NCBI GenBank assembly: GCA_030446805.1
Contig: JAUJMO010000001.1
Span: forward strand, 1,073,241-1,137,240
Reading direction: 5' to 3'
Source: Caulobacteraceae bacterium
GTDB taxonomy: Bacteria; Pseudomonadota; Alphaproteobacteria; Caulobacterales; Caulobacteraceae
Length of the DNA: 64,000 nt
The notes under the pieces were generated by a model. It did not search any database, was not told the DNA's origin, and saw nothing but the letters and a program-made list of their open reading frames with translations. The translations under genes and the position numbers were made by a program. This document shows positions 1 through 64,000 of the stretch, in pieces; position 1 is the stretch's first letter, and every line of letters starts with the position of its first letter.

Positions 1-109
1 TATCGGACCAGCCGCGTTCCTCAATGAAGAACGCCTTGCGCAGCTGGTGCATCTCTTCGAGCTGGCGTGCGTACAGGCCCCGGTTCTCGAGCTTGACTAC
101 GTGGATCAT
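1..109 (-). CDS. luxI: LuxI-type acyl-homoserine-lactone synthase (N-terminus only)
   Basis: Only the first 36 codons are present; the gene runs off the left edge. It begins ATG at 109 and reads MIHVVKLENRGLY, then a stretch with MHQLRKAFF, IEERGW and SD. This matches the LuxI/TraI N-terminus, where a conserved Arg and Phe (the R..VF...L.W block) bind S-adenosylmethionine. The enzyme would make an N-acyl-homoserine lactone from SAM and an acyl carrier. It follows a luxR gene on the same strand, 80 bp away, with a lux-box-like palindrome between. The acyl specificity cannot be judged because the rest of the protein is outside the window. Confidence 0.8.
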   Translation of the reverse strand, partial: MIHVVKLENRGLYARQLEEMHQLRKAFFIEERGWSD

Positions 110-162
110 GGCGGCGACTTCCCCAGAATTGCCGCATCGTGGCCGCCAAGCGGGCCGAGGCT

Positions 163-182
163 ATCTGGGTGACTACCCAGAT
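163..182 (-). promoter_or_regulatory. lux-box-like 20-bp inverted repeat upstream of luxI
   Basis: Perfect 8-bp arms ATCTGGGT and ACCCAGAT are separated by GACT. The site fits the general lux-box pattern NNCTG-N10-CAGNN. It ends 54 bp upstream of the luxI start and begins just after the luxR stop, so it would overlap a luxI -35 region. Inferred role: LuxR binding and autoinduction of luxI. Confidence 0.7.
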
Positions 183-189
183 TGACGGG

Positions 190-927
190 TCAGTAGGCGT
201 CCTCACGGGGAAGCCAGCCGCGCCGAAAAAGCTCGTAGATCATCTGCGGCCGGTTGCGAACGCCGAGACGACGCTTGATCCGCTCGATGTGCATGTTCAC
301 CGTGCTCTCGCTGATGCCGAGTATCACGCTGGCGTCCCAATCCGACTTGCCTCGGGCGATCCAGTGCACGCATTCCGTCTCGCGTTTCGTGAGCTTTCCC
401 GGCCTGGGTTCGTCGTCCTCGATCTCGGCCAGCGGCAGGCCGAGAGTCGCGTACAGCATCGCCATGGCGTGCAGGGTGGTTTTGGCCTTCGGGTCGAAGC
501 CGGGCTCCTCCGAGATCATCAGCACGGAGGCGAGTTCTCCCGCAGCGCCATGGATGGGCACCAACAAGCCTTCACGTGCGCCGGTTGATTGAGCTTCTGC
601 GAACACCCGGCGCGCTTCCGGCGTCTCCGCCTGACATTGCACCTCCGACCACGCGAAGGGGCGGGTGTTGCTGAAGATGCCGGCCATGGCAGGGTCGTGA
701 GCGCCGAAACCCTGCTCGATGTAGTAGGCGGCCCATTGTTCCACGCCACGCCCAAAGGCCAGTCGAGGTACGATGGGCTGCCCATGCTCGGCCAGCTTCA
801 CGTAAGAATAGCGGCTGAACCCGTGATGTCGGATTGCGGCTTCGAAGCGGTCCTGAAATGCGCTCAGGTCGGAGGCTGCCGGACCGGCCTGGAGGAACTC
901 CAGAGCTGCAGCCTGGGCTGGGGTCAT
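190..927 (-). CDS. luxR: LuxR-family autoinducer-dependent transcription regulator
   Basis: 245 aa with an N-terminal autoinducer-binding domain (about 20-165) and a C-terminal LuxR helix-turn-helix (about 178-238). Conserved ligand-pocket residues appear at W65, Y69, D78, P79 and W93, each exactly 8 positions on from the LuxR numbering (W57, Y61, D70, P71, W85), with a glycine near 120. The HTH includes LTKRETECV and SESTVNMHIERIKRRLGV. It is therefore probably a true AHL receptor rather than a ligand-blind solo. Its ATG overlaps the stop of the upstream Xre gene (ATGA), and luxI lies downstream with a lux box between. Confidence 0.9.
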   Translation of the reverse strand: MTPAQAAALEFLQAGPAASDLSAFQDRFEAAIRHHGFSRYSYVKLAEHGQPIVPRLAFGRGVEQWAAYYIEQGFGAHDPAMAGIFSNTRPFAWSEVQCQAETPEARRVFAEAQSTGAREGLLVPIHGAAGELASVLMISEEPGFDPKAKTTLHAMAMLYATLGLPLAEIEDDEPRPGKLTKRETECVHWIARGKSDWDASVILGISESTVNMHIERIKRRLGVRNRPQMIYELFRRGWLPREDAY

Positions 928-1340
928 GCCGGGGGGGCCTCGCCCCTGTCGTCGACCATCGCCTTCACGAGAGAAAGCACGCGGCGGCGAAGCTGGGGCG
1001 AGTCGATCTGCGAAAAGGCCGTCAGCAGCGGCCTGGCCCCATCCAGCATCAACAACCGGGCCGGGCCGTCGGCCGTGATGTCAACGGCTTCCCGGTCGGT
1101 TTCGAGGTCCCCCAGCAGATCGGCGACTCGGCAATTGAGCGCCCGCGCGATCTGAACAGCTCGGGATATGCTGACCCGATTTGTGCCCCGCTCATACTTT
1201 TGCACCTGCTGAAAGGTGACGCTGGCGCGCCGGGCCAATTCGTCCTGCGACATGCCGAGTTCTCTTCGGCGCAATCGAATGCGGGCGCCGAATTCCACAT
1301 CGGCGTGTTCCGCGGAGCGGGTGGAGTGTGACGAGGTCAT
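924..1340 (-). CDS. Xre-family helix-turn-helix regulator, first gene of the quorum-sensing unit
   Basis: 138 aa. Residues about 17-72 form a Cro/C1-type HTH (RIRLRRRELGMSQDELARR, then FQQVQKYERGTNRV). This belongs to an HTH group common in Rhizobiales and Caulobacterales. The C-terminal half, about 80-138, has no motif I recognise and may be for dimerisation. It overlaps luxR by 4 bp, which suggests co-transcription and coupled translation, so it may regulate the quorum-sensing genes. An alternative is a general housekeeping regulator that happens to sit here. Confidence 0.8.
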   Translation of the reverse strand: MTSSHSTRSAEHADVEFGARIRLRRRELGMSQDELARRASVTFQQVQKYERGTNRVSISRAVQIARALNCRVADLLGDLETDREAVDITADGPARLLMLDGARPLLTAFSQIDSPQLRRRVLSLVKAMVDDRGEAPPA

Positions 1341-1530
1341 GCCACCAAGAGTGGAGCAGACGCTCCCGACCGTCCAGACAAAAGCGCGGCGATCCGCAGG
1401 GCGTCGTCGAGCCGCGACGCGCAGCGCGCGCGCAGGAGCGTTTCCACAAGCTTGGTCGGACGTGCAAGATTCGATTGCTACTCGGGGAGCTAGCGCTTGA
1501 GCGGAACCGTCTCGCGGCGCTCAGCGTCCT

Positions 1531-1662
1531 GAACAAACACCGCAACGCGTCGAGCGCTGCTTCATCAAACTTCCGCCGCTTCGAGGCCCGCTACGACCGC
1601 CCGGCGATCCAATTCCTCGCCTTCGCCCACATCGCAGCCGCAATGATCTGGATGCCCTGGAT
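1531..1662 (+). pseudogene. decayed IS5-family transposase C-terminus
   Basis: Within the 333-bp gap between the Xre gene and the YmdB-like gene, the plus strand encodes a recognisable transposase tail. A VERCFIKL block at about 1549-1572 and an FRRFEARYDRPAIQFLAFAH block at about 1573-1632, followed by IAAAMIW, match the IS5/IS427 end (VERCFNKLKHFRRFATRYD...AAAMIWL). The two blocks are in different frames, and the KHRN residues just before are in a third arrangement, so at least one or two small deletions have occurred. No inverted repeats or N-terminal part were seen. The rest of the gap (1341-1530) holds nothing I recognise. Confidence 0.65.
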
Positions 1663-1673
1663 GTCGATCAGAC

Positions 1674-2495
1674 CTAGGCTTCCGGCATCGCTGGGCGGAG
1701 CCGGCCGCCGACGCGGATGGGCTCAACGCGACGCGCCAGGCCCGTGCGGTCGTCCGTCTCCACAAACACGCCGCACACCGTCGCCGGCCCGCTCGCGGGC
1801 TCCATGCGGGCCTGATTGATCCGGGTGGTGAAGCGTCGCAGCGGCTCCTCCTTCTTCATGCCGATCACGCTGTCGTAGTCGGCGCAAGCGCCCGCGTCGG
1901 TCTGATAGGCCGTCCCGCCTGGCAGAATCTGGGCGTCGGCGGTCGGCACGTGCGTGTGAGTCCCCACCACCAGCGACGCCCGGCCGTCGCAGAAGTGGCC
2001 CATGGCCATCTTCTCGCTGGTGATCTCGGCGTGCATGTCCACGATCACCGCGTCGGCCGCCAGGCCCAGAGGGCAGGCCTCCAGCTCCCGATCCACCACT
2101 GAGAAGGGGTCGTCCAGCGCGTCCATGTGCACGCGTCCGAGCACGTTCATCACCAGCACGCGCCGCCCGCCGGGGGCGTCGTACAGATAGGCCCCCTGCC
2201 CCGGCGCCCCGGACAGGCGGGGGTAGTTGACCGGCCGCAGGAGCCGCGGCTCCCGCTCGATGAAGGTCAGCGCCTCCTTCTGGTCCCAGCTGTGGTTGCC
2301 CAGGGTGATGACGTCGGCCCCGGATTCGTACAGCTCCCGGGCGTTGCTTTCGGTGATGCCGAAGCCGTGGGCGGCGTTCTCACCGTTGACCACCACGAAA
2401 TCGAGCTGGAGCCGCCGCCGCAGGGCCGGCAGGTGGGCGGCTACGCCCTCACGGCCCGAACGGCCGATAACGTCGCCGAGGAAAGCTAGCCGCAT
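1674..2495 (-). CDS. YmdB-like metallophosphoesterase (TIGR00282 family)
   Basis: 273 aa, the usual length of the TIGR00282/YmdB family of dinuclear-metal phosphoesterases. Metal-binding motifs are in order: GD at 7-8, NGEN at 37-40, GNH at 66-68, DMHAE at 153-157 and GTHTHVPTAD at 178-187. YmdB of Bacillus hydrolyses 2',3'-cyclic nucleotides; the substrate here is unknown. The gene overlaps the 3' end of the 5-formyl-THF cyclo-ligase gene by 10 bp, so the two are probably co-transcribed. Its 3' end abuts the IS5 remnant. Confidence 0.88.
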   Translation of the reverse strand: MRLAFLGDVIGRSGREGVAAHLPALRRRLQLDFVVVNGENAAHGFGITESNARELYESGADVITLGNHSWDQKEALTFIEREPRLLRPVNYPRLSGAPGQGAYLYDAPGGRRVLVMNVLGRVHMDALDDPFSVVDRELEACPLGLAADAVIVDMHAEITSEKMAMGHFCDGRASLVVGTHTHVPTADAQILPGGTAYQTDAGACADYDSVIGMKKEEPLRRFTTRINQARMEPASGPATVCGVFVETDDRTGLARRVEPIRVGGRLRPAMPEA

Positions 2496-3067
2496 GGGGT
2501 CTCGCGTGTGAACAACCGAAAGCCGTGCTCGGTCAGCACGGCGTCAAGCGGGCGGTCATGCGCCTCCACGGGCAAGGAGGGAACCTCCTGCCCCGCATAG
2601 GCCAGCCCAACGATCACCGCCTTGGTGCGTCTGTGCAGCTCGGCGATCGTGCGGTCGAAGTAGCCGCCGCCCTGGCCGAGCCGGTTGCCATCGGCATCAA
2701 AGGCCAGCAGGGGCGCGATCACCAACTCGGGCTCGATCGGCCTCGCGCCCGGCAAGGGCGCGAGCGCGCCCAAGAGGTCCGGCGCAAGCGCGTCGCCGGG
2801 GCTCCAGGCCCGAAACACCAAGGGCGCGTCCAATTGCACCACGACCGGAAGACAAAGCTGCGTGTCGCGCTCCAGAAGCGCTTCGGCGATGGGCAAGGGA
2901 TCGATCTCGCCGCCCACCGGCATGTAAAGGCTGGTCACCGGTGAGGGGCCCAGCCGGCTGTCCAGCATGTGAACCGCGGCCTGGACCGCAGCGTGCGGGT
3001 TCTCCGCGGCCAGCACGCGGCGCCGGGCGCGGGCCGCCCGACGCAGGTCGTCCTTGCTCGAACTCAC
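2486..3067 (-). CDS. 5-formyltetrahydrofolate cyclo-ligase
   Basis: 193 aa, a normal length for the family (YgfA/MTHFS). It converts 5-formyl-THF to 5,10-methenyl-THF using ATP. The ATP-binding signature GQGGGYFDR is at residues 131-139, with a basic N-terminus (KDDLRRAARARRR) typical of the family. It sits next to the probable 6S RNA and zapA, the same neighbourhood as ygfA-ssrS-zapA in many proteobacteria. It overlaps the YmdB-like gene downstream. Confidence 0.93.
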   Translation of the reverse strand: MSSSKDDLRRAARARRRVLAAENPHAAVQAAVHMLDSRLGPSPVTSLYMPVGGEIDPLPIAEALLERDTQLCLPVVVQLDAPLVFRAWSPGDALAPDLLGALAPLPGARPIEPELVIAPLLAFDADGNRLGQGGGYFDRTIAELHRRTKAVIVGLAYAGQEVPSLPVEAHDRPLDAVLTEHGFRLFTRETPCG

Positions 3068-3074
3068 GGAGTGA

Positions 3075-3228
3075 GTGGCGGCGCCGCGAGAGCCGTGGAG
3101 GGCGGTAAATCCCCTCGGACCTGGCTAACCAGGTGGGCGCCGTGTCTCCAAGCCCACGAGCCTGGAGAGGTACAGCTCCCTTCAGAGGCGATTAAGGTCC
3201 CCGGGATTTGATGCCTCCGACGCGAGCC
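3075..3228 (-). ncRNA. ssrS: probable 6S RNA
   Basis: The 207-bp gap between zapA and the cyclo-ligase gene has no open frame but folds as a long hairpin on the minus strand. Outer arms pair at 3108-3113 with 3203-3208 (AATCCC with GGGATT) and at 3097-3103 with 3213-3218, and a GGACC/GGTCC pair follows. Inside are a CCTGG-TTAG-CCAGG hairpin and a GTGGGC/GCCCAC stem. A closing stem, an open middle and the zapA-ssrS-ygfA gene order are the hallmarks of 6S RNA, which sequesters sigma-70 RNA polymerase. The ends are approximate. Confidence 0.65.
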
Positions 3229-3274
3229 GCAGCAGACCCGCCGCGGTTGAAGGTAGGCGGCCGGCGATCGATGC

Positions 3275-3652
3275 TCAAGCGGAGGCGGGCTGCTCCGAGC
3301 CGATCCGTTGCGCCAAGGTCTCGATCCGGGCCGCCGCTTCGTCGAGAACCGCTGCGGCGCGCTGCTCGATGCGCGCCGTGTCCGGCGCGGGTTGGGGCGG
3401 AGCTGCGGGCCGCAGATTAGCCGCCCCCGATTGCAATCGGTCCAGCCGGGCGCGCGTGTCCGCCAGGTCGTCCGCCGTGGTCAGCGCCGCCAGCAGAAAC
3501 AGCCTGAGCTCGCCCACCGCCCCTACCTGGGCGGCGATGTCCTGCACCTGCCGGTCGAACTGGCGCGCCAAATTGCGCACGTGCTCCTCTTCGCCCGGCT
3601 CGCAGCCGACCACATAGGGGCGTCCGTTCACTTCCACATTGATGGGAGGCAT
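3275..3652 (-). CDS. zapA: cell division protein ZapA
   Basis: 125 aa. The N-terminal globular head begins [20 protein letters not shown], a typical ZapA opening, and the C-terminal part (about 65-120) is an Ala/Arg/Glu-rich coiled coil. ZapA binds FtsZ and bundles protofilaments at midcell. It lies 3 bp downstream of a coiled-coil gene resembling zauP, the arrangement known for the Caulobacter Z-ring pair. The 6S RNA candidate follows. Confidence 0.88.
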
Positions 3653-3655
3653 GGC

Positions 3656-4036
3656 TCAGAACTCCCGCTGGTGGGGGTGCAGGTCGGTCTGGTCGTCGGA
3701 CAGGTGGTCCAGCGAGGCCGGCTGATCCTCCGCCTCCACCGCCGACTGGGCTTGGGCGGCTTCGGACAAGGCGGCGTCCTCCTCGTCGAGGGCGGCCCGG
3801 ATCCGGTCGGCGGCGCGCCCCAGGACGGTGCTGGCTTCAGCCGCCGCTCCTTCGAGGGCGCGCTCCCGATGCCGGGCCTCGCGCAGCTGGATGTGCAAGG
3901 CCTCCTCCGCAGCCGCATCCCGCTGCGGCTCGACTGGGCGAGCGGCCTGGGCGGCCAGGCCGGCCTCCAGGGCGTCCACCGCACGGCGGAGACGCTCGGC
4001 GGCGGCGTCCAGCGATGCTTCCCCATTCCGAATCAT
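3656..4036 (-). CDS. zauP: coiled-coil protein, ZauP-like partner of ZapA
   Basis: 126 aa, almost entirely Ala-, Glu- and Arg-rich helix with heptad character from about residue 10 to 105, then an acidic tail. There is no signal peptide or membrane segment. In Caulobacter, ZauP is a coiled-coil protein encoded immediately upstream of zapA that works with ZapA to focus the Z-ring. The assignment rests on position and composition, because coiled coils are poor for homology. It is divergent from tkt, with 107 bp between. Confidence 0.65.
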
Positions 4037-4085
4037 GGTTCGCTCCGGCTCGTCTTGGACTATCTAGCGCGCACCGGCGGCGATG

Positions 4086-4097
4086 TCGCAATTGCGA
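4086..4097. promoter_or_regulatory. 12-bp perfect palindrome between zauP and tkt
   Basis: TCGCAATTGCGA lies in the 107-bp divergent region, 47 bp upstream of tkt and 50 bp upstream of zauP. It could be an operator for the sugar-phosphate genes. A 12-bp palindrome by itself is weak evidence. Confidence 0.3.
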
Positions 4098-4143
4098 TGC
4101 TCGCGCGGCGGATGGTCCGAACGCCTCAACCCCTTGGAGCTCC

Positions 4144-6144
4144 ATGTCAAACCTCGCAAGCGCTGAGGCCGCCCACGCCCCGGCGCCGCCCAGGGTCATG
4201 GCCGACGCCATCCGCGTGCTGGCCATGGATGCGGTGGAAGCGGCCAACAGCGGCCACCCCGGCATGCCCATGGGCATGGCCGACGTCGCTACCGTGCTCT
4301 GGAGCCGGTTCCTGAAGTTCGACGCCGCAGCGCCCGACTGGCCGGACCGCGACCGATTCGTGCTCAGCAACGGGCACGGCTCCATGCTGCAGTACGCGCT
4401 GCTGCACTTGACCGGCTTCGAAGGCGTGGGCCTCGAGGATTTGAAGCGATTCCGCCAACTCGGCTCCCGCACGCCTGGACACCCGGAGTACGGCCACACG
4501 GCCGGGGTCGAGACCACCACCGGTCCCTTGGGCCAGGGGCTCGCCACTGCGGTCGGCATGGCCATGGCCGAGCGGGCGCTGGTTGCGCGGTTCGGGGCCG
4601 AGCTGGTGGACCACCGCACCTGGGTGCTGGCCGGCGACGGCGACCTCATGGAGGGCGTCAGCCACGAGTCCATCCACCTGGCCGGGAGACTTGGCCTGCA
4701 CAAGCTCACGGTGCTTTGGGACGACAATCTGATCACCATCGACGGCGCCCTCAGCCTGTCGGAGACCGGCGACCAACTCCGGCGTTTCGAAGCCGCGGGG
4801 TGGGCCGTTCGTGCGGTGGACGGACACGACATGGCCGCGGTCGAGGCGACGCTGGCCTGGGCGGTCCAGCAGGACCGGCCCGCCCTGATCGCCTGCCGCA
4901 CAAAGATCGGCCGCGGCTCGCCCTCCATGGAAGGGCACCAGGACACCCACGGCAAGGCGCTCGGGCCGGAGGCGGTGGCCGAGGTGCGCGAACACCTGGG
5001 CTGGCCGCACGAACCCTTTGTGGTGCCCGATGCGATGTACGCCGCCTGGCGCCCGGTTGGACGGCGGGGCGCCTCCGAGCGCACCGAATGGGAGGCTCGC
5101 CTCGCCGCGTCGCCTCGCCGTTCGGAGTTCGAGCACGCCTTGTCCGGCGAGCTGTCGCAGCCGGCGCTCACGGCCTTGACCGACTTCGCCCGGCGCGCGG
5201 CGGAGACGCGTCCCGCCGCGGCCACGCGCGTGCATTCCGGCAAGGTGCTGGACGCCTTGGTCCCGGTCGTCCCCGAGATGATCGGCGGCTCCGCAGACCT
5301 TACCGGCTCGGTCAACACCCTGGTCAAGGGCATGGGCGTGTTCGACGCCCCCGACTACGCCGGGCGCTACGTCTATTACGGCGTTCGCGAGCACGCCATG
5401 GCGGCGGCCATGAACGGCATGGCGCTGCACGGCGGCGTCATGCCCTACGCCGGCACCTTCCTGGTCTTCTCCGACTACAGCCGCCCGGCCATCCGGCTAG
5501 GCGCCCTGATGGGCGTGCGCGTCGTGCACGTCATGACTCACGACAGCATCGGCCTGGGCGAGGACGGGCCGACCCACCAGCCGGTCGAGCACCTGGCCTC
5601 CCTGCGCGCGATCCCGAACCTGCAGGTCTTCCGCCCAGCCGACGGGGTGGAGACGGCGGAATGCTGGGCCCTGGCCCTGAGCACGCCCGGGACGCCTTCG
5701 GTGCTGGCGCTCTCGCGGCAATCCGCCCCCGCCGTCCGGACCGAAGCGGGAGAGAACCGCTCGGCCCGCGGCGCCTACCAGTTGTTTCCGGCGGACGGCC
5801 CGGCGCGGGTTACTCTGTTCGCCACGGGCACGGAGGTGGGCGTGGCCGCCGCCGCCCGCGAGCAGCTGCAGGCCGAAGGCCTTCCCACCCGCGTGGTTTC
5901 CGTCCCTTGCATGGAGCTGTTCGCCGCCCAGGACGCCGCCTACCGGCGCGAGGTCCTGGGCCAAGCCCCCGTCCGCGTGGCGATCGAAGCCGGCCTGCGC
6001 CTCGGCTGGGACGCCCTGATCGGGCCAGAAGGCGGCTTCATCGGCATGACCGGCTTCGGCGCCAGCGCCCCCGCCCCCGCCCTCTACAAACACTTCGGCA
6101 TCACGCCGCAGGCGGTGATGGAGGCGGTGAAGACGACGCTTTAG
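4144..6144 (+). CDS. tkt: transketolase
   Basis: 666 aa from the ATG at 4144. An in-frame upstream extension to 4015 is not conserved and overlaps zauP. Transketolase moves two-carbon units in the pentose phosphate pathway. The N-terminus has [13 protein letters not shown]; the thiamine-diphosphate/Mg motif is GDGDLMEG followed by WDDN; the pyrimidine-domain block is [15 protein letters not shown], and [18 protein letters not shown] follows. It opens a plus-strand run with gap, pgk and aldolase, a common carbon-metabolism cluster in Alphaproteobacteria. Confidence 0.97.
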
Positions 6145-6248
6145 CCCGCGGTCCTCCTTGCTCGCTGCGCAGGGAGAGGGGGAACAGGCTTGACTCCCCT
6201 GCCCGCCGCCGCGACACCGCGCGCCTCAACAATCCTTGGGAATTCGTC

Positions 6249-7259
6249 ATGGCCCTTCGCGTCGCCATCAACGGGTTCGGCCGCATCGGCCGGCTCGTTC
6301 TCCGCTCCATCGTCGAACATGGGCAGCGCGACATCGAGGTGGTGGCCATCAACGACCTGGGGCCCATCGAGACCAACGCCCACCTGCTCCGTTACGACAG
6401 CACCCACGGCCGCTTTCCCGGCCCGATCACCGTGGACGGCGACACCATCGACGTGGGCACGGGTCCCATCCGCTGCACCGCCGTGCGCAACCCCGCCGAA
6501 CTGCCCCACCGCGACCTGGGCGTCGACATCGCCCTGGAATGCACGGGCATCTTCACCAGCCGCGACAAGGCCCAGGCCCACCTGGACGCCGGCGCCAAGC
6601 GCGTCTTGATCTCCGCTCCGGCTGAAGGCGTCAGCCGCACCGTGGTGTACGGCGTGAACCACGACGCGCTCACGGCCGACGACCTGATCGTCTCCAACGC
6701 GTCGTGCACCACCAACTGCGTGACCCCTGTGGTCAAGGTCCTGCTGGACCTGTGCGGGATCGAGCGCGGCTACATGACCACCGTGCACAGCTACACCAAC
6801 GACCAGCCCTCCTTGGACCAGATGCACAAGGACCTCTACCGCGCCCGGGCGGCGGCCCAGAGCATGATCCCCACCTCCACCGGCGCGGCCAAGGCCGTGG
6901 GCTTGGTCCTCCCTGAGATGAAGGGCAAGCTCGACGGCTCCTCCATCCGCGTCCCCACCCCCAACGTCTCCGTGGTGGACCTCAAGGTCGTGCCCACCCG
7001 CCCAGTCAGCGTCGAGGAGATCAACGCGGCCATGGTCGCGGCGGCCGACGAGGGCCCGATGAAGGGCGTGCTCGAGACCAGCACCGATCCCCTGGTCTCC
7101 ATCGACATCAACCACATCGCCGCCAGCGCCACTGTGGCTCTTCCCCAGACCCAGGTCATCGAAGGCCAGCTCGCCCGCGTCCTGGCCTGGTACGACAACG
7201 AGTGGGGGTTCAGCACGCGGATGGCGGACACGGCGCTGGCCATGGGCAAGCTGCTCTAG
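6249..7259 (+). CDS. gap: glyceraldehyde-3-phosphate dehydrogenase
   Basis: 336 aa starting MALRVAINGFGRIGR, the type I GAPDH Rossmann motif. The catalytic cysteine is C153 in SNASCTTNC. HSYTNDQ, the RAR/STGAAK region and WYDNEWGFS are all present. It oxidises glyceraldehyde 3-phosphate to 1,3-bisphosphoglycerate, which Pgk (next but one) then uses. The start is the ATG at 6249, 104 bp after tkt; that gap has no gene. The cofactor is probably NAD but was not tested. Confidence 0.97.
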   Translation: MALRVAINGFGRIGRLVLRSIVEHGQRDIEVVAINDLGPIETNAHLLRYDSTHGRFPGPITVDGDTIDVGTGPIRCTAVRNPAELPHRDLGVDIALECTGIFTSRDKAQAHLDAGAKRVLISAPAEGVSRTVVYGVNHDALTADDLIVSNASCTTNCVTPVVKVLLDLCGIERGYMTTVHSYTNDQPSLDQMHKDLYRARAAAQSMIPTSTGAAKAVGLVLPEMKGKLDGSSIRVPTPNVSVVDLKVVPTRPVSVEEINAAMVAAADEGPMKGVLETSTDPLVSIDINHIAASATVALPQTQVIEGQLARVLAWYDNEWGFSTRMADTALAMGKLL

Positions 7260-7262
7260 CCC

Positions 7263-7715
7263 ATGAGCTCGCGCCGCTTGGTTCTAGCCGGCCTGATCTG
7301 CAGCTTCGCGACGGTCGCCGCGCCCGCGAGCGCCAAGGCTCCAGCGCTTGGGCCCGGGCAGGTCTGGAACTTGAGGGATCAACGTTATCCCGCCGCACAG
7401 GTCGTCATCGGACGGCTTGAGAAGCTTGGGGATGTCTCAGTGGTGCACGTCAGCGTGCTCCAGGTGCTCGCAGGCGGCCAGGAGAGCGGGCAAGTTCTCA
7501 CCTTCGGACACATGCCGTTCACTGAAGAGGCTGTCCGTCGCTCCATCGGTTCGCAGATCAGGGACGGCCTGGGAGCCCATCCAGGGTTCGACGCAGGTTA
7601 TGCCGAGTGGCGATCGGCCCGAGGCGGCGTGTTCACCATCACCATTCCGGAGGCGCTCGCCGTAGCCATGCAGGCGATGATGTCGGCCCCGTCAGAAGCA
7701 AATGAAGCGATCTGA
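7263..7715 (+). CDS. small secreted protein of unknown function between gap and pgk
   Basis: 150 aa. An N-terminal signal peptide is visible: MSSRRLVLAGLICSFATVAA, then PASAKA with a cleavage point near residue 24. The mature part has no motif or cysteine pair I recognise. It lies 3 bp after gap and ends directly before the pgk ATG, so it should share their transcript although its product is predicted to leave the cytoplasm. Base composition is somewhat less GC-rich than the flanking genes, which may mean later insertion. Function is not assigned. Confidence 0.7.
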   Translation: MSSRRLVLAGLICSFATVAAPASAKAPALGPGQVWNLRDQRYPAAQVVIGRLEKLGDVSVVHVSVLQVLAGGQESGQVLTFGHMPFTEEAVRRSIGSQIRDGLGAHPGFDAGYAEWRSARGGVFTITIPEALAVAMQAMMSAPSEANEAI

Positions 7716-8909
7716 ATGACCTTCCGCACCCTAGACGACGTCGGCACGATCTACGGCCAGACCGCGCTGGTTCGCGTGGACTTCAACGTGCCCATGGAGG
7801 GCAGGCGGGTGACGGACGACACGCGCCTGCGCTCGGCGCTGCCGACGATCAAACGGCTGAACGCCGGCGGGGCCAAGGTGGCGCTGCTCGCGCACTTCGA
7901 GCGGCCGAAAGGAAAGCGTGTGCCGGAGATGAGCCTGCGCCCGGTGGTCGAGCCCCTCGCGGCCCTGCTGGGCAAGCCCGTGGCTTTCGCCGACGACTGC
8001 GTCGGCCCCGAAGCGCAGCGCGCCGTGGGCGCCCTGCCCCACGAAGGCGTCCTCCTGCTGGAGAACGTCCGCTTCCACCCCGGCGAGGAGAGTAACGATC
8101 CGGCCTTTGCGGCCCAGCTGGCCGAGCTGGCCGACTTCTACGTCAACGACGCCTTTTCCGCCGCCCACCGCGCCCACGCCTCCACGGAGGCGATCGCCCG
8201 CATCCTGCCCGCCTACGCCGGCGAGGCGCTGCGCCGCGAGCTGGAGATGTTGGACAAGGCCCTGGGCGCACCCGAGCGACCCGTCATGGGCATCGTCGGC
8301 GGCTCCAAGGTGTCCACCAAGCTCGACCTGCTGAACAACCTCGTGGGCAAGCTCGACCGGCTGGCCATCGGCGGAGGCATGGCCAACACCTTCCTCTTCG
8401 CGCAGGGGCACGACATCGGCGGCAGCCTCGCCGAACGCGACATGGCCGAGACGGCGCGCGAGATCATCGCAACCGCGGCGCGCTCCGGTTGCGAGCTGCT
8501 GCTTCCCGTGGACGTGGTCGTGTCCGACCGCGTCGAGCCCGGCGCCCCGGCGAACGTCCGCCCCCTGGGCGAGGTCGGGCCGGAGGACAAGATCCTCGAC
8601 GCCGGGCCGGAGACGCTGAAGTCCATCAAGGGCGCCATCGACGGAGCCCGCACCCTGATCTGGAACGGTCCCCTGGGCGTGTTCGAGATCCCGCCCTTCG
8701 ACCACGCCACCGTGGAGGCCGCCCGCTTCGCCGCCCGCCACGCCAAGACCGAGCGCCTGATCGCGGTCGCCGGCGGGGGCGACACCGTGGCCGCGCTGAA
8801 TCATGCCGGGGTGGCGGAAGACTTCACCTTTGTGTCCACCGCCGGCGGCGCCTTTCTTGAATGGATGGAAGGCAAGACGCTGCCCGGGGTGGAGGCGCTG
8901 GAGGCATGA
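7716..8909 (+). CDS. pgk: phosphoglycerate kinase
   Basis: 397 aa, the standard length. The N-terminal signature VRVDFNVPM, the hinge GIVGGSKVSTKLDLL, and the C-terminal nucleotide loop VAGGGDTVAAL are present. It transfers phosphate from 1,3-bisphosphoglycerate to ADP. The ATG follows directly after the stop of the secreted-protein gene, and its own stop overlaps the next small gene (ATGA). Confidence 0.97.
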   Translation: MTFRTLDDVGTIYGQTALVRVDFNVPMEGRRVTDDTRLRSALPTIKRLNAGGAKVALLAHFERPKGKRVPEMSLRPVVEPLAALLGKPVAFADDCVGPEAQRAVGALPHEGVLLLENVRFHPGEESNDPAFAAQLAELADFYVNDAFSAAHRAHASTEAIARILPAYAGEALRRELEMLDKALGAPERPVMGIVGGSKVSTKLDLLNNLVGKLDRLAIGGGMANTFLFAQGHDIGGSLAERDMAETAREIIATAARSGCELLLPVDVVVSDRVEPGAPANVRPLGEVGPEDKILDAGPETLKSIKGAIDGARTLIWNGPLGVFEIPPFDHATVEAARFAARHAKTERLIAVAGGGDTVAALNHAGVAEDFTFVSTAGGAFLEWMEGKTLPGVEALEA

Positions 8910-9123
8910 GCGACGCGCGGAGCAAGGCCGCGCGCAATGAGGGGGTCAAGTTCCGAGCTGGAGCTCTGAACACCATCGGCCTAGCGGTCCTAGGTTTGGG
9001 CGTACTCACACCGGTGATCAGCGGTTCGTTCGCCTGGACGCGGCAGCCGTGGCGCTGAACGCGTCGGTGGCGTATATGCAGCACGCTACGGCTCAGCTGC
9101 ACGGGCTAGAGGACTGGGAATGA
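8906..9123 (+). pseudogene. small membrane protein with an apparent frameshift
   Basis: The first frame reads MSDARSKAARNEGVKF, then a hydrophobic segment (LNTIGLAVLGLGVLTPVISG), and hits a stop at 9056-9058 after 50 codons. From about 9031 the -1 frame continues as LDAAAVALNASVAYMQHA and TAQLHGLEDWE, with a stop at 9121-9123. The coding frame therefore seems to switch within about 9029-9040, as if one base were missing. The joined product would be about 72 aa with two hydrophobic segments. Both ends couple to neighbours: ATGA with pgk and ATGA with the next gene. It may be a real mutation or a sequence error. Confidence 0.55.
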
Positions 9124-9266
9124 CTTTCGATCCGGCTTATCTGCCGGCTCTCATGGGGACGATAGCGGGGGTGGTGCTCTACGCCGAGCATCGCCTGTCG
9201 CAGCGGCGCTGGTGTCGCGACCGCCGAGGATCAACGCCGGGCCGCCACGCCCGCCGAATAGACTGA
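9120..9266 (+). CDS. very small membrane-anchored protein, unknown
   Basis: 48 aa, with its ATG overlapping the restored stop of the preceding gene (ATGA). A short hydrophobic stretch (ALMGTIAGVVLYA, about 10-22) is followed by a very basic tail (RLSQRRWCRDRRGS). No family recognised. Support is the translational coupling and its tight fit between the frameshifted gene and the aldolase gene, which starts 22 bp later. Confidence 0.4.
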   Translation: MTFDPAYLPALMGTIAGVVLYAEHRLSQRRWCRDRRGSTPGRHARRID

Positions 9267-9288
9267 ATCAAACTCACAAGGGGACGGA

Positions 9289-10314
9289 ATGGATCTCGCG
9301 GCTCTGAACGCGGTGGCGACCGCCATGGTGGCGCCTGGACGGGGCATACTCGCCGCCGACGAAAGCACGGGCACGATCAAGAAGCGCTTTGACGTGATCG
9401 GTGTGGAGAACATCGAGGAGAACCGCCGCGATTACCGCGAACTGCTGTTCCGCTCGGCGCGCGGGATGGAGCACATCTCCGGCGTGATCCTGTTCGAGGA
9501 AACGCTCTACCAGAGCGCCGTGGACGGCACGCCCTTTGTGGACCTGATCACGCGGGCCGGGGCCATTCCGGGTATCAAGGTCGACAAGGGCGCCAGCAAG
9601 ATGGCCGGCTTTCCGGGCGAAACCATCACCAAGGGCCTGGACGGCCTCAGCAAACGCCTGCGCAAGGACTATGAGCAGGGCGCGCGCTTCGCCAAATGGC
9701 GGGCGGTGATCGACATCGCCGAAGGGGTGCCCACCTGGGGCGCCATCAAGTCCAACGCCCATGCCTTGGCGCGCTACGCCGCCATCTGCCAACAGGAGCA
9801 GATCGTGCCCATCGTTGAGCCGGAAGTGCTGATGGACGGCGCCCACGACATCGACCGCTGCGACGAGGTCACGCGGTGGATCCTGCAGACCACCTTCCAA
9901 GAGCTCTACGAACAGCGCGTGGCGCTGGAAGGCATGGTGCTCAAGCCCAACATGATCGTGCCCGGCAAGAAATGGCAGCGCCCCGTCTCCGTGCAGCAGG
10001 TCGCCGAACGCACCATCGCCGCGCTCAAGGCCACCGTGCCCTCCGCCGTGCCCGGCATCGCCTACCTCTCCGGGGGCCAGTCGGACGAGGAGGCCACGGC
10101 CCACCTCGACGCCATGAACAAGATCGGCGGCTTCCCCTGGAAGATGACCTTCAGCTATGGCCGGGCGCTCCAGGCCGCGCCGCAGAAGGCCTGGTCCGGC
10201 AAGCGCGAAAACACGGCCGCGGCCCAGACGGCCTTCACCCACCGTGCCCGCATGAACGGCCTGGCCAGCCTCGGCCAGTGGTCGCCGGACCTGGAACGGC
10301 AGCAGGCGGCCTGA
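9289..10314 (+). CDS. fba: class I fructose-bisphosphate aldolase
   Basis: 341 aa of the Schiff-base (class I) family. GILAADESTGTIKKRF near residues 19-34 is the family opening. The active-site lysine is about K219 in GMVLKPNM, and the C-terminal YLSGGQSDEEAT and FSYGRALQ blocks are present. It cleaves fructose 1,6-bisphosphate and needs no metal. It ends the tkt-gap-pgk carbon block. Confidence 0.96.
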   Translation: MDLAALNAVATAMVAPGRGILAADESTGTIKKRFDVIGVENIEENRRDYRELLFRSARGMEHISGVILFEETLYQSAVDGTPFVDLITRAGAIPGIKVDKGASKMAGFPGETITKGLDGLSKRLRKDYEQGARFAKWRAVIDIAEGVPTWGAIKSNAHALARYAAICQQEQIVPIVEPEVLMDGAHDIDRCDEVTRWILQTTFQELYEQRVALEGMVLKPNMIVPGKKWQRPVSVQQVAERTIAALKATVPSAVPGIAYLSGGQSDEEATAHLDAMNKIGGFPWKMTFSYGRALQAAPQKAWSGKRENTAAAQTAFTHRARMNGLASLGQWSPDLERQQAA

Positions 10315-10330
10315 GCACCTGCGGTTGCAT

Positions 10331-10358
10331 TTGGATGGGACGTGGAACCGCGTTAGAT
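10331..10358 (+). promoter_or_regulatory. candidate promoter placing the start site at or next to the ATG
   Basis: TTGGAT at 10331-10336 and TTAGAT at 10353-10358 are 16 bp apart, resembling a sigma-70 -35/-10 pair. The A of the ATG at 10366 is 8 bp downstream, so the mRNA may be leaderless. GGGAGG directly abuts the ATG, too close for a normal Shine-Dalgarno. Confidence 0.35.
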
Positions 10359-10365
10359 TGGGAGG

Positions 10366-10662
10366 ATGAGCACCGTCGCTGAAGTCCAAGAACGAGCGGC
10401 TGAGGTGGCTCGTCGTGCTTTACCCCAGGAAGTCGAACCCTCAGTCGTCGCTTCTGAAACCGTGGACTGGCAGGGGGAGCCAAGTTTGTCTGTCCGTTAT
10501 GTCCTGCCGGACAAAGTCTTTCGGCAGGACGATCTTGGAGACCTGCTTCTAGAGCTGACGGCTTTGCTTCAAGAAGAATTGATCAAGGCGGGTGAGCGAC
10601 GTTTTGCTTACGTCGACGTCATCTCGGAGTCGGATGCCGCGACGGAAGCCGCCGGGGAGTGA
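10366..10662 (+). CDS. small acidic protein of unknown function, partner of a HEPN-like gene
   Basis: 98 aa, cytosolic, no signal or membrane segment. It has an amphipathic N-terminal helix (EVQERAAEVARRAL), a beta-like middle (SLSVRYVLPDKVF) and an acidic C-terminus. I recognise no family. The stop overlaps the GTG start of the HEPN-like gene (GTGA), so the two are translated together. That arrangement would suit an antitoxin-toxin pair, but this is inferred from layout only. Confidence 0.65.
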   Translation: MSTVAEVQERAAEVARRALPQEVEPSVVASETVDWQGEPSLSVRYVLPDKVFRQDDLGDLLLELTALLQEELIKAGERRFAYVDVISESDAATEAAGE

Positions 10663-11159
10663 TCAACCACGACCATCTTCTTGCGCAAGCGCGGCGGCTG
10701 GCCAAGCCGCCCAGCGCGGGCAGGCCTAAGCAGGCCGATCTGCGAAGGGCGGTCAGCACTGCCTACTATGCCATGTTTCACTTCGCGCTCCGAGACGGCG
10801 CCGACCACCTCGTCGGGTCCTCGCCCGCCAAGCGGAACTCCAAAGCATGGGCCATGGTTTACCGGGCCTACAGGCACAACGAGATGGCCCGGCGGTGTGG
10901 TCAGGTCGGGAACCCGCCAACGCCTCTGACCGGCGCTGACTTCGGTCGCGAAGTGCGTAGGTTCGCGGCCGAGTTCAAGACACTTCAGAACGAGCGGCAT
11001 CGGGCCGATTATGATCCCACGGTCAAGCTCACGCTCAGCACTGTCCAAGGCCGTATCGGGGCGGCGAGGCGCGCTATCCGTCTTCTCACAAAAGCACCCG
11101 CAGAGGAACGACGGCTATTCTCCACCTTCTTGCTGCTAGGCGTCAGGTCAGACAGCTAA
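10659..11159 (+). CDS. HEPN-like (UPF0332-type) helical protein
   Basis: 166 aa with a GTG start overlapping the previous stop. LRRAVSTAYYAMFHFAL at about 28-44 is the YYAxFH helix of HEPN/UPF0332 proteins, and ERHRADYDP near 113-121 matches their second conserved block (R..ADYDP). Many HEPN proteins are RNases with an R-x4-6-H motif and act as toxins. No clear R-x4-6-H is visible, only RAYRH with three residues between, so catalysis is uncertain. No nucleotidyltransferase (MNT) partner is visible; the partner is the 98-aa protein. Confidence 0.65.
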   Translation: MINHDHLLAQARRLAKPPSAGRPKQADLRRAVSTAYYAMFHFALRDGADHLVGSSPAKRNSKAWAMVYRAYRHNEMARRCGQVGNPPTPLTGADFGREVRRFAAEFKTLQNERHRADYDPTVKLTLSTVQGRIGAARRAIRLLTKAPAEERRLFSTFLLLGVRSDS

Positions 11160-11278
11160 CCAAGCGCCGTGAGGCCATGGGCGCCTATTTCCTCCACCGC
11201 CGCCCCGATCCGGTCCTGGGCGAAGTGGTCATGTCCTCGGCCATGCCCACCACGGGACGTCCGCGCAACGACGCTCAT
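11156..11278 (-). CDS. possible 40-aa open frame coupled to tspO
   Basis: The ATG at 11276-11278 overlaps the tspO stop as ATGA, and the frame runs 40 codons, rich in His and Gly (SRGGHGRGHDHF). It meets the HEPN gene end to end with a 4-bp overlap. No homology is recognised, and the only support is the coupling geometry. It may simply be noise in a GC-rich genome. Confidence 0.22.
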   Translation of the reverse strand: MSVVARTSRGGHGRGHDHFAQDRIGAAVEEIGAHGLTALG

Positions 11279-11838
11279 CGAGTCGAACGGGTCGGCGCCA
11301 GGCGCCGCGGGACCTTGTCCGGATCGGGGGTCTTGGCCTTGCTGAGCGCGGTGCCAAGGAGGATGTTGGCGAAGCTGCGCCAGCTGACGAAGGGCGCGAC
11401 CCAGGCGGCGGCCCGGTGGTCCAGCCGCTCGATCGAGCGGAGATAGGCGAAGGCCGCCGCGGTGGCGGCCAGGGAGGCGGTGGTGTTGCCGCCCAGGCGG
11501 CGCGGCCCGAGCACCAGCCAGGCGGCGTTCACGGCCTGGATCACCGTCCACAGCGTCAGCCCGGCCGTACGCTCGGGGCTGCGCGGCGCGTTCCAGACCC
11601 GCAGGCCGGAGGCGGTCAGGGCCAGGAACAGCGGCGTCCACACGGCCGACACCGGGGCGTCGTCCGGATCGTCCAGCGTTCCGCGTTCCTCCTGCAGCTC
11701 GGCGTCTGCATGGTGGCCCAGCGCCGCGGACAGCGCGACGGCCCCGACCACGAGCGCCACCCCGCGCAGCACGTGCCCTGCTGTGCGGCCGCGACTGTTG
11801 AACGCGTCTTCGATGGCGCCGTGGAGCGCATTGGCCAT
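11275..11838 (-). CDS. tspO: TspO/MBR family membrane protein
   Basis: 187 aa from the ATG at 11838. A TTG two codons upstream is less likely. It has about five hydrophobic helices in the TspO pattern: VWTPLFLALTASGLRVW, then TLWTVIQAVNAAWLVLGP and WVAPFVSWRSFANILLG. The last aligns with the family's PYLxWxxFAxxLN end. TspO proteins bind porphyrins and influence tetrapyrrole and stress responses. The N-terminal 50 residues are longer than in minimal TspO proteins. It lies near bacterioferritin, a plausible heme/iron grouping. Confidence 0.75.
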   Translation of the reverse strand: MANALHGAIEDAFNSRGRTAGHVLRGVALVVGAVALSAALGHHADAELQEERGTLDDPDDAPVSAVWTPLFLALTASGLRVWNAPRSPERTAGLTLWTVIQAVNAAWLVLGPRRLGGNTTASLAATAAAFAYLRSIERLDHRAAAWVAPFVSWRSFANILLGTALSKAKTPDPDKVPRRLAPTRSTR

Positions 11839-11928
11839 GGGCAAACCCTTGTGCTGGAACGGGCAATGAACCCGTCCCGCCGAGCTTCGTTCCGCGCCCG
11901 CACCGGGCTCAGGCCGCCGGAGACCGGT

Positions 11929-12444
11929 TCACTCGCCGCGGAGGCCGCCGCCTGTGGCGCTGTTGTCCGGCGCGATCTGACCCATGGAGACCTGCAGGTA
12001 ATTCTGCTCGCCGACCGCCTGGATCAGGCTCAGCTGGGTTTCCAGGAAGTCGATGTGCTCCTCGGTGTCGGCCATGATGGCCAGCAGGATTTCGCGGCTG
12101 ACGAAGTCGCCTTTGCCCTCGCACAGCCGGATGGCGTCGGCCTGCGCCGTGCGGCCCTCGACCTCGACGGACAGATCCGCGCTCATACCCTCGGCCACGC
12201 TCTCGCCGATCCTGAGCTTGTGCAGCTCCTGCAGATTGGGAAGACCGTTCAGGAACAAGATGCGCTTGATCAGCTTGTCGGCGTGCCGCATCTCCCCGAT
12301 CGATTCGTCATAGACGACCTGGCCCAGGTGCTGGAAACCCCAGCTCTCGTACATGCGTGCGTGCAGGAAGTACTGGTTGACCGCCGTCAGCTCGTTGGTG
12401 AGCACGGCGTTCAACGCCCGGATGATCTCGATATCGCCTCTCAT
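11929..12444 (-). CDS. bfr: bacterioferritin
   Basis: 171 aa, with E. coli-like numbering throughout. Ferroxidase ligands E18, E51, H54, E94 and H130 and the heme ligand M52 are present. Position 127, usually Glu, is Thr here (DTEEH at 126-130 against DEEGH in E. coli). The C-terminus is about 12 residues longer and Gly-rich. It stores iron in a 24-mer. The bfd gene lies 15 bp upstream on the same strand, forming an iron-storage and release operon. Confidence 0.93.
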   Translation of the reverse strand: MRGDIEIIRALNAVLTNELTAVNQYFLHARMYESWGFQHLGQVVYDESIGEMRHADKLIKRILFLNGLPNLQELHKLRIGESVAEGMSADLSVEVEGRTAQADAIRLCEGKGDFVSREILLAIMADTEEHIDFLETQLSLIQAVGEQNYLQVSMGQIAPDNSATGGGLRGE

Positions 12445-12459
12445 GCCGCGATCCCTAGC

Positions 12460-12645
12460 CTACTCCGCGGCGTAACGCATCGCGTTCCTGGCCTGATCGA
12501 TCATCTTGCGCAAGTCGCAGACGCATTTGGCGCATTGAGCCTGGCAGCGATGGTGCCGGAACACCTCCGCCGGCCGGTTCGCGCCGGCCTCGATGGCCGT
12601 CAGGGCGTCCCGCTGGCGAAGGCCGTTGCAGTTGCAGACGTACAC
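12460..12645 (-). CDS. bfd: bacterioferritin-associated ferredoxin
   Basis: 61 aa with [2Fe-2S] cysteines in the Bfd pattern: CNC near the start (YVCNCNGL) and CQAQCAKC downstream. The GTG at 12645 is chosen because a GGGAG Shine-Dalgarno sits about 8 nt upstream and the family begins M-Y-V-C-x-C. Bfd reduces the bacterioferritin core to release iron. It precedes bfr in the operon and has a Fur-like box upstream. Confidence 0.88.
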   Translation of the reverse strand: MYVCNCNGLRQRDALTAIEAGANRPAEVFRHHRCQAQCAKCVCDLRKMIDQARNAMRYAAE

Positions 12646-12702
12646 GCGGCGCTCCCAAGGCGGTCGGCGAACACGGAGCGTGTCTAGCACGCGCGCTCGC
12701 CT

Positions 12703-12719
12703 TTGCAACTCATTCGCAA
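12703..12719. promoter_or_regulatory. Fur-like box upstream of bfd
   Basis: On the minus strand this reads TTGCGAATGAGTTGCAA. TTGC and GCAA arms surround an AATGA core, resembling alphaproteobacterial Fur/Mur sites. It lies 58-74 bp upstream of bfd, a promoter position, and about 70 bp upstream of thiE on the other strand. The dyad is imperfect. Confidence 0.45.
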
Positions 12720-12786
12720 GTGCGAACCCGAGATTGTCCGAGGCTCCTTGCTTGACGAAGGACGAAGCCACGCGTTGAACGCCGCC

Positions 12787-13440
12787 ATGGCCTCGCCCCC
12801 ACCCTGCCGGCTTTACCTGATCACGCCTCCGCGCCTGGATGACCTGGCCGGCTTCGGCCACGATCTGGCCGGCGCGCTGGATGCGGGCGATGTGGCCGCG
12901 CTCCAAATCCGGCTCAAGGACCACCCGGAGGGCGAGATCGCCGCGGCGGTGCACGCGCTTGCCCCCATCGCCCAGAACCGGGGCGTCGCCGTCATCCTGA
13001 ACGACCGGCCCGACCTCGCCCGCGAGCTCGGCTGCGACGGCGTCCACATCGGCCAGGACGACGCGTCCTATGCGGATGCGCGGCGGATCCTGGGGCCGGA
13101 CGCCACCGTGGGCGTCACCTGCCATGACAGCCTGCACCTGGCGATGGAGGCCGCGGAGGCCGGCGCGGACTATGTGGCGTTTGGGGCCATGTTCCCGACC
13201 GAAACCAAGCAGGCCAAGGCCCGCGCGGAGCTGGACCTGATCTCCGGCTGGGCCCTGGACATGCTGGTCCCCTGCGTGGCCATCGGCGGCATCACGGCCG
13301 AGAACGCGCGTGAGGCGGCGCGCGCCGGCCCGGACTTTCTGGCCGTCTGCGCCGGCGTTTGGCGGCACGTAGCGGGGCCGGCCGCGGCGGTGCGCGCGAT
13401 CAACGGGGAGATCGCGGCGGGGGCGGCGGAGCGCGGCTAA
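12787..13440 (+). CDS. thiE: thiamine-phosphate synthase-like protein
   Basis: 217 aa from the ATG at 12787. Upstream in-frame codons overlap the Fur-like box and are not conserved. It shows ThiE TIM-barrel motifs: [24 protein letters not shown] followed by VHIGQDD, GVTCHDS, and [14 protein letters not shown]. ThiE joins HMP-PP and thiazole phosphate. No TPP riboswitch (CTGAGA box) was seen upstream. It meets the ABC exporter gene tail to tail with a 4-bp overlap. Confidence 0.88.
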
Positions 13441-15296
13441 GCCACCCGCTGCCCGAATTGCAGTTCCGCCAGCCTGGCGTACAGGCCGCCGCGGCGCACC
13501 AGCTCGTCGTGACTGCCTTCGTCGACCACGCGGCCGCCTTCGATCACCACGATGCGGTCGGCGCGGAGTACGGTGGCCAGCCGGTGGGCGATGACCAGGG
13601 TGGTGCGCCCCTGCATGGCTTCCTCGATGGCGTGCTGGACCAGGCGTTCGCTTTCGGCGTCGAGGGCGGAGGTGGCCTCGTCCAGCAGCAGCACGGGGGC
13701 GTCGCGGACAAAAGCGCGGGCGATCGCCAGGCGCTGGCGCTGGCCGCCGGACAGCTTGCGTGCACGATCGCCAAGGGACCCGTCCAGTCCGCCCGGAAGC
13801 TTCTGAAGGAACTGCAAGGCCTCCGCTTGGCGGGCGGCCTCGCGAACCTGCTCGTCCGTCGCATCCTCACGGCCGAAACGGATGTTGTCCGCGCCTGAGC
13901 CGGACAGCAGACCTGCATCCTGCGCCACCAGGGCCAGCCGCGCGCGGGCGGCCTGCGGGTCCGTGCGGCGCAGGTCCACGCCGTCCAGCCGGACGGAGCC
14001 CTCCTGCGGGTCGTAGAAGCGCAGCAACAAGCGAAACACCGTGCTCTTGCCCCCGCCGGACGGGCCGACCAGGGCCACCGTTTCGCCGGGCGCGACCTGC
14101 AGGGAGAAGTTGGTCAAGGCCGGAGCGTCCTCGCGCCCGGGGTAGCTGAAGGTGACGTTCTCGAACGCCACCTCGCCCCGCGGCGGTTCGGGCAGGGGCA
14201 CGGGATTGGGAGGCGCGGCGATGGAGGGCCGGATCGCGAGCAGTTCAGCGATGCGCTGCATGGCGCCCGAGGCCTTCTGCACCTCGCCCCAGCTTTCACT
14301 CAGCGAGCCTACCGAGCCCGCCGCGATCACCGACAGGAAGACGAACTGGACCAAAGCGCCCCCGCTCATGCGCCCGTCCACCACGGCGCGCGAGCCCAGC
14401 CACAGGACGCCCATGACCCCGGTGAAGGTCAGGGCTATGACCAGCGCCGTCATCACCGAGCGCGCCTTGACCCGCTGCTGCGAGGCCGCGAAGGCTGCAT
14501 CCACGGCCCGGGAGAACCGATCGGCCACCGTGGCCTCCCGATTGAAGGCCTGCACCGTATCCAGCGCGTCGAGGCTCTCACCCGCATAGCCCACCGCCTC
14601 GGCGAAGCGGTCCTGCGCCGTAATGGTGAGCTTGCGCACACGCCGCCCGAACAGGAACAAGGGCGCCATGATCAGGGCCAGGAGCAGGATCACCAACCCG
14701 GTCAGGGTGACGCTGACATAGGTCAGCACGCCCAGCGCCCCGATCAGGATCAGGAGGTTGCGCATGGCCACGGAGATGGAGGCCCCCACCAGCGTCTCCA
14801 CCACGGCCAGGTCGGTCGTGAGCCGGCTCATCACCTCCCCCGGCCGCACCTGGAGATAATAGGCGTGGTCCAGCGTGAGCACGTGGCCGAACAGGCTCTG
14901 GCGAATGTCGGCCACCACCCGCTCGCCCAGCCGCGTGACGAAATAGAACCGCCCCGCCGTGAAGCCCGCCAGCAGCACCGCGTTCAAAACGAGCAGCAGG
15001 AAATAGTCGTTGATCGCCTCCGTCGTGCCCTGGCGGAAGCCGCCGTCCACCAAGAGCCGCGCGGCGCCGGTGATGCTGAGCGTGGCGGTCGCCGCCAGGA
15101 TCAGGAAGACCGCCGCCACGGCCCCTTCCAGCTTGTGACGCGCCATGAAGGGCAGGAGGTTGCGCAACGGCCGCAGGTCGCGACCCTTGGGCCGGCGGTC
15201 GGCCGCAGCCATCATGGTCTCGGCCAGCTGCGCGCCGGCGTTGGGCCGACCGATCACGGCGCCGGCCGGCACGGCTCCGCTGTCCGGCGCGCTCAC
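13437..15296 (-). CDS. ABC exporter, fused membrane and ATPase domains (MsbA/ABCB type)
   Basis: 619 aa. Six transmembrane helices span about 50-330 and a nucleotide-binding domain about 370-610. Walker A is GPSGGGKST, the signature is [14 protein letters not shown], Walker B is [12 protein letters not shown], and the H-loop is VIAHRL. Subfamily B half-transporters dimerise and export lipids or drugs; the substrate is unknown. It is transcribed alone, divergent from rpmE. Confidence 0.9.
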
Positions 15297-15353
15297 CAGC
15301 GGTCCTTGGGACTTGCCCCGCGAAGCCTGTTCAAGCTATAGCCCCCGCCATCG

Positions 15354-15376
15354 CCCGCCGGCCCCCGGCGGGTTTT
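15354..15376 (+). terminator. terminator-like hairpin in the rpmE leader
   Basis: Arms CCCGCCGG (15354-15361) and CCGGCGGG (15365-15372) with a CCC loop are followed by TTTT. It lies 38-60 bp before rpmE, just after a plausible -10 (TATAGC at 15338) with TTGCCC 18 bp upstream. Placed this way, it could attenuate rpmE transcription. Confidence 0.45.
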
Positions 15377-15413
15377 CCGTTTCGCGCGAATCGCGCCGCC
15401 CAGAGACCCTACG

Positions 15414-15638
15414 ATGAAGCAGGACGCCCATCCCGATTACCACTTCATCACCGTGGTGATGACCGACGGCACGACCTATCAAACCCGGTCGACCTACGGC
15501 AAGGAAGGCGCGACGCTGAACCTCGACATCGACCCGCGCACCCACCCGGCCTGGACCGGCGGCCAGCAGACCCTGCTTGACCGGGGCGGTCGCGTGTCCC
15601 GCTTCGCCGCCAAGTACGGCGGCTTCCTGAAGAGCTAA
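15414..15638 (+). CDS. rpmE: 50S ribosomal protein L31
   Basis: 74 aa: [20 protein letters not shown], then the FxTRSTYG-like block ([11 protein letters not shown]), [13 protein letters not shown], and the FAAKYGGF end. It has no cysteines, so it is the zinc-free (C-minus) form. A terminator-like hairpin lies in the leader and a clear terminator follows the gene. Confidence 0.95.
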
Positions 15639-15645
15639 GACTCCC

Positions 15646-15673
15646 GAAGGCTTGCGGAAGCGAGCCTTCTTTC
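15646..15673 (+). terminator. rho-independent terminator after rpmE
   Basis: GAAGGCTTGC and GCGAGCCTTC pair (one G-T) around a GGAA tetraloop, then TTTCGTT. It starts 8 bp after the rpmE stop. Confidence 0.75.
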
Positions 15674-15681
15674 GTTCGCGG

Positions 15682-16185
15682 TCAGCCGCCGAATGCGTTC
15701 CGCAGCCGGTCCAGTTGCGACTGCACCGGGTTCTCCGCCTCGCCTTCCAGCGCGCTGAGATACATGCGCCGGTCCAGGTGCAGCACGCGCTCGTGCAGGC
15801 GGGCGGAGCGCTCCAGCAACTCCAGCAACCCATACGGCAGGGGTTCGCCGCCCTCCGCCGCCTCGGTCCGCGGCTGTTCCGGGCGAATGCGATAGCGGTC
15901 CTGCGCAGCCTCGTTCACCGCCATCTCGCCTTCCCGGACCGCGCGCTGGACCAGCAGCCAGGAGGCGATCTGCATCAGCCGGGTGGTCAACTTCATGCTC
16001 TCGCCGGCGTAGGCCAGGGCGGCGTTGCGCGACAGCAGCTTGCTTTCCTTGCGCCCGGCCCCGTCGAGATAGGCGGCGGTCTCCTCCACCAGCTGCATGC
16101 CTTCTGCAAAGGTGCGCTCGAACAATTCCGAGCGGGCGAAATCACGCAGGGCGGTCACGGCGGCTGGCGTGGAGGTGTCGTTCAT
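15682..16185 (-). CDS. rcdA: RcdA, ClpXP adaptor for CtrA degradation (DUF1465)
   Basis: 167 aa from the ATG at 16185. It contains FARSELFERTFAEGM, LVEETAAYLDGAGRKESKLL and MKLTTRLMQIASWLLVQRAV, which I recognise as the DUF1465/RcdA helical bundle. In Caulobacter, RcdA works with CpdR and PopA to bring CtrA and other substrates to polar ClpXP at the G1-S transition. A low-complexity acidic stretch (about 104-114) precedes the last helix pair. A DUF1192 gene lies 55 bp upstream on the same strand. Confidence 0.88.
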   Translation of the reverse strand: MNDTSTPAAVTALRDFARSELFERTFAEGMQLVEETAAYLDGAGRKESKLLSRNAALAYAGESMKLTTRLMQIASWLLVQRAVREGEMAVNEAAQDRYRIRPEQPRTEAAEGGEPLPYGLLELLERSARLHERVLHLDRRMYLSALEGEAENPVQSQLDRLRNAFGG

Positions 16186-16240
16186 ATGCGCCGTTCCCGC
16201 GAAAAGGCCCGAAGTTGCAAGGGGGGCGCCAGGGTCGGCC

Positions 16241-16444
16241 TCATTCCGAGCCGCCGAACAGGGCGTCGGCTGCAGCCCGCCCGCTCTGTTTCTTTCTGAT
16301 GGCGGCATCGGCGCGGGCGATCTCGGCCTCCAGCGCCTGTATCCGTTCGCGCAGCTCCTCGACCCCATAGAGCTCCAGGTCCTCGCGGGCGAGCTCGGTC
16401 AGGGCCTGGCCGCGGGCGCGGCGGACGGGGACGTCTTCGAACAT
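16241..16444 (-). CDS. DUF1192 family small coiled-coil protein
   Basis: 67 aa: MFEDVPVRRAR, then a Leu-rich block (LTELAREDLELYGVEELRER) and an AADALF end, matching DUF1192. It is a short helical protein of unknown function, conserved in Alphaproteobacteria. It precedes rcdA and is divergent from the quinone oxidoreductase gene. Confidence 0.8.
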   Translation of the reverse strand: MFEDVPVRRARGQALTELAREDLELYGVEELRERIQALEAEIARADAAIRKKQSGRAAADALFGGSE

Positions 16445-16514
16445 GGTCGGCCTCCCGGTTCACGGTTCGCGCAAGGGGGCCTATGTGCCGCACGAAAGCC
16501 GCCTGACGCAACCG

Positions 16515-17531
16515 ATGCCTCAGCCCGAACGGATCAAGCCCGAAGTGATGACGCCCGAACTGATGAAGAGTGTCGCCGTCCAGGGCGACGGGCGGTCTGC
16601 GGACTCCTTGGCGCTTGTGGACCGGGTCCGCCCGGAGCCCCGCGAAGGCGAGATCCTGGTTCGGGTGCGCGCGGCCGGCGTCAACCGTGCCGACGTGCTG
16701 CAAAGGCGTGGGCTGTATCCGCCCCCGCCCGGCGCGCCCGACACCCTGGGCTTGGAGGCCGCGGGCGAAGTGGCGAGCTTGGGCGAAGGCGTCAGGCGCT
16801 GGCGAGTCGGCGACCGAGTCGCGGTCCTGCTGGCCGGCGGGGGCTATGCGGAGTTCGTCAGCGTCGACGCGCGGCACGCCCTGCCCGTTCCGGACGGGTT
16901 GGGCTGGGCGGAGGCGGCGGCCCTGCCTGAGACGCTTTTCACCGTGTGGGCGAACGTGTTCGAAACCGGGGCGCTCCAGCCCGGCGAGACCCTGCTCGTG
17001 CACGGCGCGACCAGCGGGATAGGGGTCACGGCCATCCTCACCGCCCGGCTCTGGGGCGCGCGGGTGATCGGCACGGCCCGGGGCGCCGCCAAGGCGCAGG
17101 CCGCGCGGGCGCTGGGCGCGGACCTCGCGGTCGACAGCACGGCCGGCGATTGGCTGGAGCCCGTCCGCCAGGCCGGCGGGGCCGACGTGATCCTGGACAT
17201 GGTCGGCGGCGACTACGTCCAGCGGAACCTCCACGCGCTGAAGCCCGGCGGACGCTTGGTCAACATAGCCTATCAGGCGGGCGCCAGGGTGGAGCTCGAC
17301 CTCCGCCCGGTCATGGCCAAGCGACTCACCGTGACGGGGTCCACTCTGCGCGCGCGTCCCGCGGAGGAGAAGGCGCGACTGGCGGGAGCCGTGGAACGCC
17401 AGGTCTGGCCCTGGGTGCTGGACGGCCGCCTTCGCCTGCCCGTCGAGGCCTTCCCGCTGGCCGAAGCCGCCGCCGCCCAGGCCCGGATGGAAGGCGGCGA
17501 ACACCTCGGCAAGATCGTGCTGCTGGCGTGA
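16515..17531 (+). CDS. NAD(P)H quinone oxidoreductase, zinc-free MDR family (PIG3-like)
   Basis: 338 aa from the ATG at 16515; an ATG at 16548 is also possible. GroES-like fold with RVRAAGVNRADVLQRRG and LYPPPPGAPDTLGLEAAGEV near the N-terminus, then the nucleotide motif HGATSGIGVTAI. No structural or catalytic zinc cysteines are present, as in the QOR/PIG3 group. It probably reduces quinones with NADPH. The stop overlaps the next gene start. Confidence 0.88.
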   Translation: MPQPERIKPEVMTPELMKSVAVQGDGRSADSLALVDRVRPEPREGEILVRVRAAGVNRADVLQRRGLYPPPPGAPDTLGLEAAGEVASLGEGVRRWRVGDRVAVLLAGGGYAEFVSVDARHALPVPDGLGWAEAAALPETLFTVWANVFETGALQPGETLLVHGATSGIGVTAILTARLWGARVIGTARGAAKAQAARALGADLAVDSTAGDWLEPVRQAGGADVILDMVGGDYVQRNLHALKPGGRLVNIAYQAGARVELDLRPVMAKRLTVTGSTLRARPAEEKARLAGAVERQVWPWVLDGRLRLPVEAFPLAEAAAAQARMEGGEHLGKIVLLA

Positions 17532-18319
17532 GCGAGGTTCGGATCGGCTGCTCCGGCTGGCTTTACAAGCACTGGCGGGGCGACTTCTACCCGTCCGGCC
17601 TGAAGCAAAAGGACGAGCTCGCCTTCTACACCCAGCGGTTCGACACGGCCGAGATCAACGCCTCCTTCTATCGCATGCCGGGCGAAACGGCCGCGGCCGG
17701 CTGGCGCGGGCGCACCCCGGAAGGGTTCGTGTTCGCCTGGAAGGCTTGGCGCTACATCACCCACCTGAAGCGGCTGAAGGATCCGGAGGAGCCCGTCGGT
17801 TTCATGTTCAGCCGCACCGAAGGTCTGGGGCCCAAGCTCGGGCCCATCCTTTACCAGTTGCCGCCCGGCATGCAGCTCAACCGCGAACGTCTTGCGGCCT
17901 TTCTGGCGGTGCTGCCGCGAGGTCCTCGCCATGCCTTCGAATTCCGCCATCCGAGCTGGTACGAACCGACCGTGTTCGAGCTCCTGCGCGAGCACGACGC
18001 CTCGCTCGTGCTCTCCGACCACCACCACGCGCCCGCGCCTTGGGAGGCGACGGCGAGTTGGGTCTACCTCCGGGGCCATGGTCCCGGCGGCCGCTACTGG
18101 GGCGACTATCCGGAGGCGACGCTGCACGATTGGGCCGCCCGGATCGCGAACTGGAAGTCCGAGGGCCGGGACGTGTTTTGCTATTTCGACAACGACATCG
18201 GGGGCGCCGCGCCTCGCGACGCCCTGCGCTTGAAGGCGGTGTTGGCGGCTCAGGCGAGCTTGCGCCAAGGGAGTGATTTTACTATTTCAGTAACTTCTGA
18301 AATATCAGGTGCTACGTGA
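17528..18319 (+). CDS. DUF72 family protein
   Basis: 263 aa from a GTG overlapping the previous stop (GTGA). VRIGCSGWLYKHWRGDFYP and FDTAEINASFYRMP are the DUF72 opening, and FEFRHPSWY and YFDNDIGG are later signatures of this TIM-barrel-like family of unknown function. The last 15 or so residues are encoded by markedly AT-rich DNA that also holds the operator-like palindrome of the next gene, so the tail is probably shaped by regulation rather than protein function. Confidence 0.85.
   Translation: MSEVRIGCSGWLYKHWRGDFYPSGLKQKDELAFYTQRFDTAEINASFYRMPGETAAAGWRGRTPEGFVFAWKAWRYITHLKRLKDPEEPVGFMFSRTEGLGPKLGPILYQLPPGMQLNRERLAAFLAVLPRGPRHAFEFRHPSWYEPTVFELLREHDASLVLSDHHHAPAPWEATASWVYLRGHGPGGRYWGDYPEATLHDWAARIANWKSEGRDVFCYFDNDIGGAAPRDALRLKAVLAAQASLRQGSDFTISVTSEISGAT
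18283..18304. promoter_or_regulatory. 22-bp operator-like inverted repeat before the GbsR-type regulator
   Basis: Perfect arms TATTTCAG and CTGAAATA flank TAACTT. It lies inside the 3' end of the DUF72 gene and ends 11 bp before the regulator's GTG. The AT-rich patch stands out in a very GC-rich region. Inferred use: binding site for the regulator, controlling itself and cydAB. Confidence 0.6.
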
Positions 18320-18879
18320 ATCTCCCTCCCCTCATCCAGGCCTTCGTCCTACATTTCGGCGAGATGGGCGGGCGCTGGGGCGTGAACCGGACGGTGGGCC
18401 AGATCTACGCCCTGCTGTTCGTTTCCGACCAGCCGCTCAATGCTGAGCAGATCACCGAAGCCCTGGGCGTGTCCCGGTCCAACACCTCCATGGGCCTCAA
18501 GGAGCTGGAGTCCTGGCGGCTGGTGCGCAAGCGCCACCTGCCCGGCGATCGGCGCGACTACTTCTCCACGCCAGAGGACGTGTGGGAGATCCTGCGCATC
18601 CTGGCCGAGGAGCGGCGGCGGCGGGAGGTCGACCCAACCCTGACCATGTTGCGCGATGTGCTGATGGAGACCCCGGTCAGCCCCGAGGAGCAGCATGCGC
18701 AAGGCCGCATGAGCGAGTTGCTGCATCAGATCGAGCTGCTCACCGCCTGGGCGGACGACGTCCAGCGCCTGCCCAACGAGGAACTGCTTCAGCTGCTCAA
18801 GATGGGCGCGGCGGTGTCCCGGCTGCTCGAGTTCAAGGGCCGCATTCCCGTGATCGGCGGGCGGCGGAAGGAGGGGTGA
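18316..18879 (+). CDS. GbsR/MarR-family transcription regulator
   Basis: 187 aa with a GTG start overlapping the DUF72 stop. The winged helix (about 30-95) contains LNAEQITEALGVSRSNTSMG and LRKLxxW-like ELESWRLVRKRHLPGDRRDY, the GbsR-type MarR pattern. The C-terminal half is helical. It lies 2 bp before cydA with an inverted repeat upstream, so it likely controls the oxidase operon in response to a respiratory or nitrogen-oxide signal; the signal is unknown. Confidence 0.85.
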   Translation: MNLPPLIQAFVLHFGEMGGRWGVNRTVGQIYALLFVSDQPLNAEQITEALGVSRSNTSMGLKELESWRLVRKRHLPGDRRDYFSTPEDVWEILRILAEERRRREVDPTLTMLRDVLMETPVSPEEQHAQGRMSELLHQIELLTAWADDVQRLPNEELLQLLKMGAAVSRLLEFKGRIPVIGGRRKEG

Positions 18880-18881
18880 GC

Positions 18882-20285
18882 ATGGACTTCGACGCGCTCC
18901 TGCTGGGCCGGATCCAGTTCGGCTTCACCATCGCCTTTCACATCCTGTTCCCCGCCTTCACGATCGGCCTGGCGAGCTATCTGGCCGTGCTGGAAGGGCT
19001 TTGGCTGTTCACCAAACGGGACCTGTTCAAGCGCCTCTACCTGTTCTGGGTGAAGGTGTTCGCCATCAGCTTCGGCATGGGCGTCGTGTCCGGCATCGTG
19101 ATGAGCTACCAGCTCGGCACCAATTGGAGCGAGTTCATGCGGGTCACCGGCAATGTGCTGGGGCCCCTGTTCGCGCTGGAGGTCCTAACCGCCTTCTTCC
19201 TGGAGGCCTCCTTCCTGGGCGTCATGCTGTTCGGCTGGAAAAAGGTCGGGCCGCGGCTCCACTTCCTGGCCACCGTCATGGTGGCGATCGGAACGGCGAC
19301 CAGCACCTTCTGGATCATCTCGGCCAACAGTTGGATGCAGACGCCCGACGGCTTCGCGGCCGCGGCCGACGGTCGGCTGGTGGCCACCGACTGGCTGCGG
19401 GTGATCTTCAACCCGTCCTTTCCGGCGCGTCTCACGCACATGGTCAGCGCCGCCTACCTCACCACCGCGCTCGTGGTGGGCGGCGCCTCGGCCTATCAAC
19501 TGCTCAAACGCCGCGACCACGCCGAATCCCGCATGGCCCTCAAGATGGCGGTGGGCATGTTCGCGCTGCTGGCGCCGGCTCAGCTCGTGATCGGCCACTG
19601 GTCGGGCGAGGTCGTGGGTCACCACCAGCCGCTCAAGCGCGCCGCCATCGAGGGCTATTGGGAGACGCGCGCGGACCAGCCGCTGCACCTGGTCGGCGTT
19701 CCCGACCGCGAGGCGGGCCGCAACCACTTCCAGGTCAGCGTGCCGGGCGTGGGCAACATCATCCAGGGCCTGCCCAAGGAAGAGGTGATCCGGGGCCTGG
19801 ACAGCTTTCCGCGCCAGGACTGGCCCGTGGTCTTCCTGGTCTTCTGGAGCTTCCGCTTCATGGTGGGCCTGGGCCTGCTCATGATCGGACTGGGCGCCTG
19901 GGGCGCCGTGCAATGGGCGCGCGGCCGGCTGGAAAGCGACCGCTGGTTCCTGCGCGCGGCCGTGTCCATGAGCCCCGCCGGCTTCCTGGCCGTGCTGTTC
20001 GGCTGGATCACCGCCGAGGTGGGTCGCCAGCCCTATGTCGCCTACGGCGTGTTGCGCACCGCCGACGCGGCCTCGCCGCTGGTGGCGGGCCAGGTCGGGG
20101 CCTCGCTGATGGCCTTTATGGTGATCTATGCGATCGTTTTCACGGCCGGAGCTCTGTTCATCTTCCGTCTGCTGCACGAGGGGCCGGAATCCGTTGCCGG
20201 CTCGGAAGCGCCCTATGTGCAGCGCGCTCCCGGCTGGACCATGGGTGCGGCGCCGCAGGCCGAGGCCGAAGGACCGGTGAGCTGA
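18882..20285 (+). CDS. cydA: cytochrome bd-type ubiquinol oxidase subunit I (CioA-like)
   Basis: 467 aa, about nine membrane helices. GRIQFGFTIAFHILFPAFTI carries the conserved N-terminal histidine heme ligand, and GW.xAEVGRQP is present as WITAEVGRQPYVAYG. The protein is short with a compact Q-loop, so it is nearer to the cyanide-insensitive CioA type than to E. coli CydA (about 522 aa). It oxidises quinol and reduces oxygen. The stop overlaps cydB (ATGA). Confidence 0.93.
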   Translation: MDFDALLLGRIQFGFTIAFHILFPAFTIGLASYLAVLEGLWLFTKRDLFKRLYLFWVKVFAISFGMGVVSGIVMSYQLGTNWSEFMRVTGNVLGPLFALEVLTAFFLEASFLGVMLFGWKKVGPRLHFLATVMVAIGTATSTFWIISANSWMQTPDGFAAAADGRLVATDWLRVIFNPSFPARLTHMVSAAYLTTALVVGGASAYQLLKRRDHAESRMALKMAVGMFALLAPAQLVIGHWSGEVVGHHQPLKRAAIEGYWETRADQPLHLVGVPDREAGRNHFQVSVPGVGNIIQGLPKEEVIRGLDSFPRQDWPVVFLVFWSFRFMVGLGLLMIGLGAWGAVQWARGRLESDRWFLRAAVSMSPAGFLAVLFGWITAEVGRQPYVAYGVLRTADAASPLVAGQVGASLMAFMVIYAIVFTAGALFIFRLLHEGPESVAGSEAPYVQRAPGWTMGAAPQAEAEGPVS

Positions 20286-21397
20286 TGGGCCTGGACCTGC
20301 CTCTCTTCTTCGTGGGCGTGATCGCGCTCTCCGTGCTGCTCTATGTGGTGCTGGACGGCTTCGATCTGGGGGTGGGCATCCTGTTCCCGTTTGCGCGCAA
20401 TGCGCAGGACCGCGACGTGATGATGAACACGGTAGCGCCGGTCTGGGACGGCAACGAGACCTGGCTGGTGCTGGGCGGCAATGTGCTGTTGGCGGCCTTT
20501 CCGTTGGCCTTCGCCGTGCTCATGCCGGCGCTCTATCTGCCGATCCTGATCATGCTGGTGGCGCTCATCCTTCGCGGCGTGGCCTTCGAGTTCCGCTTCC
20601 GCGCCCGGGTGCGCGGGCGGGCGCTGTGGACGGCCATGTTCTCGCTCGGGTCCTTGCTGACGGCCTTTGCGCAGGGCTTGATCCTGGGCGGGTTCATCCA
20701 GGGCGTGGAGGTGGTGAACGGTCGGTTCGCGGGCGAGCCGTTCGATTGGCTGACCCCTTACACCCTCCTGGTCGCGGTGGGCGTGGTGGCCGGCTACGCG
20801 CTCCTGGGCGCCTGCTGGATCGTGCTCAAGACCGAGGACGAATTGCACGGCGACGCCCGCAGATGGGCCTGGATCAGCGGCGGGCTGGTGATGGCTTCCC
20901 TGGGCGCCGTCAGCCTGGCCACTGTGCTGGTCCACCCTCGGGTCGCGTCGCGATGGGGGCTGCCGGGCTTTTTGGCCGACAACGAAGCGGCGGGCCCGGA
21001 CGGGCCGGTCGCCACGGCCGCCGAAGCGGTGGGAGAGCTTGCGGCCGCCCCGGACAGGGCGGTGGACCTGACCCAGCTCCTGCCCTTGCTGGCGATCCCC
21101 GCGCTGGGCCTCGCCGGGTTCGCCCTGCTCGCCTGGGGACTTCGCCGCAAGGCGCACCGCCTGCCCTTCCTCGGCGCCATGCTGATCTTTCTGTCCGGCT
21201 ACATCGGACTGGCGGTGTCCTTCACACCTTTCATCGCCCCCTACGGCCTCACCTATCAACAAGCCGCCGCGGCCCCCAACACGCTCAGCTTCATGCTGGT
21301 GGTGGTGAGCGTGCTGTTGCCTTTGATCCTGGGCTACACGGCCTGGGTCTACTTCGTCTTCCGCGGCAAGGTGCGTCCCGATGCCGGCTATCATTGA
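20285..21397 (+). CDS. cydB: cytochrome bd-type ubiquinol oxidase subunit II (CioB-like)
   Basis: 370 aa, about eight or nine helices. The family opening is VLYVVLDGFDLGVGILFPF, followed by APVWDGNETWLVLGG, both diagnostic of CydB. It pairs with CydA in the inner membrane. The start ATG overlaps the cydA stop, and the 3' end overlaps the DUF2474 gene by 17 bp. Confidence 0.95.
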   Translation: MGLDLPLFFVGVIALSVLLYVVLDGFDLGVGILFPFARNAQDRDVMMNTVAPVWDGNETWLVLGGNVLLAAFPLAFAVLMPALYLPILIMLVALILRGVAFEFRFRARVRGRALWTAMFSLGSLLTAFAQGLILGGFIQGVEVVNGRFAGEPFDWLTPYTLLVAVGVVAGYALLGACWIVLKTEDELHGDARRWAWISGGLVMASLGAVSLATVLVHPRVASRWGLPGFLADNEAAGPDGPVATAAEAVGELAAAPDRAVDLTQLLPLLAIPALGLAGFALLAWGLRRKAHRLPFLGAMLIFLSGYIGLAVSFTPFIAPYGLTYQQAAAAPNTLSFMLVVVSVLLPLILGYTAWVYFVFRGKVRPDAGYH

Positions 21398-21530
21398 GGG
21401 CCCGCCCGAACCCGGGGAGCCGACCCCGCCGCTCTGGCGACGGTTGTTCTGGTTCGTGGCCATCGCGCTGGCGAGCACAGGCGCGGTGGCCACGGTCGCC
21501 TACGCGCTCCGGGCCATGATCATCCCCTGA
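21381..21530 (+). CDS. DUF2474-type small subunit of the bd/CIO oxidase
   Basis: 49 aa: a Pro-rich start (EGPPEPGEPTPPLWRRLFW), one transmembrane helix (FVAIALASTGAVATVAYAL) and a short basic end. Position after cydAB, size and the PLWRRLxWF motif fit DUF2474, a companion of CIO-type oxidases analogous to CydX. It overlaps the cydB end by 17 bp. Confidence 0.75.
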   Translation: MPAIIEGPPEPGEPTPPLWRRLFWFVAIALASTGAVATVAYALRAMIIP

Positions 21531-21572
21531 GCGCCTTGCCTGAACCGCCCCGCCCCGCTACCTCCCCGCGGC

Positions 21573-22142
21573 ATGCCCAAGATCAATGGAAACACCATCA
21601 AGCCCGGCAACGTCCTGCAGCACGAGGGCGGGCTGTGGGTCGCGGTCAAGGCCGACCACGTCAAGCCCGGCAAGGGCGGCGCCTTTGCGCAGGTGGAGCT
21701 CAAGAACCTCATTGACGGCCGCAAGCTGAACACCCGGTTCCGCTCTGAGGACAAGGTCGACCGCGTGACGCTCGAGCAGCGCGACCACCAGTTCCTGTAC
21801 GAACAGGGCGACGCCCTCGTATTCATGAACCAGGAGGACTACAGCCAGATCGAGCTGCAAAAGGATTGGGTCGGCGAAGACCAGGTCCGCTTCCTGCAGG
21901 ACGGAATGGTGGTTTCCGTCGAATTCCACGAAGAGCGTCCGATCTCGATCTCCCTGCCCGAACAGGTCGTGCTGGAGGTGACCGAGACTGAGCCCACCGT
22001 GAAGGGCCAGACCGCGTCGTCATCCTACAAGCCCGCCACCGCTTCCAATGGGATGCGGATCATGATCCCGCCCTTCATGGGCGCGGGAGAACGTATCCTG
22101 GTCTCCACTGAAACCGGCGAATACGTCCGCCGCGCCGACTGA
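21573..22142 (+). CDS. efp: elongation factor P
   Basis: 189 aa with three beta-barrel domains. The site for lysine modification is K34 in KPGKGGAF, at the same position as in E. coli, and the C-terminal [20 protein letters not shown] and EY are typical. EF-P relieves ribosome stalling at polyproline. The suhB-like gene starts 2 bp after it. EpmA/EpmB modifiers are not in this window. Confidence 0.97.
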
Positions 22143-22144
22143 GC

Positions 22145-22945
22145 GTGGCCACTCCTTCCGCCACCGTCAAAGTCATGATCGACGCCGCCCGCAAGGCGGC
22201 GCGCGGGCTGCTGCGCGACTTCGGCGAGGTGTCGCAGCTGCAAGTCTCCAAGAAGGGCCCGGCCGACTTCGTGAGCCGGGCGGACGTCCAGGCCGAGCAA
22301 GTCCTCTTCGACGAGCTCAACAAGAGTCGCCCCGGTTACGGCTTCCTCATGGAGGAGCGCGGACTGGTCGAGGGGTCGGACAAGACTCACACCTGGATCA
22401 TCGACCCGCTCGACGGCACCACCAACTACCTCCACGGCATCCCGCACTGGGCCATCAACATCGCTCTCGAACGTACGGGGGCGGGCGTCGTCGCCGCGGT
22501 GACCTACAACCCCGCCGCCGACGAGCTGTTCTGGGCGGAAAAGGGCAAGGGTGCTTTCCTCAACAACGAACGCCGCCTGCGCGTGGCTGCCCGCCGCAAC
22601 CTCGACGACGCCCTGCTGGCCACCGGCATCCCCTTTGCGGGTCGCCCCGGGCACGCGCAGTTCCTCAAGGAGCTGCACCAGATGACGGCGCGGGTGGCCG
22701 GCGTGCGCCGCTTCGGGGCCGCGGCCCTGGACATGGCGGGCGTGGCGGCCGGGCGCTACGACGCCTATTGGGAACGCGGCGTGCGGCCCTGGGACATCGC
22801 CGCGGGCCTGCTGCTGATCACCGAGTCCGGCGGCGCCGTCACCACCGCTGACGGAGACGGCGACCCGCTCAAGGCCGGAACGGTGCTGGCCTCCAATCTC
22901 GACCTCCATCCCGTGGTGCTGGAGCGGCTGCGGGCCGCCGCCTGA
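22145..22945 (+). CDS. suhB: inositol monophosphatase family protein (SuhB-like)
   Basis: 266 aa with a GTG start 2 bp after efp. Metal sites appear as the EERG glutamate (about 74), the DPLDGTTNYLHG motif (about 88-99) and the C-terminal WDIAAG motif. The family dephosphorylates inositol phosphate and related sugars; SuhB also has roles in RNA processing in some bacteria. The efp-suhB pairing recurs in Alphaproteobacteria as I recall it. Confidence 0.9.
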   Translation: MATPSATVKVMIDAARKAARGLLRDFGEVSQLQVSKKGPADFVSRADVQAEQVLFDELNKSRPGYGFLMEERGLVEGSDKTHTWIIDPLDGTTNYLHGIPHWAINIALERTGAGVVAAVTYNPAADELFWAEKGKGAFLNNERRLRVAARRNLDDALLATGIPFAGRPGHAQFLKELHQMTARVAGVRRFGAAALDMAGVAAGRYDAYWERGVRPWDIAAGLLLITESGGAVTTADGDGDPLKAGTVLASNLDLHPVVLERLRAAA

Positions 22946-22963
22946 CCGGGCCGCGGTGCGCGG

Positions 22964-23548
22964 GTGGGGACCTTTCTCTCTCTGACCTGCGCCGGCGCGG
23001 TGTTCGCGCTCGCCCTGTGGCTGCAGGAGATCACCCGGCGCTGGAGCGATCCGGTCGGCTTTCTGATCCCCGCGGCTTCCGTCGCCGCCGTCTGGGCGGT
23101 GAACAGCTGGGAGGCGCGCGACGAGCTCCGCCGTCCGAACGCCCTGATCCTGTCGGCCTTTTTCGGCGTGCTGGCGCCGGGGCTGTTTTTGGGTCTGCTG
23201 GACGGTTTGCGCGACCCCAGCGTGCTCAAGTTCCTGTCCGAACTCGTTGGCGCCTTTGCGCGCACCTTCGCCATATTAGGGCGGATCGGCTGGGTTCTGC
23301 TGCCGGTGCTCTACGCCGGCGCGACGCTCTGCCGACGCAAGCACCGCATTCGGCCGCGCACCGACATCTGGTTCTGGACCCTGACCACTGCGGTCGGCGC
23401 TTGGGTCTGGCTCCGCCCGGAGGAGAGCCTTTTCGCCCAGCCCGTCCGCACGGCGAGCGACCACCTGTGGACCCTGGCAGCCGGAATGGTCACGGGCGCT
23501 CTGCTGGGCTGGCGCTTCGCCCAAACAGGCTATCCGCCTGTCCGGTGA
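22964..23548 (+). CDS. integral membrane protein of unknown function
   Basis: 194 aa with a GTG start. About five hydrophobic segments: 3-22, 32-48, 64-80, 104-124 and 138-150. No catalytic motif or family is recognised. Several Trp and Arg sit at helix ends, as in a simple inner-membrane protein. It follows suhB by 18 bp and precedes the aminotransferase. Confidence 0.65.
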   Translation: MGTFLSLTCAGAVFALALWLQEITRRWSDPVGFLIPAASVAAVWAVNSWEARDELRRPNALILSAFFGVLAPGLFLGLLDGLRDPSVLKFLSELVGAFARTFAILGRIGWVLLPVLYAGATLCRRKHRIRPRTDIWFWTLTTAVGAWVWLRPEESLFAQPVRTASDHLWTLAAGMVTGALLGWRFAQTGYPPVR

Positions 23549-23580
23549 GTCCGGTGGACAGCCGGCGTCCGGCTCCATAG

Positions 23581-25889
<2,309 letters not shown>

Positions 25890-26380
25890 GCGTCCCTGCG
25901 CCGATCACGATCCAGCCGGTCTGCGTCAGCCGCTCCCACCAGGGCTGGACCTCTGCATAGGACGGCAGGTCGGCCCCCGGCCGGGCGAAGAACAACCAGG
26001 CCCCAACCATGAAGATGAACGACGCCAAGACGACGGTCAGCGTCCGCACCAGCGAGTTCCGCTGAATGGCCAACAGCAGCTGCAGCCCGATGACGCCCAA
26101 TCCGACCCCGATGGCGATCACCCAGCGCCAGGTTTGATCATCCACCGCGCGGAAGCTCTGGACGGCCAGGGTCAGTGGGGCCAGCAGGAAGGGCCCGAAC
26201 ATGATCAGCAGCCCGGCCAGTATGGCCAGTCCACCCAATCCTCGACCCAGGGCCTTGCCCGCGACCGCCGAACGACGAGGGGGATGCGGATGGTCGGTCG
26301 TCGCCGCTCCTGCGTCGCTATGGTCGACCATGCCCGCGCTCCCCTGCTCCAAGCCGCAGGGCTGCTCGGGTTTGACCCCG

Positions 26381-27409
26381 TCAGGCCGCGCGGCTGACCG
26401 CGAAATCAGCGAGCGCCCCCAGCGCCGCTCGCCACTCGCCCGGGGTGAACGCGCCGAGCGCGGTTTTGGCTGCGCCGGCGTAATCGGCCGCAAGGTTCAG
26501 CGTGTCCCGGAGCGCGCCAGTGGAGGCGACCAGCTCACGGGCGCGGCGGAAGTCGCCCTCCGCCTGCTCCGTCCCGCCGAGCGCGCGCTCCCAGAAGGCC
26601 GTCTCGGCTTCGCCTGCGCGGGCCACCGCAAGCAGCAGCGGCAGCGTCGCCTTGCCTTCGCGGAAGTCGTCGCCGGTGTTCTTGCCCAGCGCCTCGGAGC
26701 TGCCGGCGTAGTCGAGCGCATCGTCGGCCAGCTGAAAGGCCAGCCCCAGGTTCAGGCCGTAGCTGCGCAAGGCGGTGATCTGCCGCTCCGACCCGCCTGC
26801 GGCCACCCCGCCCGACTCGGCGGCCGCGGCGAACAGTTCGGCCGTCTTGGCAGTGATGATCTCGAGGTAGGTCTCCTGGGCCAGGCGGAGGTCGTGGGCG
26901 CGCGTCAGCTGCAGCACCTCGCCTTCGGCGATCACACGGCTGGCCCCCGCCAGGATCCTGAGCGCCCGCATCGAACCGGTCTCGACCATCAACTCGAAGG
27001 CGCGCGCGAACAGGAAGTCGCCCACCAGGACGGAGGACGGCGCGCCCCAGATCAGATGAGCGGCGACCTTGCCCCGGCGCAGGCGCGAGCTGTCCACCAC
27101 ATCGTCGTGCAACAGGGTGGCGGTGTGGATGAACTCGACCGAGGCGGCGAGCTTGTGCGCGGTTTCCCCCGCACCTCGTCCTTCTCGTGCAAGCCGGGCT
27201 GCCGCCACCGTCAGCAGCGGCCGGAGCCGTTTCCCGCCCGCCGCGATCAGGTGATCGGCCAGGGCGGGGATCACCGCGACCGGGCTCTCCATGCGCGCGC
27301 GGATGAAGGCGTCCACCGCCTTCATGTCCGCAGAGGCCAGGCGCAAGAGGTCGTCGATGGACGGCCCGGAGGCGGAGTGGGAGGCGCTGGCGACGGCGGT
27401 GGCGCTCAA
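26381..27409 (-). CDS. ispB: polyprenyl diphosphate synthase (octaprenyl type)
   Basis: 342 aa from a TTG at 27409 with a GAGGAG Shine-Dalgarno 6 nt upstream. The first Asp-rich motif is LLHDDVVD (about 100-106) and the second is FQLADDALDY. GGKRLRP near 58-64 binds the allylic diphosphate. The family makes the C40-C50 side chain of ubiquinone. It is divergent from the TrmN6-like gene, 82 bp apart. Confidence 0.9.
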   Translation of the reverse strand: MSATAVASASHSASGPSIDDLLRLASADMKAVDAFIRARMESPVAVIPALADHLIAAGGKRLRPLLTVAAARLAREGRGAGETAHKLAASVEFIHTATLLHDDVVDSSRLRRGKVAAHLIWGAPSSVLVGDFLFARAFELMVETGSMRALRILAGASRVIAEGEVLQLTRAHDLRLAQETYLEIITAKTAELFAAAAESGGVAAGGSERQITALRSYGLNLGLAFQLADDALDYAGSSEALGKNTGDDFREGKATLPLLLAVARAGEAETAFWERALGGTEQAEGDFRRARELVASTGALRDTLNLAADYAGAAKTALGAFTPGEWRAALGALADFAVSRAA

Positions 27410-27491
27410 GAAGGCTCCTCGGAGTGGTCGCCGAACCGCCCGAAGCCCGGCGACTGCCGGCTCTGGCGCGCCTCTGCACACCCGGGGCACA

Positions 27492-28280
27492 ATGGTGACA
27501 GGGCCCAAGAGGGTCAAGGCGAGGCGGCGCTTGGACACGGAGGCGGACACCACGACCGACGCCCTGCTGGACGGGCGACTGGCTCTGCGCCAGCCCCGGA
27601 AGGGCTACCGGGCCGGGCTGGACGCCGCCCTGCTGGCCGCCTCCGTGGAGGCCCATGCGGGTGAGCGCTTGGTGGAGGCGGGCTGCGGCGTTGGGGCGGC
27701 GCTGCTGCAGGCGGCGCTGCGCTCCCCGCAGGCGCGGTTCGTCGGCGTCGAGCGGGATCCGGCCGCTCTGGCGTTGGCCCGGGAGAACCTGGCCACGAAC
27801 GCCCTCCACGGGCGGGTCGAGGCGCTGGGAGGCGACGTCGACGAGGGCTTCCGCGCCTTGGCCCTGCCCCTCTTCGACGCGGCGTTCAGCAACCCGCCCT
27901 TCTTCGACGATCCGGGCGCGCTCCGGGCGCCGCACCCCTCGCGGCACGCCGCTTGGATGGCGGACGGCGGACTGGCGAGCTGGACGCGGTTCCTGCTCAA
28001 GTCCGTTCGGGAAGGGGGGCGGATCACCGTGGTGCACCGGGCCGATCGCCTGTCCGATATCCTGGCGCTACTGGGCGAGACCGCCGGGTCTTTCCGGGTC
28101 CGTCCGGTCCACCCGTTCATCGACGCTCCTGCCAAACGGGTGCTGGTGCGCGCCGTCAAGACTGGCCGGGCGCCTTTGGTTCTGCTGCCCCCGCTCGTCC
28201 TCCAAGAGCGCGGCGCGGGTGCGTGGCGGCCCGAGGTGGACGCGCTCCTACGCGGCGCTTCGCTCGAGTGGGGGGTGTGA
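27492..28280 (+). CDS. TrmN6-like SAM-dependent N6-adenine methyltransferase
   Basis: 262 aa from the ATG at 27492; a TTG a little downstream is an alternative. It has an early LRQPRKGYRAGLDAALLAA block, the SAM motif VEAGCGVGAALLQA and the N6-adenine motif NPPFFD near 130, as in tRNA(Val) A37 methyltransferase YfiC/TrmN6. It probably methylates tRNA. The 126 bp after it holds only a repeat-like sequence. Confidence 0.8.
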   Translation: MVTGPKRVKARRRLDTEADTTTDALLDGRLALRQPRKGYRAGLDAALLAASVEAHAGERLVEAGCGVGAALLQAALRSPQARFVGVERDPAALALARENLATNALHGRVEALGGDVDEGFRALALPLFDAAFSNPPFFDDPGALRAPHPSRHAAWMADGGLASWTRFLLKSVREGGRITVVHRADRLSDILALLGETAGSFRVRPVHPFIDAPAKRVLVRAVKTGRAPLVLLPPLVLQERGAGAWRPEVDALLRGASLEWGV

Positions 28281-28406
28281 GCGCTCTTCGCGAAGGCCGG
28301 AAGGACGCACGAAACACCATGGCCGGCCGTCGACCTTCGTGTTCTTTGTGCCTGGTGGCTGTGCTTGGCGAAGCCCCCCGGCCCACCGGTTCAGGGTTGA
28401 GAAGCG

Positions 28407-28763
28407 TTATCGCTCCAGCACGAGTTCGAAGCCGGCGCCGGCGGCCTGAGCGAGCGCCTCAGGCTTCTCGGCCCGGACGCGGACACGGCGGACCCTGGCG
28501 TCATCCAAGCAGGCGCGGGCGAGGCGGTCGGCGAAGGTTTCGACCAGCTGCAGGTGACCGTCGGCCAGGACCGCCGCTGCTGCTGCGACCACCGTCTCGT
28601 AGTTGATCGTCGAGTCCAGCCGGACGTCCAGCTCGAGCTCCGCATCCAGCTCCACATCCACCAGCAAGGGCTGTGTGCGCCCGTGTTCGTGGGCGTGGAC
28701 GCCGATGGCGGCTTCCAGCCTGAGTCCGCGCACGAACACGCGTTGCAGCATCGGCCGGGTCAT
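28407..28763 (-). CDS. folB: dihydroneopterin aldolase
   Basis: 118 aa. It has FVRGLRLEAAIGVHAHE, NYETVVAAAAA, and the LVETFADRLAR block of FolB, which carries the catalytic Glu and Tyr region. It splits dihydroneopterin to the pterin precursor of folate. The ATG overlaps the stop of the SDR gene (ATGA), so the two are coupled. Confidence 0.9.
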   Translation of the reverse strand: MTRPMLQRVFVRGLRLEAAIGVHAHEHGRTQPLLVDVELDAELELDVRLDSTINYETVVAAAAAVLADGHLQLVETFADRLARACLDDARVRRVRVRAEKPEALAQAAGAGFELVLER

Positions 28764-29521
28764 CGGCCGGCGACGTCCGGGGTTCGCCAGGCCAGGTGCT
28801 GACCGGAATCAACGGCGATCATCTGCCCGGTCACGGTGGGCGCTTGCAGGAGAAAGCGGAAAGCCGCCGTGATGTCGGCCAGCTCGACGATCCGTTCCAG
28901 GGGCGTGGCCGCCGCCTCCGCCTCGAACTCCCCGGGAGCCTGGTGGATGCTGGCCAGGGTCGGGCCGGGGCCGATCCCGTTCACCCGGATGCGGGGCGCC
29001 AGCGCCTGCGCCAGGGTTTGCGTCGCGGACCAGAGCGCGGCCTTGCTGAGCGTGTAGCTGAAAAACAGCGGATTGGGCCGCCAGACCCGCTGATCCAGCA
29101 TATTGACCACCAGGCCGGAGCCGTCCGCCGGCATCTCCGCGGCGAAGCTCTGCGCCAGCAGGACCGGCGCGCGAAGATTGGCGTCCATGTGCGCGGCCCA
29201 GCTTTCCCGGGTGATCCCGCCCAAGCCGTCGTCGTCGAAGAGCGAAGCGTTGTTGACCAGCAGGGTCACGGGCCCCAACGCATCCGCGGCGCGGGGAACG
29301 AGGCCCTCGACTTCACTCCAGCTTCCCAGGTCGGCCTGGAGCGCGGCGGCGCGGCCGCCCTTTGCGCGCACGAGCCCCACGACTTCATAGGCCTCCTGAC
29401 GGGAGCTGCGGAAGTGGACGGCGACGTCGTAGCCGGCGTCGGCGGCCGCCAGGGCCAGCGCGCGGCCGATGCGCCGCCCGGCTCCGGTGACGAGAGCCGT
29501 TCCTGGCGCCGCGCCGCTCAC
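28760..29521 (-). CDS. short-chain dehydrogenase, pteridine-reductase/FolM-like
   Basis: 253 aa. The cofactor motif is TGAGRRIG, the TG-x3-R-x-G form typical of pteridine reductases rather than TG-x3-G-x-G. NNAS, the YTLSK catalytic pair and the C-terminal GPTLASIHQ are present, the latter recalling FolM/PTR1. Being fused by ATGA overlap to folB supports a pterin substrate such as dihydrobiopterin or dihydromonapterin. A generic SDR remains possible. Confidence 0.8.
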   Translation of the reverse strand: MSGAAPGTALVTGAGRRIGRALALAAADAGYDVAVHFRSSRQEAYEVVGLVRAKGGRAAALQADLGSWSEVEGLVPRAADALGPVTLLVNNASLFDDDGLGGITRESWAAHMDANLRAPVLLAQSFAAEMPADGSGLVVNMLDQRVWRPNPLFFSYTLSKAALWSATQTLAQALAPRIRVNGIGPGPTLASIHQAPGEFEAEAAATPLERIVELADITAAFRFLLQAPTVTGQMIAVDSGQHLAWRTPDVAGR

Positions 29522-29524
29522 GCC

Positions 29525-29605
29525 TCAGTCGCCGCGGCCGAACTCGTAGAAGTTCAGCCCGACGAACACGGCCAGGAAGATCGCGATGATGAGGATGGCG
29601 CCCAT
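29525..29605 (-). CDS. 26-residue membrane microprotein
   Basis: MGAILIIAIFLAVFVGLN, then FYEFGRGD: a single hydrophobic helix with a short charged end. It ends 3 bp before the SDR start on the same strand. The clean membrane-peptide composition and the fit between genes support it. No homologue is known to me. Confidence 0.5.
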   Translation of the reverse strand: MGAILIIAIFLAVFVGLNFYEFGRGD

Positions 29606-29644
29606 GGCCGGACGGCTTAAACCTGCCGAGCGGGAGGGACAAGC

Positions 29645-30118
29645 TTGAGCCGAGTGAAACGCGCAATGGAGCGCCGGCTGCGGCCCGCGATCCAGATGTG
29701 GGCCCGAGTGACGCGGGGCGCGACCTTGGGAGTCCGGGCCCTGGTCACGGACAGGGACGGCCGCGTGCTGCTGCTGGAGCACAGCTATGTGCCCGGCTGG
29801 CACCTGCCCGGCGGCGGCGTGGACCGGGATGAGACGCCGGAAGCGGCGGCGGCGCGAGAGTTGGTGGAGGAGACCGGCGTGCGGCCGGTCGAGCGTCCGC
29901 GCCTCTTGTCCGTGCACGACAATCGCCGGCGCTTCCGCGGAGACCACGTCCTGCTCTACCGCGTCGAGCGCTGGACGCAGGAGGCGGCCACCTCGCGCGG
30001 CGAGATCCTGAGGGTCGGGTGGTTCAGCCCTGGCGACCTCCCTCCGGGGACCACGCCGGCCACCCGTCGCCGCGTCGCCGAGGCGCTCGGCGGCGGCGAG
30101 CCTGACCCCTTCTGGTGA
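29645..30118 (+). CDS. Nudix hydrolase
   Basis: 157 aa from a TTG at 29645. The Nudix box is [20 protein letters not shown] with ETGV (G-x5-E-x7-RE-x2-EE-x-G). An amphipathic basic N-terminus precedes it. It hydrolyses a nucleoside diphosphate linked to another moiety; the substrate is not evident. It converges with pgsA, 4 bp apart. Confidence 0.88.
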
Positions 30119-30122
30119 GCCG

Positions 30123-30761
30123 CTACGCCGGCTGCGCCCCGGCCATCTGGCTGCGGGCGGCGCGCCAGTAGATCCAGCCGGTCCACAAGGTCACGGCGGC
30201 GGCGACCCACATCAAGACGTCGGCGGCCACCTCGAAGGGGCCGCGCAGGCCCGGGTCGGACGGCAGTCGCCAGGCGGGCCAGGACGCCACGATCAGCTGC
30301 GCTCCCAAAGCGACCAGTTGCAAGGTGGTCTTCCACTTGGCCAGGGGGGTGACGGGGAACTTGACGCCCCTGCCCGCCCCCACTTCGCGCAGGGCGGAGA
30401 CGAAGAACTCACGAAACAGGATCAGCGCGCCGGGCGCCACAATGTGCGGGTTGGCCCCCAGCGAGCCCAGCCCCAGGATGGTGCCGGCCACCAGGATCTT
30501 GTCGGCGATCGGGTCCAGGATGGCGCCCCAGACCGACTCGGCGTTCCACCGGCGCGCGGCCCAGCCGTCGAAGAAGTCGGTGACCGCCGCCAGCACAAAG
30601 GCCACGAAGCTCCACCGCTGCAGGCCGAACTGGGCCTCGGGCGTCAGGCTGTCGCTCAGGAAGGGGATGTTGCCCGACGCGCCGGCGAGGCAGATGAACA
30701 TCACCAGCCCCAGCACCAGACGCGCGCCGGTGAGCAGGTTGGGCAGGGCGGCCAGGTTCAT
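30123..30761 (-). CDS. pgsA: CDP-diacylglycerol--glycerol-3-phosphate 3-phosphatidyltransferase
   Basis: 212 aa from the ATG at 30761. NLLTGARLVLGLVMF begins the first helix. The CDP-alcohol phosphotransferase motif is DFFDGWAARRW, then GAILDPIADK (D-x2-DG-x2-AR-x8-G-x3-D-x3-D), and FREFFVSALREV follows, as in PgsA. It commits CDP-diacylglycerol to phosphatidylglycerol in the inner membrane. Confidence 0.92.
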   Translation of the reverse strand: MNLAALPNLLTGARLVLGLVMFICLAGASGNIPFLSDSLTPEAQFGLQRWSFVAFVLAAVTDFFDGWAARRWNAESVWGAILDPIADKILVAGTILGLGSLGANPHIVAPGALILFREFFVSALREVGAGRGVKFPVTPLAKWKTTLQLVALGAQLIVASWPAWRLPSDPGLRGPFEVAADVLMWVAAAVTLWTGWIYWRAARSQMAGAQPA

Positions 30762-30861
30762 GCTCGCCTTTTGCGGGCAGGCTTGACGGTTGGCAAGCGG
30801 CGGACGGCTTGACCCTGGGGCGGGCGGGGGGCCTAGTCGGCCGCAAACACCGGAACGCCCC

Positions 30862-32694
30862 ATGCACCGCAGAACCTTCCTGACCGCCGGATCCGCAGTG
30901 TCCGCCTTGAGCTCCACCCCTGCCCTGGCCCAAGCGGTGAACACTGTTGCAACCGGCACGCCGGATGGGCGCCTGCGCGCCCTTCTGGACCGGTTCCACC
31001 AAGCGCAGCTGGAGCGCAATCCGGAGGAGGCCACAGCCGCTGGGCTGGACACGGGCATCCACGCGGCCCGCAAGAGCCGGCTCAACGACCGCTCCCCTGA
31101 GGCGCGGACGCGGCGGCTTGCGGAAGCCCGCCGGGAGCTGGCGCAACTGACCGCCATTCCGCGCGGGCGGCTGTCGCCGGCGGCTCGCGTGGACCAGGAC
31201 GTGGTCCGCTATGCGCTCGAGCGCGAGATCGGCGACATCTCCGACTTCGTCTCCTCGCCCGGTTCGCCCTACGCGCTCAGCCAGCTGACCGGCGCCTATC
31301 AGGGCGGGCCGGACTTCTTGGACAGCCAGCATACCGTCAAGACGCGCGGCGACGCGGAGGCCTATCTCCTGCGCCTCAACGCGCTCGGGACCGCCATCGA
31401 CCAAGACCTCGCGCGGCAGCGCCAGGAAACGGCGGCGGGCGTGATCCCGCCCGATTTCGTGCTGGACATCGCCATCGCCCAAACCGAGGCGCTCCGGGCC
31501 GCGCCCGCCGCCCAAAGCGGACTGGCCCGCTCCGTGGGGCGCCGCGCGCGTGAGGCGGGCGTCGCCGGCGACTGGACCGGCCAGGCGGCCCCGATCGTGG
31601 AACGAAGCGTTTATCCCGCCCTAGATCGGCAACTGGCCGCCTTGAAGGCCCTGCGCGCTCGGGCTCGGCCGGAGCCGGGAGCATGGCGCCTGCCCAAGGG
31701 GCGCGAGCTTTACGCCCGCGCCGTGCAGGCCGCCACGACCACGAACCTGACCCCCGCCCAGATCCACACGCTCGGCCGCGAGCAAGTGCGGGAGATCAGC
31801 GCTCAGATGGACGCCATCCTGCGCGCGCAGGGGCTGACCCAGGGGCCGGTCGGCGCGCGTGTGGTGGAGATGAGCCGCAGGCCGGACCAGCTTTACCCCA
31901 ACACGGACGCGGGCCGGGAGGCGCTGCTGGCCTCGCTCAACGACCAGATCCGGGGGCTGCAGCCCAAGCTGCCCCAGTTGTTCGGAACCCTGCCCAAGGC
32001 CTCCGTCGAGGTCCGGCGCGTGCCCCCCGCCATCCAGGACGGCGCACCGAACGGCTATTATCAGGCGCCCACCTTGGACGGCTCACGGCCGGGCATCTAT
32101 TGGATCAATCTCAAGACGGTGACGGACTGGCCGCGATTCTCCCTGCCCACCCTCACCTACCATGAGGCCAGCCCCGGCCATCACCTGCAGATCACCGTGG
32201 CGCAGGAGAACGAGGCCATCCCGCTGATCCGGCGCACGGCCTATTACAGCGCGCACGGCGAGGGCTGGGCCCTCTACTCCGAGCAACTGGCGGACGAGAT
32301 CGGGGCCTACGCCGACAACCCGCTGGGCCGTTTGGGCTTCCTCCAGGCGCTGCTCTACCGCGCCGCCCGGCTGGTGGTGGACACGGGCCTGCACGACCTT
32401 CGCTGGTCGCGCGAGCGCGCCACGCGCGAGTTCATCGACATCACCGGCTTCCCGGAAGGCCGCGCCGGGCGCGAGGTCGACCGCTACGCGGTCTGGCCCG
32501 GCCAGGCCACGAGCTACAAGGTCGGCCACAACACCTGGCTCCGCTTGCGGGACAAGGCGAAGACACGGCTCGGTTCACGGTTCGACATCCGCGCCTTTCA
32601 CGACGCGGCCTTGGCCGGCGGCTCCATGCCCCTGACGGTGCTCGAACGGGTGGTGGACGAGCACATCGCCGCACGCGCCGGCCAAGCCGCCTAA
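30862..32694 (+). CDS. DUF885 family secreted putative metallopeptidase
   Basis: 610 aa from the ATG at 30862. The N-terminus has a twin-arginine signal (MHRRTFLTAGSAVSALSS, then TPALAQA), with cleavage near 25. The DUF885 signature HEASPGHHLQ is at about 434-443, an HExxx(G)H zinc-type motif, followed by HGEGWALYSEQL. It likely acts in the periplasm as a metallopeptidase, but no substrate is established for most members. It is divergent from pgsA by 100 bp. Confidence 0.85.
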   Translation: MHRRTFLTAGSAVSALSSTPALAQAVNTVATGTPDGRLRALLDRFHQAQLERNPEEATAAGLDTGIHAARKSRLNDRSPEARTRRLAEARRELAQLTAIPRGRLSPAARVDQDVVRYALEREIGDISDFVSSPGSPYALSQLTGAYQGGPDFLDSQHTVKTRGDAEAYLLRLNALGTAIDQDLARQRQETAAGVIPPDFVLDIAIAQTEALRAAPAAQSGLARSVGRRAREAGVAGDWTGQAAPIVERSVYPALDRQLAALKALRARARPEPGAWRLPKGRELYARAVQAATTTNLTPAQIHTLGREQVREISAQMDAILRAQGLTQGPVGARVVEMSRRPDQLYPNTDAGREALLASLNDQIRGLQPKLPQLFGTLPKASVEVRRVPPAIQDGAPNGYYQAPTLDGSRPGIYWINLKTVTDWPRFSLPTLTYHEASPGHHLQITVAQENEAIPLIRRTAYYSAHGEGWALYSEQLADEIGAYADNPLGRLGFLQALLYRAARLVVDTGLHDLRWSRERATREFIDITGFPEGRAGREVDRYAVWPGQATSYKVGHNTWLRLRDKAKTRLGSRFDIRAFHDAALAGGSMPLTVLERVVDEHIAARAGQAA

Positions 32695-32869
32695 GGGGCC
32701 GGCGGCGACCAGATTTTCAGTGGTGAGAACCACCTGAGGCGCCAATCGCCGAGCCCGACCGACCGCTTCGGCCTGAGAAGGTGCCATGCGTGAAGGTCTG
32801 GTCGTCCGCGCGCGGGGCGTCAGCGTCCATGCCCCGAAATGTCGATCCGGTCGCCGTAACGGCGCCGTC

Positions 32870-34732
32870 TCACTTCCGGAAATAGGCGTGTATCCGCTCG
32901 GCGAGCGCCTGGTTCACGCCCTCCACCTTCAGCAGGTCGGGGACGTCGGCGCGCGCGACGCCCCGGGCCGAGCCAAAGGCGTGCAGCAGCGCGCGCTTGC
33001 GGCCGGGCCCCACGCCTTCGATCTCGTCGAGCGGATTCTTCTTGAGGTCGATCGCCCGGCGGGTGCGGTGGGCCCCGATGGCGAAGCGGTGCGCCTCGTC
33101 ACGCAGCCGTTGAAGGTAATAGAGCGCGGGCGAACGCGGCTCCAGCATGAAGGGCTCCTTGTGCGGGAAGAAGAAGCGCTCCAGGCCGGCGTCGCGGTCA
33201 GGACCTTTGGCGACCCCCGCGACGGGGATGTCGTCCACGCCCAGCTCGGCCATGACGCCCAGCGCCGCCGCCAGCTGACCCTCGCCGCCGTCGATCAGGA
33301 CCAGGTCGGGACGCGCCGAGCTCTCGCCGTCCTCCTCCTCCTTGACCAGGCGTGAGAAGCGGCGGCGCAGCACCTCGCGCATCATGCCGTAGTCATCGCC
33401 CGGGACCAGGTCCGTGCTCCTGATGTTGAACTTGCGATACTGATTCTTCTGAAAGCCTTCGGGGCCGGCCACGATCATGGCGCCCACGGCGTTGGTCCCG
33501 CCGATGTGGGAGTTGTCGTAGACTTCGATCCGCTCGGGCATGCCTTCCAGGCCGAAGGTTTCCGCCACCGCGGTCAGGATCTTGCCGGTGGCGGAGCTCT
33601 CCGACAGCCGGCGGCCCAGCGCCTCGCGGGCGTTAGTCAGCGCGTGCTGCACCAGCTCGCGTTTCTCGCCCTTCCTGGGCGCCACGATCTCCGTTTTGCG
33701 GCCGCGCCGCTCGGCCAGGGCTTCGCACAACAGTTCGCGGTCCGGCACATCGTGGGACAGCAGGATCAGCGCCGGGACCGGCTTGTCCTCGTAGAACTGT
33801 CCCAGAAAGGCGTTGAGGATGTCCGCTTCGGAGTCCGTCTTGTCCACCCGCGGGTAGTAGGCGCGGTTGCCCCAGTTCTGGCCGGCGCGGAAGAAGAAGA
33901 CCTGCACGCAGGCCTGACCGCCTTCGGCGTGCAAGGCGAAGACGTCCGCCTCCTCCACCTTTTCGGGGTTGATGGACTGCTCCAGCGTGATGGAGGAAAG
34001 GGCGCGGATGCGGTCGCGCAGGCGAGCGGCCTTCTCGAACTCCATGTCCTCGGCGGCCGCCGTCATGTCTGAGGCCAGGCGGGCCATCACCGCGCGGCTC
34101 TTGCCCTTCAGAAAAGCCGCACACTCCTCGACGTACTCGGCGTAGTCCTCCGGCGCGACATTCCCCTCCACGCACGGGCCCGAGCAGCGCTTGATCTGGT
34201 GCAGCATGCAGGGGCGGGTGCGGGTGGAGAATACGCTGTCGGAGCAGGAGCGCAGCAGAAAGGCCTTTTGCAGCGTCGCCGCCGTGCGGTTCACGGCCCA
34301 GGTGGACGCAAAGGGGCCGAAGTAGTCGCCCTTGAGGGTGTGCGCGCCACGGTGCTTCCGGATCTGCGGAACCGGGTGGTCGCGGCGGATCATCAGCTCG
34401 GCGAAACTCTTGTCGTCGCGCAGCACGACGTTGAAGCGGGGTTTGAGCCGCTTGATCATGTTGGACTCGAGGAGCAGGGCCTCGGTCTCGGTGCGGGTGG
34501 TGACGAACTCCATGGCGCGGGTGAGCGCCACCATGTGCTGGAGCCGCTGGGAGTGGGCGCGACCTTGGGCGTATTGCAGCACGCGCTTCTTGAGGCTGCG
34601 CGCCTTGCCTACGTAGAGCACCTCCCCGCCCTCGCCCAGCATGCGGTACACGCCCGGCGAATCAGGCAGGCGGCGCGTCTCGTCCTTGATCAGGGCGGCG
34701 CCGGTGAGCGGTGGGGAGAGCGTCTCGGACAT
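32870..34732 (-). CDS. uvrC: excinuclease ABC subunit C
   Basis: 620 aa from the ATG at 34732; a GTG 16 codons upstream is possible. GIY-YIG domain at the N-terminus ([23 protein letters not shown]), a UVR motif ([16 protein letters not shown]), the RNase H-like nuclease with [15 protein letters not shown], and tandem helix-hairpin-helix at the end ([18 protein letters not shown]). It makes the dual incisions in nucleotide excision repair with UvrB. The 175 bp downstream holds no gene. Confidence 0.96.
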
Positions 34733-34844
34733 GGTGGTTGAAGATAAGGCGGACGGTTCGCCTGCGAAGGGAGCAGTCACGTCATCGCAAGCGGCTTTAC
34801 AAGCCGGGCGGTTGGGATACAGGCTGGGGGTCGAACGTTAAGGA

Positions 34845-34869
34845 CTCGACGGAGGTGCCCTCCGTCGAG
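34845..34869 (+). other. perfect 11-bp hairpin in the exbD leader
   Basis: CTCGACGGAGG and CCTCCGTCGAG pair around TGC. There is no T-run after it. It sits 19 bp before the exbD ATG with an AGGGAG-like ribosome site just after. It may be a leader structure or an mRNA stabiliser. Confidence 0.5.
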
Positions 34870-34887
34870 CAAGGGAGACTCCCCAAG

Positions 34888-35322
34888 ATGGCGGCCAAGC
34901 TTTCCGGACCCGGCGGCAAGGGCAAGTTCGAACTCGGGCAGAACGCCGACATCAACGTCACGCCCTTTGTGGACGTCATGCTGGTGCTTCTGATCATCTT
35001 CATGGTCGCCGCGCCGCTGGCCACCGTATCCATCCGCCTCGACCTGCCGCCCGCCACGCCCAGCACCTCAGAACCGGAAGAGCCCGTGGTGGTGTCGATC
35101 CAGCGCTCGGGCTCGGTCTACATCGGCGACCAGGAAACCGCGCCGGCCCGGCTCGCGGCTGACCTGAACGCCCGCTTCGGCATCACCCAGGTCACCGAGG
35201 AGCGCGTCTTCGTCCGCGCCGACGAACAGGTCCGCTATGTGGCCTTTATGGAGGTGCTGAACGCGCTTCAGGACGGCGGCTACTACCAGATCGCCCTGAT
35301 CTCCGAGGACTTCAACACCTAG
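34888..35322 (+). CDS. exbD: ExbD/TolR-type biopolymer transport protein
   Basis: 144 aa from the ATG at 34888. One membrane helix after a short cytosolic piece, with INVTPFVDVMLVLLIIFMVA carrying the conserved Asp of ExbD/TolR in the helix, then a periplasmic domain (about 60-140). It couples proton flow to an ExbB/TolQ partner, which is not in this window, so an orphan ExbD. It converges with cheR with 4 bp overlap. Confidence 0.88.
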   Translation: MAAKLSGPGGKGKFELGQNADINVTPFVDVMLVLLIIFMVAAPLATVSIRLDLPPATPSTSEPEEPVVVSIQRSGSVYIGDQETAPARLAADLNARFGITQVTEERVFVRADEQVRYVAFMEVLNALQDGGYYQIALISEDFNT

Positions 35323-36145
35323 GTTCCCGTTCTGGGGCCCTTCGCCCCGGCCTTGCAAGGAAGCGTGAAGAGGCCGCGTCCACCGGGCGCGGCCTCGAAC
35401 ATGTCCGGCGCGTCCCCGACCGATTCGGAGGCGCCCAGCACCAGCACGCCGTCGGGGGCGAGCCTGCCGGCCAGGCCGTGGAGAACAAGGCGCCGAGCCT
35501 CGGGCGTGAGATACATCAGCACATTGCGGCACAGGATCAGGTCGAAGCGGCGCAGCGGCGCCATGTCGTGCAGCAGGTTAAAACGGCGCCACCGCACGGT
35601 CTGGCGCAGCTCCGGCCGAACCCGCCAAGCGTCTTCGGTCTTTTCGAACCAGCGCAGCAACTGCGCGATGGGCAGTCCGCGCTGCACCTCGAACTGGGTG
35701 TAAAGGCCCGCCTTCGCCTTCTGCAGACAACGCTCGCTCAGGTCGGAAGCGCACAAATCCAGCTTCATGCCAGGAAGGTCCGCGGCCAGCATGGCTAGAG
35801 AATAGGGTTCCTGCCCGGTCGCGCAGGCCGCCGACCAGACACGGACAGCCCCGCCCGGCCGTGCGCCCGCGAGGGCCGGGAGCACGGCGTCCCGGAGCAG
35901 GTCGAACACGGAGCGGTCCCGGAGGAACACCGTCTCGTTGTTGGCCAGCGCATCTGTAACCGCGTTCAACAACGCCTCGCCCGGCTGGGCCCGCAACGCT
36001 TGCAGCAGGGCGTCGACGCCCGGCAGATGCTCGGCGTGGGCCACCGCCGCCAGTCGCGTCTCGGCCAGGTAGGCCTGGTCGGGCGGCAGCACCAAGCCCG
36101 AGCGCGCGCCCACGATCTGGGCCAGCACCTCCATGTCGGAGGGCG

Positions 36146-36149
<4 letters not shown>
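35319..36149 (-). CDS. cheR: chemotaxis protein methyltransferase CheR
   Basis: 276 aa. An N-terminal helical domain (about 1-70) and a SAM methyltransferase domain with VWSAACATGQEPYSLAM, and DLILCRNVLMYL later, match CheR. It methylates receptor glutamates. It is translationally coupled to the CheY-like gene (ATGA). No methyl-accepting protein is in this window. Confidence 0.93.
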
Positions 36150-36522
<373 letters not shown>

Positions 36523-36526
<4 letters not shown>

Positions 36527-38166
36527 GCCGCCTGACCCGGCGCGGGAGCTTGGGCGGGCGCATGAAAGGGCGAAGCGAGCGCATCGATGAGCCCGGCGCG
36601 GTCGGATTTGCGCACCACGCGGGCGAAGTCGTCCGTGACCGGGACACGACCGACCGGGAGATCCGTGAGGGCCACGCTGAGCGCGGCCGACCAGCGGCTT
36701 TCCTCCTTGAGGCGCCGCGCGAAGCCCGGGCCCGTCCCGTCCAGGTCGCTCACCACCACGTCGAAATCGGAGCCCTCCGCATGCAGCCGCCAGGCCTCGT
36801 CGGCCGAGGCCGCCGCGGTGACGTCATAGCCCGCGGCCGTCAGCAACGGGGCCATCATGTGCCGGAAGAAGGCGTTCTCCTCGACCAGCAGCACGCGACG
36901 GAGCGGCGGGACCTGGAGCTCCGGCTCCCCCCTGCGCGTGTCGGCCAGGGCCGCCGGTCGGACCAGCGGAAGGCGAACGGTGATGGCCGTGCCTTCTCCC
37001 AGAGTGGAGCGCACGCTCACCCGGCCGCCCATCCGCTCGGCCGCCGTGCGCACGACGTCCAGCCCCACGCCCCGACCCGAGACGGCCGTGGCCTCGGCCC
37101 GTGTGCTGAAGCCCGGGACGAAGATCAGCCGGTGCGCCTGGGCGTCGGTCATGGCCGCAGCCTCCGCGGGGGTGAGCCACCCCCGAGCCGCCGCCGTCTC
37201 CCGAATGGCGTCTGCGTCCAACCCGCGACCGTCGTCGACGATCCGGACCGCGAGGGCGCCGTCCTCCAGCCAAGCCGAGATGTGGATCAGCCCCCGTTCG
37301 GCCTTGCCCACCGCGCGGCGCTCGTCCGGCCACTCCAGGCCGTGGTCCAGGCTGTTGCGCACCAGGTGCGCCATGGAGTCCTTCAAGGAATCGACCACCT
37401 CGCGATCCACCGCGTCCGAGCCGCCGTCCAGCACCAGTTCGACCTTCTTGCCCAGCGCCTGGGAAAGGTCGCGCACGGTTCGCGGCAGGGCCCGCCAGGC
37501 GGCGCCGATCGGCTGCAGCCGCGCGCGCACCACCCCGTCCTGAAGCTCGCCCGTGATCACCGACAAGCGCTGCAAGGGCGCCCGGAGCGCCCCCTCGCGC
37601 AGAGTCGGCAGCAGCTCCAGCATCTGGTCGCGAGTGCGGACCAAGTGCCCGATGCTGTCCGCCAGGCTGTCCAGCACGTCCAGGTTCACCCGGACCGACC
37701 GCTCGGGCTTGGCCGGCTCCGGTGGAGGCGCCTCCGCACTGGCCGCCCGCATGGGCGAGTGGGGCTCGCGTCGCTCTTCCCGCGGAGGCGGAGCCGCTTC
37801 GACCTGAGTGAGGGCGGCGATCAGCGCGCGGTGATCGTCGGCCGGCTCCACGCCCAGGAGCTCGAGGTGGCCCACCGTATCGCGGATGCGGTCCAGCGCC
37901 TGGAGCAACAGGCCCACCATCTCCGGCGTGCAGGCTTCCGGGGTCTCGCGGAGTCGGGCCAGACGGCTCTCCGCCGCGTCCGCCAGCGCCTCGATCCGAT
38001 GCAGGTGCAGAAAGCCGCTGGCGCTTTTCACCGTGTGCACGCAGCGGAACACCGCGTCCAGCGACGCGCGCCGGGAAGGATCGGCCTCCCAGGCGACAAG
38101 CTCCGCCTCCGCCGTCGGCAGGGTATCGGCGGTCTCGAGGAGGAAATCGTCGAGCAGGTCGTCCAT
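36523..38166 (-). CDS. cheA: CheA-like histidine kinase without CheW domain, C-terminal receiver-like domain
   Basis: 547 aa from the ATG at 38166. Domains in order: Hpt (about 1-110) with phospho-His H44 in HTVKSASGF; a Pro/Glu/Ala linker; CheA dimerisation helices (about 165-230); HATPase with AHLVRNSLDHGLE (N box), DDGRGLD, and GRGVGLDVV. After the ATPase ends (TVRLPLVRP), no CheW/P5 domain follows. Instead comes a receiver-like domain (about 425-540): LLVEEN, VVSDLDGTG with an Asp, ALTD and VVRKSDRAG. It is therefore a hybrid kinase that may not couple to receptor arrays. Confidence 0.85.
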
Positions 38167-38252
38167 GGTCCGCCAGGGGCGCAGAGGGCGCACGCACCGT
38201 GCCGCCTAAACTGCTTCGGCCAGTCTTGGGGAGATTTGGTTAAGAGTTGCTG

Positions 38253-40268
38253 TCACTCCCCCACAACGGCCAGGGGCTCCAGCGCGGCAGGCGCCGGTTC
38301 GGACGCAGCTCCGGCCTCCCCTTCGAACTCGGCCGCGAGGGTGCTGTAGAAGTCCGAGCGGGCGGCCTGGACCGCATCGCCCTGGTCCTCCGGCAGGGGC
38401 GTCAGTTCACGGAGATCGCGCACGGGCAGGCCCTCGTGGGCGGCGGTCATGAAACGTCGCCAGATCAGGGCCGGCAGCTCTCCGCCCGTGACCTGGTTCA
38501 TGGGACGATTGTCGTCGTTGCCGACCCACACTCCGGTGATCCAGTCCGGGGTGAAACCCACGAACCAGGCGTCCTTGTGGTTCTGGCTCGTGCCTGTTTT
38601 GCCCGCGGCGGGTCGACCGAACTGACCGCGTCGCCCGGTGCCCTGCTCGATGACCCGCTGCATCATGCCCACCATCATGGCGTTCAGCGGCGGGCTGTAG
38701 ACGGTCAGCTGCCCCAGCGGCGCGTGGCGGTAGAGCAGGTCTCCCCGGGCCGTGGTGATCTGCTCGATCAGATACGGGCGGCTCAGCTTTCCGCCGCGCT
38801 GAAACACTTGGTAGGCGCCCGTGAGCTCCAGCAGATTGGTTTCATAGGCTCCCAGGGCCACCGACAACCCCGGCCGGGGCGGCACGCTGGACAGGCCGAG
38901 GCGCCGCGCCAGACCCGCCACCTTCTCCCGCCCGGTGTCCGCCGCCAACTGGATGGCGACCGTGTTCACCGAGTGGGCCAGCGCGTCCTCCACCGTGATC
39001 GCGCCGCGGTAGATGTCGCCGTAGTTGGCGGGGGTCCAGCGCCCGAAGCGGACCGGCCGGTCCTGGCGGATGTCGGTGGGACGCACGTCGTCCTCCAGGG
39101 CCGCCGCGTAGACAAAGGGCTTGAAGGCCGACCCGGGCTGCCGCTGGGCCTGAACCGCGCGATTGAACGGGCTGCGCCGGTGGTCGACGCCCCCGGCCAT
39201 CGCCCGAATGCCCCCGTCGGGCGCGAGCGCCACAAGCGCCGCCTGGCGCGCCCGCGCCGGCCCGCCCCAGCGTCCGATCACCGCTCTCAGGCTCCCGGCC
39301 GCCTCGGCCTGCAGCGCCGGATCCACGGTCAGCCGCACCAGCAGATCCGGCGGCGCGGTCACGCCCGCCTGGCGGAGCCGTTCCAGCGCCTGAGCCTGGG
39401 CCAAGTCGAGCACATAGCCCATGTTCCCCTCGCCCGGCGGGGGCGGGGCGATCTCAGGCGGCGCGGCGCGGGCCAGCGCCTCCTGTTCGGCGGTGATCCA
39501 GCCCTCCTCGCGCATGTTGGCCAGCACCAGCCGGGAGCGGCGGATGGCGGCGTCCAGGTCGTTGGTCGGGTCCAGCCGCGTGGGCGCCTTCGGCAAGGAG
39601 GCCAGCAGCGCCGCTTCCGCCAGGGTCACATCCGTGGCGCTCTTGCCGAAGAAGGTCTGTGAGGCGGCCTCCACGCCGTAGGCGTTCTCCCCGAAGAAGA
39701 CGCGGTCGAGGTAGAGCGCCAGCACCTCGTCCTTGGTCAGCACCTGCTCCAGCCGCACGGCCAGCACCGCTTCCTGCATCTTCCGGCGGAACGTCTGTTC
39801 GGGCGTCAGAAAGATGATCTTGGCCAGTTGCTGGGTCAGGGTGGAGCCGCCCTGCACCACCCCGCCCGCCTGAGCGTTGGCCTGCACCGCTCGCAGGATG
39901 GAGCGCCCATCCACGCCGTGGTGCTCGTAGAACCGTCGATCCTCGGCGGCCAGGAAGGCCTGCGGCAGATAGGCCGGCAGAGCCCGGAGATCGACGCTGC
40001 GCCCGTGCCGCGGCCCTCGCGTGGCGATCACCCGTCCATCGTGATCCATGAAGGTGAAACCAGGCGGCCGGTTGAGCGACCACAGCCCAGCCCGGTCCGG
40101 CAGCGTCGGCAGCCCCACGAACACGCTTTGGTACAGCTGCGCGGCCAGCAGCACGGCCAGCAGCACGAAGGTCGCCCCGGCGGTGATCAGCACTCGGGCG
40201 CGCAGGCTCGTACGGCGCGAACGCGCGTGCCGCAGGTCGGCGCGGAAGGCGGGGGGCGGCGAAGTCAC
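38253..40268 (-). CDS. class A penicillin-binding protein (PBP1A family)
   Basis: 671 aa: cytosolic start, one membrane helix (about 27-47), GT51 glycosyltransferase with AAEDRRFYEHHGVD and GGSTLTQQLAK, and a transpeptidase with QPGSAFKPF (SxxK), SVNT (SxN) and GKTGTSQ (KTG). It builds and crosslinks peptidoglycan. It is transcribed alone, 86 bp upstream of cheA and divergent from ycgN. Confidence 0.93.
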   Translation of the reverse strand: MTSPPPAFRADLRHARSRRTSLRARVLITAGATFVLLAVLLAAQLYQSVFVGLPTLPDRAGLWSLNRPPGFTFMDHDGRVIATRGPRHGRSVDLRALPAYLPQAFLAAEDRRFYEHHGVDGRSILRAVQANAQAGGVVQGGSTLTQQLAKIIFLTPEQTFRRKMQEAVLAVRLEQVLTKDEVLALYLDRVFFGENAYGVEAASQTFFGKSATDVTLAEAALLASLPKAPTRLDPTNDLDAAIRRSRLVLANMREEGWITAEQEALARAAPPEIAPPPPGEGNMGYVLDLAQAQALERLRQAGVTAPPDLLVRLTVDPALQAEAAGSLRAVIGRWGGPARARQAALVALAPDGGIRAMAGGVDHRRSPFNRAVQAQRQPGSAFKPFVYAAALEDDVRPTDIRQDRPVRFGRWTPANYGDIYRGAITVEDALAHSVNTVAIQLAADTGREKVAGLARRLGLSSVPPRPGLSVALGAYETNLLELTGAYQVFQRGGKLSRPYLIEQITTARGDLLYRHAPLGQLTVYSPPLNAMMVGMMQRVIEQGTGRRGQFGRPAAGKTGTSQNHKDAWFVGFTPDWITGVWVGNDDNRPMNQVTGGELPALIWRRFMTAAHEGLPVRDLRELTPLPEDQGDAVQAARSDFYSTLAAEFEGEAGAASEPAPAALEPLAVVGE

Positions 40269-40315
40269 TTGGGCGAGCCTATCTGAACGGCCATCACGGG
40301 GTTAGACCGCCGCCT

Positions 40316-40783
40316 ATGAACGACAAGGCGCCATTCTGGGAGCGCAAGCGCCTGGAGCAGATGACCGTGGGCGAATGGGAAAGCCTGTGCGACGGCTGCG
40401 GCCTGTGCTGCCTTATCCGCTTCGAGGACGAGGATTCGGGCGAGATCATTCCGACGCGGGTCTCCTGCCGCCTGTTCGACGGGGAGGCCTGCGGATGCAA
40501 GGACTATGCGAACCGCAAGGCCCACGTCCCCGACTGCATCAAGCTGACCCCCTGGAACATCGAAGACCTCGAGTGGATGCCCAAGAGCTGCGCCTATCGG
40601 CGCGTGCACGAGGGCAAGCCCCTCCCTGTCTGGCACCCGCTCCTGACCGGCGATCGCGAAAGCGTGCACGAGGCGGGCGTGAGCATCCGCGGCCAGACCA
40701 TCAGCGAGACGTCGCTGGACGACCCGGACGACGCGCTCGACTTCACCGCCTACGACCTGCTGGAGGACCGGAGCGAAGGCTGA
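40316..40783 (+). CDS. YcgN family cysteine-cluster protein (UPF0260)
   Basis: 155 aa. WESLCDGCGLCCLIRFEDED holds the CxxCxxCC cluster, then CRLFDGEACGCKDYANR and CIKLTP, likely a metal or Fe-S site. UPF0260/YcgN proteins are widespread and of unknown function. It converges with the small gene after flhA, overlapping it by 34 bp. Confidence 0.88.
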   Translation: MNDKAPFWERKRLEQMTVGEWESLCDGCGLCCLIRFEDEDSGEIIPTRVSCRLFDGEACGCKDYANRKAHVPDCIKLTPWNIEDLEWMPKSCAYRRVHEGKPLPVWHPLLTGDRESVHEAGVSIRGQTISETSLDDPDDALDFTAYDLLEDRSEG

Positions 40784-40962
40784 GCGCCGGGCTGCACGGC
40801 CGAGCGCCCCTGTCGGCGCGCTTGAGCTTGCAGCCGCGCCGGGTTGGGCTTGCCGACGAAGGTCCAGACCGCCAGATCGATTCCGCCGCAATCAAACGGC
40901 TCTGGCCGCCCGTTGCGAAGGCGCAGCTCGGCATTGTGGAGGCGCTTGCGCGCCTCAAGCAT
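40750..40962 (-). CDS. small unknown protein encoded directly after flhA
   Basis: 70 aa: MLEARKRLHNAELRLRNGRP, then EPFDCGGIDLAVWTFVGKPN and PARLQAQARRQG, with a charged helix then a compact Trp/Phe-containing piece. It starts 8 bp after the flhA stop, so it is probably the last gene of the fliF-flhA transcript. The residue pattern looks like real protein. It overlaps ycgN tail to tail by 34 bp. No function assigned. Confidence 0.5.
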   Translation of the reverse strand: MLEARKRLHNAELRLRNGRPEPFDCGGIDLAVWTFVGKPNPARLQAQARRQGRSAVQPGAQPSLRSSSRS

Positions 40963-40970
40963 CCGCCTGG

Positions 40971-43067
40971 TTAGATCTGCCCCACCGTCTTGAGCCGCGC
41001 CTTCGGGTGGATCTCGTTCTGGCTCATCACCGTGGTTTGGCCGCGGAAACGTTCGATGATGCTGCGCACATAGGGGCGGACGCCCGGGCTGGTCAGCAGC
41101 ACGGCCGCGTCGCCGTTCACCGCCGCGCGCTCGAAGCTCTCGCGCACGCCCCGGATGAATTCCTGCAGCTTGGAGGGGGCGAGCGCCAGTTGCTTGTCGT
41201 CGCCCGGGCCGATCAGGGCGTCGGCGAAGGTCATCTCCCAGTCCGGCGAGAGCGTCACGATGGGCAGGGCGCCGTCGTCCCCGCGGTTTTGCCAGCAGAG
41301 CTGCTTGGCCAGGCGTGAGCGGACGTGCTCAACGATCACGCCCACGCTGGAGCTGTGCGGCGCCGCCTCGCCCACGCCCTCCAGGATCACGCCGAGGTCG
41401 CGGATGGACACGCGCTCGCGCAAGAGCGCCTGCAGCACCCGCTGGAAGGTCGCGGCCGTAACGACGGAGGGGATCAGGTCGTCCACCAGCTTGCGCTGCT
41501 CTTCGGGCAGCTCCTTCAACAGCTTTTGCAGCTCCGAATAGGAGAGCAGGTCGGCCATGTTCTCCTTCAGTATCTCGGTCAGATGGGTGGTCAGCACCGT
41601 GGCCGGATCCACCAGGGTGTACCCCTTGAAGGTGGCCTCTTCGCGCAGGGCCTCGTCGATCCAGGTGGCGGGAAGCCCGAAGGCCGGCTCCTTGACGTGT
41701 TCGCCCGGGAAGTCGACCTGGCGTCCGCTCGGGTCCATGGCCATGAGCGCGCCCAGGCGGACCTCGCCGGCGCCCGCCTCCATCTCCTTGATGCGCAGCG
41801 CATAGCCCTGGTTGGGAAGCCGCATGTTGTCCAGGATGCGGACAGGCGGCATGACGAAGCCGAACTCGGCCGCCAGGGTCCGGCGCAGCGCCTTGATCTG
41901 GTCGGTGAGGCGCCGGCCTTCCAGGTCGTTGATCAGGTTCAGCAGGCCGTAGCCCAGTTCGATCTTGACGTCGTCGATGGCCAGCGCCTGGGCGATCGGC
42001 TCCTCGGCGTCGGGATCGACCGCCTCGGCCGCCTCGTTCGCCTCGAGGGCCGGCTCCGGCTTGGTCCGCGTCGCGCGCCAGGCGAGATAGCCCGCGCCCA
42101 CGGACAACAGAGCGAACGGGATCAGGGGCATTCCGGGCACCAGCCCGATCACGCCGGAGGCCGCCGCCACCATGCCCAAGGCCACGGGGTTCAGGGCCAG
42201 TTGCGTGTAGAGCGCCTTGTCGGCTGAGCCCTCCACGCCCGATTTGGACACCAGGAAGCCTGCGGCGATGGAGATGATGAGCGCGGGCACCTGGCTGACC
42301 AAGCCGTCGCCGATTGTCAGCACCGTGTAGCTGCTGGCCGCCTCGCCCACGGGCAGCTTGTGCTGAACCACGCCGATCAGGATGCCGCCGATCAGGTTGA
42401 TGGCGGTGATGAGCAGGCCCGCCACGGCGTCGCCGCGGACGAACTTGGAGGCGCCGTCCATGGCGCCGAAGAAGGTGCTTTCCTGCTCCACCTCCTTGCG
42501 GCGGAGCTTGGCGCCGGCCTCGTCCACCAAGCCGGACGACAGGTCGGCGTCGATGGCCATCTGCTTGCCGGGCATGGAGTCCAGGGCGAAGCGCGCCGCA
42601 ACCTCGGCGATGCGGGTCGAGCCCTTGGTGATCACCACGAAGTTCACGATCACCAGGATCGCGAACACGATCACCCCGATCACGAAACTGCCGCCCATCA
42701 TGAGCTCGCCGAAGCTCTCGATGACCGCGCCGGCCGCGTGGCCGCCCTCGTGCCCATGGCTCAGGATCAGGCGCGTCGTGGCCAGGTTCAGCCCCAGCCG
42801 GAACAGGGTCGCCACCAACAGCACCGTCGGAAAGGCGGTGAACTCCAGCGGCTTCTTGATCATCAGCGCCGTCATCAGGATCAGCACGGAGGCGACCAGC
42901 GACAGCGCCAGCAGCAGGTCCATCAGGAACGGCGGCATGGGCAGGATCAGCAGGGTGATGATCCCGATCACCCCGATGGCCAAGGCCACCTCGCCTTTCA
43001 GGACCCAGCCGAGCGCCGTCTTGGCGCTGGGCAGGCCCGAACCGGTTTTCAGGCCGACATCAGCCAT
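40971..43067 (-). CDS. flhA: flagellar export gate protein FlhA
   Basis: 698 aa. About eight N-terminal membrane helices and a cytosolic domain from about 350. The family signatures MPPFLMDLLLALSLVASVLI, LRLGLNLATTRLIL-like FRLGLNLATTRLIL and GDAVAGLLITAINLIGG are present. FlhA forms the ring that receives export substrates of the flagellar type III system. The ATG follows directly after the stop of a 35-codon open frame. Confidence 0.96.
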   Translation of the reverse strand: MADVGLKTGSGLPSAKTALGWVLKGEVALAIGVIGIITLLILPMPPFLMDLLLALSLVASVLILMTALMIKKPLEFTAFPTVLLVATLFRLGLNLATTRLILSHGHEGGHAAGAVIESFGELMMGGSFVIGVIVFAILVIVNFVVITKGSTRIAEVAARFALDSMPGKQMAIDADLSSGLVDEAGAKLRRKEVEQESTFFGAMDGASKFVRGDAVAGLLITAINLIGGILIGVVQHKLPVGEAASSYTVLTIGDGLVSQVPALIISIAAGFLVSKSGVEGSADKALYTQLALNPVALGMVAAASGVIGLVPGMPLIPFALLSVGAGYLAWRATRTKPEPALEANEAAEAVDPDAEEPIAQALAIDDVKIELGYGLLNLINDLEGRRLTDQIKALRRTLAAEFGFVMPPVRILDNMRLPNQGYALRIKEMEAGAGEVRLGALMAMDPSGRQVDFPGEHVKEPAFGLPATWIDEALREEATFKGYTLVDPATVLTTHLTEILKENMADLLSYSELQKLLKELPEEQRKLVDDLIPSVVTAATFQRVLQALLRERVSIRDLGVILEGVGEAAPHSSSVGVIVEHVRSRLAKQLCWQNRGDDGALPIVTLSPDWEMTFADALIGPGDDKQLALAPSKLQEFIRGVRESFERAAVNGDAAVLLTSPGVRPYVRSIIERFRGQTTVMSQNEIHPKARLKTVGQI

Positions 43068-43175
43068 TCAGCGCGCCCGCGCCGCGCGCGCGGCGTTCGC
43101 GATCACGGCCTCTCGGTCGCACGTCGAGGCGAGACCCGCCGCTGCCAGGGCCAGCAAGACCTCCCTGCGCTCCAT
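43068..43175 (-). CDS. possible 35-residue peptide between flbD and flhA
   Basis: MERREVLLALAAAGLAST, then CDREAVIANAARAARAR; it resembles the start of a Tat or lipoprotein signal (RREVLLALAAAGLAS-C). It starts 13 bp after the flbD stop and its TGA abuts the flhA ATG. It may serve in translational coupling rather than as a working peptide. Confidence 0.35.
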   Translation of the reverse strand: MERREVLLALAAAGLASTCDREAVIANAARAARAR

Positions 43176-43188
43176 CCGGCTCGCCACC

Positions 43189-44550
43189 TCAGGCGGCCTG
43201 GGCGGAGCTGAGGCCGCTCTGCGGCGGGGGCACGGCCGCGCCGGCCTCCGCGTACTCGTTCAACTTGTTGCGGAGGGTGCGGATGCTGATGCCGAGGATG
43301 TTGGCCGCGTGGGTGCGGTTGCCCAGACAGTGGCCCAGGGTGTCCAGGATCAGTTGCTGCTCCACCGCGGCCACCGTGCGGCCGACGAAGCCGCGGGTGA
43401 CGCTTTCGGCCGCCTCCGCGGCGCGCGTCGCTAGGTCGGCCGGGGCTGTGGCGACCTCCGGCAGCAGGATGGCGTCGGGCTCGATCTCCGCGCCTGAGGC
43501 GATCAGCACCGCGCGGTGGATGGTGTTCTCCAGTTCGCGAACATTGCCCGGCCAGCTGTGCGCGAGCAGGCGCTGGCGCGTCGCCGCGCTGAGCGGACGC
43601 TCCGGATATTCGTTCGCCGCGGCGTACTTCCTGGCGAAATGCTCCGCTAAGGTGAGCACGTCCGAGGGCCGGGCGCGCAGCGGCGGCAGGGCCAGGTTCA
43701 CCACGTTCAGCCGGTACAGCAGGTCTTCGCGAAACACCCCTTCGCGCACGGCCTGGACCAGGTCGCGGTTGCTGGTGGCGATGACGCGAATATTCACCGG
43801 GACCGGCTTTGACCCGCCGACACGGTCGATGATCCGCTCCTGCAGCGCGCGAAGCAGCTTTGACTGCAGCCGGGCGTCCATTTCGGTGATCTCGTCCAGC
43901 AGCAGGGTGCCGCCGTCGGCCTCCTCGAACTTGCCGATCCGGCGGGCGTGCGCGCCGGTGAAAGCGCCCTTCTCATGCCCGAACAGCTCGCTTTCCAGGA
44001 GGTTGTCCGGGATGGCCGCGCAATTCACGGACACGAACGCCTTGTCGGCCCGCTTGGAACGGGTGTGGACATGGCGCGCCATGACCTCCTTGCCGACGCC
44101 GCTTTCCCCTGTGATCAGCACGGAGGCTTCCGAGGGCGCGATCTGGTCCGCCAGCTTGAGCACCGACTGCATGGCCGGGTCGCGCGTGACCAGCGGCCGG
44201 TCTTCCGAGGTCACGGCGTTCAGGACGGCCGCGATCAGCTCCGCTTCCGGAGGAAGGGGAATGAACTCCTTGGCTCCCGCCCGGATCGCCTCGGCCGCGC
44301 GGCGCGGGTCCGCGGCGATGCCGCAAGCCACCACTGGGACGGTGATCCGCTCGGCGGCGTTGGCGGCGATCAGCGCCGCGATGTCCAGGTCGTAGTCGAC
44401 CATCATCAGGTCGGCGCCCTGGCCGGCGCGCAGCGCCGCAGTGGCGGCGTTGGCGGACTCCACATGACTGACCTTGGCGCCGGCCGCGATGGCCATGCGC
44501 ACGGCCGTGCCCAATTGTCCGGACAGGCGACCGACGACCAGAAGGCGCAT
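43189..44550 (-). CDS. flbD: FlbD, sigma-54-dependent flagellar activator
   Basis: 453 aa. An N-terminal receiver-like domain (about 1-120) lacks a clear phospho-site, as in FlbD. The AAA+ domain has GESGVGKE (about 146-153), GAFTGA and [13 protein letters not shown], and a C-terminal Fis-type HTH includes [20 protein letters not shown]. FlbD switches on late sigma-54 genes and represses fliF in Caulobacter. The ATG shares a base with the fliN stop (TGATG). Confidence 0.94.
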
Positions 44551-44882
44551 CAGGCGTCCTCGCTTTTGATGATTTCCGTCATGGTCACGCCCAGCCGCTC
44601 ATCGACGACCACCACTTCGCCGCGGGCGACCAGGCGGTTGTTGACATAGATGTCGATGGCCTCCCCCACCTTGCGGTCGAGTTCGAGCACGCTGCCCTGC
44701 GCCAGCTTGAGGAGCTGGGCTACGCTCATGCTGGCCTTGCCCAGGACAGCCGAGATGTTCACCGGCACGTCGAACACGGGCGCAAGATCGTGCGCCGACT
44801 TCTCGCCGCCGTCGCCGCCGAAGTCGGTGGGCAGACCTCCGCCTTCCAGTTCGTCGAGGGACAGGCTGTCCTCCATGGCCAT
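44550..44882 (-). CDS. fliN: flagellar motor switch protein FliN
   Basis: 110 aa from the ATG at 44882, with an AGGAG about 10 nt upstream; a TTG three codons earlier is weaker. The C-terminal SpoA-like domain reads [20 protein letters not shown] and [18 protein letters not shown], standard FliN. It forms the lower C ring with FliG. Confidence 0.93.
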
Positions 44883-44887
44883 GGGAC

Positions 44888-45541
44888 TCAAGCTCCTGAA
44901 GGGTTAGGTGCAAAGGGGTGAAGCGCATCGCCGTGCAGCCCTTCGACCGCCAGCGCCGCGGCCAGGGCCTCACGCACGCGCGCGGCCGCCGGCTCAGGGT
45001 CATAGGCCGCGCGGCCGTCACCCCAGTCGAAGATGAAGGCCGCCCGGGCCATGCCGGGTTCCGCCTTGACCTGGACCGCGCCGGTCAGCCCGGCCTCGTC
45101 CGCCACGCGCTCCAGGGCTTGGCGCAGCCGCTCCGGCTCTCCCGCCCCCGTGCGCACGATCAGGCGCGGCGTGGTCTCCAGTTCGCCCGTGAGCGCCCGC
45201 AGCGCCGCCTCCGCGGGAGCTTGCGGGAAGCAGTCCAGCGCGGCGTCGGCGATCGCGCGCGCGCAGACCAGCGACAGGGCCGCAGCGCCTTCCTTGTGCG
45301 TGTGGGCGACCCCCGCCAGCGCGCCCAGGGCGCCGGTGATCGCGCCCGCGATCTCGCGAAGAGCCGCCGCCTGGGCCGCCTCGGCTTTCACCACCGCCGA
45401 GCGCTCGCCCTGAGCGTAGCCTTCCGCCCGCGCGGCCTCGATCTCCTCGACCGTAAAGGCGCGCTTCTTCGGCGCCGGCGGCTCAAAGGCCACCGCGCCC
45501 TGATCGTCGAACACGGTTTCAAAGGCGAAGCGTCGCATCAA
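44888..45541 (-). CDS. fliH: FliH/FlbE flagellar assembly protein
   Basis: 217 aa. [20 protein letters not shown] is the FliH-type helix, then an Ala/Glu-rich coiled region and a small domain at the end. FliH (FlbE in Caulobacter) regulates the export ATPase and, in Caulobacter, has been linked to FlbD/DivK control. It overlaps fliG by 4 bp. Confidence 0.85.
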
Positions 45542-46569
45542 TACACCAACTCGTCGTCGCCGCCCTGCTCGACCAGCATGATCTCGCCCTTGGCCGCCAG
45601 GTCCTTGGCGACCTGAACGACGCCCCCCTGGGCCGCGTCCACGTCCTTCAGCCGCACCGGCCCCATGCCTTCCATCTCCTCGCGGAGGATCTTGGCCGCC
45701 CGCTCGCTCATGTTTTCGAAGAACAAGGTGCGCACCTTGTCGGAAGCGCCCTTCAGCGCCAGCCCCAGCTGGTCCTTTTCCACGGTACGGATCAGGGTCT
45801 GCACGGCGCCCGCGTCCAGCTTGCCCAGGTCGTCGAAGACGAACATCAGCGCCCGGATGCGCTCGGCCGCCTCCTTGTTGCGATCCTCCAGCGCGCTCAG
45901 GAAACGTTGTTCGGTTTGCCGGTCGAAGTTGTTGAAGATGTCGGCCATCTGCTCATGGCTGTCGCGCTTGGACGTGCGCGCCAGATTGCTCATGAACTCG
46001 GTGCGGAGGGTTTGCTCGATCTTGTCCAGGATCTCTTTCTGGACCGGCTCCATGCGCAGCATGCGGTTCACGCACTCCAGCGCGAACTCCTCGGGCAGGC
46101 AGCCCAGCACCCGAGCGGCGTGGTCCGACTTAATCTTGGAAAGCACCACCGCGACCGTTTGCGGATACTCGTTCTTGAGATAGGCGGCGAGCACGGCTTC
46201 ATTCACGTTGCCCAGCTTGTCCCACATCGTCCGACCCGCGGGACCGCGGATCTCCTCCATGAGAGCGTCGACCTTGCTGTCGGGCAGGAAGGAGGCCAGC
46301 AGCCTTTGCGTCTGGTCGAAGCTGCCCAGCACGGCGCCGCCCGCGCCCACGCCGCCCACGAACTCGACAAGCAGCGACTCGACCACATTGCTGGTCACCG
46401 TGCCCAGGTTGCTCATGGCCTGGCTGATGTCGCGGATCTCCTCGTCGTCCAGCGCCTCCCACAGCACCCGGTGCTCCTCGCCCAGCGCCAGCAGGAGCAC
46501 GGCGGCCTTTTCCGCACCGGTCAGGGCGCCGGGGTCGTCGACGACGGTGCGGGCCAGGGCCTTGCTCAT
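45538..46569 (-). CDS. fliG: flagellar motor switch protein FliG
   Basis: 343 aa. [18 protein letters not shown] opens the N domain, and [20 protein letters not shown] and [20 protein letters not shown] carry the stator-facing charged helix. FliG links FliF to the switch and takes torque from MotA. It is coupled to fliF (ATGA) and to fliH. Confidence 0.95.
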
Positions 46570-48212
46570 GATGCGGTGGCCGGGGCGTTGAGCCAGTTGC
46601 GCAGGGTGGAGACGGAGGCCTCAGGATGCTTCTCGACGAACTCGGCGACCTTCTTGACCGAGCTGGCTTTCACCGCCCCTTCGATACGAGCGATGTCCAG
46701 CGTGTTCTCCACGTCCGGCCCGGGCAGGGCCAGGGTCTCGCCGGTGACCTCATAGGCCAGCGCCGCCGTGGGAGCCGCCAAGGCGTTCGACGGCGGGACC
46801 AGCGCCGGAACGCCCGCGCCCGCTCCGCCCGTCGCACCCTTCAGGAGCGGCCGCGCCACGAAGAAGATCATTAGGGCGCCCACCAGACCTAGGATGAGCA
46901 GCTCGACGCCGCGCATGACGTCGTTCTTGTCGAAGCCCATCAGGGGATTGGCCGCCGTGGTTCCGCCCGCCGCAGCGTCGTCGCGGGCGAAACGGACGTT
47001 GGTCACCACCACCTGGTCGCCCCGGGCGCCGTCGAAGCCCACCGCCGCCCGCACCAGATCGTTGATCCGCTGCATCTCCTCCGGCGCCCGGGCGGTATAG
47101 GCGCCGGGCTTGCCGTCCGCGCCCGCGGCCGTGACGCCGTCCACCGCAACCGCAACCGCAACCCGCTTGATGCGGCCCGGCTCGACCACCTCGGTCCGGG
47201 TGGTGGAGCTGATCTCGTAATTGGTCGTCTCCGTCGCCCCTTCGGCGGCGCTCTGCGCCATGGCGGCGCCCGGCGTCTGCTGCCCTTCCGGAATATTGGC
47301 GGCCGCCGTGGCCATGCCGGCGGCGTCCGGCTCGGTTTCGTTGCTGGTCTCCTCCGACGTCTGGGTGGAGCGCACCACCTGCCCGTCGGGGTCGTAGGTC
47401 TTCTGCTCCGTGGTCACCCGCGACAGGTCCAGCTCGGCCGTCACGTTCACCCGGGCCCGACCGGGCCCCACCACGCCTTCCACGATCTCCAGCACCTTGC
47501 GGCGGAGCTTGCCCTCCTCCTCCGCCCGCAGGCTATCGGCCGCGGCTCCCGTGACCGAGCCGTCGCCGGAGCCGTCCGCCAGCATCTTGCCCTTGTCGTC
47601 GCTGATGGTGACCCGCTGGGCCGATAGTCCCGTCACCGCGCCCGCGACCAGGTTGCGGATGGTGACCACCTTGTCGGCGGGCAGCTCGCCTCGGCCGAAG
47701 CCCACCACCACGGAGGCGGAGGGCTGCTCCGGGGTCTCCTCGAACAGCTCGCGCTTAGGCAGGGCCAGTTGCACCCGCACGCTGGTCACGCCCTGGATGG
47801 CGCGGATGGTGCGCGCCAGCTCGCCTTCCAGCGCCCGCTGCCGATTCAGCTGCTGGACGAAGTCCGTCTGCCCCAGCGCCGAGGCTTCGTCGAAGATCTC
47901 GTAGCCCACCGAGCCCGCCGTCGGCAGCCCTTGCCCGGAAAGCAGCAGTCGCGAGGAGGCCACCTCGTCGCGCGGCACCATGATGGTCGAGCCGTCGCCT
48001 TTGGCCTCGTACTCCACGCCCGCCGCGTCCAGCGCGGCCGCGATCTCGGAGGCCTCCTTCAGATCCAGGTTGGAATAGAGCAGGGCCTGAGGCTCGCCGC
48101 CGATCCGCATGGAGATGGCCGCCAGCACGGCCACCAGCCCCAGCGCCCCGCCGACCAGGGCCGCCAGCCGCCCGATCCCGAACCGTCCCAACAAAGCCGT
48201 CAGCTGACCCAC
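46566..48212 (-). CDS. fliF: flagellar MS-ring protein FliF
   Basis: 548 aa from a GTG at 48212. The GTG is preferred because GAGGG lies 6 nt upstream and the CtrA-like site would be too close to a longer TTG start at 48251. Two membrane helices (near 20-40 and 445-465) flank a periplasmic ring domain with [20 protein letters not shown]. FliF forms the base on which the switch and export gate assemble. It heads the fliF-fliG-fliH-fliN-flbD-flhA operon. Confidence 0.93.
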
Positions 48213-48269
48213 GCGCGCCCTCGCTGGCGGGTTTCGCCCGCCGGTGGGCAAGTTTTGCCGGGTCGGGCG

Positions 48270-48284
48270 TTAACGCGGAGTTAT
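48270..48284 (-). promoter_or_regulatory. CtrA-box-like site upstream of fliF
   Basis: On the minus strand this reads ATAA-N7-TTAAC, one mismatch from TTAA-N7-TTAAC. It lies 58-72 bp upstream of the GTG at 48212, which fits CtrA binding over a -35. Known biology: fliF is CtrA-activated in Caulobacter. Confidence 0.5.
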
Positions 48285-48366
48285 GGAGGCGGGCGCGCGC
48301 CTCTTTGGTGTCTCTGCGGACCAGCCCAGGGCAGGTTCGGACCACCCCCAGAGGCCTGAAACGGAA

Positions 48367-48400
48367 AAGGGCCGCGCTCCCGTCCGGAAGCGCGGCCCTT
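48367..48400 (-). terminator. strong intrinsic terminator after sciP
   Basis: A perfect 12-bp stem, AAGGGCCGCGCT with AGCGCGGCCCTT, is 10 bp apart and followed on the minus strand by TTCCGTTT. It starts 20 bp after the sciP stop and separates sciP from the fliF operon. Confidence 0.85.
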
Positions 48401-48420
48401 CGCCCAATTCGACGTCTCGC

Positions 48421-48699
48421 CTAGCGGTAGGCTTGGATCCGCGTGGTGCGCAGGCCGGCCATGCCGTGACGGTCGATGGAGCTCTGCCAGCCGAGGAACT
48501 CTTCGTGGGTCAGGCGATAGCGTTGGCACGCGTCCTCCAGGCTCAGCAGCCCGCCGCGCACGGCATGGACCACCTCCGCCTTGCGGCGGATGACCCAGCG
48601 GTCGGTCCGCGGCGGCGGCAGGTCGGCCAGGGTCAACGGTTCGCCCGTCGGCCCGATCACGTAACGCTCGCCCTTGTTGTTCAGGCGCTCTTGCAACAT
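48421..48699 (-). CDS. sciP: SciP, CtrA inhibitory protein (DUF1153)
   Basis: 92 aa: MLQERLNNKGERYVIGPTGE, then PLTLADLPPPRT, RWVIRRKAEVVHAVRGGLLS and a LRTTRIQAYR end. This is the DUF1153/SciP sequence, whose HTH-like fold binds CtrA and blocks its recruitment of RNA polymerase. In Caulobacter it lies in the same place, between the hook genes and fliF. A CtrA-like site precedes it and a terminator follows. Confidence 0.93.
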   Translation of the reverse strand: MLQERLNNKGERYVIGPTGEPLTLADLPPPRTDRWVIRRKAEVVHAVRGGLLSLEDACQRYRLTHEEFLGWQSSIDRHGMAGLRTTRIQAYR

Positions 48700-48750
48700 C
48701 GGCGTTTCTGCCTCTCACCCATTCCGTAGCGTGACCATAAGCGCGGGGCC

Positions 48751-48765
48751 TCAACGCCGGCTTAA
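48751..48765 (-). promoter_or_regulatory. CtrA-box-like site upstream of sciP
   Basis: The minus strand reads TTAA-GCCGGCG-TTGA, one base from TTAA-N7-TTAA, 52 bp upstream of sciP. It would let CtrA activate its own inhibitor, as known in Caulobacter. Confidence 0.45.
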
Positions 48766-48800
48766 TCGCAAAGGTGAAAGCCTCGCTAACAAAGGTGTGC

Positions 48801-48840
48801 CGAAACGAAACAGGGCCGCGCTCGAGAGAACACGGCCCGT
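48801..48840 (-). terminator. probable terminator after flgE
   Basis: GGGCCG and CGGCCC (48813-48818 and 48833-48838) pair with a 14-nt loop, then TGTTTCGTTT on the minus strand. It is 24 bp after the flgE stop. The loop is long, so it is weaker than the sciP terminator. Confidence 0.5.
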
Positions 48841-48863
48841 TCCATAGTTGTTAATCAGTGTTA

Positions 48864-50354
48864 CTAGCGCTTGATGCGCAGCAGTTCTTCGAGCATCTCG
48901 TCCGCGGTCGTGATGATCTTGGACGAAGCGGAATAGGCCCGCTGGGTCGTGATCAGTCCCGTGAACTCCGCCGAAAGATCAACGGTGGAAGACTCCAGCG
49001 TGGAAGGCGAGATGAAGCCGGCCCCACCGGTCCCTGGCGCCTTGAGATTGTAGGTGCCGCTGTCGAGAGAAACCTGGAAGGCGTTGCCCGAGACCGCCTT
49101 CATCGCGTCCGTGTTACCGAAGGTGGCGATGGCGACCTGGGCGATCTGACGCGTGACGCCGTTGTCGAACTCGGCGGCGACGTAGCCCTCGTCGTTGATG
49201 TTGATCGAGGTCAGGTTCCCGAACGGCGTGCCATTGGTGTTGATGGTCTCCACGAAGCTCTTGGTGCTGAACTGGCTGAGGCCGCCGGCCGCGAGGCCGA
49301 AGTCGAACCGGACGTCCTGCGACTGGATGCCGAGGTTCGTGTTCCACTTCACGTCCTTCGACGTCGCGCCCGGAGTTGCGGCGTCGGAGGCCCCCAGCCG
49401 GATGACCGGCTCCGGGGGCGCCTTGGTGGTGGCGTTGACGTCCCCGAACAGTCCTACGCCGGCGGGGAACAGGAAGGCGGGATCATACTTGCCGTCTTGC
49501 GTGAAGCCGATCTTGCCCACCTTGATCTGGCCGTTGTTCAGCCCGCCGCCGATTTCGACATCCCCCTTCGGCACGGAGCGGATCTCCACGTGCCACACGT
49601 TGGGATCAGCGCTCTTCAGGAAGGACATGGTCAGCGAGCGCCGACCGCCCTTCGAGTCCGAGACCGGCACCTGGAACTCGAAGTCCGGCTTGGTGCCGAT
49701 GGGCGGAGTCGCGGTGGGGTCGTAGGCGGCCATGCTGGTCGTCGCCTTGGCCGCATCGTAAGCCGCCGGATCGGTCGGATCGCTTTTGGCGAGGGCGGCC
49801 GCCACGGACACCGCCTGATTTGAGTTCAGGTTCGTCTTGGTCCCGATCCGGGTCGTCTTCTCGGCGGTGCCGCCGATGGCGGTGACGTTGATGGTCTGCA
49901 GCTTGGTCAGGTCGGACGGGTCGCTCAGGACCTTGCCCTCCTTGTCGATGGGCCAGCCCTGCAGATACAGGCCCGCCGCGTTCTTCAGATAGCCCAGTTG
50001 ATCCAGCTGGAAGTTGCCGGCCCGGGTGAAGGAGCGGGCGTCGGTGGGCTGAACGCCTTCGGGCTTGTCGGTCACCACGAAGAAGCCATTGCCCTGGATG
50101 CCGAGGTCGGTGGAGGTGGTGGTCTGCTGCAGCAGGCCCTGCTGGCCCACGAATTGCCGCGTCCTGGTGGTCACGCCCCCGGCGTTGTAGCTGCCCTGCG
50201 CCGCCCGCGCCGTGACGATGGTCTGGAAGTCGGCCTGGCTACGCTTGTAGCCGACCGTGTTCACATTGGCGATGTTGTCCGACAGGGCGGCCAGGGCCGC
50301 CGAGTTGGCCTTGAGGCCGGAAACGCCGGCGAGGAGCGAGCTGTTGATGCTCAT
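48864..50354 (-). CDS. flgE: flagellar hook protein FlgE
   Basis: 496 aa. The N-terminal rod-type helix reads LLAGVSGLKANSAALAALSD, then NIANVNTVGYKRS, and the C-terminal helix carries ITTQRAYSASSKIITTADEM. Long central domains make it bigger than the E. coli hook, as in Caulobacter FlgE. It polymerises under FlgD to form the hook. A sigma-54-like promoter lies about 60 bp upstream. Confidence 0.96.
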   Translation of the reverse strand: MSINSSLLAGVSGLKANSAALAALSDNIANVNTVGYKRSQADFQTIVTARAAQGSYNAGGVTTRTRQFVGQQGLLQQTTTSTDLGIQGNGFFVVTDKPEGVQPTDARSFTRAGNFQLDQLGYLKNAAGLYLQGWPIDKEGKVLSDPSDLTKLQTINVTAIGGTAEKTTRIGTKTNLNSNQAVSVAAALAKSDPTDPAAYDAAKATTSMAAYDPTATPPIGTKPDFEFQVPVSDSKGGRRSLTMSFLKSADPNVWHVEIRSVPKGDVEIGGGLNNGQIKVGKIGFTQDGKYDPAFLFPAGVGLFGDVNATTKAPPEPVIRLGASDAATPGATSKDVKWNTNLGIQSQDVRFDFGLAAGGLSQFSTKSFVETINTNGTPFGNLTSININDEGYVAAEFDNGVTRQIAQVAIATFGNTDAMKAVSGNAFQVSLDSGTYNLKAPGTGGAGFISPSTLESSTVDLSAEFTGLITTQRAYSASSKIITTADEMLEELLRIKR

Positions 50355-50414
50355 GAGTGTGATCCTTCTCGAAGATTGATGGAGGGGATCGCTTCTGCGT
50401 TTCGGCTCTTGGGA

Positions 50415-50430
50415 GCCGCCCTCGTGCCAT
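50415..50430 (-). promoter_or_regulatory. sigma-54-like promoter upstream of flgE
   Basis: On the minus strand ATGGCACGAGGGCGGC has a perfect TGGCACG -24 element and GC 10 nt later, but the -12 half is CGGC rather than TTGC. It lies 61 bp before flgE. The flgE gene would thus also have its own start within the hook operon. Confidence 0.5.
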
Positions 50431-50452
50431 TCGGGCGCGGGTTGTTGATGGC

Positions 50453-51154
50453 TTAAGCCGCCGCCTTGATCCGAGCAGCGGGCTCGCGGACGGACGTGAT
50501 CGACTTCATCGGGATCCGGACGGAACCCACGGTGAGCCAGGGCTCGCCGTCGATGGACTCAACCGATGTGACCTTCCCGACCGTGTTGACCGGAGCCTCG
50601 AGGGGCTTGCCGTTCAGGGCCCAGGCCTTGACGGTCAGGGTGTAGGTGCCGCTGGTCGCCTTGTCGGGCAGAACGACCCCGTCCTTCACCACTGTGCCGT
50701 CCCAGGCGATGTCGTGCCGACCCTTGGTCAGCAAGGTCTCGTCGACGTCCCACGAGTTGACCACCTGGCCGGCCGCGTTGCGGACCTCCGCCGTGGCCAT
50801 GTTGGCGTCGCCGGGGAGTTCATAGCTCCATTCGGCCATGCCCTTGCTCATCTCCGCCGTGCCCTTCTCGGCGGTGACCTCCTTGCCGATCAAGTTGACC
50901 GCGCTGCCGATGGCGTCGCTTCCCTTGTTCACCAAGGAGGTGAGCAACTGGTTGGACAACAGTTGCTGCTCGACGCCTGTCATCTGGACCAGTTGCTGCG
51001 TGAACTGGTTGCCGTCCATGGGCGCCAGGGGATCCTGGTTCTTCAGTTGGGTGGTCAGCAGCGACAGAAAGGTTTCGAAGTTCTCGGCCAGGCGCGTGCG
51101 CCCGGCGCCCACGCTGGCGTCGGCGGTTGCGGCGGAAACGGCGGAGATCGCCAT
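50453..51154 (-). CDS. flgD: flagellar hook capping protein FlgD
   Basis: 233 aa. It has the FlgD block FETFLSLLTTQLKNQDPLAP, then MDGNQFTQQLVQMTGVEQQL, and a Tudor-like C-terminal domain (about 90-215). FlgD caps the growing hook and is lost later. It lies between fliK (4 bp) and flgE (98 bp). Confidence 0.94.
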   Translation of the reverse strand: MAISAVSAATADASVGAGRTRLAENFETFLSLLTTQLKNQDPLAPMDGNQFTQQLVQMTGVEQQLLSNQLLTSLVNKGSDAIGSAVNLIGKEVTAEKGTAEMSKGMAEWSYELPGDANMATAEVRNAAGQVVNSWDVDETLLTKGRHDIAWDGTVVKDGVVLPDKATSGTYTLTVKAWALNGKPLEAPVNTVGKVTSVESIDGEPWLTVGSVRIPMKSITSVREPAARIKAAA

Positions 51155-51158
51155 GGGT

Positions 51159-53354
51159 CTAGATCCTCACATCGAGGCCGGCGCGGTCGCGCAGGCGCAG
51201 GGGGAGAGCGGGAAGAATGTCGGCGGACTCAGCCTGAAGCAGCGCGGCCTGGAAGGCCTGGGCGCGGGCCTGCTGCCCTCCGCTGCGAGACTGACCCGGG
51301 TCGCCGCTGGGGCGTTCGCGGCCTTGTCCGTGCTCGAAGCTGAGCCCGCCCTTGGACAGGTCGAAGCCGGCCTGCTCCAGCGCTCGCTGAAGCTCGGCGC
51401 CGCGGCTGCGCAGCTCGGCGGCTGCTTCGGGCCGCTCAAAGGCCATCTGGGCCGTGAGCCGTCCATCAGCGCCGATGTCGATGCTGACGTTGACGACCCC
51501 CAGGCCAAGCGGGTCCAGGGCCACCTCGAAGCGGCTGTTGCGCGCTTCCAGCTTGCGCGCGATCTCGGCGGCCAGGCTGGCCACCGTCTCCGGCGAGCCC
51601 CGCACCGGAACCGTCGCGGACCGGGCCTCAGCGGAGGCGGGCGTGGAGGACGGCGGGGCCTGGGGCTCCTGCACCTCGGGACCGGCCGGCTCCGGCGCCG
51701 TTTCGGCCGCCTCAAGGACGCCAGGCTGGCTCGTGACCGGGACCGCTGCAGGCGCGAGAGGGTCGCCAGAGACCGAAGCCGCCCCGGCTTGCGCACGAAC
51801 CGGGGAGGTTTGCGCCTCCGGAGCGGCCGTCGAAGTCGATCCGGGCTGCGGGCCGACCCCCGGACGGTCCGACGTCTGAGTGGTCCCCTTTGACGATGCA
51901 ACGCGCTCCGCCATGGCGTTGCGTATGGTCTGGGCCACCACGGGCGCGGCCACCTGTTCACCGGTGATCGACAGCAGCGCCGAATTGGAGAGCACCGCGG
52001 CAAGGCCGGCGGGCGCGCCGGCGCTGGCCGCAGCAAGCTCGGGGCGAGGAAGCTCGGTCGCGGGGACCTGCGCAGGCGCGATGTTGGACGGAACCGTCGG
52101 CGTCGCGGCCGGGGTCGTCCCCGCCACCGTGCGCTGAGACGCTGAAGGCGGATCGAAGACCGAAGCGTGGTTCGCAACCGCAGCGTGTGCGCCCGGTGGC
52201 GCTGACGGCAGAGCGGCCGCTGCAAAGGCTTCGGGTTCGACCGATGGAGCCGCCTGCGCGGGCGGCGCCCCGGTGGGCGGAGGCGGTCCGTCCGCCTGCA
52301 GCAAGGCCGCGGCCGGAGCGCCCATGTCCGCTGCATCTGCAGACCTCGGCTGGACCGCTTGAGCCCGCTGAGTTCCCGGGCGGTCGGATCCCACCTTGAT
52401 TTCCGTTTGGGGAGCTACGGCCCCGGCGGCTGGCGCGGCCGCAGCTACAGGCCCGGGTCCGGCTACGGCTGCGAGCGCGGGTGCGGCTGCGGGTGCGGCT
52501 GAAGCTGAGGCTGAGGCTGCGGCTGAGGCTGAGGCTGCGGCTGAGGCTGAGGCTGAGGCTGAGGCTGAGGCTGCGACTGAGGCTGCGGCTGCGGCTGCGG
52601 CTGCGGCTGCGGCTGCGGCTGCGGCTGACGCTGAGGGTGCGGCTGAGGGTGCGACTGAGGCTGAGGCTGAGGGGGTCGACAGCGCTTGCTCGGCGGTCGA
52701 AGCCAGGGGCTGAGCGGACGCCGCCTGCACAGCCGGGCCCGCGGCGGCGGATCCGCCAGAGACGGCCAGTGTCGCCTCGACGCCCGCAGGCGTCGCCGGG
52801 AGCGGGGCCGGCGCACCGACCGTGATCGTCTCGAGCGTCCGATCGAGGTCGGCCACCCCGGCCCCCTTCATCGCGGGTGCGCCGGACGCAGCCGATCCTG
52901 TCTCGGCCTCCACCAGCCGCGAGGTCGCCTCTGAAGCGACGGACGCCTTCGCCCCAATCACCTCGAGCAAGACGCTCCGCCCCGGCTTCACCCAGGGGGC
53001 CGCAACCGGCGTGGAGCCCGCAGTGTGAACATCTCCGAGAGGCGACGGGGCGGCGCTTAGGCCGGCTTGGGCCTTCACGGGCGTCACGAGCGCGGAGGCC
53101 GGGCTCGGCTCCTGCAGAGCGAAGACGGCCTGCATCATAGCCGCAACCGAGACGTCCGCCGGCGCGGAAGCCGCGACCACGGCGGGCGCTTCCGCCGCTG
53201 CGGCGGGCGCGTTCACGGTGGACGCGGCATCCACGCCCAGCGCCGACGCCAGCACCCCGGCGAAGTCCGACGGGGCCTGCCCGTCCGCACCGACGGAGGG
53301 TGCGCCGGTTGCAGAGACAGCCCCAGGAACGTTGATGAGCGCAGCGGCGTGCAT
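51159..53354 (-). CDS. fliK: flagellar hook-length control protein FliK
   Basis: 731 aa from the ATG at 53354; an extended frame upstream is weaker. The conserved C-terminal domain is at about 630-720 with VALDPLGLGVVNVSIDIGAD and GADGRLTAQMAFERPEAAAE-like residues. The long N-terminal part is Ala/Pro/Ser-rich and includes a poly-Ala/Ala-Ser repeat (about 225-288). FliK measures hook length and switches export specificity. It starts the fliK-flgD-flgE unit. Confidence 0.88.
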   Translation of the reverse strand: MHAAALINVPGAVSATGAPSVGADGQAPSDFAGVLASALGVDAASTVNAPAAAAEAPAVVAASAPADVSVAAMMQAVFALQEPSPASALVTPVKAQAGLSAAPSPLGDVHTAGSTPVAAPWVKPGRSVLLEVIGAKASVASEATSRLVEAETGSAASGAPAMKGAGVADLDRTLETITVGAPAPLPATPAGVEATLAVSGGSAAAGPAVQAASAQPLASTAEQALSTPSASASVAPSAAPSASAAAAAAAAAAAAAAASVAASASASASASAAASASAAASASASAAPAAAPALAAVAGPGPVAAAAPAAGAVAPQTEIKVGSDRPGTQRAQAVQPRSADAADMGAPAAALLQADGPPPPTGAPPAQAAPSVEPEAFAAAALPSAPPGAHAAVANHASVFDPPSASQRTVAGTTPAATPTVPSNIAPAQVPATELPRPELAAASAGAPAGLAAVLSNSALLSITGEQVAAPVVAQTIRNAMAERVASSKGTTQTSDRPGVGPQPGSTSTAAPEAQTSPVRAQAGAASVSGDPLAPAAVPVTSQPGVLEAAETAPEPAGPEVQEPQAPPSSTPASAEARSATVPVRGSPETVASLAAEIARKLEARNSRFEVALDPLGLGVVNVSIDIGADGRLTAQMAFERPEAAAELRSRGAELQRALEQAGFDLSKGGLSFEHGQGRERPSGDPGQSRSGGQQARAQAFQAALLQAESADILPALPLRLRDRAGLDVRI
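52490..52680. repeat. low-complexity repeat inside fliK
   Basis: On the plus strand this is a run of GCTGAG and GCTGCG hexamers, about 190 bp, coding on the minus strand for poly-Ala and Ala-Ser residues. The unit length is a multiple of 3, so changes in copy number would keep the frame. Confidence 0.85.
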
Positions 53355-53417
53355 GCGGGCCTTTCGGTCCGATGGTTCAGCCGCGCTTGCTGCGCGAGGA
53401 GGTTCACCAGGGTCCAA

Positions 53418-53433
53418 GCAACCGCCGGGCCAA
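53418..53433 (-). promoter_or_regulatory. sigma-54 promoter of the fliK-flgD-flgE operon
   Basis: On the minus strand TTGGCCCGGCGGTTGC matches TTGGC...TTGC with the GG-GC spacing exactly right. It lies 64 bp before fliK. Sigma-54 with FlbD is expected for late hook genes. Confidence 0.7.
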
Positions 53434-53493
53434 GCGCTTCGCCACTGTTTGCATTGAGGATTTTACGGCTGACACCCGGCGCCGAACGCGCCT

Positions 53494-53512
53494 CCCGGCA
53501 AGAGCTGCCGGG
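53494..53512. promoter_or_regulatory. FlbD-binding (ftr-like) palindrome between fliK and flgK
   Basis: CCCGGCA and TGCCGGG arms with AGAGC between, resembling the Caulobacter ftr element bound by FlbD. It lies between the two divergent sigma-54 promoters, so one site could serve both. A further half-site, CTGCCGGGCG, follows at about 53519. Confidence 0.65.
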
Positions 53513-53540
53513 TCCGACCTGCCGGGCGCCCCCTCGCCCT

Positions 53541-53556
53541 TTGGCGCCGGCCTTGC
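53541..53556 (+). promoter_or_regulatory. sigma-54 promoter of flgK-flgL
   Basis: TTGGCGCCGGCCTTGC has the -24 GG and -12 GC with the consensus spacing (TTGGC-N7-TTGC). It ends about 145 bp before the flgK ATG. The remaining leader holds no gene. Confidence 0.65.
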
Positions 53557-53701
53557 GGGAAGGGAACGGGCGCTCGTTGGGGGCGCAAAGGCCTTGTGAG
53601 GAAAAACAAGGAGTTGGAGGCCTGGCTGCGGCGAGAACGCCCGTGGACCCGGTCAGGGTTGCCTAGCGATCGGCAAGATCGGCCGGGTGAGGAGCGCAAC
53701 A

Positions 53702-55798
53702 ATGTCGCTGACCAGCGCCTTGAACATCGCCAGTTCGGGCATGCGCGCCGCCCAGACCGGGCTGCGCACCGTGTCCGACAACATCGCCAATGTGAACACC
53801 GCCGGCTACGCGCGGAAGATCGTCGACCAATCCCCCACGGTGATCAGCGGCGCGGGGGCGGGCGTTCAGGTGGACGGCATCCGACGCGCCACCGACAGCT
53901 ATCTGCAGAGAGCCATGCTCGACGGCACAGCCGAAGTGGGGCGATCGGGCGTCGTGGCCGAGTTCCTCGACCGCGCTCAGGGCCTGTTCGGGGATCCGAG
54001 CGAGAAGTCCTCCTTCTTCAACCGCCTGGACCCGATCTTCACGGCCTTTTCGCTGGCCAGCGAGAACCCGACTTCCGGATTGCGGTTGAGCGAAGCGGTC
54101 GTGCAAACCAAGCGCTTTTTCGACGACGCCGGCCAGATCGGCTCCGAACTCCGGGAACTGGGTCGCCAGACCGGAGTGCGCATGGAATCCGTCGTGAGCC
54201 GCGCGAACGGGCTGCTGGACGACATCAACGCGCTGAATTCGGAGATCTCCCGCTCCGTGGTGACCGGCCGCGACGCCAGCGGGGCGGAGAACGTCCAATC
54301 CCGCCTCATCGATGAGCTCAGCAAGCTTGTCGAGATCAAGGTCGGCTCCGGCCCACGGGGCGGGGTCACCCTGGCGGTGGCGGACGGGACCCTGCTCACC
54401 GGCGAGAACCGGGGCCGTTTCGAACTCGCCTCCGAGAACGGCGGACCACCGTCGGTTCGGCTGAAGTTCGACTTCGGGAGGCCGGTGGTGCTCGCCGACG
54501 GCCTGGGAGGCGGCGAACTCAAGGGCCTGATCGAGCTGCGCGACAAGATCCTCCCGGAGTTGGGGGAACAGTTGGGCGAGTTCACCACGCGCGCCGCCGA
54601 CGCCCTCAACCGCGCCCACAACGCGGCCTCCACCGCGCCCGCGCCGACCAAGCTCGTCGGACGGCCGATCAACACCCCGATCGCGAACGCCGTCGAAGGG
54701 TTCAAGGGCCGAACGGCCGTGGTTGTCACGAACCCGGACGGCACGGTGAAGCGACGCGTGGACATCGACTTCGACGCGCGGACCTTCTCGGTCAACGGCC
54801 AGCCCCCCACGAGCTGGACGCCCGCCGACTTCAGACAGGGCCTCAGCAACAGCCTCGCTCCAGACGGCGGCGCTTCCTTCAACGGCGCCCTCGAGGTCGC
54901 CACCAGCGCCGGAGGGGGCGTGAGCATCGTCGACGATCCGGTCGCGCCCAGCCATCGCGCCGGGCGAGGGTTCTCGCACTATTTCGGCATGAACGATCTG
55001 GTGACCTCGTCCGAACCCGCGTTCTACGACACGGGCCTGACGGCGGCCGACCCGCACGGCTTCGTGGCGGGCGGGGAGATCAGCTTCCGTTTCAACGACG
55101 GAACAGGGGCCCGGTTCGCCGACGTAAAGGTCGCGATCCCCACCGGCGGCACTCTGGGCGATCTCCTGGGGGTGCTCAACGGCGCCAGCGGCGTCGGCCA
55201 GGCGGGATCCTTCAAACTGGAGAACGGGGCGCTCCGCTTCACCAGCAAGGTCCAGCCTGTGGTCTCCCTGAGCGTGCTGGAGGACCGCACGACGCAGGCC
55301 ACCGGCGGCGAGAGCCTCACGGCGCTGCACGGCCTGGGCGCTCAACGCGCTCTGCGGGCCGAAACCTTCTCCGTCCGGTCCACCATCGCCTCGGATAATC
55401 GGCAGCTATCCATGGCGCAGTTCCAGTGGAACGCCGGCGTGGGCCAGATCGGCCTGGCGCGCGGGAACGGCCAGGGCGGCGTCGGCCTGGCCCAGGCTTT
55501 CGAGACGAACATCGCTTTTGATCGCGCCGGCGACGCCAGCGCCACGGTAGCTTCGGTGGCCAACTACGCCGCGCAGATGGGCGGGGGCCTGGGCAGCCGA
55601 GCCTCCATCGCGGAGGAACGGCAGGCTGGAGCCGAGATCGTTCTTGACGAGGCCGCCGCCCGCCGCTCCTCCGTGGAGGGCGTGAACCTCGACGAGGAAC
55701 TCGTCCAGCTCACCGTCTACCAGCAAGCGTTCAACGCCTCCGCCCGCCTGATCACGGCGGCGAAGGAGATGTACGACGTGCTGCTTTCCATCGCTTAG
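53702..55798 (+). CDS. flgK: flagellar hook-associated protein FlgK
   Basis: 698 aa from the ATG at 53702, with a GAGGAG Shine-Dalgarno. The N-terminal helix LTSALNIASSGMRAAQTGLR, then TVSDNIANVNTAGYARK, and the C-terminal LVQLTVYQQAFNASARLITA are standard. FlgK is the first junction protein between hook and filament. It is followed by flgL 14 bp later. Confidence 0.94.
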   Translation: MSLTSALNIASSGMRAAQTGLRTVSDNIANVNTAGYARKIVDQSPTVISGAGAGVQVDGIRRATDSYLQRAMLDGTAEVGRSGVVAEFLDRAQGLFGDPSEKSSFFNRLDPIFTAFSLASENPTSGLRLSEAVVQTKRFFDDAGQIGSELRELGRQTGVRMESVVSRANGLLDDINALNSEISRSVVTGRDASGAENVQSRLIDELSKLVEIKVGSGPRGGVTLAVADGTLLTGENRGRFELASENGGPPSVRLKFDFGRPVVLADGLGGGELKGLIELRDKILPELGEQLGEFTTRAADALNRAHNAASTAPAPTKLVGRPINTPIANAVEGFKGRTAVVVTNPDGTVKRRVDIDFDARTFSVNGQPPTSWTPADFRQGLSNSLAPDGGASFNGALEVATSAGGGVSIVDDPVAPSHRAGRGFSHYFGMNDLVTSSEPAFYDTGLTAADPHGFVAGGEISFRFNDGTGARFADVKVAIPTGGTLGDLLGVLNGASGVGQAGSFKLENGALRFTSKVQPVVSLSVLEDRTTQATGGESLTALHGLGAQRALRAETFSVRSTIASDNRQLSMAQFQWNAGVGQIGLARGNGQGGVGLAQAFETNIAFDRAGDASATVASVANYAAQMGGGLGSRASIAEERQAGAEIVLDEAAARRSSVEGVNLDEELVQLTVYQQAFNASARLITAAKEMYDVLLSIA

Positions 55799-55812
55799 AA
55801 AGGATCGCCGTC

Positions 55813-56742
55813 ATGAGCCGCGTGTCCACCGCCTACGCGTTCCAAAGGGGCGCCGCCGATTTCCTCCGGGCCCAGTCCAAACACGTCGAGGCCAACCGTC
55901 AGGTGGCCGACGGCAAGCGCGCGGTCGACCTGAAGGGCTTCGGACGCCAGTCCGAAACCCTGATAGCGGCCAAAACTGTCGAAGCGCGAGCGAGCGGCTT
56001 CGTCGAGATGCACAAGATCCTGACCGGACGCCTGGACGCCCAGAACCTCGCCCTGGAGCGTGTGGCGGACGTGGCCGACCAGTCGCGCCAACTCGTTTTG
56101 TCGTCCATCTCCTCCGAACGGGCGGACAGCCTGCTCAAGACGCTGGACAGTCTTTTCGGACAGGCGGCCGACGCGCTCAATTATAGTCACGAGGGGCGGT
56201 TCCTGTTCGCCGGGTCCCAGCTCGACACCGAGCCGGTGGCGATCACCACCATGGCGGGTCTCACAGCCGCGCCGGCCACCGCGGACGCCTTCACCAACGA
56301 TGAAACCCGCACGCAAAGCCGCCTCAGCGAGACCGCGACCCTGACCACCGGCTTCCTGGCGGACGAACTCGGAACGGAGCTGTTCGAGCTGTTCAAGTCG
56401 GTCCAGGCCTATCACGAGGGGCCGAACGGGCCGCTCTCGGGCACGCTCACCCAGGACCAGACGAACTTCCTCAAGGGAAAGCTCGGCGAGTTCATAGACG
56501 TGCACGACAACCTCCTCGGTCAAGTCGCAGAGAACGGCCTCATGCAGAACCGGGTGGACGATGCTCGCGACGGCCAGTCGAGGCGAGCGACCAACCTGCG
56601 CATCTTCATCGCCGACACCTCCGAGATCGACTACGCGGAAGCCATCTCCCGTTTGCAGCAAGCCGAACTGGCCATTCAGGCCTCTGCCGCGGCTCTGAAG
56701 TCGCTCAAGGAAAGTTCGCTCCTGAACTTCCTCCCTGTGTGA
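55813..56742 (+). CDS. flgL: flagellar hook-associated protein FlgL
   Basis: 309 aa, with AAGGA just upstream. It has a flagellin-like N-terminus (STAYAFQRGAADFLRAQSKH) and C-terminus (AISRLQQAELAIQASAAALK), with an EGRFLFAGSQLDTEP block typical of FlgL near 125. It caps the FlgK layer. It converges with the HAD gene. Confidence 0.92.
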   Translation: MSRVSTAYAFQRGAADFLRAQSKHVEANRQVADGKRAVDLKGFGRQSETLIAAKTVEARASGFVEMHKILTGRLDAQNLALERVADVADQSRQLVLSSISSERADSLLKTLDSLFGQAADALNYSHEGRFLFAGSQLDTEPVAITTMAGLTAAPATADAFTNDETRTQSRLSETATLTTGFLADELGTELFELFKSVQAYHEGPNGPLSGTLTQDQTNFLKGKLGEFIDVHDNLLGQVAENGLMQNRVDDARDGQSRRATNLRIFIADTSEIDYAEAISRLQQAELAIQASAAALKSLKESSLLNFLPV

Positions 56743-56746
56743 ACCC

Positions 56747-57610
56747 TCACCAGGCGAGCGCGGGAGCGAGGTAGTCTGCGCGCGCGTCTTCGCGCTCCAG
56801 CCGCGCGGCGGCCTGGACCGGATCCAGGGCGCCGTTCGGACCGGCCAACTCCTGGGCGTGGATGCCCTCGGCCACGAAAAGCAGCGGCAGCCCCTGCCCG
56901 TTCGCGCCCCGCACGTCCGTGGCGATAGCGTCACCGATAGCCAGCACGCGGGTGCGATCGGTCGCCCCCGCCGCCGCCTGGACGGCCGCCAGGGCCAAGC
57001 CGTATATAGGCGCGAAGGGTTTGCCCTCCATGATCACCGTCCCGCCCAGCGCCTCGTACACATCGGCCACGGCGCCGGCGCAAGGCACGAGGCGGTCGCC
57101 GATCTGCACCACCCGGTCAGGGTTGGCGCAGATGAAATCCAGCCCTCGCCGCGCCGGTTCTCGCAGACGGTCCCTGTAATCCTCGGCCGCTTCCCGGTGG
57201 TCGTCGATCAACCCGGTGCAGCAGATAAAGGCCGCATCCTCCGGTCCGGCGTAGTCCAGCGCGATGCCTTCGAACAAAGGTTTGTCCCGCTCGGGACCGA
57301 TCACCCAGACCGGCCCCGGCGCGCGCTCGGCGAGAGCGGCCCGGGTCGCGTCCCCGCTCGTCACCACCGCTGTCCAGGCCTCGCGCGGCACGCCCAAAGC
57401 GTCCAGCTGCGCGATGACGGCCGCCGCCGGCCTGGGCGCATTGGAGATCAACACCACCGGCCCGCGCTCCCGCCGGAATCGGACCAGGGCGTCGCAGGCC
57501 GCCGCGTGTCGCGCGCGGCCATTGTGAACGACACCCCAGATGTCGCAGAGCACGGCGTCAAAGGCGGCTGCGACCTCCGAGAGGCCGCCGATCAGTTTGG
57601 GTTGCATCAT
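56747..57610 (-). CDS. HAD-superfamily phosphatase (TIGR01459-type, class IIA)
   Basis: 287 aa. CDIWGVVHNG gives the D-x-D-like nucleophile region of IIA HADs, then LISNAPRP (motif II), EGKPFAPIYGLAL and GDAIATDVRGA (motif IV). It dephosphorylates small phosphoesters; the substrate is unknown. It lies 31 bp downstream of tipF. Confidence 0.9.
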   Translation of the reverse strand: MMQPKLIGGLSEVAAAFDAVLCDIWGVVHNGRARHAAACDALVRFRRERGPVVLISNAPRPAAAVIAQLDALGVPREAWTAVVTSGDATRAALAERAPGPVWVIGPERDKPLFEGIALDYAGPEDAAFICCTGLIDDHREAAEDYRDRLREPARRGLDFICANPDRVVQIGDRLVPCAGAVADVYEALGGTVIMEGKPFAPIYGLALAAVQAAAGATDRTRVLAIGDAIATDVRGANGQGLPLLFVAEGIHAQELAGPNGALDPVQAAARLEREDARADYLAPALAW

Positions 57611-57641
57611 GCGCGGCCGCTAACGCGGACCGGCGCCGATG

Positions 57642-58967
57642 TCACGCCACCCGACGCCCCAGCGAGCGCTGCAGGAAGTCGGGGGGGGGCGCCGTCTCGG
57701 CCAGCACCTGCTCACGGATGGCCCGAGGTTCGCCGAACAGGTGCCCTTGACCGAACTTCACATCCAGATCGAGCACCTCAAGGACCTGCTTCTCCGTTTC
57801 GATCTTCTCCGCGATGATCTCCACGCCGTGGCGGCGGGCCAGCCCCGCGAAGTCGGCCGCGTCGAGGTCCAGGGCCGATCTCAGCGTCAGGCGCCCGTCG
57901 ACCTCGGTCAGCTGTTCGGTGAGCACGCTGGCCGCGACACGGACGAACTTGACGTCCGAACGGCTCAGGTCGCGCGCGTCCAGGTCCAGGTCGCTCACCT
58001 TGTCCAGCGAGAAGCGGAAGCCGAGATCGGCCAGCTTGGCCATGTTGCGGGCCTCAACTCCGCCCCGCGCCTCGAACGCCGCCTGGCCGAGTTCGAAGAT
58101 GAGCGCTCCCGAAAGGTCCTTGTTCTGCGACAGGAACTCCAGGAATTGCGGGAAAAAGTCCTCGTCGGCCAGGGAGTGCAGGCTGATGTTGCAGAAGATG
58201 CCCACCTTGCGATCCTGCTTGGCCAGCCGGCGCACGATCTGCACGCAGCGGAACAGCAGCAGGTTGTCGATCGCCGACACCAAGCCCTCCGGCTCCGCCG
58301 CCGGCAGGTACTCGGCGGGGAGCATCACCCGCCCGCTGGTGTCCCGCAGGCGGGAGAAGGATTCGTAGAACACCGTCCGCCGCTGCGGCAGGCTCACCAC
58401 CGGCTGCAGATACAGGTCCACGCGATTGTCAGCGAGCGCGTCGCGCACGGTCTGCAGCAGCGTCTCGCCCTGATTGGCGCGCAGCGGCACGACCTTGGCC
58501 CCCGCCGCCTCGGCCGGCGCAGGCTCCACCGCCACCGGCAGGGGCGACTTGAGCCGCGCCTCCATGGTGTCGCTCATCTTGCGGACGAGTTCCTCGAGCA
58601 TGCGCATTTCGGTGCTCAGCACCTGAGACCGCTTGGTCTTCTCCTCGTGAACGATGGCGCCCAGCTTGGCGAGGTCGTTCTGGGTGCGCTCCAGTTCGTC
58701 GGCGAAGATCAGATTGGCGTCGCGCATGCGGTTCACGTCGTGTCGCATGCTGTCGGTGGACAGCCGCTGGGTGACCGCGGCGTGAATGGCCACGAACAGG
58801 GCCACCGCGCCGATGGCTGCGGCGGCGCCCGCGCCCCAGCCGCCGCCCATGCGCCACAGCACCACAGCCGTGGTCAGCCCCAGGCAGGTGTAGGCCAGGG
58901 CGGTGAACGCCAGGGTCATCAGCCGCATGGGCTCCGCTCCGTCCCTCGAATCATCCCGATTGAACAT
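57642..58967 (-). CDS. tipF: TipF, flagellar pole organiser with degenerate EAL domain
   Basis: 441 aa. Two N-terminal helices (about 16-36 and 43-62), a coiled coil (about 72-125), and an EAL domain (about 165-430). The catalytic EAL is degenerate: FYESFSRLRDT. LRANQGETLLQTVRDALADN and FELGQAAFEAR occur. TipF binds c-di-GMP, does not hydrolyse it, and recruits flagellar switch proteins to the new pole in Caulobacter. A perfect TTAA-N7-TTAA site lies 41-55 bp upstream. Confidence 0.88.
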   Translation of the reverse strand: MFNRDDSRDGAEPMRLMTLAFTALAYTCLGLTTAVVLWRMGGGWGAGAAAAIGAVALFVAIHAAVTQRLSTDSMRHDVNRMRDANLIFADELERTQNDLAKLGAIVHEEKTKRSQVLSTEMRMLEELVRKMSDTMEARLKSPLPVAVEPAPAEAAGAKVVPLRANQGETLLQTVRDALADNRVDLYLQPVVSLPQRRTVFYESFSRLRDTSGRVMLPAEYLPAAEPEGLVSAIDNLLLFRCVQIVRRLAKQDRKVGIFCNISLHSLADEDFFPQFLEFLSQNKDLSGALIFELGQAAFEARGGVEARNMAKLADLGFRFSLDKVSDLDLDARDLSRSDVKFVRVAASVLTEQLTEVDGRLTLRSALDLDAADFAGLARRHGVEIIAEKIETEKQVLEVLDLDVKFGQGHLFGEPRAIREQVLAETAPPPDFLQRSLGRRVA

Positions 58968-59007
58968 GCGCTGATTCCGCCCTGATTGAAGCTCCGCGCC
59001 CTAAAGG

Positions 59008-59022
59008 TTAACCGAGCTTTAA
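59008..59022. promoter_or_regulatory. CtrA box between tipF and the SDR gene
   Basis: TTAA-N7-TTAA, and on the minus strand TTAAAGCTCGGTTAACC with the full TTAACC half. It is 41-55 bp upstream of tipF and 25 bp upstream of the SDR start. Position fits control of tipF, which is cell-cycle regulated in Caulobacter. Confidence 0.7.
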
Positions 59023-59046
59023 GCCTGCCGGCGCGAGGACTCCGAT

Positions 59047-59820
59047 TTGAGCTTGTTCGACCTCTCCGGCCGCGCCGCCATCGTCACGGGCAGTTCACGC
59101 GGCATCGGTCGCGCCATCGCCGAGCGGCTGGCCGAGCACGGCGCGCGCGTGGCCATCAGCTCCCGCAAGACCGCCGCCTGCCAGGAGGTCGCCGATCTCA
59201 TCAACGCCCGCCACGGCGAAGGTCGCGCGATCGTGGCCCCGGCCAACATCTCCTCCAAGGAGGACCTCCGACGCCTGGCCGAGACCGCCGCGGAGGCGTT
59301 CGGCCAGGTCGACATCCTGGTCTGCAATGCCGCCACCAACCCCTATTTCGGCCCCATGGGCGGGGTCAGCGACGAACAGTTCCTCAAGATCCTGACCAAC
59401 AATGTGCTGGCCAACAATTGGCTGATCGGCATGGTCGCGCCCGGCATGGTTGAACGCCGGGACGGCTCCATCATCCTCGTGTCTTCCATCGGAGGCCTGC
59501 GCGGCTCGCCCGTGATCGGCGCCTATAACGTCAGCAAGGCGGCCGACTTCCAGCTGGCCCGCAACCTGGCCGTGGAGTTCGGCCCTTCCAACGTCCGCGT
59601 GAACTGCATCGCACCGGGCCTGATCCAGACCGACTTCGCGCGTTCTCTCTGGGAGAACCCGGATATCCTAGAACGGGCGGTCGCCCCCACCCCCATGCGC
59701 CGCATCGGCCAGCCCGACGAGATCGCCGGCGCCGCCGTCTTCCTGGCCAGCCCCGCCGCCAGCTACGTCACCGGCCAGACGGTCGTGGCAGACGGCGGAG
59801 CGACGATCGCCTGGGGTTAG
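59047..59820 (+). CDS. short-chain dehydrogenase/reductase
   Basis: 257 aa from a TTG at 59047. The cofactor motif is [17 protein letters not shown] is the structural block, and YNVSK is the active-site pair. The C-terminal [20 protein letters not shown] is typical of fabG-like and peroxisomal dehydrogenase-like SDRs. Substrate unknown. It is divergent from tipF. Confidence 0.88.
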
Positions 59821-59862
59821 GCTCGGTAGCGTCCCGCGCTCGAACCCACTATGGGCGAGACC

Positions 59863-60312
59863 ATGAGCGAACCGGTGCGCGGCTACATCCTGGACGAACT
59901 CGAAGTCGGCATGACGGCCGAGATCGAACGCTTGGTGACCGCCGAACAGATCGACCAGTTCGCCCAAGCCTCCACCGACTACAATCCCGTGCATATGGAC
60001 GACGCCTACGCCCGCACGACCGCCTTCCGCGGCCGTATCGCCCACGGGCTGCTGCCCGCCTCCTTCGTCTCCGCCGTGGTGGGCACCAAGCTGCCCGGCG
60101 CCGGCGCGCTCTACCTGGAGCAGACGCTCAGCTTCGCCCGCCCGACCCGGATCGGCGACACCGTCACCGCCCGTGTCCGCGTGAAGTCCATCGATCGCGA
60201 GTCCGCCCGCGTGGTGCTGGAGACCACCGCCTTAGTGAACGGCGAACCCGCCCTGGAAGGCGAGGCCCTGGTCCGCGTCCCCCGCCGGCGGCGAGGCGCC
60301 GCGGCGGCTTGA
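59863..60312 (+). CDS. MaoC-like (R)-enoyl-CoA hydratase
   Basis: 149 aa from the ATG at 59863, preferred over one four codons earlier because GGCGAG lies upstream of it. The hydratase-2 motif is DYNPVHMDDAYARTTAFRGR, then IAHGLLPAS, in a hotdog fold. It hydrates enoyl-CoA or acts on related thioesters. The ribF gene overlaps its stop. Confidence 0.85.
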   Translation: MSEPVRGYILDELEVGMTAEIERLVTAEQIDQFAQASTDYNPVHMDDAYARTTAFRGRIAHGLLPASFVSAVVGTKLPGAGALYLEQTLSFARPTRIGDTVTARVRVKSIDRESARVVLETTALVNGEPALEGEALVRVPRRRRGAAAA

Positions 60313-61301
60313 GACTCGTCGGCGATTGGCGAGATCTGAGCGCCGCCGACCGCGGCGCCGTGGTCGCCATCGGGAATTTCGACGGCGTGCATCGCGGGCA
60401 CGCCCATGTGGTGGCGGCCGCCGCCGAGGTCGCTCAAGCCCTGGATGCGCCCGTGGCCGCCGCCGTGTTCGACCCCCACCCCCGCCGATGGTTCCAGCCT
60501 CAGGTCCAGCACTTCCGCCTCACCACCGACGCACAGCGCGCCCGCGCCTTGGCAGCTCTGGGCGTGGAGCGCCTCTACGCCCTGCCCTTCGACTCCGAGA
60601 TGGCCGGCATGACCGACGCCGACTTCGCCCGCCGGGTTCTCGCGGAAGGCTTGGCCGTCCGCCACGTCGTCGCGGGCTTCGACTTCAGTTTCGGCGCGGG
60701 GCGTACGGGCGACGGCGACCTGCTGCGCCTTTACGGCCAGCGCTTCGGCTTCGGCGTCACCATCGTCCAGCCCGTCGCCGACGCGGAGGGCCGAAAGCTC
60801 TCCTCCACCGCGGTGCGCCTGGCGCTCGAAGCCGGCCGCCCCGAGGAGGCCGCCCTCATCCTGGGCCGGCCTTTCGCCATCGAAGGCGCGGTGGTCCAGG
60901 GCCGCCAGCTCGGCCGCACCCTGGGCTTCCCCACGGCCAATGTCGCCCTCGGCGACTACGTCCGCCCGAGGTTCGGCATCTACGCCACCCGCACCCGCCT
61001 CCCGGACCGCCGCGCCTTCAACGGTGTCAGCAACATTGGGGAGAATCCGACCGTCGGCGGCAACCAGGCCCGACTGGAGGCCTGGCTCTTCGACTTCGAC
61101 GGGGATCTCTACGGGCAGGTGATCGAGACCGAGCTGGTGGCCTTTCTCCGCCCTGAGCAGCACTTCCCCTCGCTCGAGGCGCTCACCCTTCAGGTTCACC
61201 ACGACGCGGAGATCGCCCGAAAGCTGTTCGCCGGCCCCCGTTCCGCAGGACCACCGAAAGGAGAACAACACCGCCCACCCTCGGATCAAGTCCGACGGTG
61301 A
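60309..61301 (+). CDS. ribF: bifunctional riboflavin kinase/FMN adenylyltransferase
   Basis: 330 aa from a TTG that overlaps the previous stop (TTGA). The adenylyltransferase has GNFDGVHRGH and VAGFDFSFGAG, and the kinase domain has GRQLGRTLGFPTANV and FNGVSNIGENPT. It makes FMN and FAD. It sits upstream of ileS, the familiar ribF-ileS order. Confidence 0.94.
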   Translation: MRLVGDWRDLSAADRGAVVAIGNFDGVHRGHAHVVAAAAEVAQALDAPVAAAVFDPHPRRWFQPQVQHFRLTTDAQRARALAALGVERLYALPFDSEMAGMTDADFARRVLAEGLAVRHVVAGFDFSFGAGRTGDGDLLRLYGQRFGFGVTIVQPVADAEGRKLSSTAVRLALEAGRPEEAALILGRPFAIEGAVVQGRQLGRTLGFPTANVALGDYVRPRFGIYATRTRLPDRRAFNGVSNIGENPTVGGNQARLEAWLFDFDGDLYGQVIETELVAFLRPEQHFPSLEALTLQVHHDAEIARKLFAGPRSAGPPKGEQHRPPSDQVRR

Positions 61302-61355
61302 CGCTCCGTTCGGGGTCATTGTTCGCGCCCCCTCCCCTCTGCTAACCCGCGCGGC

Positions 61356-64000
61356 ATGAGCGACGCCCCCGCAGAGAGCGCCCCCGAGAGCGCCCCGCCC
61401 CCCCGCGACTTCCGCGAAACCGTTTTCCTGCCGGAGACGCCCTTCCCCATGCGCGCCGGCCTTCCCCAGAAGGAGCCGGCCATCCTGGAGAGCTGGGCGA
61501 ACCTCTACCCTCGCCTCCGCGCCGAACGCCAAGCCGCAGGCGCGCCCCTGTTCGTGCTGCACGACGGCCCGCCCTACGCCAATGGGGCGATCCACATCGG
61601 CCATGCTCTGAACAAGACGCTCAAGGACTTCGTGGTGCGCAGCCGGTTCGCGCTCGGCTGCGACGTGGACTACCTCCCCGGCTGGGACTGCCACGGCCTG
61701 CCCATCGAATGGAAGATCGAGGAACAGCTGCGCAAGGAGGGTCGTCGCAAGGGCGAGGTTCCCACCGGCGAGTTCCGCCGCCGCTGCCGCGAATACGCCG
61801 ACCACTGGATCGCTGAGCAATCCGCGGAGTTTCAACGTCTCGGCGTGCTGGGCGACTGGGACCACCGCTACGCCACCATGGACTTCCCAACCGAAGCCGC
61901 CATCGTGGCCGAGTTCCACAAGGTTCTCATGAGCGGCCAACTCTATCGCGGCTCCAAGCCCGTGATGTGGAGCCCCGTGGAACGCACCGCCCTGGCCGAC
62001 GCCGAAGTCGAGTACCATCCGCACAACTCGCCCATGATCTGGGTCAAATTCCCCGTCGTGGACCCGGGCGACATGGCCCCGCGCCTGCATCAGGTCGGCG
62101 CCGACGCCCCTGATGTAGTGGCAGACCCGGCTGCGGTCGGCGCCAGCATCGTCATCTGGACCACCACGCCCTGGACCATCCCGGGCAACCGCGCCATCGC
62201 CTACGGCCCGGCCATCACCTACGGCCTTTACCTGATCGAGAGCGTCGAGACCGGGGGCGAGCTCGAGTCCTACGCCCGCGCCGGCGAGCGGCTGATCGTG
62301 GCCGACAAGCTGGCCGAGGAGGTCCGGGCCGCCGCGCGGATCACCAGTTGGCGCCGCCTCCAGCCCGTCGACCCCGGCCCCCTCACCTGCGAGCACCCCT
62401 TGGCCGGGGCCGACCCCGGCTATCGCTACCCCGTGCCGCTCCTGCCCGGATCCCATGTCACGGACGAGGCGGGCACAGGCTTCGTCCACACCGCTCCCAG
62501 CCATGGCCAGGAGGACTTTCAGGTCTGGCTGGCGTCCGGCCGGCGCGACGTGCCCGACATGGTCGACGAGGACGGGGCCTACTTCCCCCACGTGCCCTTG
62601 TTCGGCGGCTTGGCCGTCCTGGAGACCGAAGGCAAGAAAACCGGCAAGTTCGGCCCGGCCAACGGCGCGGTGACCGAGGCCCTGATCGCCCAAGGCAAGC
62701 TGCTGGCCCGCGGCCGCCTGGAGCACAGCTATCCGCATAGCTGGCGCTCCAAGGCTCCGGTCATCTACCGCAACACGCCTCAGTGGTTCATCCGGCTTGA
62801 TGAAGCCTCGGACGAACGCGTCGAAACGCTGCGCGAATTGGCCCTCGCCGGTATCGACCGGACGAAGTTCGTCCCCGACGCCGGCCGCAACCGCATCCGC
62901 GGCATGGTCGAAGGCCGTCCTGACTGGTTGATCAGCCGCCAGCGCGCCTGGGGCACCCCGATCGCCATGTTCGTTGAGCGCGACACCGGCGAACCCCTGC
63001 GCGATGAGGCCGTCAACGCCCGCATCCAGGAGATCATCCGCGCCGAGGGCGCCGACGCCTGGTTCACCCGCCCCCCCGCTGACTTCCTGCCCGGTTACGA
63101 TCCGACCCACTACGAGCGCATCGAAGACATCCTCGACGTCTGGTTCGACAGCGGCTCCACCCACGCCTTCACCCTGGAAGGGCGCCCCGCCTCCCGCTGG
63201 CCGGCCGACCTCTACCTCGAAGGCTCCGACCAGCATCGCGGTTGGTTCCAGGCCTCCCTGCTGGAAGCCTGCGCCACCCGAGGCGCCCCGCCCTTCCGCG
63301 CAGTGCTCACCCACGGCTTCACGCTTGATGAGCAGGGCGAGAAGATGAGCAAGTCCAAGGGAAACACCGTGGCTCCTCAGACGGTGATCAAGGACAGCGG
63401 CGCCGAGATCCTCCGCCTGTGGGCCGCATCGGTCGACTACGAGGACGACCAGCGCATCGGCAAGACCATCCTCCAGACGGTCACAGACAGCTACCGCAAG
63501 CTCCGCAATACGGTGCGTTACCTGCTGGGCGCGCTGGCCGACTTCACCGACGCCGAGCGCATCGAGCTCGAGCGGATGCCCCCGCTGGAGCGCTACATCC
63601 TCCACCGCCTCTGGGCCCTGGACGCCGAGGTTCGCGCCGCCTACGAGGCCTATCGTTTCTCCGACGTGATCCGCGCCCTGTCCGATTTCTGCGCCGGCGA
63701 CCTGTCGGCGCTCTTTTTCGACATCCGCAAGGACGCCCTCTACTGCGACCGCCCCGACAGCGAACGCCGCCGCGCTTGCCGCACGGTGATGGAGGCGGTC
63801 TTCGACCGGCTCACGGTCTGGCTGGCGCCCCTGCTGCCCTTCACCATGGAAGAGGCTTGGCGGACGCGCTTTCCCAGCGGTGGCAGCGTCTGCGCGCGGG
63901 TGTTCCCCCCCACGCCCGAGGCCTGGCGCAACGAGGCGGAGGCGGAGCGCTGGGCCAAGGTTGAGCAAGTGCTTGGGGCGGTGACCAGCGTTCTGGAGAC
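61356..64000 (+). CDS. ileS: isoleucyl-tRNA synthetase (N-terminal part)
   Basis: 881 codons from the ATG at 61356 with no stop before the window edge; the full protein is about 930-960 aa. Class I signatures are PYANGAIHIGHALNK with HIGH and GEKMSKSKGN with KMSKS. The editing domain has TTTPWTIPGNRA. The C-terminal zinc finger is not yet reached. It charges tRNA(Ile). It follows ribF by 54 bp. Confidence 0.97.
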   Translation, partial: MSDAPAESAPESAPPPRDFRETVFLPETPFPMRAGLPQKEPAILESWANLYPRLRAERQAAGAPLFVLHDGPPYANGAIHIGHALNKTLKDFVVRSRFALGCDVDYLPGWDCHGLPIEWKIEEQLRKEGRRKGEVPTGEFRRRCREYADHWIAEQSAEFQRLGVLGDWDHRYATMDFPTEAAIVAEFHKVLMSGQLYRGSKPVMWSPVERTALADAEVEYHPHNSPMIWVKFPVVDPGDMAPRLHQVGADAPDVVADPAAVGASIVIWTTTPWTIPGNRAIAYGPAITYGLYLIESVETGGELESYARAGERLIVADKLAEEVRAAARITSWRRLQPVDPGPLTCEHPLAGADPGYRYPVPLLPGSHVTDEAGTGFVHTAPSHGQEDFQVWLASGRRDVPDMVDEDGAYFPHVPLFGGLAVLETEGKKTGKFGPANGAVTEALIAQGKLLARGRLEHSYPHSWRSKAPVIYRNTPQWFIRLDEASDERVETLRELALAGIDRTKFVPDAGRNRIRGMVEGRPDWLISRQRAWGTPIAMFVERDTGEPLRDEAVNARIQEIIRAEGADAWFTRPPADFLPGYDPTHYERIEDILDVWFDSGSTHAFTLEGRPASRWPADLYLEGSDQHRGWFQASLLEACATRGAPPFRAVLTHGFTLDEQGEKMSKSKGNTVAPQTVIKDSGAEILRLWAASVDYEDDQRIGKTILQTVTDSYRKLRNTVRYLLGALADFTDAERIELERMPPLERYILHRLWALDAEVRAAYEAYRFSDVIRALSDFCAGDLSALFFDIRKDALYCDRPDSERRRACRTVMEAVFDRLTVWLAPLLPFTMEEAWRTRFPSGGSVCARVFPPTPEAWRNEAEAERWAKVEQVLGAVTSVLE

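Follow-up and report, generated by a model that had tools for sequence, protein, structure and literature searches.

An in-frame hexamer array in fliK of a Caulobacteraceae bacterium as a candidate slippage-prone site in the hook-length ruler

The fliK locus

The window, a 64,000-nucleotide stretch of a Caulobacteraceae genome (contig JAUJMO010000001.1), contains a group of hook genes in which fliK adjoins flgD and flgE and is divergent from flgK–flgL (Table 1). The identification of the gene at 51159–53354 as fliK is supported at the sequence level, its product matching the Pfam Flg_hook profile (PF02120) at 44.1 bits (E 1.8e-11, cut-off 29.8); a search of NCBIfam gave no family at E up to 0.01, and a sequence search of PDB returned nothing up to an E of 1. 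An alternative in-frame start, a TTG at 53417 upstream of the ATG, would lengthen the protein to 752 aa. Among the neighbours, FlgE matched the Caulobacter-type model NF040922 over its whole length (E 1.3e-219), its 730.4 bits falling below the cut-off of 750, and scored above the threshold set for the subfamily model TIGR03506. FlgD matched 11 FlgD-type NCBIfam models (best E 2.2e-34), none of them above its curated cut-off, and FlgK scored 261.2 bits against TIGR02492 (cut-off 170.75).

Table 1. Coordinates of the hook genes and FliK features, numbered from the first letter of the window
Feature	Position	Strand	Details
flgE, hook protein, Caulobacter type	48864..50354	-	NCBIfam NF040922 flgE_Caulobact
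flgD, hook cap (scaffold) protein	50453..51154	-	NCBIfam FlgD-type models
fliK, flagellar hook-length control	51159..53354	-	731 aa, ATG at 53354; Pfam Flg_hook
FliK C-terminal T3S4/Flg_hook switch domain and tail, residues 600–731	51162..51557	-	Pfam
In-frame hexamer array, Ala-Ala/Ala-Ser, residues ~228–298 of FliK	52460..52669	-	TRF
flgK, hook-filament junction protein	53687..55798	+	TIGR02492; Pfam FlgK_D1

The last five residues of the protein are LDVRI. According to the accessible part of Omnus et al. (PMC8545394), the corresponding tail of Caulobacter FliK, LDIRI, is recognized by Lon and required for function, and that protein is named a hook-length regulator on the basis of its domain and of effects on motility and flagellin, not of hook measurements. 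The Caulobacter crescentus protein (CC_0900) probably comes from the same bacterial family as ours; it differs, as far as a comparison by description goes, in that the same part of PMC8545394 mentions no repeat array.

A hexamer array within fliK

TRF found one period-6 array in the whole window, with 35.0 copies, 83% matches and a score of 229, the runner-up among all arrays scoring 66. The unit on the coding strand is CAGCCG, read as GCC GCA or GCC TCA, and the encoded peptide is built of Ala-Ala and Ala-Ser pairs, interspersed with occasional Val, Pro and Leu. The original prediction had placed an in-frame hexamer repeat encoding poly-Ala/Ala-Ser in fliK, at 52490–52680 of the window; we recovered the repeat with a start about 30 bases earlier and found it to lie before the C-terminal switch domain.

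The array is not a chance repeat. Synonymous codon shuffles preserving the protein (n = 200) reached at most 147 with a mean of 78, and shuffles of codon order (n = 200) at most 71 with a mean of 37. Among arrays of period up to 12 it ranked first in the window together with 400 kb of further sequence sampled from this genome, ahead of one scoring 86, while arrays of longer period in the 400-kb sample scored up to 784. The latter include two long-unit tandem repeats that outscore the fliK array, at L142:10153-11466 (unit 276 bp) and L145:9364-10867 (units 90 and 99 bp). Searched across the whole genome with at most one mismatch, a degenerate hexamer pattern gave 21 overlapping matches in the array and 3 more at a single location elsewhere; a reversed control pattern gave 6 matches. 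The location elsewhere is a second, short CAGCCG array (L127:2117-2158; G000:C5:120116-120157), which can be read as a Pro-Gln run close to the N-terminal end of a protein with an MltA domain.

In the same genome, we also noted a pentamer array of GGGCT with about 8.6 copies (L144:1267-1309; G000:C1:1446267-1446309), situated between a 210-residue open frame on the minus strand and another minus-strand gene. As its period is 5, its copy number could change promoter spacing.

Structure prediction for FliK

The AlphaFold model of FliK (33 sequences) had a mean pLDDT of 50.4 with a confident core in the C-domain, where residues 611–680 reached a block pLDDT of 77–91. The region before the C-domain, with a mean column identity of 21% among the 33 sequences, was almost all coil, and before residue 588 the model contained a single helix, at residues 242–267 inside the array (block pLDDT 50–67). 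Poly-alanine is readily called helical, so this helix counts as weak evidence, and its low confidence makes the rise per residue within the array uncertain. In a Foldseek search of the model against PDB, the best match was the SS (switch) domain of PscP, an injectisome ruler (E 4.1e-3, TM 0.64 by target), and none reached an E of 0.001 or lower.

Signs of a DNA-level repeat

All 17 serine codons of the array are TCA. The same codon encodes 4 of the 59 serines in the remainder of fliK and, across six neighbour genes, 2 of 175. Similarly, GCA accounts for 16 of the 45 alanine codons in the array, for 11 of 162 in the rest of the gene and for 7 of 363 in the six neighbours. Since TCA is used uniformly and the score of the array exceeds those of all 200 protein-preserving shuffles, we regard it as a repeat at the DNA level. 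The array could instead reflect protein-level selection for an Ala-Ser-rich segment, serving as a helix or as an easily unfolded export substrate, with no DNA-level process involved. Ala-X dipeptide runs before the domain in other family members (Ala-Thr, Ala-Gln, Ala-Pro) would agree with this, as would the location of the sole predicted helix before residue 588; nevertheless, selection acting on nothing but an Ala-Ser peptide would be expected to favour common codons, and codons that are both rare and uniform argue against it. We therefore consider this explanation rather improbable, while noting that slippage and selection are compatible, slippage supplying the variation and selection keeping it.

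The longest exact internal repeat of the array, found at a shift of 6, spans 41 bases and corresponds to a 47-base pure run, which fits a recent expansion. Folding strongly favoured the G-rich strand of the array, which reached -52.5 kcal/mol (z -2.92); the value for the C-rich strand was -15 kcal/mol (z +3.83). An asymmetry between the strands is a feature of known slipping repeats and would favour slipped hairpins. An RNA element at the array was considered and dropped because the coding-strand RNA showed less structure than shuffled versions of it (z 1.98).

Copy number in the sister species

The genus was represented by two genomes, and we compared the window with the other one, a metagenome bin with coverage 4.2 (contig JAHWJX010000004.1), hereafter the sister. 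TRF gave 15.0 copies for the sister array against 35.0 in the window, a difference of 20 units or 120 bp that amounts to 40 aa and keeps the frame. The original prediction held that the copy number could change without breaking the frame and so alter hook length; it is supported in part, by the in-frame change between the two species, and the identical repeat length that would have spoken against it was not what we saw there. With one genome for each of two species, the difference may be a gain or a loss of units. The frame and the C-terminal switch domain are intact in both species. The sister contig stops about 70 bases past the array, leaving the N-terminus and the full length of its FliK outside the record.

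The length difference is concentrated in the array. It contains 40 gap columns, while the 454 flanking codons that could be aligned contain 2: one in the left flank (22 codons), one in the middle of FliK (300 codons) and none in the C-domain (132 codons), which is 96.2% identical. FlgD is 88.8% identical to its sister counterpart with one gap column, and FlgE has 8 gap columns, so the array is not the sole site of indels at the locus.

A copy difference in such data could be spurious, the repeat having collapsed in the assembly of a low-coverage bin. The coverage of the sister and the proximity of the contig end make an under-called array conceivable, but the sister array has interruptions of its own (GTC, TCC and CCC codons) and is not a collapsed pure repeat, both of its flanks are present, and no exact repeat inside it is longer than 26 bases, the corresponding length in the window being 41. 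Repeats of 26–41 bases are within the usual word sizes of assembly. We consider an assembly artefact quite improbable.

The dN/dS ratio between the two species was 0.057 for the C-domain of FliK and 0.63 for its middle part, in comparison with 0.23 for FlgE and 0.17 for FlgD. The high ratio of the middle part is partly due to a low dS (0.145; 0.35–0.49 elsewhere), and its dN of 0.091 is lower than the 0.112 of FlgE. The ratios for the array (4.9) and the left flank (1.15) were set aside as they are based on 10 and 11 differences, respectively.

Along the locus, synonymous divergence varies from patch to patch. Fourfold sites differ from the sister at 24 of 201 positions in FliK residues 296–596, at 2 of 55 in FlgD residues 1–100 and at 31 of 67 in the remainder of that protein (L043/L002), and the divergence rises to 0.64 in parts of FlgE. 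This pattern looks like mosaic ancestry, and for FlgD and FliK recombination between lineages is possible; if so, the 20-unit change would lie within a rather young segment. A scan of the genome contigs with FlgD returned 4 loci, the sister bin at 91% identity and others at 38–44%, a Phenylobacterium bin being among these relatives. The Phenylobacterium relative and the flgE_Caulobact match both fit a placement of the genome in Caulobacteraceae.

Possible consequences for hook length

In-frame coding microsatellites have a unit that is a multiple of three, and their copy number alters the length of the protein only. FliK would differ from the general case by being a measuring device, so that the number of units may translate into a physical length. 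We read the tract as a slippage-prone microsatellite in the ruler part of FliK, allowing coarse tuning of hook length over evolutionary time, and give this reading a probability of roughly 0.6. The first step, replication slippage inserting or deleting two-residue units, is read indirectly from the 35 versus 15 copies at the same site, the rare uniform codons and the long pure runs. Three features would make the resulting length changes tolerable: a unit length divisible by three, small residues and a segment predicted to be mostly unstructured. With FliK threaded through the growing hook, the array would then add to its end-to-end distance, and more units would give a longer hook.

That the array stretch acts as a ruler is carried over from Salmonella and should be understood in that light. 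In PMC6126814, Salmonella FliK variants of 363–785 residues are reported to give hooks of 42–135 nm, with 0.2 nm for each inserted residue. On this slope, one unit would correspond to 0.4 nm and the difference between our two species to about 8 nm, and a 20-unit change may thus alter the hook by several nanometres over evolutionary time. As the scatter of wild-type hook length is given as 4.5–5.6 nm in PMC6972891, slippage by a single hexamer would be nearly silent and only large changes would matter. The slope itself may fail here since, according to the same paper, deletions in the Salmonella linker both shortened the hook and loosened its control. Furthermore, the inserts measured in Salmonella were helical pieces of YscP, unlike the Ala-Ser repeats here (PMC6126814/PMC6972891). 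The engineered variants resemble our case in that they belong to the same family of proteins and alter the region preceding the switch domain, but they are helical insertions and deletions in a protein of 405 residues, whereas we observe a natural dipeptide repeat in one of 731, and the hosts belong to different classes of bacteria.

With steps this small, the array reads as a slow tuning site or as neutral drift and not as an on/off switch. A simple sequence repeat within a motility gene could bring to mind a contingency locus that switches motility between cells by phase variation. We dropped this explanation as hardly credible: a 6-base unit cannot shift the frame, and the approximately 0.4 nm predicted for one unit is below the scatter of hook length.

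Neutral slippage deserves more weight. Under this explanation, the array drifts in length within a tolerant spacer with no useful effect on the hook, possibly as the segment stays compact or as measuring relies on other contacts. It would be in line with the dN/dS of 0.63 in the middle of FliK and with the predominance of coil in the model, but the linear lengthening of hooks by Salmonella inserts (PMC6126814) means that 40 silent residues would need a special reason. An effect on length is also separable from selection, and a real change in the hook may be nearly neutral. PMC6126814 argues that hook length is optimized for the stability of the flagellar bundle, and a single polar flagellum may bring looser selection on it. 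We consider drift with no useful effect possible, though on the unlikely side. The confidences attached to these explanations overlap, as slippage, selection and a hook effect are mutually compatible.

Variation of a type III ruler through repeat length is known. Among Y. enterocolitica strains, the natural length of YscP, the needle ruler of the Yersinia injectisome, ranges from 452 to 538 residues by the number of internal repeats with units of 14, 25 and 46 aa, and needle length is said to follow YscP size (PMC3469391). The likeness to our case is that of a secreted type III ruler whose length varies by internal repeats; the YscP units are long, the variation is within a species and the structure is an injectisome, whereas the FliK array has a two-residue unit, differs between two species and has an inferred effect. 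A dipeptide microsatellite in a flagellar ruler is hence the point of difference, and among the titles and abstract openings of the open-access literature searched, we found no report of a fliK repeat.

A coding microsatellite predicted to set the length of a cell structure on the nanometre scale would let the ruler model be tested cleanly in nature, along with the strictness of selection on hook length. The fliK array is a concrete site where the hook lengths of close species may differ; if the hook proved indifferent to the array, the simple ruler model would apply to these bacteria only within limits.

Repeats and length variation in family fliK genes

To place the array in the context of the family, we used a search that gave a match in 358 of 390 genomes from 22 genera and hand-picked 80 further fliK loci among the best-scoring matches listed, mostly from genus g6. 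Three of the 80 had fewer than 300 residues and were left out, giving 77 loci for the array statistics. TRF arrays covered 3.51% of fliK before the domain and 1.56% of the domain stretch, in comparison with 0.35% and 0.12% of the DNA adjoining the gene; part of the 3.51% is due to low-complexity composition. With the window and the sister included, 38 of 79 genes contained an array with a score of at least 50 before the domain, and the period was divisible by 3 in 81 of the 86 array rows from these 79 genes, overlapping rows counted. Nine of the 79 genes, again including the window and the sister, scored above all 60 protein-preserving shuffles, and in 20 of the 79 at most 3 of the 60 shuffles reached the observed score. 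The family-wide excess of DNA-level repeats in fliK is thus modest. Other hexamer arrays in the family encode Ala-Thr (G179), Ala-Gln and other X-Gln (G057 and G310) and, in a short array, Ala-Pro (G056), and these arrays of differing units probably arose independently more than once.

The length of FliK before the domain varied from 299 to 1096 aa among 75 of 82 genes, with a standard deviation of 108 against 10 after the domain start, a spread to which the simple first-start rule used for the starts contributes. This contrast is what neutral slippage in a tolerant spacer would also produce. One FliK-domain open frame of 1234 residues (L117, G141) is far longer than the others of the 75; without it, the standard deviations were 77 and 9.9, and the region before the domain in the window, at 599 residues, was the longest of the remaining 74.

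The set of close pairs omitted the sister, genes that were short or cut, and any pair with a difference of over 3 residues in the domain stretch. An internal gap was present before the domain in 86 of the 88 pairs, from 39 genomes, and in the domain stretch in 28 of the 88. Whole-protein identity was at least 80% in 11 pairs, and the largest internal indel before the domain among these was 14 residues after trimming of overhangs, so the family usually moves by smaller steps than the array of the window, and the 40-residue change is an outlier in the family. Length differences of 48 and 50 residues in close g6 pairs were rejected as N-terminal overhangs of the first-start rule.

A broader reading would extend slippage to the family, with Ala-X microsatellites growing independently in each lineage and tuning the FliK rulers, and hook length being a quantitative trait whose mutation rate is unusually high and its changes reversible, perhaps tolerated as a single polar flagellum forms no bundle. 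We find this generalization doubtful. Elsewhere in the family, we observed longer in-frame tandem duplications inside fliK, of 108 bp in L087 (G193), 75 bp in L080 (G071) and 42 bp in L091 (G104).
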